From Cohaesibacter intestini (GTDB lineage: Bacteria; Pseudomonadota; Alphaproteobacteria; Rhizobiales; Cohaesibacteraceae), in NCBI RefSeq assembly GCF_003324485.1, contig NZ_QODK01000003.1, forward strand, positions 434,001 through 498,000: a stretch of 64,000 nt of DNA, read 5' to 3'. This document shows positions 1-64,000 of this stretch, piece after piece. The position numbers were made by a program, and so were the translations under genes. A model generated the notes under the pieces. It did not search any database, had not been told where the DNA came from, and saw only the letters and a program-made list of their open reading frames with translations. How positions within the stretch are numbered: the stretch's first letter is position 1; the number at the start of each line of letters is the position of its first letter.

Positions 1-128
1 ACTCCCTCTCCAAGGCTTTTCAGCGGCGTGTCACTTGGCTAAGGTCCGACCCGTTCCGGGACCGCCGCCTGACCGCGACCTGCCTCCCGGCCCTGTTATT
101 TGTGACCGTATGAAAAGAAGCACTTCCC

Positions 129-1001
129 ATGAGCATGATCCTGAAAATGACCTGCCCGGACCAACCCGGTGTCGTCGCTGACCTCAGCGCCCGACTGCTG
201 GAGTTTGGCTGCAACATTCTGGAGAGCAATCAGTTCTTCCAGCCCGCCCCGAAATCGACACGGGATGATGGTCTGGGTACATTCTTCATGCGTGTGGTCC
301 TGTCCAAGCCCGAAAGCACCGATCTGGCCGCCCTTTGTAAGAGCGTTGATGCTTTTGCCGACAAATTCAGCGCCACCTATTCACTCAATCGCAGTGATGC
401 GGTGGTCAAAACCGTCCTGATGGTCTCCCGTTTCGATCACTGCCTGCTCGACATCCTTTATCGTGTGCAGAAAGGCGCGTTGCCGCTCGATATCGTTGCT
501 GTGGTCTCCAACCATGCCGATAGCCGCAACAATGTGGAACGCCTTGGCATTCCTTTCTATCTCTGGCCAGTGACCAAAGAAAACAAGGAAGAGCAGGAAG
601 CCAAGATCGACGAGCTGATCGAGCGCACCGGTGCCGAGCTTGTCGTGCTGGCCCGCTACATGCAGATCCTGTCCGACACCCTGTCGAGCCGCCATTTCGG
701 CAAAATCATCAACATCCATCATTCCTTCCTGCCGGCCTTCAAGGGCGCCAAGCCCTATCATCGGGCATGGGAACGGGGGGTGAAGCTGATTGGTGCGACC
801 GCCCACTATGTGACGCCGGATCTGGATGAAGGTCCGATCATCGAGCAGGATACCGAGCGGGTGACCCATACCGATGATCCAGATGAACTGGTCCGGCGTG
901 GGCGCGATATCGAAGCGCGGGTCCTTTCGCGCGCTCTGCGCCTGCATGCGGAAGGACGTGTGTTCATTGATGGAAATCGGACTGTCGTCTTCCATCGCTG
1001 A
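129..1001 (+). CDS. purU: Formyltetrahydrofolate deformylase
   Basis: Hydrolyses 10-formyl-tetrahydrofolate to formate and tetrahydrofolate, balancing one-carbon pools and supplying formate for PurT-type purine synthesis. The 290-residue product has the usual PurU length and two-part build: an N-terminal ACT regulatory domain (about residues 1-85, opening with TCPDQPGVVADLS) and a C-terminal formyltransferase-fold catalytic domain. In the latter the INIHHSFLPAFKG segment carries the conserved Asn/His pair, and the downstream LDEGPII motif is also typical. The ATG at 129 follows a weak purine stretch. The gene stands alone and is closed by a hairpin terminator. Family assignment is firm from these motifs. 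Confidence 0.95.
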   Translation: MSMILKMTCPDQPGVVADLSARLLEFGCNILESNQFFQPAPKSTRDDGLGTFFMRVVLSKPESTDLAALCKSVDAFADKFSATYSLNRSDAVVKTVLMVSRFDHCLLDILYRVQKGALPLDIVAVVSNHADSRNNVERLGIPFYLWPVTKENKEEQEAKIDELIERTGAELVVLARYMQILSDTLSSRHFGKIINIHHSFLPAFKGAKPYHRAWERGVKLIGATAHYVTPDLDEGPIIEQDTERVTHTDDPDELVRRGRDIEARVLSRALRLHAEGRVFIDGNRTVVFHR

Positions 1002-1043
1002 CATCAGGCGACTGCTTGCGGCCGCTCCTGCCCTTCAAGAAAC

Positions 1044-1077
1044 AGGCCCGTGCAACACAGCGCGGGCCTTTCTTTTT
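1044..1077 (+). terminator. Rho-independent terminator of purU
   Basis: A 7-bp stem (AGGCCCG at 1044-1050 pairing with CGGGCCT at 1063-1069) is followed by a T-rich run ending in five T. It lies about 45 bp after the purU stop codon. Confidence 0.8.
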
Positions 1078-1115
1078 GCCGCCTTTGTCTGCGTGATTGA
1101 AGTCTGGAACAGGCA

Positions 1116-1154
1116 ACCATACCGCGCCAAATTGGGGGTATGGCGCGGTATGGT
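1116..1154. repeat. 14-bp perfect inverted repeat
   Basis: ACCATACCGCGCCA at 1116-1129 is the exact reverse complement of 1141-1154, with an 11-nt loop. No T-run follows on either strand, so it is not a standard terminator. It lies between the purU terminator and the tetR-type gene. It may be an RNA hairpin or an operator; its function is unknown. The rest of the 1078-1529 interval holds no convincing gene. Confidence 0.6.
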
Positions 1155-1529
1155 CTATGGCTTGCGTCAGCCTTGTGGGGACAGGGGTCCACAAGCCAAT
1201 CTCGAAAACATGATCAATAAGCGACCATGGATGGTCTGATTGAATGGATTGAGCTGATTCTCTTGCCAGATTTCCGGCAGCAAACAGACACAAAAAGGAG
1301 AGGTGGAGAACAATATGCCGATGCAATTTGAGCGTTTTTGACTAAAAGCGCTTCCCCAAGACCGAAACTTGTACATTTATCCTTGCAAAACATCAGAATT
1401 AACCACTCCTCTTAGTTGTGAGGCCAATTTTGGTGTATCAAGGAGCTGTTGCATGTCTCTGGAGATGGATTGCATGGAGTTGGCGATGATTCATTGTGAT
1501 CGATGGGACAGCGGCGTACAAATCATTAC

Positions 1530-1544
1530 TAGACCGTTCGGTCA
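1530..1544. promoter_or_regulatory. Probable TetR autoregulatory operator
   Basis: TAGACCG-TT-CGGTC followed by A is a near-perfect palindrome, 20 bp upstream of the regulator's likely ATG. Its TAGACC/GGTC arms resemble the sites known for the LmrA/YxaF branch of TetR repressors, which is the branch the adjacent protein resembles. That similarity and the position suggest autorepression. Confidence 0.65.
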
Positions 1545-1564
1545 AGGGTTGTAAAGAGTGTGTC

Positions 1565-2185
1565 ATGCCTCGTTCCACATATGAAAATCTGGTGATGGTG
1601 GCCGCTACGCTCTTCAGGCAACAGGGCTATTCCGCTTCCAGTATCTCAGACATCCTCACCGCAGCCGATACTGCCAAGGGGTCGCTCTATCACCATTTTC
1701 CCGGCGGTAAGCAGGATCTGGCGATTGCCGCCGCCCGCCATTCGTCTCAATGTGTTCTGGAGTTGATGACGGGATGCTTCGAAAGGGCACGCATTGGCAA
1801 TGGTTGCTTTTACGACGGCGTACAATATCTGATCGAAGAGATTGCGCTTCTGTTTGACGCGATGGAAAGCCATGAATTGAGCCCGGTTTCTGCCACCCTG
1901 CTTAACGGGGCCTCAAACGAGGCTTTCCGTAAGGAGGCTGAGTCTCTGTTTGTCGAGTGGAAGGAAGCCTTCATCACCGAGGGAAAGCGGTTTGGCATGG
2001 CAGTGGACATCGTCCGCTATCTGGGTAACAAGCTGCTCTTGCTGATGGAGGGAGCATGGGTGATTGCGCGCGCTGTAGGCCATGCTGGCCCAATCCGTGA
2101 TGTCGGCATCATCATGCGCGAAGACCAATGGTCAAACCCGAACATGTCCAGCCTGACTCTCATGGCAAGCGCAGAAACAGACTGA
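1565..2185 (+). CDS. TetR/AcrR family repressor, LmrA/YxaF-like
   Basis: A 206-residue transcriptional repressor. The N-terminal helix-turn-helix (about residues 8-50) contains AATLFRQQGY, the recognition region SISDILTAADTAKGSLYHHF, and then PGGKQDL, wording typical of the LmrA/YxaF branch. The C-terminal half is the ligand-binding, dimerising helical domain; its inducer cannot be read from sequence. The frame is open from 1496, but that upstream start would place the palindromic operator inside the coding sequence, so the ATG at 1565 is preferred. The last 26 bp overlap the 3' end of convergent pbpC. No second copy of the operator was found beside neighbouring genes, so the only visible target is itself. 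Confidence 0.88.
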   Translation: MPRSTYENLVMVAATLFRQQGYSASSISDILTAADTAKGSLYHHFPGGKQDLAIAAARHSSQCVLELMTGCFERARIGNGCFYDGVQYLIEEIALLFDAMESHELSPVSATLLNGASNEAFRKEAESLFVEWKEAFITEGKRFGMAVDIVRYLGNKLLLLMEGAWVIARAVGHAGPIRDVGIIMREDQWSNPNMSSLTLMASAETD

Positions 2186-4313
2186 CACTGTCCGCACGCC
2201 CCGCAGCATCGATCACCGTCAGCGTCGATTGACCCGCACCGTCCGGTGTCCAGTGGATCTGCCGCCGGTTGCCATTGGCGTCGAACACCTGTCCGTTGGC
2301 GAGCCAGCGGAAGGGCGGCCGACCATCCTGCAACTTGATCACCACCGGGAAGGGAGACATGTCGCTGGTTTGGGCCAGTTCGATCTGTGCTCCGCTGGGC
2401 GGATAGCTGATCCGTGGCGGAGGCTCTGGCAAGGCAGCGTCCTGATCCCACCGGCTCTCGATGTGAAATCGCTTCATGGTGGGGGGCAAGTCTGCTCGCG
2501 CTTGGTCAAGCGCCCCGAGGGGAGCTGAAGGCAATGGCTCCAAGGCAAGGCCGGATTTCGCAAAGGCTTCAAACAGGATCGGGGCAGCAGCGGACCAACC
2601 CGTAATTCCCGGCACGGCACCATTGTCTGCCTTGCCCACCCAGACCCCAATCACATGGCGGCCATCAAACCCCACGGACCAGGCATCCCGATAGCTGTAA
2701 GACGTGCCGGTCTTGTAGGCGATGGCCAGCTTGGCACTGCCCCTTGGCGGGCTGGCATCCTTGAGAATGTTGGCAATGTGCCACGTGGCGATTGGATCAA
2801 GGACCGAAGCACCGGATGCCTCTGGTGACGCCTCTGTCAGCTCGGATGGGACGGTGTCTTTGGCCTGAAGCCGCAGGGGACGCACCCGGCCATCATTGGC
2901 AAACAGGGTATAGAGCTGGGTCAGATCCTTGAGGCTGAGGCCCATGCCGCCCAGACCGACCGCCAACCCGATCGTCTCACCTTCGGGCAGTTCCGCTTTA
3001 ACACCGCCCTGCCGGATTCTGCCCATCAGGCGCTGTGGACCGATGGCATCAAGCAGGGCAACCACTGGCACATTCAGCGACTGCAGCAAGGCCTCGCGGA
3101 TGGTCACTTCCCCCTGATAGTCCATATTGAAGTTTTTGGGGCGATAGCCGCCAAAATTCACCGGTCGATCGTCAATCAAGGTTTGATCCCGCACAAGGCC
3201 TTCTTCAAAGGCCAACCCATAGATGAAGGGTTTGAGCGCCGAACCTGGCGAGCGCAAGGCACGGCTCATATCGATCCAACCGGCCCGCGCCGCACTGACA
3301 TAGTCCGGCGATCCAATCTCCACCAGAATGTCGCCCGTCTTCGCATCTGCCATCACCAGAGCAACGGACAGGGTCGGCCCGAGACGACCCGCGGCGCGTT
3401 TGACCACAGTTTCCAGTTGCTGCTGGCTGTCCTTGCGCAACAAAGTGTGATGAATGGCTTTCTCTGGCGCCGCACGGATCAAGCGATCCGCCGCGTGCGC
3501 TGCCAGTTGCGGCAAATCCTGACGAGTGCCCCTGAGCGGTTGGGCGGTTGCTCGCGCCACTTCACCGATATCGATCACCGCCGCCTTGGCCATCCGTTCC
3601 AGAACGGTATTACGGGCTTTCAAGGCGCGCTCTGGGTGGATATCCGGTCGGCGGGCAACCGGCGACTGGGGCAGGGCAACCAGTAAGGCGGCTTCAGACA
3701 GGCTCAAGGCTCCCGGCTCCTTGCCGAAATAGGCGAGGGTCGCCGCCCTGACACCTTCGATATTGCCACCATAGGGCGCAAGCGTGAGATAGGCTGCCAG
3801 AATTTCCGGTTTGCTCATGCGGCGTTCCAACTGGATCGCACGCAGCATCTGCCACAATTTGGCACCGATGGTGCGATTTTCTCGGGGTTCCAACAACCGC
3901 GCCAATTGCATGGTGATGGTGGAGGCACCCGAAATGATCCGCCCATTGGTCAGCAATTGCCAACTGGCCCGCAGCATCGCCTCCGGGTCAATGCCATGAT
4001 GGGCAAAGAAGCGTTTGTCCTCATAGGCCAGAAGGATCTTGATGAATTCCGGGTCAATCTGACCGAGATCTGCCTTCAGGCGCCAGTGTCCGGTTGGTGT
4101 GACATAGGCCCTGAGCAACGTCCCCTCCCGATCCACCACTTCAACCGACAATTTGGTCAGCGGTGACAGTGGTGGTGGGTTGGTCTTGTCGAATTGGACA
4201 AATCCAATCCAGCCACCAACAAAGAGCATCAAAAAAAAGCCAATGCCCAGCCCCATGCCGATAAAAAGCTTCGGCATGGGAATCTTGGTCAGGATGGATC
4301 GCAGCGGGGCCAT
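2160..4313 (-). CDS. pbpC: Penicillin-binding protein 1C (glycosyltransferase/transpeptidase)
   Basis: A bifunctional class A penicillin-binding protein of 717 residues, anchored in the inner membrane with its domains in the periplasm. After a membrane segment (about residues 15-40) comes the GT51 glycosyltransferase domain, with catalytic Glu98 in AYEDKRFF and the GASTITMQLAR motif (about 129-139). The transpeptidase domain follows, with SxxK at Ser358-Lys361, SLN at 411-413 and KTGTS from Lys533. The C-terminal 110 residues match the PbpC-specific beta-rich domain. It lies 14 bp downstream of the alpha-2-macroglobulin gene, the classic bacterial pairing in which PbpC is thought to repair peptidoglycan while the macroglobulin traps intruding proteases. 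All catalytic motifs are intact. Confidence 0.96.
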   Translation of the reverse strand: MAPLRSILTKIPMPKLFIGMGLGIGFFLMLFVGGWIGFVQFDKTNPPPLSPLTKLSVEVVDREGTLLRAYVTPTGHWRLKADLGQIDPEFIKILLAYEDKRFFAHHGIDPEAMLRASWQLLTNGRIISGASTITMQLARLLEPRENRTIGAKLWQMLRAIQLERRMSKPEILAAYLTLAPYGGNIEGVRAATLAYFGKEPGALSLSEAALLVALPQSPVARRPDIHPERALKARNTVLERMAKAAVIDIGEVARATAQPLRGTRQDLPQLAAHAADRLIRAAPEKAIHHTLLRKDSQQQLETVVKRAAGRLGPTLSVALVMADAKTGDILVEIGSPDYVSAARAGWIDMSRALRSPGSALKPFIYGLAFEEGLVRDQTLIDDRPVNFGGYRPKNFNMDYQGEVTIREALLQSLNVPVVALLDAIGPQRLMGRIRQGGVKAELPEGETIGLAVGLGGMGLSLKDLTQLYTLFANDGRVRPLRLQAKDTVPSELTEASPEASGASVLDPIATWHIANILKDASPPRGSAKLAIAYKTGTSYSYRDAWSVGFDGRHVIGVWVGKADNGAVPGITGWSAAAPILFEAFAKSGLALEPLPSAPLGALDQARADLPPTMKRFHIESRWDQDAALPEPPPRISYPPSGAQIELAQTSDMSPFPVVIKLQDGRPPFRWLANGQVFDANGNRRQIHWTPDGAGQSTLTVIDAAGRADSVSLFLRLP

Positions 4314-4327
4314 AATGAGGGTGCCCC

Positions 4328-7300
4328 CTAACGGACGACCCGCATGAAGCCGCTGGCCGTCCGGGCTGAACGGTCCGGACGATACATGTCTTCAACAACC
4401 GCAGCCGGGTGCATATAGCTGCCCGGTGTTACCGCTCGCACCTGATAGGCCAGTGTGTAGGTGCGTGTCGCCCCACGATCATGGTTGATTGCCGCCAGCA
4501 ATCGATCATCGCGGAACTCCAAATGAGCCACGTTGGTCTTTGGCAGCCAGCTGAAATCCTTGAGGTCGCTGTTTTTCAGCAAATGCGGATTCTCGATCTC
4601 GAGACCTGCTGGCAGCAGGTCACTGATCATGATCCGCGACGGCAGATCATCCAGTTGGTTGACGCTCAGAACGACGACAAAGCGCTCATTCTGACGGATT
4701 TCGGCCATCGAGGTCGGGCTGCCATCCAGCTTGTGATAGGAGCGGGCAATCACCAAACCATTCTCGCTTGCGGGCAAAGGCTCGGTTGGCGTGCCGATGG
4801 TCGTCACATTAACCTGCAGGGCCTTTGTCCCATCATTGTCGATGACAAGGGGTGCGTTGGCCAAAGACGATCCAGCCAAAGTCTGGCTGAGAGACCCCTT
4901 GAGGGGAGCCCCATTCACAGCGATGCCAAGATCCTGCGGATTGGCAAGGCTTGAGCGCGCTGCCATAACCATCCATGCCTGCTCCTGAGTGCTGAGGCGA
5001 CGGCTGGGATCATACAGCTCGGCGGCCAGCGCCTTGATGCCTGACAGAGCGTCCGGTGCGGGTGACAGCTCACCTGCAAGGGCCTGCATTGCCGCCACAT
5101 CCCTCTGCAGCGAAGCGAAGGCATAGACTTGCTCTTCCGGCATCGTTTGTTTGGCAGCCAGAGTGTTTGCCAGACTGAGCGCTGAGTTAAACGCCCGATC
5201 CGCGCGGTTGCGATCCCCATAGAGCGCCAGAGCGGCCCCCAATTGTGCCCGTGCCAGCGGCGTTTTGAACTCCGTCAGCTTGGTCTCGACATAATAGCGC
5301 AAGTCCCCGGCAGACACCGCCCGATTGCGGGCAAGCGCATAGAGCCCGTAGGCGAGCGAAGCGGAATCGCGGCCAAGATCGCTTTGATAGGCAAGACGGT
5401 TCTGCAGGCTGGTCAGCGCCCGCTTCATTGGTTCGGCGGCCACATCAAGCCCCCGTTCCTTGGCCCGGGTCAGGAAGTCGACCACATAGGCCGACAGCCA
5501 TGCATCGTCCGGAGCATTGCCGCCCCAGAGGCTAAAGCCGCCGACATTGCTCTGATAGGACAGAAGTTTGTCGACCGCCTGTTGCAGACGCTTGTCCATT
5601 TCCTTGCCCGACAGACCCGCCAGATGCTCAGGCAAGGTCAGCGCAATATCGCGGGCATAAAGCAGAGGCAAAGCGCGACTGGTGATCTGCTCTGCACAGC
5701 CATAGGGATAGCGGTCCAGTTGCAACAAAAGGGATGCAATGTCATAGCCGCCCGGTTCATTGACGGCGACAGTCAACTGCGCCCCATCCACCTGAAGGCC
5801 TGCAAGCAGGCTTTGATCGACGGTGAAGCTGTCACCCTTGGCAAGCGGCAGGCTCATCACCCGTGTTACCGGCAGAATGCCCGAGCGGATTGGCAAGGAC
5901 GCTTCGTGAATGATATCCGCCAGTCCATCAGTCTCTTCGGTGACCTGTGACAGGGTTATCGTCACATCGCCACGTCCTTCTGCCATGGCGACAATCGGCA
6001 GACTGAGAGACACCCGTTCATCCCGATTGAGTCGCACCACCTGCGGGATCTGGGTCAGATCCGGTTTCAGTGCCTTGTTGGTTTTAACCGAAATGACATA
6101 GTCGCCTTCATCCGCTTCCAGATTGGTGAGTTCGATCAGCGCGCGGCTATCATCGCCTGGCGCCAAAACCTTGGGCAGACTTGCATGCACAATGATCGGA
6201 TCACGGATCAGCGCATCTTTGTCCGAGCCACCAACGGCCTGTTTGGTCCAGGCTGTGGCCATCAGACGGGCCGAGCCGTTGAATTGCGGAATGTCGAAAG
6301 CCACCTCAGCCTCGCCCTGATCATCAAGGCGCACAATCCCGGAGACAAAGGCAACCAGTTCCTGCGTCGGCTTGTCTCCCGCCGATTGCATGCGTGGACC
6401 AAGACTGTCGCCACCGGTTCTAAGCGCTCCCGTCGCCCCTTGCGAGCCATCGATTAGACGGCCATACAGGTCGCGAATGGCAACACCCAACTGCCGTTGG
6501 CCGAAATAGCGTCCTTTCGGGTCAGGGGACGGGTGATTGGTCAGCTTCAGAATGCCTTCATCGACAAGAGCGACCTGAATATAGGCTTCTTCGCCCGCCT
6601 TCACCCCCTTGACGGTCACCGGAATGATCATCTGCTCATTGGGACGCAGCCCCTCATCAAGTTTGACCTCCACTTGAAGTGCCCGGTCTTCAGGGTCGAT
6701 CTTTAGCCATTGTACGCCAATGGCGCGGGCCGGATTGCGGGAGGCTTCCTTGTCAGCCGGCCGATAAAGCGTCGCCAGCAAGTAGGCCCCGGCACCCCAA
6801 TCCTTGTCGACCGGAATGTCGATGGTTGCCCCTTCCTCAGGGATATCAACCGAGAGCGTGTCACGAATGCTGTCCGTGCCGATGGCAATCAGGAGACGTC
6901 CGGCAAAGCGTGGTGAAACCTGCAGCTTGGCGGTTTCGCCTGCCTTGTAGCTGGCTTTGTCGAGTGCCAGCTGTAGCCCGTCCGGAGAATCCAGTGATCC
7001 GCCAGAACTCCAGCCAGCGGTGAATTCGATGCTGGTTGTATCTCCGACTGCAAGGCGATAGCGGCCCCATTCCACAGGCAAGGACAAAGCGGCAGGGTCA
7101 TTATCTGCTGACAAATCAATGCTCCCGTCAGCCACTTTGCGCTCGAGATCAACGCTTTCGAACCGCCAGCGGCCATTGTCGCGATACCATTGATAATGGC
7201 GCTCCAACTTGATCAACGCCCAGTCAAGGCCAGTGCGCGCCACCTGTGCGCCGTCTGGATCGATGGCGAGAAGCTGGAACCCAGCCTCGCTGTTTTCCGA

Positions 7301-9877
7301 GACCCGTTCATCCTCAAATAGCGGCTTGATGCCGACCATCACCGTGTCCGGACGCACCTGATAGCGCACCCGGCGTTCAATGGCGCGGCCCGAACCTTCG
7401 CGCATCCGCATCACCAGATCGGCAACTTTCGGTCGGGTGGATGCCTTCAATGTGTCAAGTGCGACCTCGTAGCGTCCATGCCCCTGCGCATCAAGCGGTG
7501 GCAATATATCGAGCGGAATCCGTTCGGTGCCTGCCTTGTCCTCTTCGGCCAGGCCGAAGACATAGCCATCAAAGCCCTTGCGTGAGCGGCTTTCGCGCAC
7601 CAGCACTTCGCCCTCGACATCAAGGCCAGCAGCGGGGGCTCCGTAAAGATAACGCCCTTCGATGCTGCCCGTTGCGACCGAACCGGGGGCGATCACGTCG
7701 CTTTCGGGTTTCAACGCCATGTCCGTGCGGTCCGGAATGAAATCTTCAACGAGGAACCGCATTTCTGCCAATGCCGGTTCATCCGGGTCGGCCAAAACCT
7801 GCACCTGCCAGGTGCCGCGCGGCGCATTGCTGGTCAATGGCAGGCTGACCGCATAGCCACCCAAGGCGCGGCCATCGCCGACCAGTCGCTGCAATTCAAC
7901 CCCATCCGGGCGATAGAAGGCAAATGTCAGCGGCAGGTCATCAACGGCGCGGGCACTGGCATCGCGTGCCAAGGCCGACACATGCACCTGTTCGCCGGGA
8001 CGATAGACGCCGCGTTCGGTCCAGGCATAGACATCGACACCCTGCGGTGACGCACGTCCCGTCACGCCACGGTCGGAGAGATCAAATCCGGCCCGCGTCA
8101 TATCGAGGAAGACGAAATCAGTATCATCCTTGGCCGCGGTCACCACCGCTGGTGCCAACCCTTCTTTGCCGCGCACCAGACCGGCGTCAAAACTCACCAG
8201 CCCCTTCGCGTCACTGGTGCCTCGGCCCAGCACATCATTGTTGCGGGCAATCAGTTCCACTTCGACGCCAGCCAAAGGCTCGGCAGTGGCCAGCGAGCGA
8301 ACGAAGACCTGTAACCCGCCCATTGTCGTATCCTCGCCAGAGGCGGCTGGATTGCTGCTCATAAAGGTGGTCAACCCGATATCGGAAATCACGAACCATT
8401 GGCTCGCCAGCGCCTCATAATCGCGCAAATTCTTGGTCTTGGTTGAGGCGGTCATCAAATAGACCCCGGGCTGGCGCTCAGGTAGCGCTTCATCGATCGG
8501 GATCGAGGTCACCACATCCTGATTTTTCTTAGGGCGGATGTCGATGGCGCCCTTCCAGACTGGTGCTCCAAGATTATAGACGAGACTGGACAGCTCCCAG
8601 TCCGACAATTGCTTGAGAAAATTCGAGCCACGCATCAACTGCGCAAGGGAACGATCCGAGACACGATAAAGCGCCAGTTTGGCCTCGTCACTATTGACCG
8701 AGACCAGCGGAATGCCCCGACGGTTGCTGGCAGGCAGCACATAATTGTTGCCGGTAAAGCGCATGGATGGTGCCCGATCACGAACATAGAGATCAAGCTG
8801 GATGTTTGAGAGCAGCCGTTCGCCATTCTCTGCAGGCAATCCTTCGCGCAGATCGATCTGATAGCTCTTGCCATGGGCAAGCCCTTCGACACAGATCTGC
8901 CGTGTCGAGACATCAATCGATTGCGGTGGTTGCTGGTCGACCCGCACATAAGAGGCAAAGTCGGAAAAGCCCTTCTTGAGGTCTTCGGAAAATTGCAGAC
9001 AAATGCGGGGCACTTTCAGGTCCGCATCCAGAGAATGGGTCAACATCCGGAAACCATGGGCCTTCAGAAGGCGCATATAATTATCACGATCCGCAGGATT
9101 TTCCTTCAAATCGAGGGCCAGCTTGAAGCTGTTGATGGACTCGCGATACCAGTTGGCAGCCTCGAGACTGTGCGCCAGACGCGACAGGGATGCCGCTCGA
9201 TCGCTGCGTGTGCGCGAGGTGCCATAGGCATTGACTGCGGCACTCACCGCATCATTCCGCGCCCGGCGGGCCTCCGAGCGGTTCTGAACCGTGAGGGCCA
9301 AGCGTGCCGAGGCGTCGGCCAAGGCCAGCCACGCATCAGAGGAGTCCGGTCGAGTGGCAATGGCCGACTGGAACCAGCCGACTGCTCCTGCTGCATTGTC
9401 AAAACCCATTTCGTCCCGACCGCGTGCGAGCATTTCCTCAAAACCGGTGTCATTGCCCTGCATCTTGGTGATGGTCTGCTTGAGTTGCTCGGCTGAGCGA
9501 TACCAGCTGGCCGACAGATAGGACAGGCGAGGGGCTGCCCCCAGATCCGGCTCGGCTGACTGGCTGACGATCCGGCCGGAAATGGCCCCGACGAAAGGTG
9601 TTGCGGTCTTGAAGTCGGATTTGAGGAAACAGAAGCGGGCCCGGACATTGTAGGTGAAGGCCCGGCATTCATTGAGGTGAAGACAGGCTTGCTGGCACTG
9701 ATCGAAGGAAACCCGGCGCTGGGTCTTGATATCAAACCCGTAATAGTCGGTATCCTCCTCGATGATCACGTCGCGCATTTGACTGCCGCCTTGTGCTTGC
9801 GCCGTGACCACAGATGGCATGATGGATGGAATGGAGAATGCGAGCAACGCCGCAAGTGCCGTCAGAAACCGGGTCAT
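4328..9877 (-). CDS. yfhM: Bacterial alpha-2-macroglobulin with N-terminal PAN/Apple domain
   Basis: A giant secreted protease-trap protein of about 1849 residues. The chosen start (ATG at 9877) follows a GGGAGGGG ribosome site and gives a clean signal peptide; the frame runs open to 9931. After the signal peptide lies a Cys-rich PAN/Apple-like domain (about residues 25-90, with CQQACLHLNECRAF), then an Ala-rich helical, TPR-like region (about 115-280), then the macroglobulin MG/bait domains. The thioester motif CAEQ is intact at Cys1394, within a YPYGCAEQ context, followed by an alpha/alpha-toroid thioester domain. No lipobox Cys is seen, unlike E. coli YfhM, so it may be soluble in the periplasm. 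It heads an operon with pbpC. Confidence 0.95.
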   Translation of the reverse strand: MTRFLTALAALLAFSIPSIMPSVVTAQAQGGSQMRDVIIEEDTDYYGFDIKTQRRVSFDQCQQACLHLNECRAFTYNVRARFCFLKSDFKTATPFVGAISGRIVSQSAEPDLGAAPRLSYLSASWYRSAEQLKQTITKMQGNDTGFEEMLARGRDEMGFDNAAGAVGWFQSAIATRPDSSDAWLALADASARLALTVQNRSEARRARNDAVSAAVNAYGTSRTRSDRAASLSRLAHSLEAANWYRESINSFKLALDLKENPADRDNYMRLLKAHGFRMLTHSLDADLKVPRICLQFSEDLKKGFSDFASYVRVDQQPPQSIDVSTRQICVEGLAHGKSYQIDLREGLPAENGERLLSNIQLDLYVRDRAPSMRFTGNNYVLPASNRRGIPLVSVNSDEAKLALYRVSDRSLAQLMRGSNFLKQLSDWELSSLVYNLGAPVWKGAIDIRPKKNQDVVTSIPIDEALPERQPGVYLMTASTKTKNLRDYEALASQWFVISDIGLTTFMSSNPAASGEDTTMGGLQVFVRSLATAEPLAGVEVELIARNNDVLGRGTSDAKGLVSFDAGLVRGKEGLAPAVVTAAKDDTDFVFLDMTRAGFDLSDRGVTGRASPQGVDVYAWTERGVYRPGEQVHVSALARDASARAVDDLPLTFAFYRPDGVELQRLVGDGRALGGYAVSLPLTSNAPRGTWQVQVLADPDEPALAEMRFLVEDFIPDRTDMALKPESDVIAPGSVATGSIEGRYLYGAPAAGLDVEGEVLVRESRSRKGFDGYVFGLAEEDKAGTERIPLDILPPLDAQGHGRYEVALDTLKASTRPKVADLVMRMREGSGRAIERRVRYQVRPDTVMVGIKPLFEDERVSENSEAGFQLLAIDPDGAQVARTGLDWALIKLERHYQWYRDNGRWRFESVDLERKVADGSIDLSADNDPAALSLPVEWGRYRLAVGDTTSIEFTAGWSSGGSLDSPDGLQLALDKASYKAGETAKLQVSPRFAGRLLIAIGTDSIRDTLSVDIPEEGATIDIPVDKDWGAGAYLLATLYRPADKEASRNPARAIGVQWLKIDPEDRALQVEVKLDEGLRPNEQMIIPVTVKGVKAGEEAYIQVALVDEGILKLTNHPSPDPKGRYFGQRQLGVAIRDLYGRLIDGSQGATGALRTGGDSLGPRMQSAGDKPTQELVAFVSGIVRLDDQGEAEVAFDIPQFNGSARLMATAWTKQAVGGSDKDALIRDPIIVHASLPKVLAPGDDSRALIELTNLEADEGDYVISVKTNKALKPDLTQIPQVVRLNRDERVSLSLPIVAMAEGRGDVTITLSQVTEETDGLADIIHEASLPIRSGILPVTRVMSLPLAKGDSFTVDQSLLAGLQVDGAQLTVAVNEPGGYDIASLLLQLDRYPYGCAEQITSRALPLLYARDIALTLPEHLAGLSGKEMDKRLQQAVDKLLSYQSNVGGFSLWGGNAPDDAWLSAYVVDFLTRAKERGLDVAAEPMKRALTSLQNRLAYQSDLGRDSASLAYGLYALARNRAVSAGDLRYYVETKLTEFKTPLARAQLGAALALYGDRNRADRAFNSALSLANTLAAKQTMPEEQVYAFASLQRDVAAMQALAGELSPAPDALSGIKALAAELYDPSRRLSTQEQAWMVMAARSSLANPQDLGIAVNGAPLKGSLSQTLAGSSLANAPLVIDNDGTKALQVNVTTIGTPTEPLPASENGLVIARSYHKLDGSPTSMAEIRQNERFVVVLSVNQLDDLPSRIMISDLLPAGLEIENPHLLKNSDLKDFSWLPKTNVAHLEFRDDRLLAAINHDRGATRTYTLAYQVRAVTPGSYMHPAAVVEDMYRPDRSARTASGFMRVVR

Positions 9878-10142
9878 GACCCCTCCCGAAATATCATCCA
9901 ATATGGCCCCCAATGCCCGAAGCATGAGCACGCAGAAATGTTGCGCGGGGTTCCTTTAGGAAAAAAGTGGATGGACCGCTGGTGCCATTCTTGCGTGGGC
10001 GTGGACCTGACGGTAGCGATAAAATCGTCAAACAGTGGGGAATAGTTTACACCCGCTTTGCGGCAATTCTATGCAAATCGGGCGAGGGTGAGTGAAATAA
10101 TCCTCGATCCCCGTTCGCAAGCTGCCTTAGAGGCGCGTCTAT
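9878..10142. other. Intergenic region upstream of the macroglobulin-pbpC operon
   Basis: About 265 bp that should contain the minus-strand promoter of the macroglobulin-pbpC operon. Apart from the ribosome site next to 9877 I see no operator-like palindrome and no gene. Confidence 0.4.
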
Positions 10143-10180
10143 AAAAACAAAAATGCCGGACCGCATTGCGCCCCGGCATT
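10143..10180 (-). terminator. Rho-independent terminator of ugd
   Basis: AATGCCGG pairs with CCGGCATT (10152-10180). Read on the minus strand it ends in a T-rich run, about 35 bp after the ugd stop. Confidence 0.85.
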
Positions 10181-10216
10181 GAACTTTGTCTTGGCAACTG
10201 TCCGATCAGGTTGCCC

Positions 10217-11521
10217 CTATGGGCGACCAACGGAAATATACTGGAAGCCGGCTTTCTCGATATAATCTTTGCGATAGATGTTGCGCAAATCGATCAGATT
10301 GTGGCTCTTCATGCTCGCTTTGAGGCGTGAGAGATCAAGCGCCCGGAAAGCATCCCATTCGGTGACAATCACCAACGCGTCGGCATTTTCTGCGACGCTG
10401 TAGGCATTGTCGCAATAGGTGACATTGCCCAGCAGCTTTTTGGCTTCTTCCATGCCTTCGGGATCGTAGGCATGGATGTCGGCGCCTGCATCCTGCAGGG
10501 CCTGAATGATCGAAATGGAGGGTGCGTCGCGCATGTCGTCGGTGTTGGGCTTGAAGGTCAGACCGAGAATGGCGATCTTTTTGCCTCTGACATCCCCATC
10601 GCAGGCTGCAATCACCCGGCGGGCCATGGCCCGTTTGCGATTATCGTTGATGGCAATGGTGGTTTCGATCAGCCGTACCGGATGATCGTAATCCTGCGCG
10701 GTCTTGGCCAAAGCCAGCGTGTCCTTTGGAAAGCAGGAGCCGCCATATCCCGGTCCGGCATTAAGAAATTTCGATCCAATTCGGTTGTCGAGGCCAATGC
10801 CACGCGCCACATCCTGAACATTGGCTCCAACGCTTTCGCATAGATCCGCCATTTCGTTGATGAAGGTGATTTTCATCGCCAGAAAGCCATTGGCCGCATA
10901 TTTGATCAGCTCGGACGTGCGGCGGTTGACGAAAAGCAGAGGCGACTGGTTGAGGAACAAAGGCCGGTAAACCTCTTCCATCGCCGCCTTGGCGCGCTCG
11001 TCCTCGACGCCGACTACGATCCTGTCCGGGCGTTTGAAATCTTCAATCGCGGCACCTTCGCGCAAGAATTCGGGGTTCGAGACGACCGAGAAATCCGCAT
11101 TCGGATTGGTCTCGCGGATGATCCGTTCCACTTCGTCACCGGTCCCGACCGGCACCGTCGACTTGTTGACCACCACCGTGTAGCCTTTCATCGCCTTGGC
11201 GATGGTGCGGGCCGCAGCATAGACATAGGACAGATCCGCATGCCCATCGCCACGCCGCGAAGGGGTGCCAACCGCGATGAAGACCACGTCGGTCTCTCGC
11301 ACAGCGGCTTCCACATCGGTGGTGAAGGACAGGGTGCCATTGTTGCTGTTACGGGAAACGATTTGTTCCAGTCCCGGCTCGTAGATCGGGATCTTGCCAC
11401 TATTGAGCGCTTCGATTTTCGAGGCGTCGACGTCGGCGCAAATGACGTGATGACCGAAATCGGTGAAGCAGGCTCCGCTGACCAATCCGACATATCCTGA
11501 GCCGATGACCGAGATTTTCAT
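10217..11521 (-). CDS. ugd: UDP-glucose 6-dehydrogenase
   Basis: Oxidises UDP-glucose twice with NAD to give UDP-glucuronate, a precursor of acidic exopolysaccharide and lipid A decorations. The 434-residue product begins with the Rossmann motif VIGSGYVGLVSG. It has the conserved GPGYGGSCFPKDT segment with catalytic Cys263, and ends with the UDP-binding C-terminal domain (GLTFKPNTDDMRDAPS). The open frame extends to 11647, but the ATG at 11521 places the Rossmann motif at the amino terminus as in the family. It is a single-gene unit with its own terminator. The envelope O-acylation locus 40 kb away could use the resulting polymer, though nothing here proves a link. Confidence 0.96.
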   Translation of the reverse strand: MKISVIGSGYVGLVSGACFTDFGHHVICADVDASKIEALNSGKIPIYEPGLEQIVSRNSNNGTLSFTTDVEAAVRETDVVFIAVGTPSRRGDGHADLSYVYAAARTIAKAMKGYTVVVNKSTVPVGTGDEVERIIRETNPNADFSVVSNPEFLREGAAIEDFKRPDRIVVGVEDERAKAAMEEVYRPLFLNQSPLLFVNRRTSELIKYAANGFLAMKITFINEMADLCESVGANVQDVARGIGLDNRIGSKFLNAGPGYGGSCFPKDTLALAKTAQDYDHPVRLIETTIAINDNRKRAMARRVIAACDGDVRGKKIAILGLTFKPNTDDMRDAPSISIIQALQDAGADIHAYDPEGMEEAKKLLGNVTYCDNAYSVAENADALVIVTEWDAFRALDLSRLKASMKSHNLIDLRNIYRKDYIEKAGFQYISVGRP

Positions 11522-12071
11522 TGCATGCAGTCCTTGTTGTTCTCGTGACCCTGTGGTCTGGCAATGCGGCCAAAAAGGCGGCATAGGCTTTGACGGCACA
11601 TTCCTTCTTTCAGCGCCGTGCTTCAACCCATTTATGCCGCTGGTCACCAGCTTTCAACCAAACCAATCGTCCTCTGGTGCATATCGGGTGCCTGCCAACC
11701 GCAAACCGGCTTTGAAGCACGGCCAAAGGCGAAAACAGGCGGCTGACAGCGGTGTCTGACCCCCTTTGTCAGGAATAAGTCAGCAAGATCAATGATGACC
11801 AGAGTGGGGATAGCGCAATTATGCTGCACTTTGATAACAGTCCAGCGTTCTGAAAAATCAGTACTCTTTCCACGGGTGCGTTTGTTCGGCCCGGTTTGGC
11901 CGCTTGGTGGTCACAACAAAGTGCCATCTGGTGATGCCCGTGTGCTTGAAACCGCCCCTGATATGACGGGGTTGTGAACAAAAATTGCCGTTTGATCATG
12001 CATGACAGGGGGTGAAATGCTATGGAATCGGGACTGACAGGATTCGGGTGGTTCGTTCAAGAGGGGATTAG
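11522..12071. other. Intergenic region between ugd and the Sel1-repeat gene
   Basis: 550 bp between divergent genes, expected to hold both promoters. Short open frames here lack ribosome sites and recognisable domains. I see no structured RNA or clear operator. Confidence 0.4.
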
Positions 12072-13718
12072 ATGGCTATCAGACTATTCAGCAAACAGGC
12101 TCTTGTGGCTCGCAGGGGACGCGTTCTGGCAAGTGCAGCGATGGCGATGATTGCTGCACTGACAATGTCTTTCTCTGCCCATGCATTCGAAATCAAGGCG
12201 CGTATCAAGACGGTGAACCGCACCGGCGCCATTGAGTTGACCTTGCCCAAAGGCAGCATGGTGGCCATCGGTGATAAGGTGCGTGTATCCGTGACCCCTG
12301 ATACTATGTCCAAGGAGGTCAATAAAACCCGTTGGACCGTCAAGGCGTTGAATGGCGACGTGATTGTCGCCATTCCCGATGGGACTCCAATTGTCATGCC
12401 TGAGCCGGGCTTTGCTGCTGTGATCAATTCCATCGCCAACCAGCCGCCAGCAGAAAAAGAACCTGAAACAGGGGCGGATGTCGTTGCCAAGCCGGAAGCC
12501 AAAACACCTGATGATACCAAGCCAATGGTCGCAATGACCAAGGCTGAGGTGCCAGAAACCGATGGGGAGCCTGTCGAGGCAAAGCCGTCTGAGGAAATGA
12601 GCGCGGCACCTTCCGCCATTGACATGGAAAAGACGGAAGACCCCTCCCAAGAGCTTGCCAAGCAGCAGGAAACGGCTGACGACCCAATGACCCAGCAGGC
12701 TGATGGGACACCAAAGGCGCCCATGTCTGGCGAGGCAGAAGCTGAAGCGCCCATGAAAGAGGCTTCCAAGTCTCATGCCTCTGAGCAGGCAGAGCCAGCG
12801 TCCGCTGCATCAAAGCCCGAGACTGCACCAATGGCGGACAAGGTGCAGCAGTCTGAAGCACTGGATGGTCCCTCAGAAAAACTTGAACTCAAAGGCTCGA
12901 TACCTGACACGGCTGTTGAAATGCCTGCGCCTGCAGATGCGGGCGCTGACGCTGTTGACGCAACGCCAATGGCACCCAAGGGCAATCCCGCCGACATTCA
13001 TGATTGTGATCGCCTGGCCGCCCATTCCTTCGATCCCGATGCCAAGGTCGAGGGTGTTGCCTATGCCAGTCTCAAGGCGGGCGAGGTGATCGAAATTTGC
13101 CAGCAAGCGATCGACACATTTCCCGATGAAGCGCGCTTCTATTCCCAATTGACCCGCGGTCTCCACAAGGCGGGCAGGATACAGGAAGCCTTCGAGGCCA
13201 CCCGCAAAGGAGCAGAGCTTGGCAGTGGTCATTCCATGGCCTTCCTTGCGGTGATGTTCCAGCAAGGACAGGCCGTTCCCAAGGATCTAGGCAAGGCGCT
13301 GGAATGGTTTGAAAAAGCCGCCGCGAAAGGCAATCCTGCCGCCATGGTTTTCGCAGCCGCGATGCATCGCGATGGCACTGGAACGGTTCAGAATTACGGA
13401 AAGGCAGCGATTTTCTATCAGCAGGCCGCCGATCTTGATGTCGCGGAAGCGATGACCGGCCTTGCGGTCTTTTTGGACCGGGGGCAGGGGGTGGAAAAAG
13501 AGCCGGATGAAGCCGCACGCTATTTCCTAAAGGCGCTCAAGGCTGACGATGTGGAAGCTCGTAAATTGCTCTATGAAGCACCGGGGGCCATCTCTCTTGA
13601 AACCCGCAAGCAAATTCAGGAACGCCTGAAATCGGACAACTATTATCGCGGACCGATTGACGGTGATTTTGGCACGGGCACACGCAACGCTCTGACACTG
13701 TTCCGCCGCGCGCGATAA
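12072..13718 (+). CDS. Secreted Sel1-repeat protein with peptidoglycan-binding C-terminus
   Basis: A 548-residue envelope protein of unknown specific function. Residues 1-38 form a signal peptide ending SAHA. A small beta domain (about 39-120) is followed by a long low-complexity linker rich in Ala, Glu, Pro, Lys and Met (about 125-310). Then come Sel1-type TPR-like repeats (about 345-500, such as GKALEWFEKAAAKGNPAAM and DEAARYFLKALKADD) and a final peptidoglycan-binding-like motif (YYRGPIDGDFGTGTRNAL). Proteins of this build often act as periplasmic scaffolds near the cell wall. The ATG lies behind a purine-rich stretch. It is a single gene followed by a strong hairpin terminator. The role as a scaffold is inference. 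Confidence 0.85.
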   Translation: MAIRLFSKQALVARRGRVLASAAMAMIAALTMSFSAHAFEIKARIKTVNRTGAIELTLPKGSMVAIGDKVRVSVTPDTMSKEVNKTRWTVKALNGDVIVAIPDGTPIVMPEPGFAAVINSIANQPPAEKEPETGADVVAKPEAKTPDDTKPMVAMTKAEVPETDGEPVEAKPSEEMSAAPSAIDMEKTEDPSQELAKQQETADDPMTQQADGTPKAPMSGEAEAEAPMKEASKSHASEQAEPASAASKPETAPMADKVQQSEALDGPSEKLELKGSIPDTAVEMPAPADAGADAVDATPMAPKGNPADIHDCDRLAAHSFDPDAKVEGVAYASLKAGEVIEICQQAIDTFPDEARFYSQLTRGLHKAGRIQEAFEATRKGAELGSGHSMAFLAVMFQQGQAVPKDLGKALEWFEKAAAKGNPAAMVFAAAMHRDGTGTVQNYGKAAIFYQQAADLDVAEAMTGLAVFLDRGQGVEKEPDEAARYFLKALKADDVEARKLLYEAPGAISLETRKQIQERLKSDNYYRGPIDGDFGTGTRNALTLFRRAR

Positions 13719-13752
13719 AGCCGCAGGACAGAAAGGCGCATGTTTTTGCATC

Positions 13753-13790
13753 AAAGGGCATCCCGAAAGCGGGATGCCCTTTCTGGTTTT
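13753..13790 (+). terminator. Terminator after the Sel1-repeat gene
   Basis: AAAGGGCATCCC and GGGATGCCCTTT form a perfect 12-bp stem around a short GAAAGC-type loop. A T-rich stretch follows on the plus strand. Confidence 0.85.
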
Positions 13791-13817
13791 GGCATCCTCT
13801 TTTCCGCAACTGCGAAA

Positions 13818-13839
13818 ATATTTCAATAAATTGAAATAT
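13818..13839. promoter_or_regulatory. 22-bp perfect palindrome upstream of pyc
   Basis: ATATTTCAAT-AA-ATTGAAATAT has 10-bp arms and a 2-bp spacer, 385 bp before the pyc start and beyond the preceding terminator. It has the form of a dimeric regulator's operator. The regulator is not identifiable from sequence. Confidence 0.6.
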
Positions 13840-13920
13840 CAATGCTAATTACCGCTTCTTGGTGGAGATTTATGCACAATACCAAAGTTTCTACTGCGAC
13901 ATCTTGTGCAGCGCACTCTC

Positions 13921-13945
13921 TTTTGGTAAAAAAATTTTACCAAAA
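13921..13945. promoter_or_regulatory. 25-bp perfect palindrome upstream of pyc
   Basis: TTTTGGTAAAA-AAA-TTTTACCAAAA has 11-bp arms and a 3-bp spacer, 279 bp before the pyc start. It differs in sequence from the palindrome about 80 bp upstream, suggesting a second regulator. Its A/T core makes a transcript terminator unlikely, as only two G/C pairs lie in each arm. Confidence 0.6.
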
Positions 13946-14223
13946 TGTCCGGTGGGACCCGCGCAAAACTGTGTCTGGTTCAACCACCCGCTAGACGCTT
14001 GTCTGATTGCGTGTATCATGAGGGCGAATGCGGATCCTGCGTCACCCGGTTTGAAACAAGGGGGCGGGGGACATTATCAGGAAGTGCCCTTGCGGCCTCT
14101 CCCAGATCACCGAAGCGATCAAACGGACACCAAGATCCGGATTGCAAACCCACCTTTGCCGCTTTCCTTCTGTCGCGCCATCAAGGCGGCTGCATGGAGA
14201 ACGGCCAAGCTACAGGAACAGTT

Positions 14224-17200
14224 ATGGCTGAATTCAATAAGATCCTGATTGCCAACCGAGGCGAAATTGCCATTCGTATCATGCGTGCCTGCAACGAGCT
14301 GGGCAAACGCACTGTTGCGATTTATGCCGAAGAAGACAAGCTCAGCCTGCACCGCTTCAAGGCCGATGAGGCCTATCGGGTGGGGGAAGGCCTTGGGCCG
14401 GTTGCCGCTTATCTGTCGATCGAGCATATCATTCGCGTTGCCAAACAATGTGGCGCTGATGCCATTCATCCCGGCTATGGTCTGCTGTCGGAAAATCCGC
14501 AATTTGTCGACGCCTGTGACGCTGCTGGCATCACCTTCATCGGCCCGAAGGCTGAAACCATGCGCGCCCTTGGCGACAAGGCATCGGCCCGTCGCGTTGC
14601 CATCGAGGCCGGAGTTCCGGTCATCCCGGCAACCGAAGTGTTGGGGGATGACATGGGCGAAATCGCCAAGCAGGCCGATGAGGTTGGCTATCCGCTTATG
14701 CTCAAAGCCAGCTGGGGCGGCGGTGGTCGCGGTATGCGCCCGATTCTGGGCCCCGATGAGCTGGAAGACAAGGTGCTTGAAGGCCGTCGTGAAGCCGAAG
14801 CCGCCTTTGGCAATGGCGAAGGCTATCTGGAAAAGATGATCATCCGTGCCCGTCACGTTGAGGTTCAGATCCTCGGTGACAAGCATGGTGGCATGTATCA
14901 TCTCTATGAGCGTGACTGCTCGGTTCAGCGCCGCAACCAGAAGGTTGTCGAGCGCGCACCAGCGCCATATCTGACCGAAGAACAGCGCACCGAAATCTGC
15001 GAGCTTGGCTACAAGATCTGCAAACACGTCAATTATGAATGCGCTGGCACGGTCGAGTTCCTGATGGACATGGACAGTGGCAAATTCTACTTCATCGAGG
15101 TCAATCCACGGGTGCAGGTGGAGCATACGGTGACCGAGGAAGTGACCGGGATCGATATCGTCCGCGCCCAGATCAAGATCGCGGAAGGCAAGACCATTGC
15201 GGACGCCACGGGCAAAGAGAGCCAGGATGACGTGAAACTGAATGGCCATGCGCTCCAGTGTCGCGTGACCACCGAAGACCCGCACCAGAATTTCATTCCC
15301 GATTATGGTCGCTTGACCGCCTATCGCTCGGCGACCGGCATGGGTATCCGTCTTGATGGCGGCACCGCCTATGAGGGCGGCGTCATCACCCGCTATTATG
15401 ACAGCCTCTTGACCAAGGTTACCGCTTGGGCACCGACCCCTGAACAGGCGATTGCCCGCCTTGATCGCGCCCTGCGCGAATTCCGTATTCGCGGGGTTGC
15501 GACCAACATTCCGTTCGTCGAGAACCTGCTCAAGCATCCGACCTTCCTTGATTATAGCTACACCACCAAATTCATCGACACCACGCCAGAATTGTTCGAC
15601 TTCGCCGAGCGACGCGACCGTGGCACCAAGGTGTTGAGCTATATCGCTGACATCACGGTCAACGGTCATCCAGAAACCAAGGGCCGTCCGGAGCCGGCGC
15701 AAAATCTGCGTCATGCCCATGTGCCAGAGTTGAAAACCGAAGAACCGGCCGCTGGCACTCGCAACTTGCTTGAGGAAAAAGGCCCCGAAGGTGTCGTTGA
15801 GTGGCTGAAGGATCAGAAGCAATTGCTGCTGACCGACACCACCATGCGTGATGGCCACCAGTCCCTGTTGGCGACCCGAATGCGGTCGCTCGATATGGTC
15901 AAGGTGACGCCAGGCTATGCCGCCAACCTGCCGCAGCTCTTCTCGCTTGAATGCTGGGGTGGCGCAACGTTTGACGTGGCTTACCGCTTCCTGCAGGAAT
16001 GCCCATGGCAGCGCCTGCGCGACATCCGTTCCCGCTTGCCGAATGTGATGACGCAAATGTTGCTGCGTGCGTCAAACGGCGTTGGCTATACCAACTATCC
16101 GGACAATGTGGTCGAGGCCTTCGTCAAACAGGCCGCCACCACCGGCATCGACGTCTTCCGCGTCTTCGATTCCCTTAACTGGGTCGAGAATATGCGCGTT
16201 GCCATGGATGCGGTGCTGGAGAATAACAAGATCTGCGAAGGCACCATCTGCTATACCGGTGATATCTTCGATCCGGATCGGGCCAAGTATGATCTGAAAT
16301 ATTATGTCCGGATGGGCAAGGACCTGCGCGATGCGGGCGCTCATATCCTCGGTTTGAAGGATATGGCTGGCTTGCTGAAGCCTGCTCAGGCGCGTGTGCT
16401 GATCAAGGCGCTGAAGGAAGAAGTCGGCCTGCCGCTTCACTTCCACACCCATGATACCTCCGGCATCGCAGGTGCCACGGTTCTGGCAGCCTCTGAGGCC
16501 GGGGCCGACATTGTCGACGCCGCTATGGATGCCTTCTCTGGCTCCACCTCCCAGCCTTGCCTTGGCTCCATTGTCGAAGCCCTGCGTCACACCGAGCGTG
16601 ACACCGGCATCGACATCAAGGCCGTGCGCGAAATTTCTGACTATTGGGAAGCGGTGCGGGCGCAATATGCGGCCTTTGAAAGCGGCATGATGGCCCCTGC
16701 TTCTGAAGTTTATCTTCATGAAATGCCCGGCGGTCAGTTCACCAACCTCAAGGCACAGGCCCGCTCGCTGGGCCTCGAAGAACGCTGGCACGAAGTCGCC
16801 CAGACCTATTCCGACGTCAACCGGATGTTTGGTGACATCGTTAAGGTGACGCCATCCTCCAAAGTGGTTGGGGACATGGCCCTGATGATGGTCAGCCAAG
16901 GTTTGAGCCGTGATGAAGTTGAAGATCCGAAAGTGGAGGTTGCCTTCCCGGACTCCGTCATCGACATGATGCGCGGCAATCTCGGCCAGCCCGAGGGCGG
17001 TTTCCCGGATAATATTGTCTCCAAGGTGCTCAAAGGCGAAAAGCCGAACACCGAACGCCCGGGCAAGCATCTAGAAGCGGTCGATCTGGAAGAAGTCCGC
17101 GCCAAAGTCTCTGAAGAGCTGGAAGGCTTTGAAATCGATGATGAGGATCTGAACGGCTATCTGATGTATCCCAAGGTCTTCCTCGACTATATGGACCGTC

Positions 17201-17670
17201 ACCGCACCTATGGTCCGGTGCGCACCCTGCCAACCCCGACCTATTTCTACGGCATGAAGCCCGGCGAACAGATTTCTGCGGAAATCGACCCCGGCAAGAC
17301 CTTGGAAATCCGCATGCTGGCCGTGGGTGAGACGAACGAGGAGGGCGACGTCAAGGTCTTCTTCGAATTGAACGGTCAGCCACGCGCCATCCGGGTTCCA
17401 AATCGTCAGATCAAGGCAACTTCTGCCAAACGGCCAAAAGCGGAAGCCAACAATGCCAATCACATCGGCGCACCGATGCCCGGCGTTGTGGCATCGATCG
17501 GCGTGCAGGCAGGTCAAAAGGTCAAGTCCGGCGATCTGCTGCTGACCATCGAAGCCATGAAAATGGAAACCGGCATCCATGCCGAGCGCGATGCCACCGT
17601 CAAAGCGGTCCATGTCGCTCCGGGTGGACAGATCGACGCCAAGGATCTGCTGGTCGAATTTGAAGGCTGA
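14224..17670 (+). CDS. pyc: Pyruvate carboxylase
   Basis: ATP- and biotin-dependent carboxylation of pyruvate to oxaloacetate, the anaplerotic step feeding the TCA cycle and gluconeogenesis. The 1148-residue chain has the full single-polypeptide order. The biotin carboxylase domain (about 1-460) starts ILIANRGEIAIRI, with ATP-grasp Gly-rich loop SWGGGGRGM. The carboxyltransferase domain (about 540-860) contains LLTDTTMRDGHQS and the metal-binding HFHTHDTSG. After the allosteric/tetramerisation linker comes the biotin carrier with EAMKMETG, biotinyl Lys1113. The frame is open upstream to 13945, but the ATG at 14224 behind AGGAACA matches the family start. Two palindromes and a long leader suggest regulated expression; a terminator follows. 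Confidence 0.97.
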   Translation: MAEFNKILIANRGEIAIRIMRACNELGKRTVAIYAEEDKLSLHRFKADEAYRVGEGLGPVAAYLSIEHIIRVAKQCGADAIHPGYGLLSENPQFVDACDAAGITFIGPKAETMRALGDKASARRVAIEAGVPVIPATEVLGDDMGEIAKQADEVGYPLMLKASWGGGGRGMRPILGPDELEDKVLEGRREAEAAFGNGEGYLEKMIIRARHVEVQILGDKHGGMYHLYERDCSVQRRNQKVVERAPAPYLTEEQRTEICELGYKICKHVNYECAGTVEFLMDMDSGKFYFIEVNPRVQVEHTVTEEVTGIDIVRAQIKIAEGKTIADATGKESQDDVKLNGHALQCRVTTEDPHQNFIPDYGRLTAYRSATGMGIRLDGGTAYEGGVITRYYDSLLTKVTAWAPTPEQAIARLDRALREFRIRGVATNIPFVENLLKHPTFLDYSYTTKFIDTTPELFDFAERRDRGTKVLSYIADITVNGHPETKGRPEPAQNLRHAHVPELKTEEPAAGTRNLLEEKGPEGVVEWLKDQKQLLLTDTTMRDGHQSLLATRMRSLDMVKVTPGYAANLPQLFSLECWGGATFDVAYRFLQECPWQRLRDIRSRLPNVMTQMLLRASNGVGYTNYPDNVVEAFVKQAATTGIDVFRVFDSLNWVENMRVAMDAVLENNKICEGTICYTGDIFDPDRAKYDLKYYVRMGKDLRDAGAHILGLKDMAGLLKPAQARVLIKALKEEVGLPLHFHTHDTSGIAGATVLAASEAGADIVDAAMDAFSGSTSQPCLGSIVEALRHTERDTGIDIKAVREISDYWEAVRAQYAAFESGMMAPASEVYLHEMPGGQFTNLKAQARSLGLEERWHEVAQTYSDVNRMFGDIVKVTPSSKVVGDMALMMVSQGLSRDEVEDPKVEVAFPDSVIDMMRGNLGQPEGGFPDNIVSKVLKGEKPNTERPGKHLEAVDLEEVRAKVSEELEGFEIDDEDLNGYLMYPKVFLDYMDRHRTYGPVRTLPTPTYFYGMKPGEQISAEIDPGKTLEIRMLAVGETNEEGDVKVFFELNGQPRAIRVPNRQIKATSAKRPKAEANNANHIGAPMPGVVASIGVQAGQKVKSGDLLLTIEAMKMETGIHAERDATVKAVHVAPGGQIDAKDLLVEFEG

Positions 17671-17715
17671 GAAATCTGACTAAGAGTCTGACAAAGCGAT
17701 AAAAAGCGCTATGAT

Positions 17716-17746
17716 AGCCCCGACGCCGACGGTGTCGGGGCTTTTT
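17716..17746 (+). terminator. Rho-independent terminator of pyc
   Basis: AGCCCCGAC pairs with GTCGGGGCT around a short GC-rich loop and is followed by five T. Confidence 0.9.
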
Positions 17747-17798
17747 GTTGGCAGGGTGCAGGCAACATCAGACAAGAAAGACGGGGGCTCGGATAACG

Positions 17799-20258
17799 AT
17801 GACAGGGACAAACGCAATGCGCGGGACGCACAGTGAGTGGCTATTGCATGATGACTGGATTTTGGCGCGGATCGGAGCACCAACAAAGGTTCCCTTTGCC
17901 ATTCCCGGCGATGTGCATTCCGCACTGTTGGCGGAAGAGGAAATCCCCGATCCCTTCTGGCGTGATACGGAAACCAGTCTCGATTGGGTGCATGAAAGCC
18001 AGTGGCAGGCCGAAACCACCTTCACCATGGAAGCAGACCCGACAGGGGCTTACTGTCTGACGCTTGATAGCGTCGATTGCCACGCCATCCTGTTCTTGAA
18101 CGGCATCGAGATTGGTCGTTGTGAAAGTCAGTTTCTGCGCTACGATTTTGACGTGTCCAAGGCCTTGCAAAAGGGTGCCAATCGCCTCGCCATCCGGTTT
18201 TTGTCCAATTCTCGCGAGGCTCGCGACAAGCAGGATCAGTTCCCCTTCAAGGTGCCGCATATTTTCTGGAATTGTCGGTTGCCCCATTACAATTTCCTGC
18301 GTAAGGCCCAGTGCCATGCGGGCTGGGACTGGAACATCGCTCTTTCGCCACTGGGTATCTATGGCACGGTTCGGTTAAGGAAACTCAGCACAGTGCGGCT
18401 GGATGACGTCATGGTGCGCCAGCATCACGCGGATGGGGTGGTGCGGCTTGATATAACGGCCTTCTATCACGCCGATGAACCAGCTGAATTGACCCTGGCA
18501 GCCAGCCTCGATGGGCAGGTGGCCAGCCAGGCCATCACGGTCTGGCCGGGCGAGGGCAAGGCGGATCTGTCGATCACCATCGACCAGCCACGCCTCTGGT
18601 GGCCAATAGGGCACGGCGAACAGCCTCTCTACGATCTGACCATCATGCTTGATGGCCAGAGTATCGAGCGCCGCATCGGCTTGCGCCAGATCGAGCTGGT
18701 CACTGACAGAGATGAAATTGGCAATCGCTTTGCTTTTCGCGTCAATGGGCGTGAGATCTTCTGCCGCGGTGCCAACTGGATTCCCGCCGACGCCTTGCCC
18801 GCCCGCGCCACGCCTGACCATGTGCGCGATCTTCTGACCTCGGCCGTCGAGGCCAATATGAACATGATCCGCGTCTGGGGTGGCGGCCAGTATGAGCCGG
18901 ACTGGTTCTATGACCTATGCTCAGAACTGGGCCTGTTGGTCTGGCATGATTTCATGTTTGCCTGCAATCTCTACCCTGCTTCGGATCCTGATTGGCTGGC
19001 CCTTGTGCGCCGGGAGGCCCGCCAGCAGATCCGTCGCCTGTCAAGCCAGCCTTGCATGGCTTTGTGGTGCGGCGACAATGAGCTGGTCGGCGCACTGACA
19101 TGGTATGAGGAAAGCAAGAAGGATCGCGACCGCTATCTGGTGATGTATGATCGCCTCAATCACGCCTTGGAAGAAGCCATCCATGCCGAGCGGCCGGATA
19201 GTCCCTTCTGGCCATCTTCGCCTTCGGTCGGGCCTCTCAATTTTGGCGATGGCTGGCATGATGACACAGCCGGTGACATGCATTTCTGGGATGTCTGGCA
19301 CTCGGCCAAGGATTTCGAGCATTATCGCAGCGTTCAGCCCCGCTTCTGCTCGGAGTTCGGCTTTCAGTCCTTCCCGTCAAAGCGGGTGATAGAAAGCTTC
19401 ACCGAGCCACAAGACCGCAATGTCTCCTCGCCGGTTATGGAGACCCATCAACGCAATGAAGGCGGCAACAGCCGGATTGTTGAGACCATCGCGCGCTATT
19501 TCCGGTTCCCTGATGGTTTTGACGATCTGACCTATCTCAGCCAGATCAGTCAGGGCTTGGCAATGAAAACCGCCATTGAATATTGGCGCTCCGCCAAGCC
19601 CCGTTGTATGGGAACCCTCTATTGGCAGTTGAATGATACCTGGCCGGTGGCAAGCTGGTCGGGGCTGGAATATGGGGGCGGCTGGAAACTGCTCCACTAT
19701 ATGGCCCGCCGTTTTTATGCCCCTGTGCTGGTCACCGCTCAGCCTGACCGCGCATGCGGCGACATAATACTCACGGCGATCAATGACAGCCCGACGCCGC
19801 TTGACCTCACACTCTCGATTGCCAAAGTCGAGCTGCAAGGAGGCGTCAAAGCCTTTGGAGATGTTCATGTCACCTGTCCCATGGGGCGGGCGATGGAAGT
19901 AACACGCATCAAGCGTGAGGCGCTTGGAGAGGATGCCTTCTTGCATCTCAATTGGCTCAGCAAGGACGGTCTTCATCGTGGCGAGAATGATTATCTGCCA
20001 AAGCGGCCAAAGGATTTCAACCTGCCCACGCCTTCCATCAGCCTTGATGAGCATGTCAATGACAAAGGGGAGACCGAAATCACCTTGCTGTCCGACAAGC
20101 CTGCTTTTTTTGTAACCTATCACCATGGGGGCGATCGGATTTTCTCGGACAATTGCGTTACCTTGCTGCCCGACCGACCCAAAATTTTGACTGTAACGCG
20201 GCAGCGGCGCTCTCACCTGCCGCCGATTGAGGCTGAACTTAGCTATTTGAAACAATAA
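17799..20258 (+). CDS. Beta-mannosidase, glycoside hydrolase family 2
   Basis: Removes terminal beta-D-mannose from manno-oligosaccharides or glycoprotein-type glycans. The product of about 819 residues has the GH2 order: jelly-roll sugar-binding domain (about 1-190), immunoglobulin-like domain (about 195-300), then the TIM barrel. WCGDNE carries the acid/base Glu428 and CSEFGFQSFPS the nucleophile Glu519, both in beta-mannosidase-specific wording; RVWGGGQYEPDWFYDLCSE is also typical. There is no signal peptide, so it acts in the cytoplasm on imported oligosaccharides. The ATG at 17799 follows GGGGG; an ATG at 17817 is the alternative. It lies 41 bp before an oxidoreductase and probably forms an operon with it. 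No mannoside transporter is present in the window. Confidence 0.9.
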   Translation: MTGTNAMRGTHSEWLLHDDWILARIGAPTKVPFAIPGDVHSALLAEEEIPDPFWRDTETSLDWVHESQWQAETTFTMEADPTGAYCLTLDSVDCHAILFLNGIEIGRCESQFLRYDFDVSKALQKGANRLAIRFLSNSREARDKQDQFPFKVPHIFWNCRLPHYNFLRKAQCHAGWDWNIALSPLGIYGTVRLRKLSTVRLDDVMVRQHHADGVVRLDITAFYHADEPAELTLAASLDGQVASQAITVWPGEGKADLSITIDQPRLWWPIGHGEQPLYDLTIMLDGQSIERRIGLRQIELVTDRDEIGNRFAFRVNGREIFCRGANWIPADALPARATPDHVRDLLTSAVEANMNMIRVWGGGQYEPDWFYDLCSELGLLVWHDFMFACNLYPASDPDWLALVRREARQQIRRLSSQPCMALWCGDNELVGALTWYEESKKDRDRYLVMYDRLNHALEEAIHAERPDSPFWPSSPSVGPLNFGDGWHDDTAGDMHFWDVWHSAKDFEHYRSVQPRFCSEFGFQSFPSKRVIESFTEPQDRNVSSPVMETHQRNEGGNSRIVETIARYFRFPDGFDDLTYLSQISQGLAMKTAIEYWRSAKPRCMGTLYWQLNDTWPVASWSGLEYGGGWKLLHYMARRFYAPVLVTAQPDRACGDIILTAINDSPTPLDLTLSIAKVELQGGVKAFGDVHVTCPMGRAMEVTRIKREALGEDAFLHLNWLSKDGLHRGENDYLPKRPKDFNLPTPSISLDEHVNDKGETEITLLSDKPAFFVTYHHGGDRIFSDNCVTLLPDRPKILTVTRQRRSHLPPIEAELSYLKQ

Positions 20259-20299
20259 GGCCACACCAATTGGCTGGTCTTGCTACCGGGGGAACGAAA

Positions 20300-21322
20300 T
20301 TGAAACTGGCAGTGATTGGCCTCGGCATGGCAGCAAAGCCCCATGTCGCGGCCTTGAAACAACTTGAGGGTCGCGTCGAAGTGACCGGCCTTCACATGCG
20401 CAACGAGGCCCGTCGGAAGGCCGCAGCGAAGGACTATGGCTGGCCAACATTTGACAGCATCGATGCCATCGCCGCAGATCCGAAAACAGATGCCGTTTTG
20501 ATCCTCACCCCGCCCAACGCGCGGCGAGAGATCGTGGAAAAACTGACTGCTGCAGGCAAGCACATCCTGATGGAAAAGCCCATCGAGCGGAGCCTTGGGG
20601 CCGCCGTTGAGCTGGTCGAAATGACGGAAAATGCCAATGTCAAACTCGGCATCGTCTTCCAGCATCGCGCGCGGCAAGGCTCTCTGCGGCTGGCGCAAAT
20701 GCTCAGGGATGGTGCTTTGGGCGAAATCGCCATGGTCCGCACCAATGTGCCTTGGTGGCGCGGGCAGGATTATTATGACCAGCCGGGGCGTGGCTCCTTT
20801 GCGCAGGATGGCGGCGGTGTGCTGATCACCCAAGCCATCCATGTGCTTGATCTCATGTTGTCTCTGTGCGGCCCCGTTCAAGCCGTGCAGGCCATGCTGA
20901 CCACCTCGCGCCTGCACAGGATGGAGGCCGAGGATTTCGCCACTGCTGGCTTGATCTACGAGAATGGGGCTGTCGGCTCGGTTGTCGCCACCACCGCGTC
21001 CTTTCCGGGGGATGTGGAAAGCATCTGCATTGATGGCACACTGGGCAGCGCCAAGCTGGAAGCTGGAGAGCTGACCCTCCATTGGCGTGATGGCCGGATC
21101 GAGGCATTCGGTGAAGAAAGCCAGTCGGGTGGCGGTGCTGATCCGATGGACTTTCCATGCGACTGGCACCGCGCCATTATCGAGAATTTTGCCGATTATC
21201 TGGAGGGAAAAGCTGACTTGCTGGCCTCTGGCCGTCAGGCGCTGGAGGTTCATCGCCTGATCGACGCCATGACCCGCTCAGGCAATCGGGATGGCCAACG
21301 GGTTGATTTGCCCGAGATCTAG
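20300..21322 (+). CDS. Gfo/Idh/MocA family sugar oxidoreductase
   Basis: An NAD(P)-dependent dehydrogenase of the glucose-fructose oxidoreductase family, about 340 residues. The Rossmann fold opens MKLAVIGLGMAAKPH and the conserved EKP catalytic motif occurs in LMEKPIERS; the C-terminal alpha/beta domain has the usual length. There is no suitable ATG: a TTG at 20300 preceded by GGGGGA at 6-nt spacing is the best start, while another in-frame TTG at 20270 would add ten residues. Placement just after beta-mannosidase suggests oxidation of mannose, a mannoside or an inositol-like product, but the substrate cannot be read from sequence. Confidence 0.85.
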   Translation: MKLAVIGLGMAAKPHVAALKQLEGRVEVTGLHMRNEARRKAAAKDYGWPTFDSIDAIAADPKTDAVLILTPPNARREIVEKLTAAGKHILMEKPIERSLGAAVELVEMTENANVKLGIVFQHRARQGSLRLAQMLRDGALGEIAMVRTNVPWWRGQDYYDQPGRGSFAQDGGGVLITQAIHVLDLMLSLCGPVQAVQAMLTTSRLHRMEAEDFATAGLIYENGAVGSVVATTASFPGDVESICIDGTLGSAKLEAGELTLHWRDGRIEAFGEESQSGGGADPMDFPCDWHRAIIENFADYLEGKADLLASGRQALEVHRLIDAMTRSGNRDGQRVDLPEI

Positions 21323-21342
21323 ATCCCTTTTCCCCGAGCGTG

Positions 21343-22326
21343 TCAGTCTTGCGAAGACCGCACAGGTCCGGTGTGGGTTGCTGCACCACTATTGACGAAA
21401 AACAGGCCATAGTGAACCGCAACATAGCCAACCACCAGCGTTGCTATGGCCAACTCGAGCTGCGCCAGTCCGAGCAGGATGCTGAGCGAGGCGGTGTCCA
21501 TGCCCCATGTTGCCAACAGGGGAGCAACCTTGAACAAGGCGGTGGCCCCGATCACCATCGGGAAAGTGAATGCCGCATAGGCCGGACTGAAGGGCAGCCG
21601 CATCAGCCGGAAAAAGGCCACATAGATCAATGTTGTCATCAACAAAGCGATGCCAAGCAGCAACATCACCAGCAGCATCGAAGGATTGGGCGTCATGGAG
21701 AGGTAGCCAGTCAGAGACAGGCTTGCCGGGGCTGCCAGAATAGCAATGGTCGGCTTTGCCGCGTCCGGGATATCCTCCAAAAAGATCAGGCGATACAGCA
21801 TGACAGGCAGCATGACCGCATAGCATGCAAGGGCGAACCAGAACAGCCCATCAAGGAAGAGGCCAAGCACACTACCGGTGATAGCCGCAGGCGGTGCGCT
21901 GACATTGGCCACGATCAACCCCACCGGAGGCACGAACCAACTGGGCACCATCTGGCCAAGGGTAAAACCCGGTAGGCGCGCCTGCAGGAACATCACCAGA
22001 AAGCCCAGATGCAAGCCAACCGCCACCAACCACATGGTCAGTCGCAGACCGGGTTCAAGCCCCATCGAAACAATCATTAACGCCATCGCAAATGTCGGCA
22101 CCACGCTGCCGACCACCGGGTGCTCAAGATCCTGCTTAAGAGCTGCCGGATGGAGCAAGAACTTGACGGCGATCAGCAACAGCAACGCAAAAGCAAGACC
22201 TGCTGAAAGGCTGCGCGCCCCCCCTGAAAACAGCCCTGTCATCTCCCAGCAATTCCCCAGACTGGCTATCCCGAGTGCCAGACCGGCAAGGGGGGTGGGA
22301 ATGTCGTAAAAACGGATGTTGGTCAT
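21343..22326 (-). CDS. TDT-family (TehA/SLAC1-like) membrane transporter
   Basis: An integral inner-membrane protein of 327 residues with about ten hydrophobic helices, matching the tellurite-resistance/dicarboxylate transporter (TDT) family that includes TehA, MaeA-like malate carriers and SLAC1 anion channels. The segments FYDIPTPLAGLALGIASLG and MVPSWFVPPVGLIVAN are characteristic of the family. The substrate could be a dicarboxylate, sulfite or another anion. It is divergently transcribed from a LysR gene across a 160-bp AT-rich region, so that LysR protein is its likely regulator. The start at 22326 has only a weak ribosome site. Confidence 0.82.
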   Translation of the reverse strand: MTNIRFYDIPTPLAGLALGIASLGNCWEMTGLFSGGARSLSAGLAFALLLLIAVKFLLHPAALKQDLEHPVVGSVVPTFAMALMIVSMGLEPGLRLTMWLVAVGLHLGFLVMFLQARLPGFTLGQMVPSWFVPPVGLIVANVSAPPAAITGSVLGLFLDGLFWFALACYAVMLPVMLYRLIFLEDIPDAAKPTIAILAAPASLSLTGYLSMTPNPSMLLVMLLLGIALLMTTLIYVAFFRLMRLPFSPAYAAFTFPMVIGATALFKVAPLLATWGMDTASLSILLGLAQLELAIATLVVGYVAVHYGLFFVNSGAATHTGPVRSSQD

Positions 22327-22440
22327 GGGGAACTCGTTTCGGAAGCAAGTCTTGGATTTTCAGGTGAGCGCTGTAGGAAAGAACAATTTGCTGCAAAAGA
22401 AGCCTTTTGCGCAATGAAGGCACCATAAACTTGTTTAGGT

Positions 22441-22461
22441 ATTCGTGATATCTAAATGAAT
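22441..22461. promoter_or_regulatory. Candidate LysR-type binding site in the divergent promoter
   Basis: ATTC-N13-GAAT (22441-22461) is an imperfect dyad in the AT-rich stretch between the TDT transporter and LysR genes, 26 bp from the LysR start. LysR-type boxes are loose, so this is only a candidate for autoregulation and control of the transporter. Confidence 0.3.
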
Positions 22462-22486
22462 TAAACATAACGTTTGGAAAAACTAA

Positions 22487-23377
22487 ATGCCTACATTGAA
22501 ACAACTCAATGCCTTTGTCGCCATTGCCCGCAATGGAAATCTCGGGGATGCAGCCAACAGCATTCATCTGAGCAAGGGGGCTGTTTCACAGGCTCTGGCC
22601 GAGTTGGAACTGCGTCTGGGAACACGCCTGTTCGATCGGGTTCACCCCCGATTGCGGCTCAATGATCAGGGGCGCCAGTTGCAGGTTCTGGCAGAGGATA
22701 TTCTTGATCGTGTCGAGGATGTGCGGCACATGTTCGATCACGGCGGCTCTCCGGTCGGCACCTTGCGGATCGGTGCCAGCCAAACCATCGGCAACTATCT
22801 TTTGCCCCGCTTGCTGGCCGATATATCCGGCCTTGACGCCAAGGTCAGTATTGCAAACAGCCAGCAACTGTGTGAAAGGCTTATCCGCTTCGAGCTGGAT
22901 CTGGCCCTGATCGAGGGGCGTACCGATGATCCGGATCTGGAGACCCGTATCTGGCGCAGAGATGAAATGCTGCTGGTCGCCAGACCCGATCACCCCTTGG
23001 CGGGGCGGCAAGGGGTGGCGCTTGCTGATCTGTCCGGGTGCGACTGGATACTGCGCGAACCGAAATCGGGGTCGCGCGCCCAGTTTGATCGTGCCATCGC
23101 CCCGCATCTGGTATCAATGGGAAAAGTGCTGGAACTGAATTCCATTGAGGCTCTTATTCTCGCGGTTGAGCAGGGCCTCGGCGTGACGCTGGTCTCCCGT
23201 CTCGCGGTTGAGTCGCGCTTGCAGCAAAAGACGTTGGCAATCCTTGCAGTCGATCAATGCTTCACGCGCACGCTAAAGCTTGTTTGGCACCGCCAGAAAT
23301 ATCACAGCGCCCTGATGGATCATTTCATCGCCAGCATCGTGACCGACGATACTGCAACCACACCGCAAGAGACTTAG
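22487..23377 (+). CDS. LysR-family transcriptional regulator
   Basis: A 296-residue LysR-type regulator. The winged helix-turn-helix spans about residues 1-60 (LKQLNAFVAIARNGNLGDAA, then HLSKGAVSQALAELE and LGTRLFDRVHPRL). A periplasmic-binding-protein-like effector domain covers about 90-290. The ATG at 22487 gives the normal family start. It is divergent from the TDT transporter, the usual LysR-target arrangement, so the effector is probably that transporter's substrate or a related anion. Its 3' end overlaps the convergent kinase gene by 4 bp. The effector is not identifiable from sequence. Confidence 0.93.
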   Translation: MPTLKQLNAFVAIARNGNLGDAANSIHLSKGAVSQALAELELRLGTRLFDRVHPRLRLNDQGRQLQVLAEDILDRVEDVRHMFDHGGSPVGTLRIGASQTIGNYLLPRLLADISGLDAKVSIANSQQLCERLIRFELDLALIEGRTDDPDLETRIWRRDEMLLVARPDHPLAGRQGVALADLSGCDWILREPKSGSRAQFDRAIAPHLVSMGKVLELNSIEALILAVEQGLGVTLVSRLAVESRLQQKTLAILAVDQCFTRTLKLVWHRQKYHSALMDHFIASIVTDDTATTPQET

Positions 23378-24324
23378 ACAAGATCCTCAACCTCGACCTG
23401 ATCGGCGATCGACAAAACGACCTCCTTGTGAGGCAGACGCGGCCCGATCTCACCGAGAGCCGCCACGGCAAAGGCGGTCGATTGGCGCGCGATCGTGTGA
23501 AGCGGCAAGCCTGAAAGCCGCCCGTGGATGATGCCCGCCACCATGGCATCGCCAGCCCCGACTGAACTGACGACCTTGGTCTCGGGGGCCTTGGCCAGCA
23601 CGCAACGCGTCTCCGTGATAAACAGGGCTCCCTCTGACCCCATCGACACTGCCGCGAGCCCGATTCCGCCGTCGCTCAGTTTATGCACTTCGTCGATGAT
23701 TTCGTGATGACTGGTGAGCGGTTTGCCGGTTACAGCACGCAATTCAGCCAGATTGGGCTTGATGACATCCGGCGTTGCCTTCAGCCCCCAATGCAAGGCT
23801 TCGCCGCTTGTATCGAGATAGACGCAAGCCCCCTTGGCTTTCAAAAGGTCGATCAGGTCATGAAACAGATGATCCGGTCCATCTTGCGGCATGCTGCCTG
23901 CCAGCACGAAATGTTCCATGCCTTCATCGCTCAGCCTGACGATCATGTCCTTGACGGCATTGTAGCCCGAAGCCGGAGCGGCAGCACCTGGATAATTGAT
24001 ATCCGTCACCTGATCACGCACGGCATCGACCAGTTTCACATTGACCCGCACCCGGCCGGGAATGCGAATGAAGCGATCCTCAATGCTCTTTTCCGCAAAA
24101 AGCCGCTCGAAAATCACTGCATTGTCCTGTCCCATCAAACCGGTGGCCGTGACCCGATGGTCGAAATGGGCCAGAAAGGACGCGACATTGACCCCCTTAC
24201 CACCAGCATCGATCTGCACCGATTGGACGCGATTGACCGCGCCGGCCTGAAAGTCCTTGACCCGGGCGGACTGGTCAATGGCTGGGTTGAGGGTCAGGGT
24301 GACGACGGGGGGAGGGATACGCAT
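23374..24324 (-). CDS. PfkB-family hexose-phosphate kinase, 1-phosphofructokinase type
   Basis: An ATP-dependent sugar-phosphate kinase of 316 residues. It has the PfkB signature pair GGKGVNVAS (about residues 41-49) and GAGDAMVAGI (about 255-264, containing the catalytic Asp), and opens VVTLTLNPAIDQS, the 1-phosphofructokinase/tagatose-6-phosphate kinase subgroup wording. It would phosphorylate fructose-1-phosphate or a related hexose phosphate into glycolysis. No fructose PTS genes (fruA/fruB) adjoin it, so the substrate is less certain than in fru operons, and a glycolytic 6-phosphofructokinase role is possible. It lies about 115 bp downstream of pflA on the same strand; no terminator is visible between them, so co-transcription is possible. 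Confidence 0.85.
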   Translation of the reverse strand: MRIPPPVVTLTLNPAIDQSARVKDFQAGAVNRVQSVQIDAGGKGVNVASFLAHFDHRVTATGLMGQDNAVIFERLFAEKSIEDRFIRIPGRVRVNVKLVDAVRDQVTDINYPGAAAPASGYNAVKDMIVRLSDEGMEHFVLAGSMPQDGPDHLFHDLIDLLKAKGACVYLDTSGEALHWGLKATPDVIKPNLAELRAVTGKPLTSHHEIIDEVHKLSDGGIGLAAVSMGSEGALFITETRCVLAKAPETKVVSSVGAGDAMVAGIIHGRLSGLPLHTIARQSTAFAVAALGEIGPRLPHKEVVLSIADQVEVEDLV

Positions 24325-24440
24325 GGGTCTTGTTCCAGAACTTAATGAGGCCCAAAAAGATAGCGCAAAAAAGATGCGTCAACGATGGGCTTTGAGACCC
24401 ACAAGCTTACCCATGCCTGACCGCCTGAACAGGACATGGA

Positions 24441-25232
24441 TCAAGTGACGGTGAAACCTCGACTGCGAAAAATGTCGCGGGCTGCTTCAGTCTCCGCTGG
24501 TGTCGGCGTGCGCAGGTCACGCAACTGATAAGTCATCCCCAGCTGGTCCCACTTGGATACCCCAAGCTGGTGAAAGGGCAAAAGCTCGATCATTTCGATG
24601 TCGGCCCCCAGATCATCCCTGAGATGGGCGACATAATCGGCCATGCCTGCTACCTCGTCCGGGGCGTCGCTCCAACCGGGCACCAGCACATAGCGCACCC
24701 GCATTGTCTTGCCCAGACGCGCCAGCCGTTCGGCAAAGTCGAGGGTTGGCTGCAACGGTTGCGCTGTCAATGCCTTGTAGCGATCCGGATCGATATGCTT
24801 GATGTCGAGCATGATCAGATCGAAATCATCAAACCATTCATCGGGCACATTGCCATGCAAATAGCCTTGGGTATCGAGCGCAATATGCAGTCCGAAGCGC
24901 TTCTTGATCGCATGAGCTGTCTTGCCGACAAATTCCGCTTGCATCATTGGTTCGCCACCGGAAAAGGTCACGCCACCGGAATTCTTCAGAAACCCTGCAT
25001 AGCCATGCACTTCGCGAACCAGATCCTTGACGGTGACTTTCTGGCCATTGTGCAACTTCCAGGTATCGGGATTGTGGCAGTAAAGGCAGCGAAACAGGCA
25101 GCCAGCCATGAAAAACACAAACCGCATCCCCGGGCCATCCACCGCAGCGCCGGATTCAATCGAATGCAGATAGCCGTGCGTTGCATGGGCATGCACCTCT
25201 TGCAGGTGGGTTTCATGAATGCTGACAGTCAA
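24441..25232 (-). CDS. pflA: Pyruvate formate-lyase activating enzyme (radical SAM)
   Basis: Uses S-adenosylmethionine and a [4Fe-4S] cluster to install the glycyl radical on pyruvate formate-lyase. The 263-residue protein has the radical-SAM cluster motif CxxxCxxC at Cys45, Cys49 and Cys52 (GCLFRCLYC), the GGEP motif in VTFSGGEPM, and the family-typical pairing after the cluster (HNPDTW). It lies 117 bp downstream of pflB on the same strand, with a hairpin between that may reduce its expression relative to pflB. It works only under anoxic, reduced conditions. Confidence 0.96.
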   Translation of the reverse strand: MTVSIHETHLQEVHAHATHGYLHSIESGAAVDGPGMRFVFFMAGCLFRCLYCHNPDTWKLHNGQKVTVKDLVREVHGYAGFLKNSGGVTFSGGEPMMQAEFVGKTAHAIKKRFGLHIALDTQGYLHGNVPDEWFDDFDLIMLDIKHIDPDRYKALTAQPLQPTLDFAERLARLGKTMRVRYVLVPGWSDAPDEVAGMADYVAHLRDDLGADIEMIELLPFHQLGVSKWDQLGMTYQLRDLRTPTPAETEAARDIFRSRGFTVT

Positions 25233-25274
25233 TCCGATGCTCCCGAAAGATGATAAGGGCTTATGCCTATAGAT

Positions 25275-25315
25275 GGGTATAAAGAGAGCCGAAAAGCAAG
25301 GGCTTTCCGGCTCTC
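25275..25315 (-). terminator. Intercistronic hairpin/attenuator between pflB and pflA
   Basis: On the minus strand GAGAGCCGGAAAGC pairs with GCTTTTCGGCTCTC (25283-25315) and is followed by a short T/A-rich tail. It is probably a partial terminator that lets the activase be made in smaller amounts than the lyase. Confidence 0.65.
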
Positions 25316-25349
25316 CATATCACTTCAATTGGTCTGAGCAGTCGGACCC

Positions 25350-27605
25350 TTACATGCCAGCATGGAAGGTGCGGCTCAGAATATCGAGCTGCTGTTCGCG
25401 GGTCAGCTTGACGAAGTTCACCGCATAACCGGACACGCGAACCGTCAGCTGCGGATATTTCTCCGGATGCTCCATGGCATCTTCCAGCGTTTCGCGGGTC
25501 AGCATGTTGACATTGACATGGAAGCCACCGGCATCGGTGAAGCCGTCAAGGCAGTTGGCAAGGTTGCGGATCTGCTCATTGTCATTGTGGCCCATCGAGT
25601 CTGGCGTTGCCGAAGCGGTCCAGCTGATGCCGTCCTGAGCAAACTCATAAGGCAATTTGGCAACCGAAGCGCCCGCAGCAATGAAGCCTTTCTTGTCGCG
25701 GCCATTCATCGGGTTGGCACCCGGCGCGAAGGGCTCGCCACCCTGACGACCACAAGGGGTCGAGCCGGTTTTCTTACCATAAACCACGTTTGACGTGATG
25801 GTTAGTACCGACTGGGTCGGGGTTGCATCGCGGTAGAAATATGGCTGGGCAGCCACTTTCTTCATGAAGACTTCGGTCAACCAGCTGGCGATGCTGTCAA
25901 CCCGGTCATCATTGTTGCCAAAGGCTGGATAGTTGCCTTCGATTTTGTAATCGACCGCAATGCCCTGTTCGTTGCGAATGACGCTGACCTTGGCATATTT
26001 GATCGCTGCAAGGCTGTCGGCTGCAATGGACAGGCCAGCAATGCCGCAGGCCATGGTGCGCAGGATGTCGCGGTCATGCAAAGCCATTTCGATCCGCTCA
26101 TAGGCATATTTGTCATGCATATAATGGATCGCATTCAGCGCCTTGACGTAGGTCTTGGCGAGCCAGTCCATCGACTTGTCGAATTTCGCAACGACCTCGT
26201 CATAGTCAAGCACATCAGCGGTGATGGGTTCGAGCCCTTCAGCCACTTTCTGGCCGCTCTTCTCGTCGATGCCGCCATTGATCGCATAGAGCAGACCCTT
26301 GGCAAGGTTGGCACGCGCACCGAAGAACTGCATCTGTTTACCGATAGCCATGGCGGAGACACAGCAGGCAATGCCATAGTCGTCGCCCCATTTCGTACGC
26401 ATCAGGTCGTCATTCTCATATTGAATGGCGCTGGTGTCCTTGGAAACCTTGGCGCAGAAATCCTTAAAGCCGCGTGGCAGCTTGGAGCTCCACAGAACCG
26501 TCAGGTTTGGCTCTGGCGCAGGGCCCAGATTGTAGAGCGTGTTGAGGAAGCGCATGGAGTTTTTGGTGACCAAAGTCCGGCCATCCAGACCCATGCCGCC
26601 GAGCACTTCGGTCACCCAGGTTGGGTCGCCAGAAAACAGCTCATCATATTCAGGGGTACGCAGGAAGCGAATAATGCGAAGCTTGATGACCATATCGTCG
26701 ATCATTTCCTGCGCTTCTTCTTCAGTCAGCAGACCGGCAGCAAAGTCACGTTCGATATAGATGTCAATGAAGGTCGCCGTGCGGCCGAACGACATGGCAG
26801 CGCCATTCTGTTCTTTCACGGCAGCCAGATAGGCCAGATAGGTGAACTGGATCGCTTCGCGCGCATTGGTGGCCGGCTGGCTCATGTCGATGCCATATTT
26901 CAGGCCCATCTCGCGCAACTCGTCCAGCGCGCGATATTGCTCGCTCAGCTCTTCACGGGTGCGAATGGTGTTCATGTCGAACACGGCATCATCCAGCTCG
27001 GTTTTCTCGGCCAGCTTCTGCTCTTTGAGGAAGTCGATGCCATAAAGAGCCACACGGCGATAGTCACCAATGATGCGGCCGCGGCCATAAGCATCTGGCA
27101 GGCCTGTGACAACGCCCGATTTACGGGCGGCCATAATGTCCGGGCTGTAAGCATCAAACACCGCCTGATTGTGATCCTTGCGATATTTGGTCCAGATCTC
27201 ATGCACCTGTGGGTCTGGCTTGAAGCCAAAGGCTTCCATGCCACCTTCCACCATGCGCAGGCCGCCATTTGGCATGATGGCGCGCTTCAAAGGTGCATCG
27301 GTCTGCAGACCGACAATCAGTTCCAGCTGCTTGTTGATATAGCCAGCGTCATGGGCCGTGATGGAGGAAGGCACAGGCGACACATCGAGAACGCCAACCT
27401 TGCGCTCTTCTTTCAGCAGCTCGCCAAGTTCGTCCCAGAGTTTCTTGGTCCGCTCGGTGGCATCTGCCAAAAAGGCATCATCGCCTTCATAGGGGGTATA
27501 GTTTTCCTGGATGAAGCCGCGCACATCGACTTTGCTGCGCCACTCACCATCCGAAAAGCCCGCCCAAGGATCGACGACGACTGGCTTGTCACTCATAAAA
27601 TTCAT
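25350..27605 (-). CDS. pflB: Formate C-acetyltransferase (pyruvate formate-lyase)
   Basis: Converts pyruvate and CoA to acetyl-CoA and formate without oxygen, the entry of mixed-acid fermentation. The 751-residue chain carries the adjacent active-site cysteines Cys414-Cys415 (GIACCVSAM) and the glycyl-radical loop RVSGYAVNF with Gly726, 25 residues from the C-terminus as in E. coli PflB. The ATG at 27605 follows AGGAAG; an ATG three codons later is the alternative. It forms a pflB-pflA unit. A 19-bp perfect palindrome lies 20 bp upstream of the start and may control it. PFL is uncommon in classical respiring alphaproteobacteria, so the gene marks a fermentative capacity. Confidence 0.97.
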
Positions 27606-28085
27606 TTTGGCTTCCTCATGTCACGATTGGAACGCGGTTCCAATGTCTCAAGCATGGCTTCACGGCGCATCAGGCACAGCTTCACCGTTTCGAGCAGCGG
27701 GGGACCACTCGATTGCGTTTCTCTTCATGTTGCCTGGGGTTACCGGGCGCGGAATATGGTGTTCAGACTTTCGATGGCTTCGCTCATACTCCAGCATTGC
27801 CTTTCGACGTTAGTATATAAGAAGGTTATGGCCGGAAGCAAATTATACCCATTATAGGTCACTTCGAAAAACAATTATATTTCAATTGGTTGACGTGACG
27901 AATGCGCGGTTTGCATCAAACGCATAGCTCACAAATTATCTCTGCGTTCAAATCTTCTCAAAAAGATGTGTGAATTTGGAATTTTATTAGTACGCACAAT
28001 TGCTTACAGATTGACCCAAGGGAAGTTGGTTGATTCTGTCGCAGGAAAACACCTTGCTGCCTTGGGTTTTGCTGGTGCGTTTTCC
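27606..28085. other. pflB upstream region (480 bp)
   Basis: Holds the pflB leader and promoter. A partly AT-rich core (27830-27890) contains two TATAAT-like boxes on the minus strand (about 27842-27858) that could be a -10 element. One TTGAT half-site (minus strand, about 27910) occurs, but no full FNR box (TTGAT-N4-ATCAA) is present. No gene is evident. Confidence 0.4.
27626..27644. promoter_or_regulatory. 19-bp perfect palindrome in the pflB leader
   Basis: ATTGGAAC-GCG-GTTCCAAT (8-bp arms, 3-bp spacer) lies 20 bp upstream of the pflB start, just before the ribosome site. The position suits an operator for a repressor or an mRNA hairpin. The regulator is unknown. Confidence 0.5.
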
Positions 28086-28982
28086 TCAGCCCTGCGTTGC
28101 GTCTGGCGCTTGGTTCTGTACCCGGCCGCGATGCAGCGAATAAAGACCGGCGGCGACAATCAGCGCGGCCCCCAACAGGGTCGACCAGATCGGTAACGTG
28201 CCGAAAATGACAAAGCCGATCGGAATCGACCAGACAATCTGCAAATAGGTATAGGGCTGGATCGCGCTGGCCTCGACCAGCGTCAGGGCCTTGATAACGA
28301 AGAAATGGGCCAATGTGCTGCTCATGCACACACCGGCCAACAGAGGCCAATTGATCACCTCCCAGTCGGGAATATTGGGCAGACCCAAAATCGTGCTCAT
28401 CACCACGCCCACGATGCCCGCATAAAGAAAGGACGTCATGGCATCATCATGGCGACTGACTAGGCGGGTAAACAGCTGGTAGACCGCAAAGGCAGATGTC
28501 GCCGCAAGGCCGATCAGCCCGCCAACGCCCCATATGTTGCCCGTTGGTTGCATGATGATCAGCAAACCGGTCATGCCGACCAGCAGGGCTGTAATCCGTC
28601 GCCAGCCAACCTGTTCCCCAAGGAAGAGCGCGGCCAGCGCCGTCACCATCAGCGGGTGCACCATGATCAGGGTGGTGGTCTCTGCCAGACCGAGGCGCGC
28701 AAAGGTCATGATGATCAGCGCCACTTCGGTAAACAGCAACACGCCCCGCAAGACCTGAATGGCCCGGTGATTGGAGCGCAAAGCGCCCTTGATGCCGCCC
28801 GGTCGGGAGGCTGCCCAGATCAGGGCGACCGTCAGATGAAACCAGTAGCGGGCCATCATGATGAACCAGACCGAGTGATCCACCACCAGCGTTTTCGAGG
28901 CTGCATCACCGCAGGCAAAGATAACGGTGGCAAGGATGGCAAACACTATGCCGGCACGATGCGCTCGGTTGGACGGAACCAT
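28086..28982 (-). CDS. EamA/DMT superfamily transporter
   Basis: An inner-membrane drug/metabolite transporter of 298 residues with ten predicted hydrophobic helices in two EamA repeats (about 10-140 and 155-285). Typical wording is FAILATVIFACGDAASKTLV at the start, and SALLPFTY-like AIQPYTYLQIVWSIPIGFV in the second repeat. Family members export amino acids, metabolites or toxic compounds; the substrate is unknown. It is downstream of the formaldehyde dehydrogenase gene, separated by that gene's terminator, so it is probably expressed independently. Confidence 0.88.
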   Translation of the reverse strand: MVPSNRAHRAGIVFAILATVIFACGDAASKTLVVDHSVWFIMMARYWFHLTVALIWAASRPGGIKGALRSNHRAIQVLRGVLLFTEVALIIMTFARLGLAETTTLIMVHPLMVTALAALFLGEQVGWRRITALLVGMTGLLIIMQPTGNIWGVGGLIGLAATSAFAVYQLFTRLVSRHDDAMTSFLYAGIVGVVMSTILGLPNIPDWEVINWPLLAGVCMSSTLAHFFVIKALTLVEASAIQPYTYLQIVWSIPIGFVIFGTLPIWSTLLGAALIVAAGLYSLHRGRVQNQAPDATQG

Positions 28983-29114
28983 GATGAAAAGCCTTTGGAT
29001 AGAGAAGGGCGTGTGTGCCCGATATGGTCAGTGGCGACCACAAGGATAGGAGTTCCAGTCTTTCACAAACTGGGATCCCAGAAAAGCCTTGCAACAGCTT
29101 CACCCCGAGCTGTG

Positions 29115-29150
29115 AACAGAAAAGCCAGCCCCCTTTCAGGCGCTGGCTTT
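29115..29150 (-). terminator. Terminator of the class III alcohol dehydrogenase gene
   Basis: AAAGCCAGC and GCTGGCTTT form a stem on the minus strand followed by a T-containing tail, 26 bp after the stop codon. Confidence 0.75.
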
Positions 29151-29175
29151 GATTGTGTCTCGAAATGCAGAGCGA

Positions 29176-30402
<1,227 letters not shown>

Positions 30403-30462
30403 AAAGTTTGGGGATAGCAGTCATGAGCAGAATTCATAAATGGCTTGGTCCGGGGCGAGCGG

Positions 30463-31452
30463 TCAGGCGGCATCCTTGAAACGCGCCCGATCATGCGGGG
30501 CAGAAAAGTCGATCTCTGGCCCCATTGGCACCACGCGCGTCGGATTGATCATGTCGTGGCTCGCATAATAGTGGTGCTTGATATGGTCCATCCGAACCGT
30601 CTCTGCGACCCCCGGCACCTGATACAGATCCCGGACATAGTTGGACAGGTTTGGATAGGAACCAATGGTTCTGAGATTGCATTTGAAGTGCCCGACATAG
30701 ACTGGATCAAACCGCAACAAGGTGGTGAACAATCGCCAGTCGGCTTCTGTTGGCTTGGGTCCGTTCAAATAGCGCATGCGCGAGAGCCGGTCCTCAAGCC
30801 AATCAAGGGTTTCGAACAGGGGAACAACGGCCTCTTCATAAGCGGCCTGTTCGGTGGCAAAGCCTGCCTTATATACCCCGTTATTGACCTTGTGATAGAC
30901 CGTCTCGTTGATGGTGTCGATCTCGCTACGCAGATCCTGCGGATAATAGTCCCCCGACTTGGCTCCGAGGCCGTCAAAGGCGGAGTTGAACATCCGGATG
31001 ATCTCGGATGACTCGTTGCTGACGATGGTGCCGGTTTTCTTGTCCCAGAGCACAGGCACGGTTACGCGACCGGTATAGGTCGGGTCCGCAGCAGTATAGA
31101 CCTGATGCATATAGTCTGCATTGTGGATCGGGTCGGGGATCATTCCATCCTGCGGATCAAAGGTCCAGCCATGTTCCACCATGTAGCTGTTGACCACCGA
31201 GACGGAAATCATTTCCTCAAGGCCCTTGAGGGCGCGGAAGATCAGGGTCCGGTGGGCCCATGGACAGGCATAGGAAACATAAAGATGATAGCGCCCGGCC
31301 TCTGCCTTGAAACCGCCGGTTCCGGTCGGGCCTGCGGAGCCATCTGCCGTCACCCAGTTGCGAAAAGCGGCATCCTTGCGGACAAACCGCCCACCGCTTG
31401 ATTTTGTGTCATACCATTGGTCATGCCATTGGCCGTCAATGAGAAGTCCCAT
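30463..31452 (-). CDS. yqjG: Glutathionyl-hydroquinone reductase (Xi-class glutathione transferase)
   Basis: Reduces glutathionyl-hydroquinones to hydroquinones with glutathione, recycling quinones trapped by glutathione. The 329-residue product has the Xi-class signature SYACPWAHR with catalytic Cys63, the same position as in E. coli YqjG, and the all-helical GST C-terminal domain (WLEDRLSRMRYLNGPKPTEADW). The start at 31452 follows AGGAC. It lies about 100 bp downstream of a pirin gene on the same strand, ahead of its own terminator. Pirins can act on quinone-like flavonoids or as redox sensors, so a shared role in quinone stress is plausible. Confidence 0.94.
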   Translation of the reverse strand: MGLLIDGQWHDQWYDTKSSGGRFVRKDAAFRNWVTADGSAGPTGTGGFKAEAGRYHLYVSYACPWAHRTLIFRALKGLEEMISVSVVNSYMVEHGWTFDPQDGMIPDPIHNADYMHQVYTAADPTYTGRVTVPVLWDKKTGTIVSNESSEIIRMFNSAFDGLGAKSGDYYPQDLRSEIDTINETVYHKVNNGVYKAGFATEQAAYEEAVVPLFETLDWLEDRLSRMRYLNGPKPTEADWRLFTTLLRFDPVYVGHFKCNLRTIGSYPNLSNYVRDLYQVPGVAETVRMDHIKHHYYASHDMINPTRVVPMGPEIDFSAPHDRARFKDAA

Positions 31453-31548
31453 TGGAAGTGTCCTTTCTGTGCGCGTCAGGGAGGACGAGGCGAGGAAAGA
31501 AAAGGTGCCTCATCACTCCCGCGCTGCGATTGGTGTCTGTTGATCGCT

Positions 31549-32460
31549 CTAGTGAGCTGGCTTGATGAAGGTGCCATTGCGCAATTCCCGGATCGCCTGA
31601 TGAATCTCTTCTTTGGTATTCATCACGATCGGACCATGCCAGGCCACCGGCTCCTGCAAAGGCGCGCCAGAGATCAGCAGGAAGCGGACCCCTTTCGGAC
31701 CAGCCAGCACTTCCACTTCGTCGCCAGTGCCAAAATGCACAAGGGTGCGGTCGCCGGACATGTCGCGGATATTGACTTCTTCGCCGCGAATTTCCTTCTC
31801 CAGCAAGATGCCCCGTGGTTTGGAAGAATTGTCGAACAGGCCTGCGCCCTCGAACACATAGGCAAAAGCATTGCGATAGGTGTCGATCTTGAAGCGCTTG
31901 CGCACCCCTGCAGGCACGAAAATATCAAGATAGAGCGGATCCGCCGCAATGCCGTCCACGGGACCGCGCTTGCCCCAGAATTCGCCAATAACGATTTTCA
32001 CGCTGGTGCCATCGTCATCGATCACCTGCGGAATTTCTCTCGATTCCACATCCTGATAGCGTGGTGCGGTCATTTTCAGGCTGGCAGGAAGATTGGCCCA
32101 GAGCTGGAAGCCATGCATCTGGCCCTTGGCGTTGCCCTTGGGCATTTCCTGATGCATGATGCCCGAGCCTGCGGTCATCCATTGCACATCACCTGCCCCG
32201 AGGGTGCCATGGTTGCCCAGACTGTCCCCATGCTCCACGGTGCCGTTCAGCACATAGGTGATCGTCTCGATCCCCCGATGTGGGTGCCACGGGAAGCCTT
32301 GAATATAATCTTCGGGCCGTTCATTGCGGAAATCATCAAACAGCAAATAGGGGTCTGCCATTTCCGGATTGTGAAAGCCGAAAGCGCGATGCAGTTTGAC
32401 GCCTGCACCTTCCATCGTCGGAACAGCTTGTGACGTGGAAACAACGGGTCTGATAGACAT
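31549..32460 (-). CDS. Pirin family protein
   Basis: A bicupin iron-binding protein of 303 residues. The N-terminal cupin keeps the four metal ligands at His59, His61, His103 and Glu105 (in HPHRGIET and IMHQEMP), aligning with the ligands of human pirin. Known pirins act as quercetin dioxygenases or redox-sensing regulators; which applies here is not clear. The ATG at 32460 behind GGAGAGAG is preferred over the open frame start at 32487. It precedes the glutathionyl-hydroquinone reductase gene by about 100 bp and may be co-transcribed with it. Confidence 0.92.
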   Translation of the reverse strand: MSIRPVVSTSQAVPTMEGAGVKLHRAFGFHNPEMADPYLLFDDFRNERPEDYIQGFPWHPHRGIETITYVLNGTVEHGDSLGNHGTLGAGDVQWMTAGSGIMHQEMPKGNAKGQMHGFQLWANLPASLKMTAPRYQDVESREIPQVIDDDGTSVKIVIGEFWGKRGPVDGIAADPLYLDIFVPAGVRKRFKIDTYRNAFAYVFEGAGLFDNSSKPRGILLEKEIRGEEVNIRDMSGDRTLVHFGTGDEVEVLAGPKGVRFLLISGAPLQEPVAWHGPIVMNTKEEIHQAIRELRNGTFIKPAH

Positions 32461-32662
32461 GGTCTCTCTCCATCCTCTGTACAGCAAGAATACGGTCGGT
32501 GCGCCGTCTCGGCTTGCCGTTTATGAATGATAGCGCACAGCTGCCCCTTTGTTCGGAATCCGCTGACGCTTGGTTCGTTGTCTCTAAGGTAATTTCTTAA
32601 TGCATGAATTCAACGCCATAAAATTGATCGTTCTAATGAGTTTTAGATCATGATTTGTGGAA

Positions 32663-34153
32663 TTAGGTGCCGCAATAGGTGACATGCGGGCCAAATGTGT
32701 CCGGCGCCGGGCCTTCATAGGCCTCCTGTCCGTCACGCTTGAGAAACGGGTCGGTCACCACCGCCAACAAGGCTTTGAAGTCGCCCAGATCCATCTCTTC
32801 TTCTGCTTTCTCCAGAACCGCTTCGACCAGATGGTTACGCGGAATGTAAAGAGGATTGACGCGATCCATTGCCGCTGCCACGGCTTGAGTATCATCGGTC
32901 TCCGTCGCCAGCCGCTTTTGCCAGCGTTCGAGCCAATCGGCGAGCCTTTGCTGATCATTGAACAGACCGGTGAGCGGTGCGTCATTGCCGCGTAAGGCAT
33001 CGGCCAGCGCCCGGAAGCAACTGGTGAAATCGACACGGCCCGCTGCCATTGCATCAAACAGATGCTTGACCAGGGCATCGTCGCCCTCTTCGATGCGCAA
33101 CAGGCCGATCTTCTGTCCCATGCCGTTCAGCCAGGCCTGTTTGTGATCACGGACAAAATCCGCCAGCACGTCGGTGGCCTGATTGATGGCTTTGTCCTCA
33201 TTGTCAGGGTCTATCAGGGGCACAAGGGTTTCGGCCAGTCTGGTCAGGTTCCAGCGCCCCATTATCGGTTGGTTGCCATAGGCATAGCGCCCGTGATGAT
33301 CGATGGAACTGAAAACGGTATTCAGATCGAAGATATCCATGAAGGCACAGGGACCATAATCGATGGTTTCGCCGGAAACGGTCATGTTGTCCGTGTTCAT
33401 CACCCCATGGATGAAGCCGACTTGCATCCAGCGGGCAATCAGCTCCGCCTGTCGTTTGCTGACCGCCGCCAGAAAGGCGAGATACTTGTCATCCCGGCCC
33501 GCAAGGTTGGGAAAATGACGGGCAATGGCATAGTCGGCCAGCTGCCGCACCTTGTCCCATTCGCTTCGGGCTGCGAAAAACTGGAAGGTGCCGACCCGCA
33601 AATGGCTTGACGCCACCCGGGCAAGAACCGCTCCCGGCTTCAGTCTTTTGCGCAGGATGCGTTCGCCTGTGGTCACCGCTGCAAGGGCGCGGGTGGTGGG
33701 AACGCCAAGGGCATGCATCGCCTCGCCCATCAGATATTCGCGCAAAACCGGTCCCAATGCTGCCTTGCCGTCGCCCCCGCGCGAAAAAGGGGTCGGCCCG
33801 GAGCCTTTGAGATGAATGTCAAACCGTTTGCCCCCCGGCGTGACGACTTCGCCCATCAGCAGCGCACGACCATCCCCCAATTGCGGAGAAAAACCACCAA
33901 ACTGATGCCCCGCATAGGCCTGTGCCAGTGGCGCGGCACCGTCGGGCATGTCGGAGCCCGAGAAATAGGCCGCCAACCGCTCATCCTCGGCATCCAGAGA
34001 CAGACCCAGCTGGGTGGCCAGACTGCTGTTGAAAATCTCAAGCTGCGGATGGACAAATTCCTCCCCTTGCCAAGGCGCATAAAAGCCTTCGAGCTCACGC
34101 GCATAGCTGTTGTCAAACGGAAAGGACAGGGAAGAGGGGGTCATTTCATCCAT
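32663..34153 (-). CDS. selO: Protein adenylyltransferase SelO (YdiU)
   Basis: A pseudokinase-fold enzyme that transfers AMP from ATP to Ser, Thr or Tyr residues of proteins and, in E. coli, affects protein glutathionylation under oxidative stress. The 496-residue chain has the family opening (FDNSYARELEGFYAP), the Gly-rich PTPFSRGGDGKAALG segment, and the catalytic/metal segment GVMNTDNMTVSGETIDYGP. The C-terminal CGT replaces the selenocysteine position found in some homologues. ATGs at 34153 and 34144 are both possible starts; neither has a strong ribosome site. It is divergent from the molybdoenzyme gene. Confidence 0.94.
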   Translation of the reverse strand: MDEMTPSSLSFPFDNSYARELEGFYAPWQGEEFVHPQLEIFNSSLATQLGLSLDAEDERLAAYFSGSDMPDGAAPLAQAYAGHQFGGFSPQLGDGRALLMGEVVTPGGKRFDIHLKGSGPTPFSRGGDGKAALGPVLREYLMGEAMHALGVPTTRALAAVTTGERILRKRLKPGAVLARVASSHLRVGTFQFFAARSEWDKVRQLADYAIARHFPNLAGRDDKYLAFLAAVSKRQAELIARWMQVGFIHGVMNTDNMTVSGETIDYGPCAFMDIFDLNTVFSSIDHHGRYAYGNQPIMGRWNLTRLAETLVPLIDPDNEDKAINQATDVLADFVRDHKQAWLNGMGQKIGLLRIEEGDDALVKHLFDAMAAGRVDFTSCFRALADALRGNDAPLTGLFNDQQRLADWLERWQKRLATETDDTQAVAAAMDRVNPLYIPRNHLVEAVLEKAEEEMDLGDFKALLAVVTDPFLKRDGQEAYEGPAPDTFGPHVTYCGT

Positions 34154-34367
34154 CGGGAACGGCTTTTTCTCGGCTGCTAAGGGTTACTTCTTATATGGGC
34201 AGGATAGAGCCTTATGTCACCCGCGCCAATCAAAATGACCAACGGACGGTGGCTGTTTGGCAGGGAAAGGCAAAAGCGGATTGCCAAGGCAAGGGGACAA
34301 TGCTAGCCATTTGACTTCTTTTCTTCGGATCCGCTTGCTGATCCTGACTTCCAGAAATGAGGCCGAC

Positions 34368-36626
34368 ATGAAATTGACCGCAGCGCATTGGGGTACATAT
34401 GAGATCAAGGGCGACCAGTTGCATCCTGTCAAGGATGACCCGGAACCCTCTCGTATCGGCAAGGGCTGGGTCAGTGCAGCGCGTGACACAAACAGCCGCA
34501 TCCTGCGTCCGGCCATTCGCAAGGGTTGGCTGGAGGGTGACAAGGGCACCAAACGCTGTGATGACGTCTATGTTGAAGTCTCATGGGAGCAGGCCGCCAA
34601 GTTGGTCGCGGGCGAAGTCCGCCGCGTGGTCACTGATCACGGCAATGAGGCCATTTTCGGTGGCTCCTATGGCTGGGCCAGTGCAGGGCGCTTTCATCAT
34701 TCCCAAAGCCAGCTGCGCCGGTTCCTCAATCTCGCAGGTGGCTCAATCACCTCGACCGAAACCTATTCCCACGCTGCAGCCGAAGTGCTGTTTCCCTACA
34801 TCACCGGGCTGACACAGGCCCAGTTTCAGGAACAGACCACCAGCTGGCTGAACCTGATCGAGCATTGCACCCTGCTGGTCGGTTTTGGAGGCATTTCCGG
34901 CCGCACCGGTCAGGTCAGCTCCTCTGGCCTGTCGCGTCACGAAACCGAAAGCTGGATGGCCGCGCTCAAGGGTCGAAAGATCAACATCTCGCCGCAGCAA
35001 AGCGATATGACAAGTGGCGAATGGCTGTCGATCCGCCCGGGCACCGATGTCGCCCTGATGCTGGCTCTGTGCCATACCCTGCTGATCAACGAGTGGCATG
35101 ACGAGGGGTTCCTTGAGCGCTGCACCAGTGGCTGGCCGACCTTCCGCGCCTACCTGTTGGGGGAAGGTGACGGTCAGGCCAAAAGTGCGGATTGGGCCGC
35201 TCCGATTTGTGACATTCCCACAGAACAGATCATCGCGCTCGCCAAGGACATGGCTACCAACCGCACCATGATCAATGTCTCCTTCTCGCTGCAGCGCTCG
35301 GACCATGGGGAACAGGCCCTTTGGGCAGGATGGGCGCTGGCGGCAATGATCGGCCAGATCGGCCAGCCGGGCGGTGGCTTCGGTTTTGGCTATTCCGGTG
35401 TCGGCACCATCGGCCGTCCAACCAAAATCACCCGCTGGCCGTCCCTGTCGCAAGGCAAGAATGCGGTCAAGCGGACGATTCCTGTTGCCCGCATCACCGA
35501 CATGCTGCTCAATCCGGGCGGCGAATATTTCTACAAGGGCCATCCATACCAATATCCCGACATCAAGCTGATCTTCTGGTCCGGCGGCAACCCGTTCCAT
35601 CATCATCAGGATCTGCATCGCCTTCAGAAGGGCTGGCAGAAACCTGACACCGTTGTCGTTTGTGATCACAGCTGGACGGCCACCGCCCGGCGCGCCGATA
35701 TTGTGCTGCCGGCTACGAGCCCACTGGAGCGCACCGACATCATGATGCAAAAGACGGATCCGTCCGTCATTTATATGTCGCCGATGTTTGAACCGCTGGG
35801 GGACGCCAAGGATGACTTCGACATCATGCGGTTGCTGTCTGCCGAAATGGGCTATGAACAAGCCTTCTCTGAGGGCCAAGACGCCGAAGGCTGGCTTCGC
35901 ATTCTATGGGAAAAGGTCCAGAAGCGCTTTGATAAAAACGACTTCGAAGTGCCGGATTTTGAAAGCTTCAAGGCTATGGGCCGCTTCGAGTTGCCCGACC
36001 ATGGCGATGAGGATCGGGTGGCCTTGGCCGACTTTGTCAAAGACCCGGACGCCCATCAACTTGGCACGGAAAGTGGCAAGCTGACCCTGTTCAATGAAAC
36101 CATTGCCGGGTATCGCCTGTCAGATTGTCCGGGCCATCCGAGCTGGATCCAGCCGATCGAAAATCTGACCAACGCGCCAGACGGTGCCTTGCATCTGATT
36201 TCTGCCCAGCCATGGACACGGCTTCACAGCCAGAATGATCGCGGCGCAGAGTCGGTTGGCAGCAAACGCGAGGGGCGTGAAATCTGCTTCCTGCATCCCG
36301 AAACGGCGAAGGAACGCGGCATAAAGGACGGTGGTTTCGTCCGCATTTTCAATGAGCGAGGCGCGACGCTCGCTGCCATTTCTGTGACAGATGGCATGCG
36401 CCGGGATTGCATTTCCCTGCCCACTGGAGCATGGCTCGACATTGCTCAGGTCGATGGTGAAGCCTTGGAAGTGCATGGCAACCCCAATGTGCTGACCATC
36501 GACAAGGGCACGTCCGGTTTGGCACAGGGCAACATTGCCCATACCACGCTGGTCTTTGTCGAAAGCTGGGACAAGCCGTTGCCGCCGCTCAGCATCGACA
36601 AGCCACCGCGTTTTGTTGATGCCTGA
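34368..36626 (+). CDS. bisC: Molybdopterin-dependent oxidoreductase, BisC/TorZ-like
   Basis: A DMSO-reductase-family molybdenum enzyme of 752 residues, best matching biotin/methionine sulfoxide or TMAO reductases. The segment GSYGWASAGRFHHSQSQL supplies the probable Mo-ligating Ser. Later pterin-binding motifs include FWSGGNPFHHHQDL, VVCDHSWTATARRADIVLPA and LHSQNDRGAES. There is no N-terminal [4Fe-4S] cysteine cluster and no twin-arginine signal from the chosen ATG at 34368, so a cytoplasmic BisC-type enzyme is favoured; it would repair oxidised biotin or methionine. The frame is open upstream to 34257 but without family similarity. It precedes dctB by 100 bp with a weak hairpin between. Confidence 0.88.
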   Translation: MKLTAAHWGTYEIKGDQLHPVKDDPEPSRIGKGWVSAARDTNSRILRPAIRKGWLEGDKGTKRCDDVYVEVSWEQAAKLVAGEVRRVVTDHGNEAIFGGSYGWASAGRFHHSQSQLRRFLNLAGGSITSTETYSHAAAEVLFPYITGLTQAQFQEQTTSWLNLIEHCTLLVGFGGISGRTGQVSSSGLSRHETESWMAALKGRKINISPQQSDMTSGEWLSIRPGTDVALMLALCHTLLINEWHDEGFLERCTSGWPTFRAYLLGEGDGQAKSADWAAPICDIPTEQIIALAKDMATNRTMINVSFSLQRSDHGEQALWAGWALAAMIGQIGQPGGGFGFGYSGVGTIGRPTKITRWPSLSQGKNAVKRTIPVARITDMLLNPGGEYFYKGHPYQYPDIKLIFWSGGNPFHHHQDLHRLQKGWQKPDTVVVCDHSWTATARRADIVLPATSPLERTDIMMQKTDPSVIYMSPMFEPLGDAKDDFDIMRLLSAEMGYEQAFSEGQDAEGWLRILWEKVQKRFDKNDFEVPDFESFKAMGRFELPDHGDEDRVALADFVKDPDAHQLGTESGKLTLFNETIAGYRLSDCPGHPSWIQPIENLTNAPDGALHLISAQPWTRLHSQNDRGAESVGSKREGREICFLHPETAKERGIKDGGFVRIFNERGATLAAISVTDGMRRDCISLPTGAWLDIAQVDGEALEVHGNPNVLTIDKGTSGLAQGNIAHTTLVFVESWDKPLPPLSIDKPPRFVDA

Positions 36627-36628
36627 AA

Positions 36629-36660
36629 CTGCCCGCTACCCGTCGGGCAGCCTTTGCTTG
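36629..36660 (+). terminator. Weak terminator after bisC
   Basis: CTGCCCG (36629-36635) pairs with CGGGCAG (36644-36650), followed by a T-containing stretch. It may only attenuate read-through into dctB. Confidence 0.5.
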
Positions 36661-36726
36661 TTTCGAAAAAAGCCAAGATATATAGTCCCTCCAACACTCT
36701 CCAACATCTTGGCTGAAACAATCTAA

Positions 36727-38535
36727 ATGCGCTGGCTGCCCCAAATCTCCGCCCTGTTTGCCGTCTTTGCCATCGCCACCGGCATTTTCTGGGGGTCTTT
36801 TGGCTATTTCCAGTCCGAAGAACAGAGCAAGGCCGAAGGACGTCTGTCGCTTTATCGCTCGTCGCTGATTGCCGAGTTGCAGCGCTTCTCCCATCTGACA
36901 CACATTCTCGCCCGCGACCCTTATGTGGTGGAGATCAGCGCAGGCGGCGATACCGGTTTTCTTAACAATCGTTTCAAGGATTTTGTTGCTGCGACGGGGC
37001 TGGATTCCATCTATCTGATGAATGCCGACGGGGTGACCATCGCCGCGTCCAATGCGGGCACACCGACGAGCTTCGTCGGACAGGTCTATTCCTTCCGGCC
37101 CTACTTTCTCTCTGCCATGAAGGGCGAACAGGGCCACTTTTATGGCATTGGCGCAACCACCGGCCAACCTGGATATTTCCTTGCCGATGCGGTCAAGGAC
37201 GAAGATGGAACCATCCTTGGCGTTCTGGCCATTAAGATTGTCCTCTCCAAGGTGCAGGAGCGGTGGCGCGATGCGGGCGAGAAAATCTTGCTGACCAACC
37301 GTTCCGGCGTGGTTTTGTTGGCCTCTGAACCAGATTGGCGGTTTCGTGTGCTCGACCCGTTGACCGACAAGCAAAAGGAACGCATTCGCCTGTCACGGCA
37401 ATTCCCCGGTCAAGACCTTGAGCCACTGAATTGGCAACAACACCTGCATCCTGAGCCGAGCCGGGCCACCATTGATGGCATGTCCAGCCTTTATTTGTTC
37501 AGCAGCGATCTGCCCCATGACTGGAGCCTGCACTATTTCGCATCCGATGATCGGGCCGTCGCCCGGTCCATGCTTGTCACCGGGTTCGGAATCATGATCG
37601 CGGCGGCAATTCTGATCCTGTTCCAGTTGCAACGGACCCGACGTATTGGCGCAGCGCTGAAACGGTCCGAAGAGGAAGAAGCCCTGCTGCGTCAGGCCAA
37701 TGAACGACTGGCTGTCGAGATCAGCGAACGGCGCACAGCAGAGCAGGCCTTGCAAAAGACGCAGGACGAGCTGGAGCGGGCCAGCCGTCTGGCGGCGTTG
37801 GGGCGGCTCGCCGCGCTCGTGACCCACGAGTTGGGGCAACCCATCGCAGCCATGCGCAATTATGTTGCCGCCGCAGAAATCAGTGGAACCTCCAATCTGT
37901 CTTCCACCCTGTCGACACGGATTGGCGGTTTGGTCGACCGGATGGAGGATATCACGCGGCAATTGAAGTTCTTTGCCCGGACGGATGAAGAGAATTTCGA
38001 GGATGTCGATTTGCGTGACGCAATGCAGATTTCCCTTGGTCTGGTGGAACCCAACCTCAAGGAAAGCGGCGTTCTGGTGCACTTCTCACCACCGGTTGAG
38101 CCGATCCTTGTGCGCGGCAGTCGGTTTCGCCTTGAGCAGACCATGACCAACCTTCTGCGCAACGCGATTGATGCGTGCGAGGAGGTTGATGATCCAACAA
38201 TGACAATTGCAATGGGCCGAACGCGGCACACGGTCTGGTTCGAAATCATCGACAATGGCCACGGGCTTGGCGGCACAAGCCTTAAGGAATTGCAGGAGCC
38301 TTTCGTTACAACGCGCGAAAGTGGACGCGGTATGGGTTTGGGGCTGGCCATTTCCGCAGGCATCGTCAATGATCATGATGGCCAGATGTCCGCTTGGGAT
38401 CGACCTGAGGGTGGGGCGGTGTTCCGGGTGGAACTGCATGCGCTCGAGACCGCTTGGCCGATCAAGGACGACCGGGCGGTTGGAGCCTTGCAAGAACACC
38501 CGTCAGACGAAGTGGGAGAAGACAGGGACGCATGA
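36727..38535 (+). CDS. dctB: DctB-type sensor histidine kinase for C4-dicarboxylates
   Basis: A membrane sensor of 602 residues. A first membrane helix (about residues 5-24) and a second (about 284-303) flank a periplasmic double-Cache sensor. Then come a coiled-coil linker (about 308-355), the phosphoacceptor His367 in VTHELGQPIAAM (the DctB-type H box), and the ATPase with N box RNAIDACE, DNGHGLG and GRGMGLGLAIS. By family it senses C4-dicarboxylates or related acids and phosphorylates DctD. It overlaps dctD by 4 bp (ATGA), implying translational coupling. The adjacent TRAP transporter is the evident target. Confidence 0.93.
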   Translation: MRWLPQISALFAVFAIATGIFWGSFGYFQSEEQSKAEGRLSLYRSSLIAELQRFSHLTHILARDPYVVEISAGGDTGFLNNRFKDFVAATGLDSIYLMNADGVTIAASNAGTPTSFVGQVYSFRPYFLSAMKGEQGHFYGIGATTGQPGYFLADAVKDEDGTILGVLAIKIVLSKVQERWRDAGEKILLTNRSGVVLLASEPDWRFRVLDPLTDKQKERIRLSRQFPGQDLEPLNWQQHLHPEPSRATIDGMSSLYLFSSDLPHDWSLHYFASDDRAVARSMLVTGFGIMIAAAILILFQLQRTRRIGAALKRSEEEEALLRQANERLAVEISERRTAEQALQKTQDELERASRLAALGRLAALVTHELGQPIAAMRNYVAAAEISGTSNLSSTLSTRIGGLVDRMEDITRQLKFFARTDEENFEDVDLRDAMQISLGLVEPNLKESGVLVHFSPPVEPILVRGSRFRLEQTMTNLLRNAIDACEEVDDPTMTIAMGRTRHTVWFEIIDNGHGLGGTSLKELQEPFVTTRESGRGMGLGLAISAGIVNDHDGQMSAWDRPEGGAVFRVELHALETAWPIKDDRAVGALQEHPSDEVGEDRDA

Positions 38536-39932
38536 AGGAAGACCAGCAAATCAGTGTCTTGATCGTCGATGACGACAAGGCCATGCGCCAATCGCTGACC
38601 GACCTGATGGAAGCTGCTGGTTGGCGCGTCGAAGCGGTGGCCCGCGCCAATCTGGTGCCGGACCGGCTGGCCGAGTTCCAGCCCGACGCCATCCTGTCCG
38701 ATGTTCGCATGCCCGGCATGTCAGGTCTTGATCTTCTGGCCAGTCTCGACAAGAGCATGTCGCCGCCCTTGGTGCTGATTTCCGCCCATGGTGACATTCC
38801 GATGGCCGTGCAGGCCATTCAGGACGGCGCCTACAGCTTCGTTGAAAAGCCCTGTGAGCCGCGCCGCCTGTTGACCATCCTGCGCAATGCCGCCAATCAA
38901 TATCGCATCACCCTCAACAATGCCCGCTTGAAAGCCCGACTGAGGCGCCTGTCCGGTCTCGACCGGATGCTGCTGGGGCAAAGCGAGGAAATCGAGGCGC
39001 TGCGCCGCGATATTGTCGACCTTGCGGATGTCCCTGCCGCTGTGTTGATCAAGGGAGAAACCGGCACCGGCAAGGAACTGGTCGCCCGCGCGCTGCATGA
39101 TCTGGGCCCCAATGCCGACGGACCTTTTCTGGCGATCAATTGCGCTGTGCTTTCGCCCGATACCTTTGAGAGCGAAATGTTCGGCACATCCGGTGGCAAG
39201 GATGGACGCCTGCTGGCCGCCTCTGGCGGGACATTGTTTCTCGATGAGGTCTGCTCCTGCCCGGTGCCGGTGCAAGCGCAGTTGCTGCGGGTAATCGAGA
39301 ATAAGCGCATTATGCCGGTCGGAGCCTCCACGCCAATCCCGGTCAGTTTCCGCGTGGTGTCTGCCAGCAAGGAGGATATGTCCAAGGCCGTCTCCGATGG
39401 CCTCTTGCGGCAGGACTTCCTGTTTCGCATCAACACCTTTGTGATGACCGTGCCGCCGTTGCGCCAGCGGCGTGACGACATTGCCCTTCTGATGACCCAC
39501 TTTATGGGGGAATATGCCCGTGTCTATGGTGCCGATTGGCCACAGAAGGGATCTGAGCAAAGGCCAGACAAGGATGTAGAGCAGGGGGCAGAAATGGGCT
39601 TCGCGCTGGGATCGGAGGATCTTGCTGCATTGATGAGCCACGACTGGCCGGGCAATGTGCGCGAATTGCGTTCTGTGGCCGAGCGGCGCGTGCTGGGGGC
39701 GCGTCGAGGTCGAACATCGATGATGCAGATCATCGAAAGCGACCAGTTGATCGCAGGCGTCCCAAGCACCCTGCGCGAGGCCGTCGCCGCCTTTGAGCGC
39801 GAGTTGATCGGCAAAGCCATTCGCGAGCATGAGGGCCGGATGGATGCCGCTGCCGAATCTTTGGGCATTGGCCGACGCACCTTGAACGAGAAGATCGTGA
39901 AACTTGGCCTCAACAAGGACGCTTTGCTCTGA
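38532..39932 (+). CDS. dctD: DctD-like response regulator lacking the GAFTGA loop
   Basis: A 466-residue NtrC-family regulator. The receiver domain (1-120) has the acidic pocket and phosphoacceptor Asp57 (ILSDVRMPG). The AAA+ domain has Walker A GETGTGKE (175-182), Walker B LFLDEV and the arginine-finger region LFRINTF followed by VPPLRQRRDDI. The C-terminal Fis-type helix-turn-helix includes AAESLGIGRRTLNEKI. The sigma-54-contacting GAFTGA loop is absent: ESEMFG (213-218) is followed by TSGGKDGRL, about eight residues shorter than normal. So the protein probably acts on a sigma-70-type holoenzyme, as described for Rhodobacter capsulatus NtrC, or as a repressor. It is co-transcribed with dctB. 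Confidence 0.9.
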   Translation: MKEDQQISVLIVDDDKAMRQSLTDLMEAAGWRVEAVARANLVPDRLAEFQPDAILSDVRMPGMSGLDLLASLDKSMSPPLVLISAHGDIPMAVQAIQDGAYSFVEKPCEPRRLLTILRNAANQYRITLNNARLKARLRRLSGLDRMLLGQSEEIEALRRDIVDLADVPAAVLIKGETGTGKELVARALHDLGPNADGPFLAINCAVLSPDTFESEMFGTSGGKDGRLLAASGGTLFLDEVCSCPVPVQAQLLRVIENKRIMPVGASTPIPVSFRVVSASKEDMSKAVSDGLLRQDFLFRINTFVMTVPPLRQRRDDIALLMTHFMGEYARVYGADWPQKGSEQRPDKDVEQGAEMGFALGSEDLAALMSHDWPGNVRELRSVAERRVLGARRGRTSMMQIIESDQLIAGVPSTLREAVAAFERELIGKAIREHEGRMDAAAESLGIGRRTLNEKIVKLGLNKDALL

Positions 39933-39950
39933 ATTTGGGCATATTCTTCT

Positions 39951-39976
39951 GCCCTGCGGGTTTCCGCAGGGCTTGT
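39951..39976 (+). terminator. Weak hairpin terminator after dctD
   Basis: GCCCTGCGG and CCGCAGGGC form a 9-bp stem with a GTTT loop (39951-39972). The following T content is low, so termination may be partial. Confidence 0.45.
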
Positions 39977-40076
39977 CCCACAGATCGCGCGAAAAGACTC
40001 ATAGCCAAATCCAAACCAATCCGGGATGCTAGCTCCACATAAAAAGTGAGACAGCATGCAAATCGGGAGGATTACC

Positions 40077-41087
40077 ATGCGCAAATTCCTAGGCCAGGCG
40101 GCTCTGGTCGCCCTTTCTGTCACCTTTGTTTCCGAAGCCTATGCCACGGAGTGGAACGTATCCCTCTGGGGTAAACGCCGTGCTTTCACCGAGCATGTCG
40201 AGAAATTGGCTGAGCTGGTCAGTGCCAAAACCAATGGCGAGTTTACCCTCAATATCAGCTATGGCGGTCTGTCCAAGAACCGTGAGAATCTCGATGGTAT
40301 TTCCATCGGTGCGTTTGAAATGGCTCAGTTCTGCGCTGGCTATCACCGCGACAAAAACCCATCCATCACCGTTCTTGAGTTGCCTTTCCTTGGCGTTTCC
40401 ACGCTCAAGCAGGAAACCGAGCTGTCGATGGCACTCTACAAGCATCCTGCTGTTGTCAAGGATCTGGCCCGCTGGAACGCAACGCTTCTGATGCCATCGC
40501 CACTGCCGCAATATAATATTGTCGGTGTGGGCGACGCACCTTCCAAGCTTTCCGACTTTGAAGGTCTGTCCGTGCGTGCCACCGGTGGCATTGGCAAGGC
40601 GATGGAAACCGTTGGCGCTGTCCCGACCTCCATGTCCGCAACCGAAGTCCGTCAGGCCATGGATAGCGGTGTGATCAAGGCTGCCAGCTTTGCACCGCAT
40701 GCCCACATGTCCTTTGGCACCATCGAGAAAGCCAACTGGTGGACCACCAACCTCAATCCAGGCACCGTGAACTGCCCGGTCGTGGTCAACACCGACGCGC
40801 TGAATGATCTGTCCGATGCGCATCGTGACGCCCTGCTTGGTTCTGTTGAAGAGTCTCTGGCCTATTACATCGACTTCTACAACAACAAGACCATGAAGGC
40901 CTGGGGCCCTGCACTTGAAGAGCGTGGCATTAAACAGGTGACCTTCTCCGATGACCAGATTGCCGCCTTCAAGAAAGCTGCGGCTGCCCCGGCAGCAGAG
41001 GCTTGGGTCACGGAAAATACCGCTCGCGGGCTGCCGGCTCAGGAGCTGTATGACATGATCACCGGCATGATTGCCGAGACAAAATAA
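40077..41087 (+). CDS. dctP: TRAP transporter substrate-binding protein (DctP family)
   Basis: A periplasmic solute receptor of 336 residues that delivers its ligand to the DctQM membrane subunits. A signal peptide (MRKFLGQAALVALSVTFVSEAYA) is followed by the two-lobed DctP fold. The conserved substrate-carboxylate Arg lies in the SVRATGGIGKAMETVGA region. The ATG at 40077 follows GGGAGG; the upstream in-frame ATG at 40056 lacks a ribosome site. Its position after dctBD suggests a C4-dicarboxylate or similar organic acid. A hairpin with a T-run after the stop should raise its level relative to dctQM. Confidence 0.93.
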   Translation: MRKFLGQAALVALSVTFVSEAYATEWNVSLWGKRRAFTEHVEKLAELVSAKTNGEFTLNISYGGLSKNRENLDGISIGAFEMAQFCAGYHRDKNPSITVLELPFLGVSTLKQETELSMALYKHPAVVKDLARWNATLLMPSPLPQYNIVGVGDAPSKLSDFEGLSVRATGGIGKAMETVGAVPTSMSATEVRQAMDSGVIKAASFAPHAHMSFGTIEKANWWTTNLNPGTVNCPVVVNTDALNDLSDAHRDALLGSVEESLAYYIDFYNNKTMKAWGPALEERGIKQVTFSDDQIAAFKKAAAAPAAEAWVTENTARGLPAQELYDMITGMIAETK

Positions 41088-41097
41088 CCCTCCAGAG

Positions 41098-41137
41098 GCA
41101 GCGCCTGTCCGTTCGCGACGGGCGCTGCTTCTTTTTT
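41098..41137 (+). terminator. Intercistronic attenuator between dctP and dctQ
   Basis: GCAGCGCC pairs with GGCGCTGC (41098-41128), with further pairing inside the loop, followed by TTCTTTTTT. Transcription terminator form, placed within an evident operon. Confidence 0.75.
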
Positions 41138-41165
41138 CTGGCTTTAAAGATGAAGGAGGTCTGCG

Positions 41166-41798
41166 ATGGCAGGTTCCTCTTTGCTGTTGTCTGATGACAG
41201 CGCCCTTGGCCGCACCGACCGTTTTCTCGAGAAAATCGAAGCCTTCTTCGCATTGCTGAGCGGTCTCACCGTATTTGTTCTGATGGTGCTGGCTGTGCTC
41301 TCCGTAGGAGGGCGCAATATCCTGAATCAACCCTTGCCGGGCTATGTCGACTGGATCGAGCAGGCCATGCCGCTGATCGCCTTCATGGGCATCGCCTATG
41401 TCCAGCGTTCTGGCGGGCATATCCGCATGGATATGGTGGTCAGTACCCTGGGTGGCCGCCCGCTCTATCTGGTGGAACTGCTCACCACACTGTTCATTCT
41501 GGGCTTGATGCTGCTGCTTGTCTGGGGCACATGGTCCCATTTCGAACGCAGCTTCGACTTTGCCATGCCGATGTGGAGCCGTGACAGCTCGATGGACATC
41601 GCCTTGCCGATATGGCCGGCCAAGCTGTTGGCTCCGGTTGCCTTCTCGCTGCTCTGTGTGCGGCTTGTTGTGCAGGTTTGGGCCTATCTGCGTGCCTTTA
41701 TCCGCAATGATACGTCCCCGATTGCTGTGCCGCTTGTTGCCGATGCGGCTCAATTGGCCGCAGAAGAAGCCGGACATGTTTCCGGCCATGACCAATAG
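41166..41798 (+). CDS. dctQ: TRAP transporter small permease (DctQ family)
   Basis: A membrane protein of 210 residues with four hydrophobic helices (about 35-57, 68-88, 105-130 and 150-172). The family-typical wording includes GRNILNQPLPGYVDWIEQ and AYVQRSGGHIRMDM. It joins DctM in the sodium-driven symporter. A strong AAGGAGGT ribosome site precedes the ATG. Its stop is 11 bp before dctM. Confidence 0.93.
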   Translation: MAGSSLLLSDDSALGRTDRFLEKIEAFFALLSGLTVFVLMVLAVLSVGGRNILNQPLPGYVDWIEQAMPLIAFMGIAYVQRSGGHIRMDMVVSTLGGRPLYLVELLTTLFILGLMLLLVWGTWSHFERSFDFAMPMWSRDSSMDIALPIWPAKLLAPVAFSLLCVRLVVQVWAYLRAFIRNDTSPIAVPLVADAAQLAAEEAGHVSGHDQ

Positions 41799-41809
41799 GA
41801 GAGCCCCAT

Positions 41810-43213
41810 ATGGAACCGATTGATATTGGTCTGGCCGTCTCGGGCGGTATGCTCGTCATGGTCCTGTTGGGCATGCGTGTTGCGTTCGCGGCCGGTGCTG
41901 CGGGGATGGTCGGCCTGATCTGGATCTTCTGGGCGAAATTCGGCTACAACCCGGATCGTTTTATGAAGGCCGTTACCGTGGCCGTCAAAACCGCCGGGCA
42001 GGTGCCCCATTCGAAGGTCTCATCGCAGGCTCTCAGCCTCATTCCGACCTTCATCCTGATTGGCTATCTGGCCTATTATGCCGGCCTGACCCGCGCTTTG
42101 TTCGAGGCTGCCAAGCGCTGGTTCGCTTGGGTGCCGGGGGGCTTGGCCGTCTCCACCGTCTTTGCCACCGCTGGCTTTGCCGCTGTGTCCGGGGCTTCTG
42201 TTGCGACCTCGGCGGTCTTTGCCCGCATCGCCATCCCCGAGATGCTCAAAATTGGCTATGACAAGCGCTTTGCCGCCGGTGTTGTGGCCGCTGGTGGCAC
42301 CTTGGCGTCGCTCATCCCACCCTCAGCGATCCTGGTGATCTATGCCATCATCGTGGAACAAGATGTCGGCAAGCTGCTCTTGGCTGGCTTCATTCCCGGT
42401 GCTTTTTCTGCGGTCATTTATGGGCTGCTGATCATTGGCATGGCCATGACCATCAAGGGCTTTGGTCCTCCTGTGTCAGGCTTCACTTGGAAAGAACGCT
42501 TTGCCGCTTTGCCACCGGCTCTGCCGATCTTGTTTGTGGTCTTCACCATCATCTTCTTCGTCTATAACCCCTTTGGCGGCGATGCCTTTGGAACGCCAAC
42601 CGAGGGAGGGGCGATTGGGGCCTTTGTGGTCTTCTTGATGGCCCTCAAGCATGGCATGCGCTGGTCAGAATTCAAGGACGCTCTTCTTGAAACCGCTAAG
42701 CTCAGCGTGATGATCTTCACCATCATTTGGGGTGTGCTGATCTATGTCCGCTTCCTTGGTTTTGCCAACCTGCCGGGAGCCTTTGCCGATTGGATCACCT
42801 CGCTGACCATGTCGCCGATGCTGATCCTGATCTGCATCCTGCTGGCCTATGCGGTGCTTGGCATGTTCATGGATGCCATCGGCATGCTGCTGCTCACCTT
42901 GCCCGTCGTCTATCCGGCAGTCATGGCTTTGAATGGTGGCGAGTTCGTCTCCGCCGCTGACAGCACCTTCGGGATGTCAGGCCCGATGTGTGCCATCTGG
43001 TTCGGTATTCTAGTGGTCAAAATGGCCGAATTTTGCCTGATCACCCCGCCCATTGGCCTCAACTGCTTCGTTGTGGCCGGGGTTCGGGATGATCTGTCTG
43101 TGCAGGATGTGTTCAAGGGCGTTACCCCCTTCTTCATCGCTGATGCAGCCACCATCGCTTTGCTGGTTGCTTTCCCGGCCATTGTGCTTTGGTTGCCAAG
43201 TCAGGCCGGCTGA
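41810..43213 (+). CDS. dctM: TRAP transporter large permease (DctM family)
   Basis: The main translocation subunit, 467 residues with about twelve membrane segments. Conserved features include GVVAAGGTLASLIPPSA near residue 160, and repeats with GMFMDAIGMLLLTLPVVYP and ITPPIGLNCFVVAG, where sodium and the elevator hairpins lie in known DctM structures. It is preceded by GGAGAG and ends the dctPQM operon at a strong terminator. The N-terminal half carries an insertion rich in charged residues after the first helix (VKTAGQVPHSKVSSQAL), which is common in one DctM subfamily. Confidence 0.94.
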   Translation: MEPIDIGLAVSGGMLVMVLLGMRVAFAAGAAGMVGLIWIFWAKFGYNPDRFMKAVTVAVKTAGQVPHSKVSSQALSLIPTFILIGYLAYYAGLTRALFEAAKRWFAWVPGGLAVSTVFATAGFAAVSGASVATSAVFARIAIPEMLKIGYDKRFAAGVVAAGGTLASLIPPSAILVIYAIIVEQDVGKLLLAGFIPGAFSAVIYGLLIIGMAMTIKGFGPPVSGFTWKERFAALPPALPILFVVFTIIFFVYNPFGGDAFGTPTEGGAIGAFVVFLMALKHGMRWSEFKDALLETAKLSVMIFTIIWGVLIYVRFLGFANLPGAFADWITSLTMSPMLILICILLAYAVLGMFMDAIGMLLLTLPVVYPAVMALNGGEFVSAADSTFGMSGPMCAIWFGILVVKMAEFCLITPPIGLNCFVVAGVRDDLSVQDVFKGVTPFFIADAATIALLVAFPAIVLWLPSQAG

Positions 43214-43240
43214 CGGCCAAAAGGGATTGAGAAAGACATC

Positions 43241-43275
43241 AAGGGCGGGAACCAAAAGCGGTTTCCGCCCTTTTT
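43241..43275 (+). terminator. Terminator of the dctPQM operon
   Basis: AAGGGCGGGAACC pairs with GGTTTCCGCCCTT, with one G-T wobble, and runs into TTTTT. Confidence 0.9.
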
Positions 43276-43774
43276 ACTTGCTGACAAAAGTAAGAGTGCG
43301 TTTTTGTCGCAGCCCGCTGCCTCGGCAGGAATGCCGGGACTCAGGCTCGGCAAAATCCACGAATTGGTCGCAATTTTTGCGGGTTAGAACGATGTAAATA
43401 AGTCCAATTGCCCATAAATTAACTGCTATCTGTCTGATCTTAATCCGGTTTTTCGCCTATTAGCTGTTGCTGATACCCAACAGGCCGGTTTCGGATGTTA
43501 TTTATTTAAAAGTATAAATTTATTATGAAATAGAATTCACTCAACAAAATACGGATTTCTACGCTGTGTATACATGACTTACCTTACGGAAAGGTCTTTG
43601 ACCTAATGCATGGATTCTTGCGCCTTGTGAAACTAAAGTTGAGCATGTGTAGACTCGCGTTCAAAGGGCGTCGGAGGACCTGATTGTTGAGGCCGAAAGC
43701 AGACCTTGGCGATCTGAAAGGCGATTTTGGGAGTGGGTTGCGCATCGACAACCGACACAAGGATCAAGGTCGCA
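43276..43774. other. AT-rich upstream region of the hydrogenase operon
   Basis: About 500 bp, clearly AT-richer than the coding sequence around it, especially 43380-43660. It should contain the promoter for the flavoprotein-hydrogenase pair. I found no complete FNR box and no -24/-12 element. No gene is supported. Confidence 0.4.
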
Positions 43775-45772
43775 ATGGCACAGGTTGTGTATGGCGTCTG
43801 GGATGGAGTGGTCCATGATGCGCGCAATGGCGCGATCGCTGAGGAAACTCCTCTCTCGCAACTGAAGAATTTCAATGAGTTTGACGATGGCAACGACATC
43901 CGCGCCTTCTTTGCGGACAGGGGCTTTTTCGTCTTTGATGAGACAGTCAGTCTGATCGACTCCCTTTATCGTTATATGGACAAGGCAGCGACACAGTCCT
44001 GCGGTGCCTGTACCCCCTGCCGGATGGGCACGGTGCTGGTGCGTGATGCGCTCGACAATATGCGACGGGGCCTCGACTCGGCACTGACCTTTGACGATAT
44101 CGAGATGCTGGCCGAACAAATGACCGAAACCTCGCTTTGTGGTCTTGGTCAGACCTGCTCGGTCGCCTTGCTTGACGTCCTGCATCATTTCCGCGACAAG
44201 CTCGAGGCCGAAGTCGCCAGCCACATGCCGATCCGCGCCCAGCATGGCATGGTTTACATGACCGCTCCTTGCATCGAGGCCTGTCCCTCCAAGGTCAATG
44301 TACCCCGCTATATCGACTATATCCGCGATGGACGCCCGAAAAGCTCACTGGCGGTCGTGCTTCAAAAATACCCGATGGCCGCGACCTGTGGCCGGGTTTG
44401 TGTGCGCTATTGCGAGCAGGCTTGCCGCCGCAAGTTTGTTGATGAGGCAGTCGGCATCAAATTGCTCAAACGCTATGTCGCAGACCAGCAAAAGGGACCC
44501 GCAGCCCTGAAATTCAGCCGCGACATGATCAAGAAACCCCTTGATGACAGCATGAAGGTGGCCGTTATCGGCGCGGGGCCTGCCGGGATTTCCTGCGCTT
44601 ACCACCTGTTGCTGCATGGCTACAAGGTCGACGTGTTTGAAAAGCTTGAACAGGCCGGTGGCATGGCCCAGATCGGTATCCCCAGCTACCGATTGCCCAA
44701 GGACACGCTGGCAATGGAAACCGACATTATCGTCGATCTCGGCGGCCGCTTCCTGTTTGGCCAGCAATTGGGCCGAGATTTCACCATCGATGATCTGTTT
44801 GCGCGTGGTTACAAGGCGGTCTTTCTTGGGCTGGGTTGCCAAAAAGGCACGACCCTTGGCGTCAAGGGCGAGGACACCAAGGCGAAAGGCTATTTTAGCG
44901 GCATCGAGTTTTTGCTCAAGGTCCACGATCATGTCAACGAGACAGAGGATCTGCGCCTCAAGGGCAATGTCGTTGTTGTCGGAGGCGGTAATGTGGCGAT
45001 GGATTGCGTCCGCTCGGCCATCCGGTTGGGCGCTGACGACGTCCATTTGATCTACCGCCGCACCCGTGGGGCGATGCCTGCCGACACCGAGGAGGTGGAT
45101 GCCGCCGACGAGGAAGACATCCACTTCCACACTTTGTGCAATCCAACCCGCATTCTGACCGAACATGGCAAGGTGGTTGGCATAGAGCTGATCCGAATGG
45201 AGGAAACCGAGCCGGACGAGAGCGGGCGGCGCAGCGTCCGCCCGGTTCCGGGGACGGAATTCACCATGCCTTGCGACACGGTGATTGCCGCCATCGGCCA
45301 GCAGGTCGAAGATGGGGCAATCATCGAGCAGGGGGGGATCAATCTGGATCGCTGGAACTGCATCGAAGCGGCCAAATCGATGGCCACCTCACGGCCCGGC
45401 GTCTTTGCGGGCGGTGATTGCGTTACCGGACCATCAACCCTGATCTATGCCATGGCGGCTGGCCTGACGGCGGCCCGCAACATCAACGATTGGATCCAGC
45501 TCGGCACCATCCGCTTTTTCAAACGCTCCCGGATGCGCCATCTCCTCTCGGACAACAAATTCCTTGCCGATGATGTGGTTCAGACGCCGGTTCGCGCGGC
45601 CTATCGGGTGCATAATCCGGAACTCGACCCCGACTTGCGCAAGCATATGTTTGGAGAAGTAGAAGGCACTATCTCCAGTCAGGATGCCTATGCCGAGGCC
45701 CAGCGCTGCATGCGTTGCTATCGGGTCTATTCTGTTGTGACCAAACATTCCATCCCCGAAGGAGCGGACTGA
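43775..45772 (+). CDS. Fused NuoF-C-terminal / GltD-like FAD and Fe-S oxidoreductase, hydrogenase partner
   Basis: A 665-residue electron-transfer protein. Residues 60-130 match the C-terminal iron-sulfur domain of NuoF/HydB, with cluster ligands Cys76, Cys79, Cys82 and Cys122. The FMN- and NADH-binding body of NuoF is missing. Residues 155-650 match GltD/NfnB-type flavoproteins: two N-terminal [4Fe-4S] clusters (Cys166, Cys170, Cys205, Cys209, Cys213, Cys217 and others), an FAD motif VIGAGPAGISCAY and a second dinucleotide motif VVGGGNVAMDC. GltD relatives use NADPH, so it may pass electrons between NADP(H) and the hydrogenase encoded 3 bp downstream. The ATG at 43775 behind AAGG is preferred over 43727. 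The nicotinamide specificity is inferred. Confidence 0.85.
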   Translation: MAQVVYGVWDGVVHDARNGAIAEETPLSQLKNFNEFDDGNDIRAFFADRGFFVFDETVSLIDSLYRYMDKAATQSCGACTPCRMGTVLVRDALDNMRRGLDSALTFDDIEMLAEQMTETSLCGLGQTCSVALLDVLHHFRDKLEAEVASHMPIRAQHGMVYMTAPCIEACPSKVNVPRYIDYIRDGRPKSSLAVVLQKYPMAATCGRVCVRYCEQACRRKFVDEAVGIKLLKRYVADQQKGPAALKFSRDMIKKPLDDSMKVAVIGAGPAGISCAYHLLLHGYKVDVFEKLEQAGGMAQIGIPSYRLPKDTLAMETDIIVDLGGRFLFGQQLGRDFTIDDLFARGYKAVFLGLGCQKGTTLGVKGEDTKAKGYFSGIEFLLKVHDHVNETEDLRLKGNVVVVGGGNVAMDCVRSAIRLGADDVHLIYRRTRGAMPADTEEVDAADEEDIHFHTLCNPTRILTEHGKVVGIELIRMEETEPDESGRRSVRPVPGTEFTMPCDTVIAAIGQQVEDGAIIEQGGINLDRWNCIEAAKSMATSRPGVFAGGDCVTGPSTLIYAMAAGLTAARNINDWIQLGTIRFFKRSRMRHLLSDNKFLADDVVQTPVRAAYRVHNPELDPDLRKHMFGEVEGTISSQDAYAEAQRCMRCYRVYSVVTKHSIPEGAD

Positions 45773-45775
45773 GCC

Positions 45776-47635
45776 ATGTGTACACGCGATCTGACGCACC
45801 ATGCCCACCGCGACCCCGATGAGGCGACCATCTCGCTGACCATCAACAAAAGCCAGTGCAAGGCGTTCCCGGACGAGACGATCCTTGCCTGCGCACGGCG
45901 TCATGACATTTACATCCCGACCCTTTGCGAGCTGGATGATATCGACCATACACCGGGCACCTGTCGTGTCTGTGTTGTCGAGATCACACAGGCTGGTAAG
46001 GACAAGACAAAAATTGTCACCGCCTGTGACACCCCCGTGCGCGAGGGACTCGATGTCCAGACCCGGACCCAACGGGTCCGCGACATGCAAAAGCTGCAGG
46101 TCGAGTTGCTGATGGCTGACCATTTGCAGGATTGTGCCACCTGCAACCGGCATGGGGACTGCGAGTTGCAGGATCTGGCGCAGTTTGTCGGTTTGAAGGA
46201 AAACCGTTTCTTTGATCGCGCCAAGGTCGAGGCCCGCGAGGTTGATCGCTCATCACCTGCCTTGGTGCGTGACATGCGCCGCTGTGTGCGATGCCAGCGA
46301 TGCGTCGCGGTCTGCCGCCAGCACCAGCAAGTCGATGCTCTCGTCATGGCGGGGGTCGGGGTCAACCGGCTGGTCCAGATGCGCGATGGGGTGGATGCCG
46401 CCAATTCCATTTGTGTCTCTTGCGGTCAATGCGTGCTGGTCTGCCCGACCGGAGCTTTGGGCGAGCGGGATGAAACCGATCGGGCATTGGACTTTATTTG
46501 CGACCCCGAGCTGACAACGGTGGTCCAGTTTGCACCAGCCGTCCGCGTCGCCTTTGGTGAGGAATTTGGTCTGCCCGCCGGTACCAATGTGGAAGGCCAG
46601 ATCATCGCCGCTTGCCGCAAGATCGGTATCGACATTGTACTCGACACCAACTTTGCAGCCGATGTGGTGATCATGGAGGAGGGGATCGAGCTTTTGAACC
46701 GCCTGAAGGAAGGCAAGAAGCCCACTTTCACCTCCTGCTGTCCCGCATGGATCAATTTCGCCGAGATGCATTATCCCGACATCCTGCCAATGCTATCCTC
46801 GACCAAATCACCGCAACAGGTTCTCTCTACCCTGTCCAAGACCTACCTGCCTGACAAGGTCGGCGTGCCTGCTGACAAGATCCGCGTCATTTCGATCATG
46901 CCCTGCACGGCCAAGAAAGAAGAGGCGGCGCGGCCGCAACTGGCGACCAATGGTATGCCCGACACCGATGTGGTTCTGACAACCCGCGAGTTTGCACGCC
47001 TGCTGCGGCGCGAGGGGATCGATCTCAAGACCATCAAACCCTCAAATTTTGATAATCCCTATATGAGCGAATATTCCGGTGCCGGGGCCATTTTCGGCAC
47101 CACTGGTGGCGTCATGGAAGCGGCTGTCCGCACGCTTTATGCGGTGATCAATGACAAGGAACTGGACCAAATCGAGCTGGAACAATTGCGCGGCTTCGAT
47201 GGAGTTCGCTCAGCCAACGTCGATCTCGGCGGCCCATTCGGCAAGGTCAAGGTCGCCATGTGTCATGGCTTGGGGGAAACGCGGGCATTGGTCGAGGCAA
47301 TCCGCAAGGGAGAGGTAGATTTTGACTTTATCGAAATCATGGCCTGTCCCGGTGGCTGCGTCGATGGTGGCGGATCCCTGCGGTCCAAGAAAGCCTATCT
47401 CGACAAGGCCATGGCGCGCCGTGCGACGATCTACAACGTGGATCGGAAGCAGCTTGTTCGCCAGTCGCACAAGAATCTTCAGGTTCAGTCGCTCTATCGC
47501 GATTTTCTTGAAGCGCCCAACTCGGACAAGGCCCATGCCTTGCTCCATACCCACTATTCAGATCGCAGGCGCGACATCCACCAGACGGTGCGCGAAATGT
47601 GGGATCGGCTGACCATGAGCACCATTGTCTACTGA
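45776..47635 (+). CDS. hydA: [FeFe]-hydrogenase catalytic subunit
   Basis: A 619-residue group-A iron hydrogenase. Accessory clusters appear in order: [2Fe-2S] at Cys51, Cys63, Cys66 and Cys84; the His/Cys cluster at His116, Cys120, Cys123 and Cys129; and two [4Fe-4S] sets at Cys170-180 and Cys213-223. The H-cluster domain has all three signatures: TSCCPAW (Cys321, Cys322), MPCTAKKEE (Cys377) and EIMACPGGCVDGGG (Cys524, Cys528). It reduces protons or oxidises H2 in the cytoplasm; no signal peptide is present. It is translationally close to the GltD-like partner. The maturases HydE, HydF and HydG are not in this window but must exist elsewhere for activity. Confidence 0.93.
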   Translation: MCTRDLTHHAHRDPDEATISLTINKSQCKAFPDETILACARRHDIYIPTLCELDDIDHTPGTCRVCVVEITQAGKDKTKIVTACDTPVREGLDVQTRTQRVRDMQKLQVELLMADHLQDCATCNRHGDCELQDLAQFVGLKENRFFDRAKVEAREVDRSSPALVRDMRRCVRCQRCVAVCRQHQQVDALVMAGVGVNRLVQMRDGVDAANSICVSCGQCVLVCPTGALGERDETDRALDFICDPELTTVVQFAPAVRVAFGEEFGLPAGTNVEGQIIAACRKIGIDIVLDTNFAADVVIMEEGIELLNRLKEGKKPTFTSCCPAWINFAEMHYPDILPMLSSTKSPQQVLSTLSKTYLPDKVGVPADKIRVISIMPCTAKKEEAARPQLATNGMPDTDVVLTTREFARLLRREGIDLKTIKPSNFDNPYMSEYSGAGAIFGTTGGVMEAAVRTLYAVINDKELDQIELEQLRGFDGVRSANVDLGGPFGKVKVAMCHGLGETRALVEAIRKGEVDFDFIEIMACPGGCVDGGGSLRSKKAYLDKAMARRATIYNVDRKQLVRQSHKNLQVQSLYRDFLEAPNSDKAHALLHTHYSDRRRDIHQTVREMWDRLTMSTIVY

Positions 47636-47645
47636 AAAGGCGATG

Positions 47646-47682
47646 CAACCCGGCAAACAGGCTGCCGGGTTGTTTTGTCTTC
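47646..47682 (+). terminator. Terminator of the hydrogenase operon
   Basis: CAACCCGGCA (47646-47655) pairs with TGCCGGGTTG (47663-47672) and is followed by TTTTGTCTTCTT. Confidence 0.85.
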
Positions 47683-47776
47683 TTGGCAATGGCTTTGCGC
47701 GGTTGCATGTGGGCCACTTTTCTCCCACACTGCCACTCGACTGCAATTGCGCTTTGAAGTCAGGAGCTGTTCCCGC

Positions 47777-48412
47777 ATGCGCCTTCCGTTCTTCCGTTCA
47801 AAAAAGAGGATATCCAACGAACCTGGAGCCAAGGATACGCTTGTTGTCATCGGTGTGCATCGGGAAGAAGCGGCATTTGGTGAAGAGGTTGCCAAGCTGC
47901 TGCAAGGGAAGAATATCGATATCCTGCGGGTAGGTCATGGGCTGTCTGCGCGGCGGCCCCGACCCGATCAGTTGCAAGCCTATCTCGATGGTCACGACCG
48001 GCTTTATCGTCGCATTGCGGAGGATATTAGCGACAACTGTCAGCTGATGATCGACCTGCATTGTCGCCAGAAAGATCGTGCCGATGCGGATCTGTTTGCT
48101 GCCGATGCCGCCTTTTTGGACCATTGTCTGAAAGCCCATGAAGAAGATCCGCTCATGACGGGCAAATATCTGCGGCCGATCCGCATGGTTTCGGATGCGG
48201 ACTTGGATGAACTCAGCATGGAGGCCCTGCGTTCACAGCTCTTCTCCAAGCCTGAATTGCCTGAAGCGATCTGGCGTGCCGAACAACCGGTCTATGTCGG
48301 ATTTGAAATCTATCTTCAAAAGGAAGGAACAGGACATCCCGATGAATGGCTTTTTGCCTGCCGTCTCATCGACATGGTCCGGCGGGTTTTTCTGAAAACC
48401 AGACCAGATTGA
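47777..48412 (+). CDS. Putative zinc hydrolase, AstE/AspA (M14)-like
   Basis: A 211-residue cytoplasmic protein without clear annotation. VVIGVHREEAAFG resembles the zinc-binding GxHxxE element of succinylglutamate desuccinylase/aspartoacylase enzymes, and LMIDLHCRQ resembles their third-ligand DLH. The protein is shorter than the usual 320 residues, so it may be a compact member or a distant homologue. The open frame starts at 47675, inside the region just after the hydrogenase terminator; the ATG at 47777 behind AGGAG is preferred. It is separated from hydA by a terminator, so it need not belong to that system. The proposed deacylase-type function is tentative. Confidence 0.6.
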   Translation: MRLPFFRSKKRISNEPGAKDTLVVIGVHREEAAFGEEVAKLLQGKNIDILRVGHGLSARRPRPDQLQAYLDGHDRLYRRIAEDISDNCQLMIDLHCRQKDRADADLFAADAAFLDHCLKAHEEDPLMTGKYLRPIRMVSDADLDELSMEALRSQLFSKPELPEAIWRAEQPVYVGFEIYLQKEGTGHPDEWLFACRLIDMVRRVFLKTRPD

Positions 48413-48433
48413 AAAAGGGGGCCTGAGCCCCCT
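48410..48433 (-). terminator. Convergent terminator
   Basis: AGGGGGC-CTGA-GCCCCCT (48416-48433). Read on the minus strand it ends in TTTTT, so it terminates the SGNH hydrolase gene, and it also follows the plus-strand gene ending at 48412. Confidence 0.8.
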
Positions 48434-48452
48434 GATCGTCTGTTTGGCAGGT

Positions 48453-49214
48453 TCACTTGGTCAGTTCGATCTCGCGCGCTACAAAGTGACTGAGATCGCG
48501 ATAGCCAGCCGCAGTGAAATGCACTTTGTCCTTGGCGCGCAGCAACCGTTTCTTGCCATCCGCGCCCGGACCGCTCATCTGGAACTTGCCATTCTTGGAG
48601 GCGAACCAGGACCAGCTTTCAATATAGGTCACCCCATTGGCCTTTGCCCGTTCGGCGAAAATACCATTGAGATATTGATAGCCTTTGGCGAAGTTGGATT
48701 TTCCAACAATCGGCAGGCCGACCCAATAGACCTTGCGCCCCGGCTGCTTGACCGATTGCAGCACCGTGTCGATCCGCTCCTTATAGGCTTTCAACCATCC
48801 TTCGGATTGATAATGGTGGCGTTTCTTGCTGCTGCGTATTGTCTGAAGATCGTTGGCACCGAACATCAGGATATAGATCGTAGACTTGTCTTTTTTGCTG
48901 ATCTTTTTGGCAGCACTCGACCAGTCATAGCGGTCATAACGGACAAGTCCGGTATTGACGCGGCTATACTTGGTCACTTTCAGATTGACCGATTTATCAT
49001 GGCGAGAAAGTTGCACCAGACCAGCATATAGTCCGTCTGCAAGGGAATCTCCGAGCACCGCTATCGACACCACTTTGGGTGGGTTCTTGTCTTCAGCCGA
49101 AGTATCACTGGTCTTCTCTGCTGCCACGCCAAGGCTCATGGTGACGAGGGTCAGCAGGGTGATGACAATCCGCGCCAAAGGGCGCAGAAACATGCCATTC
49201 TTCAAGTCGCTCAT
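48453..49214 (-). CDS. Secreted SGNH hydrolase (DUF459-like)
   Basis: A 253-residue periplasmic or secreted esterase-fold protein. A signal peptide or anchor (about residues 10-31) is followed by the SGNH motifs: block I VLGDSLADGL with Ser57, block III MFGANDLQTI, and block V DKVHFTAAGY with Asp229 and His232. The wording of blocks I and III fits the DUF459/OpgC-linked group that acts on carbohydrate O-acyl groups. It is last in a same-strand set with a large SGNH protein, an MBOAT acyltransferase and a small membrane protein, so a role in envelope O-acetylation is likely. The substrate is unknown. Confidence 0.85.
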   Translation of the reverse strand: MSDLKNGMFLRPLARIVITLLTLVTMSLGVAAEKTSDTSAEDKNPPKVVSIAVLGDSLADGLYAGLVQLSRHDKSVNLKVTKYSRVNTGLVRYDRYDWSSAAKKISKKDKSTIYILMFGANDLQTIRSSKKRHHYQSEGWLKAYKERIDTVLQSVKQPGRKVYWVGLPIVGKSNFAKGYQYLNGIFAERAKANGVTYIESWSWFASKNGKFQMSGPGADGKKRLLRAKDKVHFTAAGYRDLSHFVAREIELTK

Positions 49215-49431
49215 GTCGCAATCCCGGTTAACAATATGCTAAACATGGTGCAGCAGCCTATGTCCGATTGATGCAGCGTGCAAGCGGTCCGAAGCGAATA
49301 TTTTAGATAGTGTTAATCCTGCATCAGGTTCATTTCAGATCCGGTATCAAACCTGTCTGGTCAGCTGGGTCTGATCTTGGCCTGTCGTTGTGAAAAAGCC
49401 TTTTGCATCAAGGATTCCGTGGCTCATTGCC

Positions 49432-49692
49432 TCAGAATTCATGATCCTTCAGCGACTGGACCCAATCCTGTACGGTCTCGCTAATTGTCGTGGTGCCCAG
49501 CGCTTCCATCCAGCCATTCCAAGTCTCACAGGCCACAACAATTTGCTCGCTGAGGGGAGAGATCGGCAAATCATAGGACCAGCTCACCAACCCGTTTGAC
49601 TGGAACAGAGCCAGCGCCAACGTGGCGAACACCAGAGCGATCAACGCGCTGCGGACACGGAGCATGGTGTGGTCGGGATGGGACTTGGCCAT
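49432..49692 (-). CDS. Small single-pass membrane protein of the O-acylation locus
   Basis: An 86-residue hypothetical protein, 10 bp after the MBOAT gene on the same strand, with an AGGAG ribosome site. One hydrophobic helix (about residues 12-31, SALIALVFATLALALFQ) puts the C-terminal two thirds in the periplasm under the positive-inside rule. No known family is recognised. Position and spacing indicate co-translation with the acyltransferase, so it may be an accessory subunit. Confidence 0.75.
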   Translation of the reverse strand: MAKSHPDHTMLRVRSALIALVFATLALALFQSNGLVSWSYDLPISPLSEQIVVACETWNGWMEALGTTTISETVQDWVQSLKDHEF

Positions 49693-49702
49693 AGGTCTGC
49701 TC

Positions 49703-51109
49703 CTAGAACTGGAAATAGATGAAGGGGGCTGTGCCCGATGGTGCGATCCATTGGATCACCAGCAATCCTGCGGCAAAAGCCAAGGCCATGCCGACGGTTC
49801 CCAGTCGCGACAGCATCACATAGCTGCGCTCATAAGTACGGGCCGGGACAAACTGGCCAATGGCGCAGGTCAGGATCAACCCGACAATGAAGGGCGTCAG
49901 CATGGAAATGTCAGTGGTGCCTTGCAGGATCAGCGCCAGATAATCCGTCGCCAGCTGAAGGTTTGGTGCGCGAAAGAAGATCCAGGCAAAGCAGACGACA
50001 TGAAAGGTGAACAGCACGCCAACAATCCGCCCCACGCCCCGTCGGGTGAGGCGAGACAGACCTGTCAGACGCTCTACGATCAAGGCCGAACCATGGATGA
50101 TGCCCCAGATAACAAAGGTCATCGCGGCCCCGTGCCAAATGCCGCCCAGCAGCATGGTCAGGAACAGATTGCGATAGGTCCCCACCACGCCGCCGCGATT
50201 GCCTCCGAGCGGAATATAGAGATAGTCACGCAGCCATTGCGACAGCGAGATGTGCCAGCGGGTCCAGAATTCCTGCAAACTCGCAGACCGATAGGGCTGG
50301 TTGAAATTGCGCTTGAAGTGATAGCCAAGCAGGGCCGCAATACCGATGGCTATGTCGCTATAGCCGGAAAAGTCGCAATAGATCTGCCCCGCATAGGCAT
50401 AGACCCCCATCACCAGCTCTAGGCTCGACGCCTGTTCAGGGGCCAGAAACACCTCGTCGACATAGAGAGTGGCGAGATAGTTGGCCAAAACCATCTTCTT
50501 GAACAGGCCGATCAAGATCAGGAAAAAGCCCTTGCCCATCATCAATCGTGTCAGAACCGGCTTGGTGTCCAGCTGTGGCATGAAGTGGGCCGCGCGCACA
50601 ATCGGGCCTGCGACCAGCTGTGGGAAGAAAGAGATGTAGAGCGCCAGATCAACAAAGGAACGCGTTGCATGGATCTGCTTGCGGTAAATGTCGACAACGT
50701 AAGAGATGCTCTGGAAGGTGAAGAAGGAAATCCCCACCGGCAAGATGATTTCAAGGAACGGCAAATCCCGCTCAAGGCCGATCATCACAAACAGCTCCCT
50801 GAGGCTGTCCATGAAGAAACCGGCATATTTGAAATAGCCCAGCAAGCCCAGATCGATCACGACCACTGCCGCAAGGACCCGTTTGCGGTGGCGATCATTG
50901 TCGCTGCTGTCGATCAACAGGCCGCCGATATAACTGATCACCGCATTGAACAGCAGCAGCAGACAGAAGGACCAGTCCCAATAGCCATAGAAGAAATAGC
51001 TGGCCACCAGTAAAAACAGCTTGCGCATGGACGCCTGTCCGCGCATCAGCCACGAAAGGGAAAAGACGACAAGAAAGAAAAGGCCGAAATCGACGGTTGG
51101 AAACAGCAT
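49703..51109 (-). CDS. MBOAT-family O-acyltransferase (AlgI/PatA-like)
   Basis: An integral membrane acyltransferase of 468 residues with about eleven helices. The family-defining segments are present: a VGISFFTFQSISYVVDIYR element, QLVAGPIVRAAHFMPQL, WHISLSQWLRDYLYIPLGGN split by short loops, and GGIWHGAAMTF with the catalytic His. Homologues such as AlgI and PatA move acetyl groups across the inner membrane to polysaccharide or peptidoglycan, handing them to an SGNH partner. Here the large SGNH gene lies directly upstream and a small SGNH gene downstream, which supports that model. The acceptor polymer is not known. Confidence 0.93.
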   Translation of the reverse strand: MLFPTVDFGLFFLVVFSLSWLMRGQASMRKLFLLVASYFFYGYWDWSFCLLLLFNAVISYIGGLLIDSSDNDRHRKRVLAAVVVIDLGLLGYFKYAGFFMDSLRELFVMIGLERDLPFLEIILPVGISFFTFQSISYVVDIYRKQIHATRSFVDLALYISFFPQLVAGPIVRAAHFMPQLDTKPVLTRLMMGKGFFLILIGLFKKMVLANYLATLYVDEVFLAPEQASSLELVMGVYAYAGQIYCDFSGYSDIAIGIAALLGYHFKRNFNQPYRSASLQEFWTRWHISLSQWLRDYLYIPLGGNRGGVVGTYRNLFLTMLLGGIWHGAAMTFVIWGIIHGSALIVERLTGLSRLTRRGVGRIVGVLFTFHVVCFAWIFFRAPNLQLATDYLALILQGTTDISMLTPFIVGLILTCAIGQFVPARTYERSYVMLSRLGTVGMALAFAAGLLVIQWIAPSGTAPFIYFQF

Positions 51110-51240
51110 GAATGATCTTGACTATCGCAGAAATAAACAGGAGACCCGTCCCGTCATTGAACAAATATAATCAGACGGGACAGGGCCGAAATCGTGTCGG
51201 AAGCGGCGAGATTCTGGCGCTTCGTTGCAACCATAGAGGA

Positions 51241-53733
51241 TTAATTCGAAGCGATTTTCAAGCTGTTTTTGATGGTCCGTTCCAGATAGTCAACAAAGGC
51301 CGCAGCACTGCGATCATAGCCTTTGCCGGTCAGGTGAACCCGGTCCTTGGCGGCCAGTTTCTGCCCAGCCCAGCGGGTCACGCCACAGCGCCCGCCCATT
51401 GCCGAGGACCAATCCCAATAGAAGCCGGAATAGTCTTTTGCCATGTCTTTGAGCGTGTTGCGTACTGCGGGCAGTTTGTTGGGGGTGTACCAGCCACCGC
51501 CGCAAGACAGTTTGCTGGACCGGCGGCGTGCACCATCGGCAGGGCCAATGAACATCATTGCTGCATTTGGCGCGGCATCCTGCATCTTGTCGACCAGACC
51601 GCCAGCCATCCTGCGATAGGAAGCCATGTTTAGATTGTCGTTATAGCCTTCATTGGTGCCATAGCCATAGATGATCAGATCTGGATCAAGACGTTTGATG
51701 TCGTTGGCCAACAGCCCATCCGACCAGCGGTTGGTGACGGCCACGGTCGCCCCGGCAATGCCGAAATTCACATATTGAATGCCGGGCTTGTCCTTGCCAG
51801 TGGCCCAGTTCAGAATGGTGGTCTTGCCCCCGCCATTATGGGTGACGCTCAAGCTCGAGGAGCGACCATCAATGCGGACAAGTTTTGAGCCCGGCTTGGA
51901 GGCTCGTGCCGAAACCTTCTTCGAACCACCATCGGTCCGAATGGTGGCGCTGCCCTGACCCGGTCCGACATAAAGGGTAACGGTTGCCCAATCGAACGCG
52001 CCCTTTTGGGAGGTCAGAGTCATCTTCGCCCCCGGAGACGAGGAACTGACCCGCACCCCGGAAAGGCCATAGGGGCCGCTCTTGGTTTTAAGGGAGTTGG
52101 CCGACGACCAGCCGCGTCCGGCGCTGAGTTTCAAGCCATCCGCATGCGCCCATTTGTAAGCCTTGGCCGGAATCACCGCCCCGCGACCGGCATCGCCATA
52201 CATCGCCTGCAGGCGACGGCGAATGCCTCGGGTGAAACTATCCGACGCAATGTGACTGTCTCCAACATGCAAAATGGTGATCGGTTGGTTCAGGCTGCCT
52301 GCTTTTAAAGCACGCATCTTTGCCAGGAACCGGTTGCTATTGCCAGAGATCGGCCCAACTGGCTGCGGTTGCGGGTCTGCTTCAAAGCCAGCAGGAGGCG
52401 CAATCGAGGCGACCTTGTTATCGACAGCTTCGCTCAGATTGGCCGGCCGCGCCTTTGGCAGTTCGTGTAAAAGCGTCTGCTTGTTTTCTTCAACCTGTAC
52501 CGCAATCGGATCGGAAGGCGCCAGCGCTGCGACCTTGATCGGCACGGTTTCAACCTTGGTTGGCTTCAAAGCCTCAGACGCATTTGCTTCGGAGGCATCC
52601 GCCTCACGGGCATCGACCTTGCGAACGTCAACAGTCGCTGGTGTCTGGGTTTGGGCGCCAGGAAGCGCATCCGTCAAGGCAAGCTTTGGTGCATCCGGTT
52701 TCAGGCTCGGGGCCAACGTTTCGACTTTTTCACGAAATGCCAGTTCGGACTCTGGTGTCACGCCAATGGCTGGCAGATTGCTTGCGATCACAATCGAGCC
52801 GGTTTCAAGTGGCACGCTGAGATAAAGAGAGGGATCTACCGCCAAACCCGCCGGATAGATCGGCTCGGCCTGCTTCATGTCCAGTTGCGCCAAGGTCCAG
52901 CTATTGCCGATCCGTGCTTGTGAATAGAGGCTTTTCAGATCCGCAATGGACTGCGACATGTCGCGGTTCTTTTGCCGCAAATGTTGCAGTTCCAGCATCA
53001 TCGAATGATTGAGCGCTTCCAGCTTCGAGATCTTTTGGGCACTCTGACGCAGAGCATCGAGAGGCGCGCGATCCGATAGCGGTGCAAATTCCTGACTGCT
53101 CTGTTTGGTCGGGGCGGTGAGGCCTGGAATTTCCTGCCCATTATTGAGCATGTACAAGCCCGTGATCGACACGCCTGCCAGCACGCTAAGCGAGAGCAGC
53201 CCTGTCATCAGCATTGCTGTCAGACCACGCTCCTGCGGCGCAGGGGCTGATCGGTGCGGCGGGCGCACGGCCGCGGTCGCCCGAGGCTGCTGCGAACGCT
53301 GCAGACGCTGTTGCTGTGGGTGAGGGGCGTGATGCTGGGCCTGAGGACGCGTTTGGGGCCGCATCTGTGGCTGATGCTCAACAGGGCGATAGCCATGACG
53401 GGCATGTTCGACCGGTGCACCCGGATTGGGTGCATAGGCATGGCCCTGAATAGGCGGATGGCCGTGCGCACTTGGCATCGCTGCTTGCTGGTGTGCCCGG
53501 GGGTGGCCCTGAGGCTGGCCCTGAAGTTGGCGTTGAGCACCGGGCAGGTGATGGATTTGCGCCGAGGGAGCAGGTCCCTGCTGGCCGTGACCCTGTTGTC
53601 CCTGAGGGAAAGGATGATTGCCTGCGGAATGTTGTCCAGTTGTCGGGCCCTGTGGATGCTGCTGCGCTCGTTCGGCCATGGCCGGGTGAGCGGGATCGAC
53701 GGGTGCCATCTGTTTGAACTGGGTCTGAGACAT
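51241..53733 (-). CDS. Large membrane-anchored SGNH protein with Pro/Gln/His-rich cytoplasmic tail
   Basis: An 830-residue protein. Residues 1-165 are low-complexity, rich in Gln, His and Pro, and lie before the single membrane helix (about 171-197), so they are cytoplasmic. The periplasmic part has a coiled-coil-like stretch (about 225-265), a long Ala/Glu/Val linker and a C-terminal SGNH domain. Its motifs are GDSHIAS with Ser493, GYGTNEGYN, and DRVHLTGKGY with Asp797 and His800. The fold resembles PatB/AlgX-type acetyl-transfer partners. It is first in the MBOAT gene set, 131 bp ahead of the acyltransferase. The role of the repetitive tail is unknown; it may bind metal or polymer, or mediate assembly. 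Confidence 0.88.
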   Translation of the reverse strand: MSQTQFKQMAPVDPAHPAMAERAQQHPQGPTTGQHSAGNHPFPQGQQGHGQQGPAPSAQIHHLPGAQRQLQGQPQGHPRAHQQAAMPSAHGHPPIQGHAYAPNPGAPVEHARHGYRPVEHQPQMRPQTRPQAQHHAPHPQQQRLQRSQQPRATAAVRPPHRSAPAPQERGLTAMLMTGLLSLSVLAGVSITGLYMLNNGQEIPGLTAPTKQSSQEFAPLSDRAPLDALRQSAQKISKLEALNHSMMLELQHLRQKNRDMSQSIADLKSLYSQARIGNSWTLAQLDMKQAEPIYPAGLAVDPSLYLSVPLETGSIVIASNLPAIGVTPESELAFREKVETLAPSLKPDAPKLALTDALPGAQTQTPATVDVRKVDAREADASEANASEALKPTKVETVPIKVAALAPSDPIAVQVEENKQTLLHELPKARPANLSEAVDNKVASIAPPAGFEADPQPQPVGPISGNSNRFLAKMRALKAGSLNQPITILHVGDSHIASDSFTRGIRRRLQAMYGDAGRGAVIPAKAYKWAHADGLKLSAGRGWSSANSLKTKSGPYGLSGVRVSSSSPGAKMTLTSQKGAFDWATVTLYVGPGQGSATIRTDGGSKKVSARASKPGSKLVRIDGRSSSLSVTHNGGGKTTILNWATGKDKPGIQYVNFGIAGATVAVTNRWSDGLLANDIKRLDPDLIIYGYGTNEGYNDNLNMASYRRMAGGLVDKMQDAAPNAAMMFIGPADGARRRSSKLSCGGGWYTPNKLPAVRNTLKDMAKDYSGFYWDWSSAMGGRCGVTRWAGQKLAAKDRVHLTGKGYDRSAAAFVDYLERTIKNSLKIASN

Positions 53734-54298
53734 AAGCTCTGATCTCTACGCTGGCTGCACATATGGGCAAACTGAACCCGAAAACCCGACCGGGCTAGAA
53801 CGCGTGCAAATACTGAAAGTAAATCAAAAGTGACTGTTTATGCTTAATTTTCCCTAAATATTGCCCGGAGCTCTGTCCATTTTTCTGATGTCATACCCCT
53901 GCCTGATCAAGCTATGCGCCTCAGTTTAGGTGTTAAGTGATTGAAAGGACAAAGAAAGGTGAGCGTAGTAGAAGGCAGCTCTCTATAACCTGCCAACAGT
54001 GTAGCCTATCTCTCTATCGGTGTCTTTACTTGATCATTGTGACTGAACTATGAGCCTTCTTCCAAGAAGAACCCGGATGCGAAGGGCATGGTTGCTGATC
54101 TTGCTGCGCAAGCAAGAGCCAAATATCCGCAGGATAGTGGGGTTTTTCGTCTCTTGTTGCCTGTCATTTCGCAATTTGATCCACCTTTGGGTGTTCGCTA
54201 GCGGATTTTCTGTATGGGTTGTAGCAAAATATTTATTTCTTACCGCCAGTATCCACTTGGGTATTTAAGTATTGTGTGTCGCGTGTGGGGAATTTGTT
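53734..54298. other. Divergent promoter region of the envelope locus
   Basis: 565 bp between the SGNH/MBOAT set and the CapA gene, AT-richer than the coding regions. It should carry both promoters. A 72-residue hydrophobic frame at 54050-54268 lacks a ribosome site and is not called. I see no palindromic operator. Confidence 0.4.
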
Positions 54299-56110
54299 AT
54301 GGTTCTATTGTCATCCCGACAGAGTTTTTTCGTTGGTTGCAGTCGGCGTCGGTCCTTGTTGATCGCCGTTGCTCTCATTCCCGCTGCGACTGGTGTGGTT
54401 GCAGCAGATAACCAACCGGCCGATTTGAACCCGTCCGGCCTTCAACTTGCAAAACTGGAACCTGTGGCCCCCGTGAACTTGCAGACAGCGCCGCGTGCTA
54501 TGGTTGAGCATCTCTCCTTACTGATGGTTGGGGATACGGGCTTTGCTCCCAGTCGTGCCAAGCCCCTGCCGGATCGGGTGTATAAATATGGTCGCAAGCT
54601 GTCCTTTGCCGAGACGACAGAGAAGATCAAGGCAGACATCAATGGCGATATCAATTTTGCCAACATTGAAACCGTGATTTCGGACCGGGCTAATCTGGTG
54701 CCGCGTTCCAAGAAATACAATTTCGTCACCCATCCCAACGGCATCAAGCATTTGGTCAAGGCGGGGTTCAATCTTCTCTCGATGGCCAATAACCACGCCT
54801 TTGATTATGGCGCATTGGGCGTGCGGGAATCCTTGCGTCACTTGAAACCATTCGAGGGAAGGGGCTTGCTCGCCCACGCGGGGATCGGGTTGAATCGCGC
54901 TGCAGCGGGCAAAACACCAGTCTTTGAGAAAAAGGGCATCAAGGTGGCTTTTGGTGCCATCGGTATCGGCGCCAATGGTGGTGGACTGCCCCGTGCAACC
55001 GACAATCGTCCCGGACAATTGAGCCTATACCTGAAACAGGATCAGCAGTTTCTTGCAGATAGCTTCTCCCGGTCTGGCGCCGATTTGCGGCTCTTGTCGG
55101 TTCATCACGGCCCGGAAAGGGTGATCCGCCCGTCCGGTTATGAAGTCGCAATGTTGCGCAGCCTTGTTGCCCAGACCGATGCCGATGTGATGATTGGCCA
55201 TCATGCTCATGTCAGCCGGGGTATCGAAATCCGCAACGGCACGCTGATGGTATACGGCCTTGGCAACTTCAACCATCAGGGAACCGCCAACATGAATGGC
55301 AAAAATGGGTGCCATAATTACTCGCTGATGGTGCGCGCCCATTTCGTCCGGGAAAGCGGTAAAAAGCCGGTTCTGGCCGCTGTGGAGGCCTTGCCTATCC
55401 AGTCAACCCACATGCAGCCAGAGCGCATCGACGGGGTGCGTGGCGCACGTCGCATTGCAATTCTCAACGGGTTGGCTGCTCAACTGGACCAGCCCAAAAC
55501 GGGCTCCCAAGGGGTTCGCTTCATGGCTCAGGATGATGGGTCCGGACTGCATTGCACCAAGGCCGCGCGGAAGCATCCTTATACCGCACAGCTATGCTCA
55601 AACTATAGCGAGCAGCATCTTGCCAGCAACCAACAATATCGCCAAGCGGTCGCTACGTGTGGTGGCCGGGCACCGACGCGGATGATTGCCAAGGTGAAGC
55701 TTGCACCGACCCTGCGGCTCGCCAGTTTGGCGCCTGTGGCACCAAATGTCGCCATGGTGGAGTCTCAGCCCGAGGTCACCGGCTCTGGGCAAGAGGCCGC
55801 TAACGCGAAACCGTTCAGCAAGCAATTGGGTGCGCTCCGCTCGTCCATCGACCTGCCAACGCCGCAAGATAAACCTGCAACCGAGGCCAAGGCCCGGACG
55901 ATGCATGAAACAGACACCAAGCAGCAACCTGTGATCACCAAGCTCTCGCGCCTCGAAAGCAATCCTGACCATTGGCCCGCCGGTATGCCGCTCGCATGGG
56001 CGGTGCCGGAAAATGAAACGTCCAAGGCCCGCCTGCTGCGCTGGAAGAAACATCGCTATTCCGTTGCCGAAGTTGAAAAGCTTTTGCGCAAGAAAGGCCT
56101 GATCCGATAG
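54299..56110 (+). CDS. CapA-family metallophosphatase-like envelope protein
   Basis: A 603-residue exported protein of the CapA/PGA_cap family, known from poly-gamma-glutamate capsule synthesis. A signal peptide (about residues 1-36) precedes the calcineurin-like fold. It has the metal-site motifs LLMVGDTGF, INFANIETV, SMANNHAFDYG, LSVHHGPE and IGHHAHVSRGIE, with family-typical GNFNHQG. The C-terminal 190 residues are an Ala/Pro-rich extension ending in a small basic motif. The ATG at 54299 follows GGGGA; a TTG at 54272 is open but poorer. It is divergent from the O-acylation genes, consistent with a surface-polymer locus. No CapB/CapC partner is present, so the polymer is unknown. Confidence 0.88.
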   Translation: MVLLSSRQSFFVGCSRRRSLLIAVALIPAATGVVAADNQPADLNPSGLQLAKLEPVAPVNLQTAPRAMVEHLSLLMVGDTGFAPSRAKPLPDRVYKYGRKLSFAETTEKIKADINGDINFANIETVISDRANLVPRSKKYNFVTHPNGIKHLVKAGFNLLSMANNHAFDYGALGVRESLRHLKPFEGRGLLAHAGIGLNRAAAGKTPVFEKKGIKVAFGAIGIGANGGGLPRATDNRPGQLSLYLKQDQQFLADSFSRSGADLRLLSVHHGPERVIRPSGYEVAMLRSLVAQTDADVMIGHHAHVSRGIEIRNGTLMVYGLGNFNHQGTANMNGKNGCHNYSLMVRAHFVRESGKKPVLAAVEALPIQSTHMQPERIDGVRGARRIAILNGLAAQLDQPKTGSQGVRFMAQDDGSGLHCTKAARKHPYTAQLCSNYSEQHLASNQQYRQAVATCGGRAPTRMIAKVKLAPTLRLASLAPVAPNVAMVESQPEVTGSGQEAANAKPFSKQLGALRSSIDLPTPQDKPATEAKARTMHETDTKQQPVITKLSRLESNPDHWPAGMPLAWAVPENETSKARLLRWKKHRYSVAEVEKLLRKKGLIR

Positions 56111-56484
56111 CAGAGGTTCGGATGACCGCTGGGGGACAGGAAGGCTTATTATTGTGACCCCATGCTGCCCGAGCGGCAATGCCGTGTCTTCAGTGTTTGG
56201 GGAGCGTCTGGATCTGATGCTGGTGATGCAACTCTTCTCGTCATTGCTTGATTGCTCGCAAAGGTGGAGTTGAGGGATGTAGTTGTATTTAAGGTTTTAT
56301 TGCTAGGTACAATCGTTTATTTGAGGTCTCTAATATATCAGTTTAAAAGCTTAGAAAGCTTACATACAATGAAGGGAAAGCTCACCTAAAAGCGAGTAAA
56401 TGTGTAGATTATTAACCAAAATTTATTTCTATTCATGTCTCTTGGTTACAAGACAATAATGTTTCAAGAAACGGACCAACCGAC
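56111..56484. other. AT-rich region upstream of the chemoreceptor gene
   Basis: 374 bp, strongly AT-rich from 56270, which must hold the chemoreceptor promoter. I see no hairpin terminator for the CapA gene and no clear sigma-28 type box. No gene is evident. Confidence 0.4.
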
Positions 56485-58179
56485 ATGAAACTCTCTCAAC
56501 TCTCCTTGAGCTGGAAAATCGCGCTTCCTACTTTGGTGGTTTTTCTGCTCAGCGCCGTTATTGCGACAGTTAGCCTGTCCGAACTCCATTCCAGCATGGA
56601 GAAGGAACGCCTTGCGAGCCTCAAGCATATCAGCAGTTCTGCCAAAGCGATTGCTGTGAGCTATTATGAAAAAGAGCAAAAGGGCGAACTAACCCGCGAA
56701 AAGGCACAGGCTGGGGCCAAAGCAGCCATTAGCGCCATTCGCTTTGACGGTGGAACGGGCTATGTCTTTGTTTATGACTGGGATGGTACTTGCGTTGTAC
56801 TGCCCACCAACAAGTCGCTTGAAGGCAAGAATCTGATCGGTCTGAAAGATGACAACGGTGTTCAGATCGTTGCCGGCCTGATCGAACAGGCCAAGAATGG
56901 CGGCGGCTCTCTGGATTATATCTGGCCAAAGCCGGGCGAGGATGGCCTGTTTGCCAAGAGCAGTTGGGCCGAAGGCCTGCCAGCTTGGCAATGGATGATT
57001 GGCACAGGGGTTTATGTCGACGATCTGCAAACCGCTTTCTGGAAGCAGGCCAGCTTCATCTTGATCCTCAGCCTTGTTGGTCTTGGGCTGGCAGCCGCCA
57101 CTTCCTTTGTCATCATTCGCTCAATCAACCGGCCAATTGCCAAACTGGTCACCAATATGGGTGAGCTGGCTGATGGCAACAGTGACATCCGTATTGAAGG
57201 CGGAGATCGCGGCGACGAAGTCGGTGACATGGCCCGCGCCATGGAAGTCTTTGTCAGCAATGAAAATGCGCGCAAGTCGATGATGATCGAGCAGCAGGCA
57301 CGACAGGATGATGCCTTGCGACGCGGCGAAAGTGTGCAGCGACTCTGTCAGGATTTTGACCAGACCGTATCCAGTATGCTGTCCACCGTGACCGGTTCTG
57401 CCCAGAGCCTGCAGTCCGCATCCGAAGCCATGAACCGGACGGCTCAGACCACTTCGTCCCAGTCGGTTCAAGTGGCTGCTGCCTCCGAGGAAGCCTCAGC
57501 CAATGTGGAGGCGGTAGCCTCTGCCGCTGAAGAACTGGCCGCCTCGGTCGCCGAAGTGGCCCGTCAGGTGGAAACCTCCAACGATATTGCATTGAAGGCA
57601 TCGGACGAGGCAGCATCGACCAACGAACGGGTCGGGCGTCTGGCCCAATCGGCCAAACAGATCAGTGAGGTCATCTCGCTTATTCAGGCCATCGCCGAAC
57701 AAACCAACCTGCTGGCACTGAACGCCACCATTGAGGCCGCACGGGCAGGGGAAGCAGGCAAGGGCTTTGCAGTCGTGGCCTCCGAGGTGAAGGAACTCGC
57801 CAGTCAGACCTCACGGGCAACCGAAGAGATCGACAAGCAGATTTCCCAGATCCAGACGGATACCAATGATGCAGTGTCCGCCATTGCCAGCATTGCCGAA
57901 ACCATCCAGTCCCTGTCGGGTATTTCCAGTCAGATCGCCACTGCCGTCGATCAGCAGCGGCTTGCGACGCAGGAAATCGCCAACAATGTCACCCAGGCTT
58001 CATTGGGGACACAGGAAGTGTCTGCCAATATTGTGCAGGTGACCGAAGCAGCCCGCAATACCGGTGAAACGGCAACCAGCGTCAATCACTCCTCTGAAGA
58101 GCTGAAGGATCAGGCAGCCCATCTGAGAGATCAGGTCAACAACTTCCTGTCCAGTGTCAAGCGCGAGTCCGCCGCCTGA
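56485..58179 (+). CDS. Methyl-accepting chemotaxis protein with single-Cache sensor
   Basis: A 564-residue chemoreceptor. A first membrane helix (about 12-31) and a second (about 190-213) flank a periplasmic sCache domain whose wording ([19 protein letters not shown]) matches the single-Cache type 2 family, which often senses small organic acids. A HAMP domain (about 214-268) leads to the cytoplasmic signalling domain. The invariant hairpin tip is [19 protein letters not shown], followed by [15 protein letters not shown]. It would control motility through CheA/CheW encoded elsewhere. A single gene with its own terminator. The ligand is unknown. Confidence 0.95.
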
Positions 58180-58212
58180 CATAGCCCGCAACCGGGACGA
58201 CTGACCGGCAAT

Positions 58213-58254
58213 CCAAAAAAACAAGGCCGCTCGTTAGAGCGGCCTTGTTGCGTT
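58213..58254. terminator. Bidirectional terminator
   Basis: CAAGGCCGCTC-GTTA-GAGCGGCCTTG (58222-58247) has T-rich flanks on both strands: TTGCGTTTT on the plus side and seven T on the minus side. It terminates the chemoreceptor gene and the small minus-strand gene that faces it. Confidence 0.9.
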
Positions 58255-58267
58255 TTAAAACCAACAA

Positions 58268-58384
58268 TTACCGATTGGGCCGGTCACGGCCTTCTCGTGG
58301 TTCCTTGACCCATTTCAGGAAAAGCCAAAGACCACCGGCTGCAATGGTCGCTCCGAATGCGATCCAATAGATATTCTCAAGCAT
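58268..58384 (-). CDS. 38-residue small membrane protein
   Basis: A short frame with ATG (58384), an upstream CGGAGATGAG ribosome site and TAA, ending 21 bp from a strong terminator. It encodes 38 residues: MLENIYWIAFGATIAAGG, then a short hydrophobic stretch LWLFLKW, then a charged tail rich in Arg, Glu and Pro. One membrane helix is likely, with the basic tail in the cytoplasm. No family is recognised. Ribosome site, helix, basic tail and terminator together argue that it is expressed. Confidence 0.65.
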   Translation of the reverse strand: MLENIYWIAFGATIAAGGLWLFLKWVKEPREGRDRPNR

Positions 58385-58811
58385 CTCTCATCTCCGTGCA
58401 TTGGCAGACCATGATCGGACGGGAGCCATTCAAACCCGATAGTCCTTGCTCGATCCGGTTTGATCTCTTGGTCCGGGTAGCGAGGCGTCTTGGCAATAGA
58501 CAGGGTGATACGATAGCCCTGACATGCATCTGCTGCTGGTGTCATTAAGGCATGATTCCCACGCGGAAACCATGCTTTGCCTCAAATATGAGGTGGGTTT
58601 GCGTGCGAAAAATGCAAGTCAGGGCTGCATTTTTGGGATGAGACCAAGGGGACAAGACCATCATTTGAACGAAGCCTGCCTTGGGGCGGAGATAGTCGCT
58701 GCGCGATACGGTTCCAGTGCCTTCCGGCCCGCGCGCAAGTTACACACGCGCCACAAGAGCAGGATACGTGGTTGACCCCAGCCATCAGAGTTACAATGAA
58801 GGGTGGGAACA
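58385..58811. other. Intergenic region with a terminator-like hairpin
   Basis: About 430 bp. AAAAATGCA (58608-58616) pairs exactly with TGCATTTTT (58626-58634) around a 9-nt loop, which could be a weak terminator or the end of a small RNA. Short open frames here (such as 58524-58775 on the plus strand) have no ribosome site or recognisable domain. Confidence 0.4.
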
Positions 58812-58842
58812 GGGCATAGAAAGCCTGATGCGGGGTCAGGCT
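58812..58842 (-). terminator. Terminator overlapping the GGDEF gene stop
   Basis: AGCCTGA (58822-58828) pairs with TCAGGCT (58836-58842) on the minus strand, with the TGA stop inside the stem and TTTCTATG after it. Compact and plausible, though the T-run is short. Confidence 0.5.
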
Positions 58843-60407
58843 GCCTTTTTGGATCTCTTCACCTGATAAAGGGAACTGTCGGCCTTCTTGAACAGGTCCG
58901 CGAAAGTGTGTGCAGACAGGGCAGCTGTTCCAACACCGACGCTGGCTGCAATATTGGTATGAACAAAATTCTGGGCAATATGCCGATCAAAGGCAGCGAG
59001 CAGTTGGGCAACACAGGCATTAAGAGCATTTGGATCGCTGATACTGGGCAGCAAAATGGCGAACTCATCGCCACCAAGCCGGAAGATATGCTCTGAGGGA
59101 TACATTTGCTTCAGCAAGCGGGCAAAGGCGATCAGCACCCTGTCCCCTTCATCATGACCGAAGCGGTCATTCACTTCCTTGAAATTGTCCAGATCCACCA
59201 ATATCAGGGCCGTATCCGATGCGATGGGCTTTTCCTGTAGATAGGTCTGCAAGCAACGCCTATTGTTCAGCTTGGTCAGGAAATCGGTGTTGGCATCGAC
59301 CTGCAGCCGTGTCCGCTCCCGATGTTCGTGGGTGATGTCGAGGAACAGATAGATTTGTCCTGTGCAATTGCCAAACACATCCATCAGTTTTTCGTCATGC
59401 AGCTTGAAAATCTTGTCTTTTGCCTGCAGCAGGATCTGGCCGTCTTCTTCGTTCAACGTCCATTCCCGCTGACCGTCATTGTTTTTTGTAATTTCGAAGA
59501 GATCGATCACCGAACTGCCGATCATGTCATCGCGATTATGAGCGAAGATATCGACAAATTTCTGGTTGACGTTGGTGATGACCCGATGTTTGTCGGTCAC
59601 CATGACCGCGAAGGGTAGGCCTTCGAGCAGAATGTTCAGTTCCACCATCAGATTTTGCAGATCGGTAGCGTCATGGGCAAATCCCACCGTCCCGATGACG
59701 GATCCATCGGTGTCAAAGACAGGTGACTTGTAGGTCTTGAACTTGCGCATCTCACCGCTGCATTTGACGGTTTCGTCGAACAGGCAGGTTTCCTTTTTCT
59801 CGAGCACGATTTCTTCTGACTCAAGACAGATATACTCGCCATCAGCATATTCATCCGGTTCGATGTCCCAGATATAATAGTGGCCACGCCCCTCGATCTG
59901 CGCCTTGCTTTTGCCAACAGTCCGGCAAAAGCTCTCATTGACCTTGAGATGAGCTCCGCGAGCATCCTTGAACCAGATCAGTTCTGGCAGACTGTCGATC
60001 AGCGTATCAAGATAGGTCTTGTTCAGTTGAGCCTCTTCGCGCTGCTTGATCCGTTGCAGAAGACTGGCAAAGCTTTCCTGTATCTGCTCCGCATCAAGAG
60101 GCTTGGGCCAAATGGCATCAAAGCGGTGCAAGTGAGGAGCAAAGGAATTGAAGTCGCTTCCCGAACAACAGGCCACCATCAGCGTGGACGGGTCTCGTTG
60201 CTGGTCAATCAGACGGAGGTTGGCGGGAGATTGATAACTCAGATCAAGGATGATGATGGAAAAGCGTGACAGTCCGGCATCCAGGGCAGAGGCCTGTGTC
60301 GTGAAGGCATGGGAGAAACGATCGTGCGAAGGCACTGCCTCAAGCATCGACTCCACGGCCCTGTCGGGCATTGCGATCAAAATGTTAAGGGAGCGTCTAA
60401 ACACCAC
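58836..60407 (-). CDS. PAS-PAS-GGDEF diguanylate cyclase with receiver-like N-terminus
   Basis: A 523-residue cytoplasmic signalling protein. Residues 1-120 resemble a receiver domain (IIILDLS with a possible phosphoacceptor Asp, and WPKPLD with the conserved Lys), though the acidic pocket at the start is weak. Two PAS domains follow (about 130-255 and 260-370; the second contains LPFAVMVTDKHRVITNVN). The GGDEF domain (about 375-520) has an intact active site, FRLGGDEFAILL, and should make cyclic di-GMP. The inhibitory RxxD I-site before it is replaced by PSEH, so product inhibition is probably absent. No EAL domain is present. It is a single gene. Confidence 0.93.
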   Translation of the reverse strand: MVFRRSLNILIAMPDRAVESMLEAVPSHDRFSHAFTTQASALDAGLSRFSIIILDLSYQSPANLRLIDQQRDPSTLMVACCSGSDFNSFAPHLHRFDAIWPKPLDAEQIQESFASLLQRIKQREEAQLNKTYLDTLIDSLPELIWFKDARGAHLKVNESFCRTVGKSKAQIEGRGHYYIWDIEPDEYADGEYICLESEEIVLEKKETCLFDETVKCSGEMRKFKTYKSPVFDTDGSVIGTVGFAHDATDLQNLMVELNILLEGLPFAVMVTDKHRVITNVNQKFVDIFAHNRDDMIGSSVIDLFEITKNNDGQREWTLNEEDGQILLQAKDKIFKLHDEKLMDVFGNCTGQIYLFLDITHEHRERTRLQVDANTDFLTKLNNRRCLQTYLQEKPIASDTALILVDLDNFKEVNDRFGHDEGDRVLIAFARLLKQMYPSEHIFRLGGDEFAILLPSISDPNALNACVAQLLAAFDRHIAQNFVHTNIAASVGVGTAALSAHTFADLFKKADSSLYQVKRSKKAA

Positions 60408-60826
60408 CGAGCTCCTTTGCCAGTTTTGGTTGGCGTCCGATTGTCAGCTGAAATGTGAAAATCAACGTCACATTTGTTGCGGTCATCATCTGAGTCGGAG
60501 GTATACAAAAGCCTAATAGAACCGGCTTTGCGACAAGCTGTAGCAGCTTAAGGATCAATTTCTCCTGTTACCAATAAACCGGTGTTAACAACTGCAACCA
60601 ATGGAAAACGGCACCGCGCACTGCAATTCAATTCTTTGATTTTCAAGGGCTTGGGGGAAGGACGTAGCCATGGCGGTGGAGTTTGTCACCCGCCACCGGA
60701 AATGTGCAGGACCGGTCTGACGGGATAGCTGCATTCCGCCCGCAGGATTCGCTGCTGTCAAGTCTTTCCATTTGGCACCAAGCATAGCAAGGTTTCTTTT
60801 CAACCAAGGGGAGAAAGGAAAATACT
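60408..60826. other. Divergent promoter region of the GGDEF and ggt genes
   Basis: 419 bp without a supported gene. It should carry the promoters of both flanking genes. No clear operator or hairpin was found. Confidence 0.4.
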
Positions 60827-62563
60827 ATGATCGGAAAACGAACAATAATCCCTCTGATCGTGTCAGGTCTGCTGGGGGGGACCAGCGCAGCCGTCGCGCA
60901 GGAAGCGATGCAGCCTGAAAGCACCATAGCCATTGCCGAGAGGAAATCGGTCACTGCCGAGCGCTATATGGTCTCCGCTGCCAATCCGATCGCCAGCCGG
61001 ATTGGTGCTGACATTCTGGCCAAAGGTGGCACGGCCATCGATGCCATGGTGGCGGTTCAACTCGCTCTGAATTTGGTCGAGCCGCAGAGTTCCGGTATCG
61101 GCGGTGGGGCATTTCTTGTTTACTGGGATGCCAAAGAGAAGAAACTGACGACCTTTGATGGTCGGGAAAAAGCGCCAATGGCTGCCACGCCACGCTATTG
61201 GTTCGGTGCGGATGGCAAGCCGGTGGGCTGGTTTGAGGCCGTTGTGGGCGGTCGCTCGGTTGGTGTACCGGGGACGTTGAAACTTCTCGATGTCACTCAT
61301 CAGCGCTATGGCAAACTTGACTGGGCCAGCCTGATTGAGCCGACCCGCAAGCTGGCAGACGGGGGCTTTCAGGTTTCCCAGCGGCTCGCCGGTTTGATCA
61401 AGGCCTCGATGGGCAAGCGCCAGCTTGACCGGTTCGATGCAGCCAAGGCCTATTTCTTTGATAAGGATGGCGCGCCCCTCAAACAGGGACATCTGCTCAA
61501 GAATCCGGCCTTCGCAGCCACTTTGGCCGAAATCCAGTCCCAGCGATCGGACCATCTCTATCAGGGGCCGCTGGCTGAGCAGCTTGTCGCTGCGGTCAAA
61601 ACCGACATCAATGCGGGTATTTTGACACTGGACGACTTGAAAGCCTATCAGGTCGTTGAGCGAGACCCGGTCTGCATAGATTATCGTGGTTTTGATGTTT
61701 GCGGCATGGGGCCACCATCTTCCGGCGCGCTGACCGTTGGTCAGATTTTGGGAATTCTGTCCAACTTCACGGCAGAAGCCGGCATTGCAGGCGAACATCT
61801 TTTCCTTGAAGCGGCCAAGCTGGCCTATGCAGATCGCGGCCTTTATATGGCAGACAGTGACTTTGTCAAAATGCCCGAGGGCTTGCTCGACAAAGACTAT
61901 TTGCGGGATCGTTCAGCGCTGATCGATCCGGCGAAAAGCATGGGGAAGGCACAGGCAGGCACGCCGCCCTGGAAAGAGGCTACACGCCTGTCGCCGGACA
62001 CTCAGCTCGAACGCCCCGGCACCAGCCATGTCTCGATTGTCGATTCTTATGGCAATGTGGTCTCCCTGACCACCACCATCGAAACCGGTTTTGGCTCACG
62101 CGTCATGGTGGGTGGATTCCTGCTCAACAATGAGCTGACAGATTTTTCCCGGACACCAGAAAAGGACGGCAAGCCCATCGCCAACCGGGTGGAAGGGGGC
62201 AAGCGACCGCGTTCGTCAATGGCACCGACCATTGTTCTGAAACACGGGGCGCCAGTGCTGGCCATTGGCTCGCCGGGCGGCTCGCGCATCATCAATTATG
62301 TTGCCCGCCCGATCATCGCCATTCTCGACCATGGCATGGATCCGCAGGACGCAATCAACATGCCGCATATCGTCAACCGCAATGGCAAGACCGATTTGGA
62401 GAAGGATACGTCTGCGACCACGCTCGGTACTGCTTTGGAGGCCAAGGGGCATGAGATCAACATCACCGATCTCAATTCTGGTCTGCATGCCATTCAGATC
62501 AAGGATGGCAAACTGATCGGGGCAGCAGATCCACGTCGCGAAGGCGTCGCCCTTGGTGAGTGA
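60827..62563 (+). CDS. ggt: Gamma-glutamyltransferase (glutathione hydrolase)
   Basis: A periplasmic Ntn-hydrolase of 578 residues that cleaves the gamma-glutamyl bond of glutathione and transfers or hydrolyses the glutamyl group. A signal peptide ends about residue 24 (SAAVAQ). The proenzyme self-cleaves before Thr399 in GTSHVSIVD, the nucleophile of the small subunit. Other family motifs are SSGIGGGAFLVYW, GKRPRSSMAPTIV and the substrate-site LAIGSPGGSRI. A GGGGAGAAAGGAAA ribosome site precedes the ATG. It lies apart from the other glutathione genes and is closed by a strong terminator. Confidence 0.96.
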   Translation: MIGKRTIIPLIVSGLLGGTSAAVAQEAMQPESTIAIAERKSVTAERYMVSAANPIASRIGADILAKGGTAIDAMVAVQLALNLVEPQSSGIGGGAFLVYWDAKEKKLTTFDGREKAPMAATPRYWFGADGKPVGWFEAVVGGRSVGVPGTLKLLDVTHQRYGKLDWASLIEPTRKLADGGFQVSQRLAGLIKASMGKRQLDRFDAAKAYFFDKDGAPLKQGHLLKNPAFAATLAEIQSQRSDHLYQGPLAEQLVAAVKTDINAGILTLDDLKAYQVVERDPVCIDYRGFDVCGMGPPSSGALTVGQILGILSNFTAEAGIAGEHLFLEAAKLAYADRGLYMADSDFVKMPEGLLDKDYLRDRSALIDPAKSMGKAQAGTPPWKEATRLSPDTQLERPGTSHVSIVDSYGNVVSLTTTIETGFGSRVMVGGFLLNNELTDFSRTPEKDGKPIANRVEGGKRPRSSMAPTIVLKHGAPVLAIGSPGGSRIINYVARPIIAILDHGMDPQDAINMPHIVNRNGKTDLEKDTSATTLGTALEAKGHEINITDLNSGLHAIQIKDGKLIGAADPRREGVALGE

Positions 62564-62585
62564 TACGGGCCCGCTTCTCAAAATG

Positions 62586-62610
62586 AAAAGGGGCCTTGAT
62601 GGCCCCTTTT
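62586..62610. terminator. Bidirectional terminator between ggt and the aldo/keto reductase gene
   Basis: AAAAGGGGCC-TTGAT-GGCCCCTTTT is a 10-bp perfect stem with an A-run before and a T-run after, so it works on both strands. Confidence 0.9.
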
Positions 62611-62633
62611 AACCGTTTGATCGATGGTTGGGA

Positions 62634-63458
62634 CTATTCGAACTGCAAAGGATCGGGACCGGTACGCATCCCTGCTTCCAGTGCCTTGAACGCCTGCATC
62701 TCTGCATCTGTCAGTTCGAAGTCGAACAGATCGACATTTTGCGCCTGACGCTGAGCATTGGACGAGCGCGGAATGACAACACGGCCCGATTGCAGGTGCC
62801 AACGCAGAATGACCTGTGCGGGGCTTTTGCCCACGCGTTCGGCAATTGTCCGGATCGGATCCTCATCAAAGGAAGCGCCATTTCCCAACGGGGTCCAGGC
62901 CTGCGAAATGATGGAGCGCGCCTCATTGGCAGCGCAAAGCGCGGCTTGTTGAAGCTTCGGATTGACCTCGATCTGATTGACCACTGGCACGACATCGGTC
63001 TCGGCAATCAGTCGGTCCAGATGGTCAGCATTGAAGTTGGACACGCCGATCGAGCGGATCAGTCCTTCTTCGCGCAGACCGATCAACGCTTTCCAGGTCT
63101 CGACATACAAATCCTGCTTTGGTGCAGGCCAATGGATCAACACCAGGTCGAGCTGGTCTACGCCGATCGCCTTGAGGCTGCGTTCGACCGACATTCGGGT
63201 CTTGTCCTTGCCCTGATCACTGTTCCACACCTTGGTGGTGATAAAAACACTGTCTCGGGACAGTCCCGATTGGCGAACACCTGCGCCCAGACCTGCCTCA
63301 TTGCCATAGATATAGGCACCGTCTATCAGCCGGTAGCCGACCTTCAGAGCACTCGCCACGACATCAGCCGTGTCCTCCTTGGGGACATTCCAAACACCGA
63401 AACCGAGCTGCGGGATAGGGTGGCCATCATTCATTGTGAGAGAGGGGATGGGTGACAT
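62634..63458 (-). CDS. Aldo/keto reductase (AKR5-like)
   Basis: An NADPH-dependent carbonyl reductase of 274 residues with an (alpha/beta)8 barrel. The tetrad is complete: Asp46 and Tyr51 (LIDGAYIYGNE), Lys76 (ITTKVWN) and His109 (VLIHWPAP). The cofactor region ends with VVIPRSSNAQR. The wording fits the 2,5-diketo-gluconate reductase/methylglyoxal reductase group, but the substrate is not certain. The ATG at 63458 behind GGAG is preferred over 63527. It follows a GntR-type regulator gene on the same strand, 78 bp away. Confidence 0.93.
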   Translation of the reverse strand: MSPIPSLTMNDGHPIPQLGFGVWNVPKEDTADVVASALKVGYRLIDGAYIYGNEAGLGAGVRQSGLSRDSVFITTKVWNSDQGKDKTRMSVERSLKAIGVDQLDLVLIHWPAPKQDLYVETWKALIGLREEGLIRSIGVSNFNADHLDRLIAETDVVPVVNQIEVNPKLQQAALCAANEARSIISQAWTPLGNGASFDEDPIRTIAERVGKSPAQVILRWHLQSGRVVIPRSSNAQRQAQNVDLFDFELTDAEMQAFKALEAGMRTGPDPLQFE

Positions 63459-63536
63459 CTTGATCTCCATTCGGGCTAGGTGCACGGTCTCTAAGCTCAA
63501 CCGGAAGCATCTGCCCTGAAGGGCCATTCGTCAAAC

Positions 63537-64000
63537 CTATTCGACAAAGAAATCCGGAAATTCCTCCCGCACATTCTTCAGCAGCTCGAAGATTTCCGAC
63601 AGATGCTGGTCCATCTGCCGCGAAGCCTCCGACTTGTCACGATTCTTCAGCGCTTCGAGTATGCGAACATGGGCCTGAAAGGCATTGTCGAGATTGAGCG
63701 GCAAGGACCGATAGCGCACCCGATCCATGTGCGCCTTGTGTTCCTTGATCAGGTCCCACGCAAATCCAACACCGGAGCGGTTGTAAATTTCTTTGTGAAA
63801 GTCTTCATCAAGAGTGTGAAAAAGGTCGGAATCATGATCTTGCACAGCCTTGCGCTGCGTTTCGATATGATCGGAGAAGTAGTCCAAGTCCTCTTCACTC
63901 AACTTCTCGCAGGCCACCTTGATGGCTTTTGATTCGAGCGCGCAGCGAATGAAACGCGCTTGCAGAACGGCATTTTCCGATATGAAGGAAATCCGCGATG
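63537..64000 (-). CDS. GntR-family regulator, FCD domain, C-terminal part (cut by window end)
   Basis: The frame remains open to the window edge, so only about 154 C-terminal residues are visible. They match the FCD effector domain of FadR/GntR regulators: an all-helical fold with ENAVLQARFIRCALES, then LDEDFHKEIYNRSG (Asp/His metal-binding type), and a final HLSEIFELL helix. The DNA-binding winged helix must lie beyond 64000. Such regulators commonly respond to organic acids or sugar acids and may control the adjacent aldo/keto reductase gene. Confidence 0.85.
   Translation of the reverse strand, partial: SRISFISENAVLQARFIRCALESKAIKVACEKLSEEDLDYFSDHIETQRKAVQDHDSDLFHTLDEDFHKEIYNRSGVGFAWDLIKEHKAHMDRVRYRSLPLNLDNAFQAHVRILEALKNRDKSEASRQMDQHLSEIFELLKNVREEFPDFFVE

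Follow-up and report, generated by a model that had tools for sequence, protein, structure and literature searches.

An [FeFe]-hydrogenase-family gene pair with a conserved H-cluster site in genomes in which HydE, HydF, and HydG were not found

Introduction

The [FeFe]-hydrogenases of HydDB group A2 are the glutamate synthase-linked (putative) hydrogenases, the role of which is listed as undetermined (PMC5037454). The group is recognized by a GltD- or GltA-type neighbor that lies immediately downstream of HydA and is without a NuoF domain (PMC5037454). Homologues of [FeFe]-hydrogenases in organisms without maturases have been described from Rhodospirillum rubrum, from "a few species," and from Entamoeba (PMC4967309, PMC3226654); according to the summary in PMC4967309, the maturase-less enzyme of the alphaproteobacterium R. 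rubrum is considered "probably inactive or plays a different role." GltD-linked group A2 enzymes and maturase-less HydA proteins are already known, and the gene pairing described here is not unique to the DNA in which we found it.

Here we analyzed a stretch of 64,000 nucleotides from Cohaesibacter intestini (the window). As in group A2, an M3-type HydA adjoins a gene for a GltD-type flavoprotein. However, the GltD-type gene is upstream of hydA and not downstream, its product is a fusion that carries the C-terminal [4Fe-4S] part of NuoF only, where the A2 rule excludes NuoF, and the host genome is without maturases. The locus is also like the HydABC enzymes of groups A3 and A6 (A. woodii, T. 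kivui, and T. maritima), in that HydA aligns over nearly its full length with 7q4v_A and 8a6t_A and the fusion retains the NuoF-type [4Fe-4S] domain. In contrast to HydABC, the FMN/NADH domain of HydB and HydC (NuoE) are both missing from the two-gene unit, which places the pair outside group A3; electron input would be through GltD instead, and HydEFG is absent. A third likeness is to NfnABC, StnABC, and NfnAB, since residues 151 to 648 of the fusion match NfnA and residues 162 to 648 match StnC, CMRC region included, but the partner of the fusion is HydA, whereas theirs is an NADH-binding flavoprotein. The earlier maturase-less cases share the presence of HydA and the absence of HydEFG, and they differ from the present one in that here the clade is large, the active site is completely preserved, and most members have a dedicated transporter.

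Organization of the gene pair and domains of the fusion subunit

All features described in this work lie on the forward (+) strand. The upstream gene (positions 43775 to 45772) encodes the putative electron-input subunit of 665 amino acids, in which the ORF list, domain searches, structural matches, and alignment identify a NuoF C-terminal [4Fe-4S] domain joined to a GltD/NfnB-like FAD-NADP(H) flavoprotein. It is separated by 3 bp from hydA (45776 to 47635), which has an ATG start and encodes an M3-type group A [FeFe]-hydrogenase catalytic subunit of 619 amino acids, as judged from the ORF, its domains, the TIGR02512 model, and structural matches. The mechanical start of the fusion ORF is TTG 43727; the relatives align from ATG 43775, which is preceded by the ribosome-binding-like AAGGATCAAGGT. 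The ORF coordinates and the alignment of the relatives thus agree with the two-gene layout, the 3-bp gap, and the start at 43775 given in the original prediction. An ORF check revealed no frameshifts or stops in the gene pair. A hairpin search identified a terminator-like hairpin directly 3' of hydA (47645 to 47673), and no convincing FNR box was found in the window promoter.

The domain search returned NADH_4Fe-4S (PF10589), Fer4_20 (PF14691), and Pyr_redox_2, in that order, for the fusion and did not list the FMN/NADH domain PF01512, in keeping with the predicted joining of a truncated NuoF to a GltD/NfnB-like flavoprotein. The NuoF-type [4Fe-4S] site (Cys76, 79, 82, and 122; 44000 to 44140) falls within PF10589 and is invariant in 40 aligned rows. 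The GltD/DPD-type Fe-S region (Cys166, 170, 205, 209, 213, and 217; 44270 to 44425) falls within Fer4_20 and is likewise invariant in the alignment. Domains and alignment place a first Rossmann motif, VIGAGPAGISCAYHL, for FAD at 44564 to 44608 and a second, GGGNVAMDC...YRR, for NAD(P)H at 44981 to 45106; by analogy, we take the YRR of the latter to be of the NADP type, which would suggest specificity for NADP(H). At the C terminus, a CMRC motif with invariant Cys645 and Cys648 (45707 to 45718) lies within the part common to the NfnABC/StnABC subunit. Among solved structures, the fusion is closest to the subunits that bind NADP(H) in NfnABC, StnABC, and NfnI, which makes the proposed NADP(H) linkage likely. 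The structure model of the fusion is weak (pLDDT 68), with residues 163 to 245 and 582 to 665 poor, and domain placement in these regions is therefore by sequence.

Conservation of the HydA active site

HydA comprises Fer2, NADH-G_4Fe-4S, a Fer4 pair, Fe_hyd_lg_C, and Fe_hyd_SSU domains. The protein scored 518.5 bits against TIGR02512 ([FeFe] hydrogenase group A), above the curated cut-off of 405.95, and 722.3 bits against NF040763 (NADH-dependent group A6), below the cut-off of 765. The motifs L1 (TSCCPAW, 46730 to 46750), L2 (IMPCTAKKEE, 46895 to 46924), and L3 (IEIMACPGGCVDGGG, 47330 to 47374) and the four H-cluster cysteines that mark group A are all present. L1 contains Cys321, equivalent to the proton relay residue C299 of CpI, and Cys322, equivalent to CpI C300; L2 contains Met375, Cys377, and Lys380, and L3 contains Met522, Cys524, and Cys528. 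The intact diiron-contacting motifs and the group A score rule out a Nar1/NARF-like non-hydrogenase, and the score, the motifs, and the HydA tree together bear out the earlier assignment of the catalytic subunit as neither Nar1-like nor of the sensory type. The accessory and H-cluster cysteines previously reported as retained are indeed present, and HydA Cys321/322, 377, 524, and 528 and fusion Cys76, 79, 82, and 122 are invariant across the fusion-linked relatives.

We compared the HydA proteins of the 29 maturase-less genomes described below with those served by HydEFG. All cluster cysteines are retained in the 29. The H-cluster and proton-path residues C321, C322, C377, C524, C528, K380, M375, M522, E302, E305, and S341 are invariant among them, and 81 of the 83 positions that are invariant in HydEFG-served and canonical HydA proteins are unchanged in every one of them. 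No fully disjoint alignment column separates maturase-less from maturase-bearing HydA. The main maturase-less clade has 8 fixed lineage-specific changes in 619 HydA positions, and no ligand is among them. Between the window and the sister genome G175, dN/dS is 0.036 for HydA and 0.024 for the fusion (dS of about 0.8 to 0.9), and both proteins are under strong purifying selection.

Absence of HydE, HydF, and HydG

Assembly of the H-cluster is considered to depend strictly on HydE, HydF, and HydG, and we know of no chemistry that makes the diiron subsite without tyrosine cleavage of the HydG type. None of the three had a match over the cut-off in the host genome (99.4% complete, 27 contigs), so the set that accompanies a working group A enzyme for diiron subsite assembly is missing. 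On reading their sequences, the weak matches were relatives of CofG/CofH, BioB, MoaA, Der, MnmE, Era, and FeoB. HydEFG was also not found in 28 other genomes with this hydrogenase, giving a set of 29 that includes the closed single-contig genomes G149, G175, G197, and G289. The same models detected HydG and HydF in 20 relatives (E < 1e-145), and HydE was present in all 12 of the HydG/HydF-bearing relatives searched for it. Within the reach of these searches, the host genome cannot encode an ordinary hydrogenase matured by HydEFG. Absence of the three genes is an outcome that the original prediction had named as refuting it, and it is the outcome observed here. HydA does not thereby become a non-hydrogenase, given the complete conservation of its active site.

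In the HydA tree, 27 of the 29 maturase-less members group together (SH-aLRT 100) within a set of lineages that carry HydEFG; with one large and one small maturase-less clade, two changes of maturase state are needed. HypD of the [NiFe] maturation route is missing from the host and from three other maturase-less genomes that are closed or nearly so (G000, G149, G197, and G256), and the [NiFe] route is therefore no general source of CO/CN in place of HydEFG. No plasmid copies of clade members were found in PLSDB (best match below 43% identity). A radical-SAM/SPASM gene at the Blastochloris locus was rejected as a general alternative maturase, being absent from all other loci examined.

Distribution and transporters at the operon

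The pairing of the fusion with HydA is a conserved unit of about 58 mostly proteobacterial loci. The claim that such enzymes are rare in the class is partly right, with the hydrogenase occurring in 19 of 298 sampled genomes and 6 of 122 genera of this order. The pairing itself is widespread. In the relatives, the operon is accompanied by one of two neighbors and not by the two together: HydGFE, or a dedicated ABC importer whose binding protein is exported by the twin-arginine pathway. The importer is near the operon in 26 of the 29 maturase-less genomes, and all 13 of its close homologues in the order lie near this HydA. The window lineage has neither HydGFE nor the dedicated importer at the operon and has a TRAP transporter alongside; in Blastochloris, a YnjB-type ABC transporter adjoins instead. 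That these two lineages keep HydA without the dedicated importer counts against the explanation we favor, as do the lack of a known HydG-independent chemistry for the diiron subsite, the missing HypD, and the view of the R. rubrum enzyme quoted above.

Possible functions of the enzyme

An intact active site in the absence of all three known builders implies either another route by which the cofactor is made or obtained or an enzyme with a different job. Our preferred but tentative reading is that the pair forms a two-subunit NADP(H)-linked enzyme of the [FeFe]-hydrogenase family, of the HydDB group A2 kind, with an H-cluster-like site in a HydEFG-less clade. Electrons would enter from NADP(H) at the GltD-like FAD, pass through the Fe-S sites of the GltD domain to the NuoF-type [4Fe-4S] cluster, and continue along the NuoG-like Fe-S chain of HydA to the [4Fe-4S] part of the H-cluster. 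The pocket would still hold the diiron subsite or a close analogue, arriving by a HydEFG-independent route, and with it the enzyme would interconvert H2 and H+ with NADP(H). What the ABC importer near the operon in most relatives supplies may be the cofactor itself, one of its precursors, or a substrate. The narrower proposal that biosynthesis was dropped and an organometallic cofactor or precursor is taken up to load the H-cluster, mostly via this importer, appears unlikely to us; under it, the importer-less window lineage would need another route.

Close behind the preferred reading is the serious possibility that the pair is a repurposed reductase, whose pocket holds a [4Fe-4S] cluster only (or another ligand) and which passes electrons from NADPH to a small molecule other than the proton, brought in by the transporter next to the operon. 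The absence of HydEFG, the tight association of the importer with this HydA, and the other transporters alongside in the window and G175 (TRAP) and in Blastochloris (YnjB-type ABC) all fit this close rival. However, the proton-transfer residues and the diiron-contacting Lys, Met, and Cys are invariant, and so few fixed changes distinguish the clade; moreover, transporters commonly adjoin genes in these genomes, so the three-family transporter pattern may be due to chance. A bifurcating hydrogenase that couples NADP(H) and ferredoxin, raised as a possibility in the original prediction, is improbable. The nearest solved relatives, NfnAB, NfnABC, and StnABC, do bifurcate by means of GltD/NfnL-type flavoproteins, but bifurcation is unsupported here because the unit encodes neither the NuoF FMN/NADH domain nor a NuoE partner; HydEFG is missing as well, and the complex is probably non-bifurcating.

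It is still less probable that maturases are present but were missed through assembly gaps, an unsequenced plasmid, or high divergence. Although the host genome is in 27 contigs and divergent enzymes could score below the models, further genomes from the same genus and order (96 to 100% complete, four of them single contigs) agree, the same models readily detect HydG and HydF in relatives, and the best weak host matches belong to other known families. We give least credence to a vestigial pair, in which a recent loss of HydEFG would have left the hydrogenase to decay. Loss of the maturases normally abolishes activity, but this idea is already contradicted by the low dN/dS values, by the retention of 81 of 83 key positions over several Alphaproteobacteria families, and by reading frames free of frameshifts and stops.

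The maturase-less clade numbers two dozen species or more, and several are named isolates that can be cultured. Its perfect hydrogenase site in the absence of HydEFG makes two questions directly testable: whether the diiron cofactor has another source and what purpose GltD-linked [FeFe]-hydrogenases serve. The mutual exclusivity of maturation genes and the dedicated importer at the operon provides a concrete genetic lead. Annotation from HydA alone may overstate H2 metabolism.

Upstream context in the window

The TRAP transporter genes dctP, dctQ, and dctM (40077 to 43213) are found at the same position in the sister genome G175 (L188). A terminator-like hairpin at the end of the TRAP operon (43241 to 43272), between the TRAP and hydrogenase genes, and a gap of ~500 bp rule out the TRAP genes as part of the hydrogenase operon. 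Farther upstream, a DctB-like sensor kinase and a DctD-like sigma-54 regulator (36727 to 39932) probably serve the TRAP system.

The hydA gene pair and its distribution

The original prediction of two open reading frames, a NuoF C-terminal/GltD fusion and a HydA, was borne out by their positions and domains. In the product of the fusion gene (43775-45772; 665 amino acids from the ATG at 43775), a NuoF C-terminal [4Fe-4S] domain precedes an Fe-S region of the GltD/DPD type, and a flavoprotein part with two Rossmann motifs comes last. The gene that follows, hydA (45776-47635), encodes a complete M3-type HydA. Because terminator-like hairpins lie after hydA (47645) and at the end of the upstream TRAP operon (43241), the pair looks like a transcription unit of its own. 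The host is a Cohaesibacter-like alphaproteobacterium; the same hydA gene is present in other genomes of its genus, and the window HydA is 78-80% identical to those of named Cohaesibacter. The minus strand at 48453-53733 encodes a DUF459/SGNH hydrolase and an MBOAT acyltransferase, together with another large protein that is SGNH-like; the three are likely a polysaccharide O-acetylation set.

The domains, and the resemblance of the fusion to NfnABC/StnABC, suggest that electrons may pass along a chain from NADP(H) through FAD and an Fe-S relay to HydA. The electron bifurcation also raised as a possibility is unsupported, since there is neither an FMN/NADH domain nor a NuoE partner.

The fusion gene lies directly upstream of hydA in approximately 58 loci of the HydA clade, wherever the contig extends far enough, and the HydAs of these loci share 62-81% identity with the window HydA. 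The hosts are mainly Alphaproteobacteria (Rhodovulum, Rhodobacter, Tropicimonas, Rhodopseudomonas, Rhodobium, Pleomorphomonas, Blastochloris and Magnetospirillum). Some Beta- and Gammaproteobacteria are also represented, as are a few MAGs carrying other labels. The fusion and hydA are a conserved unit, for which the closest slot in the HydDB scheme is group A2, "glutamate synthase-linked (putative)," with its role listed as undetermined (PMC5037454). HydA was found in 19 of 298 sampled Rhizobiales genomes. The operon also occurs in MAGs labelled as Verrucomicrobium, Eisenbacteria and Alphaproteobacteria (contigs L043, L045 and L059); HydF was not found in these MAGs, which may be incomplete or misbinned.

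Absence of the maturases

A search for HydE, HydF and HydG, which build the H-cluster diiron subsite, had been proposed; the three models gave no match above the cut-off in the window's own genome (99.4% complete). HydG and HydF were each present in 20 of 53 genomes searched, always together, and HydE in 12 of 41, each also with HydG and HydF; these are counts of handles, some of which duplicate one genome (e.g., G312 and G203, with identical matches). All three were absent from 29 HydA-bearing genomes, and some of these, from the same genus as the window, are closed in a single contig. Brief mentions of maturase-less [FeFe]-hydrogenases exist for R. rubrum and for "a few species" (PMC4967309; PMC3226654), and in the open-access literature we found no paper on the maturase-less fusion-hydA clade, its intact site or its transporter. 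Contig C5 of the window's genome (L001:68-2715) carries what reads as a CofG/CofH-like radical SAM pair, which suggests coenzyme F420 synthesis in this alphaproteobacterium.

In a quick IQ-TREE analysis of 87 HydAs, with SH-aLRT support only, the fusion-linked HydAs formed a single clade (SH-aLRT 100). The maturase-less HydAs fell into two groups, each nested among maturase-bearing lineages: one, with SH-aLRT 100, of 27 plus one MAG (L023, in which HydF was also not found), and a smaller one pairing Blastochloris with Xanthobacteraceae Astr-EGSB. Two state changes are enough to explain them. Counts alone cannot separate gain from loss, but a loss of HydEFG explains the pattern more simply, because maturase genes adjoin the operon in the basal lineages (genomes G165 and G266, and Propionivibrio).

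Conservation of the active site

The H-cluster cysteines 322, 377, 524 and 528 (by alignment, CpI C300, C355, C499 and C503) are kept in 29/29 maturase-less HydAs, as are the proton-path residues C321, E302, E305 and S341 and residues K380, M375 and M522; 28 of the 29 also have R309. The roles given to these residues follow those known for CpI. Maturase-bearing and canonical HydAs share 83 invariant positions, and the maturase-less HydAs keep 81 of them unchanged. Between the window and the sister genome G175, dN/dS was 0.036 for HydA (at a dS of 0.83) and 0.024 for the fusion, and the predicted HydA fold matches HydABC and CpI (TM of ~0.8). Together, the retained residues, low dN/dS and predicted fold argue against gene decay. 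Conservation favours the presence of a diiron subsite in these proteins; what is known of its biosynthesis speaks against it.

An importer beside the operon

Where flanks were informative, the operon adjoined either HydG/F/E, often accompanied by an aspartase-type lyase, or an NMT1-type ABC importer (binding protein, permease and ATPase; L022:11897-14330, with equivalents in L019-L033, L058, L060, L075 and L035-L042, where maturases do not flank fusion-hydA), never both. This importer lies close to the operon in 26/29 maturase-less genomes, a count that includes Astr-EGSB, in which it (46% identity) starts ~4 kb after hydA, and also in Pleomorphomonas, which has HydEFG and a second HydA elsewhere. 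The gene lying between hydA and the binding protein gene in Astr-EGSB encodes a TonB-dependent siderophore-type receptor (L048:13507-18587). Binding proteins of >50% identity occurred in 13 of the 298 Rhizobiales genomes, all HydA-positive and with the gene a few kilobases from hydA, the next best being ≤42% identical (Fisher P of 1.5e-18, a figure that ignores shared ancestry). Nearly all importer binding proteins have a twin-arginine motif in the signal region.

The nearest match of the permease, though far below the cut-off, is SaoP, which belongs to a predicted system termed "selenocysteine-assisted organometallic," and importer paralogues in Cohaesibacter cluster with NnrS and TonB copper-receptor-like proteins (L189:5186-13466 and L190:2026-16000). 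These likenesses hint at, but do not prove, a metal-complex ligand. The L190 cluster also has a DUF364 putative heavy-metal chelation protein.

An importer-supplied cofactor cannot be the whole story, because the window's genome and G175, in which neither HydEFG nor the importer was found, keep HydA under strong selection, and Blastochloris likewise retains HydA without the importer. The window's genome and G175 share a TRAP transporter upstream of the operon; near the Blastochloris operon lies a gene for a YnjB-type ABC binding protein. Directly upstream of the Blastochloris operon (L046:1638-7684) lie genes for a radical-SAM/SPASM-like protein, the YnjB-type binding protein and a permease, and a TolA/TonB-like gene.

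An FNR/DNR-like site, TTGCGCTGGATCA(A/T), absent upstream of the window fusion gene, is common to loci L022, L024, L029, L030 and L032, ~90-150 bp before the fusion start. UbiU/UbiV-, UbiD/UbiX- and NnrS-like genes, as read from sequence, lie near the operon in Oryzibacter (L194:1159-6847) and Pleomorphomonas (L037:15785-21559), consistent with an anaerobic-metabolism setting.
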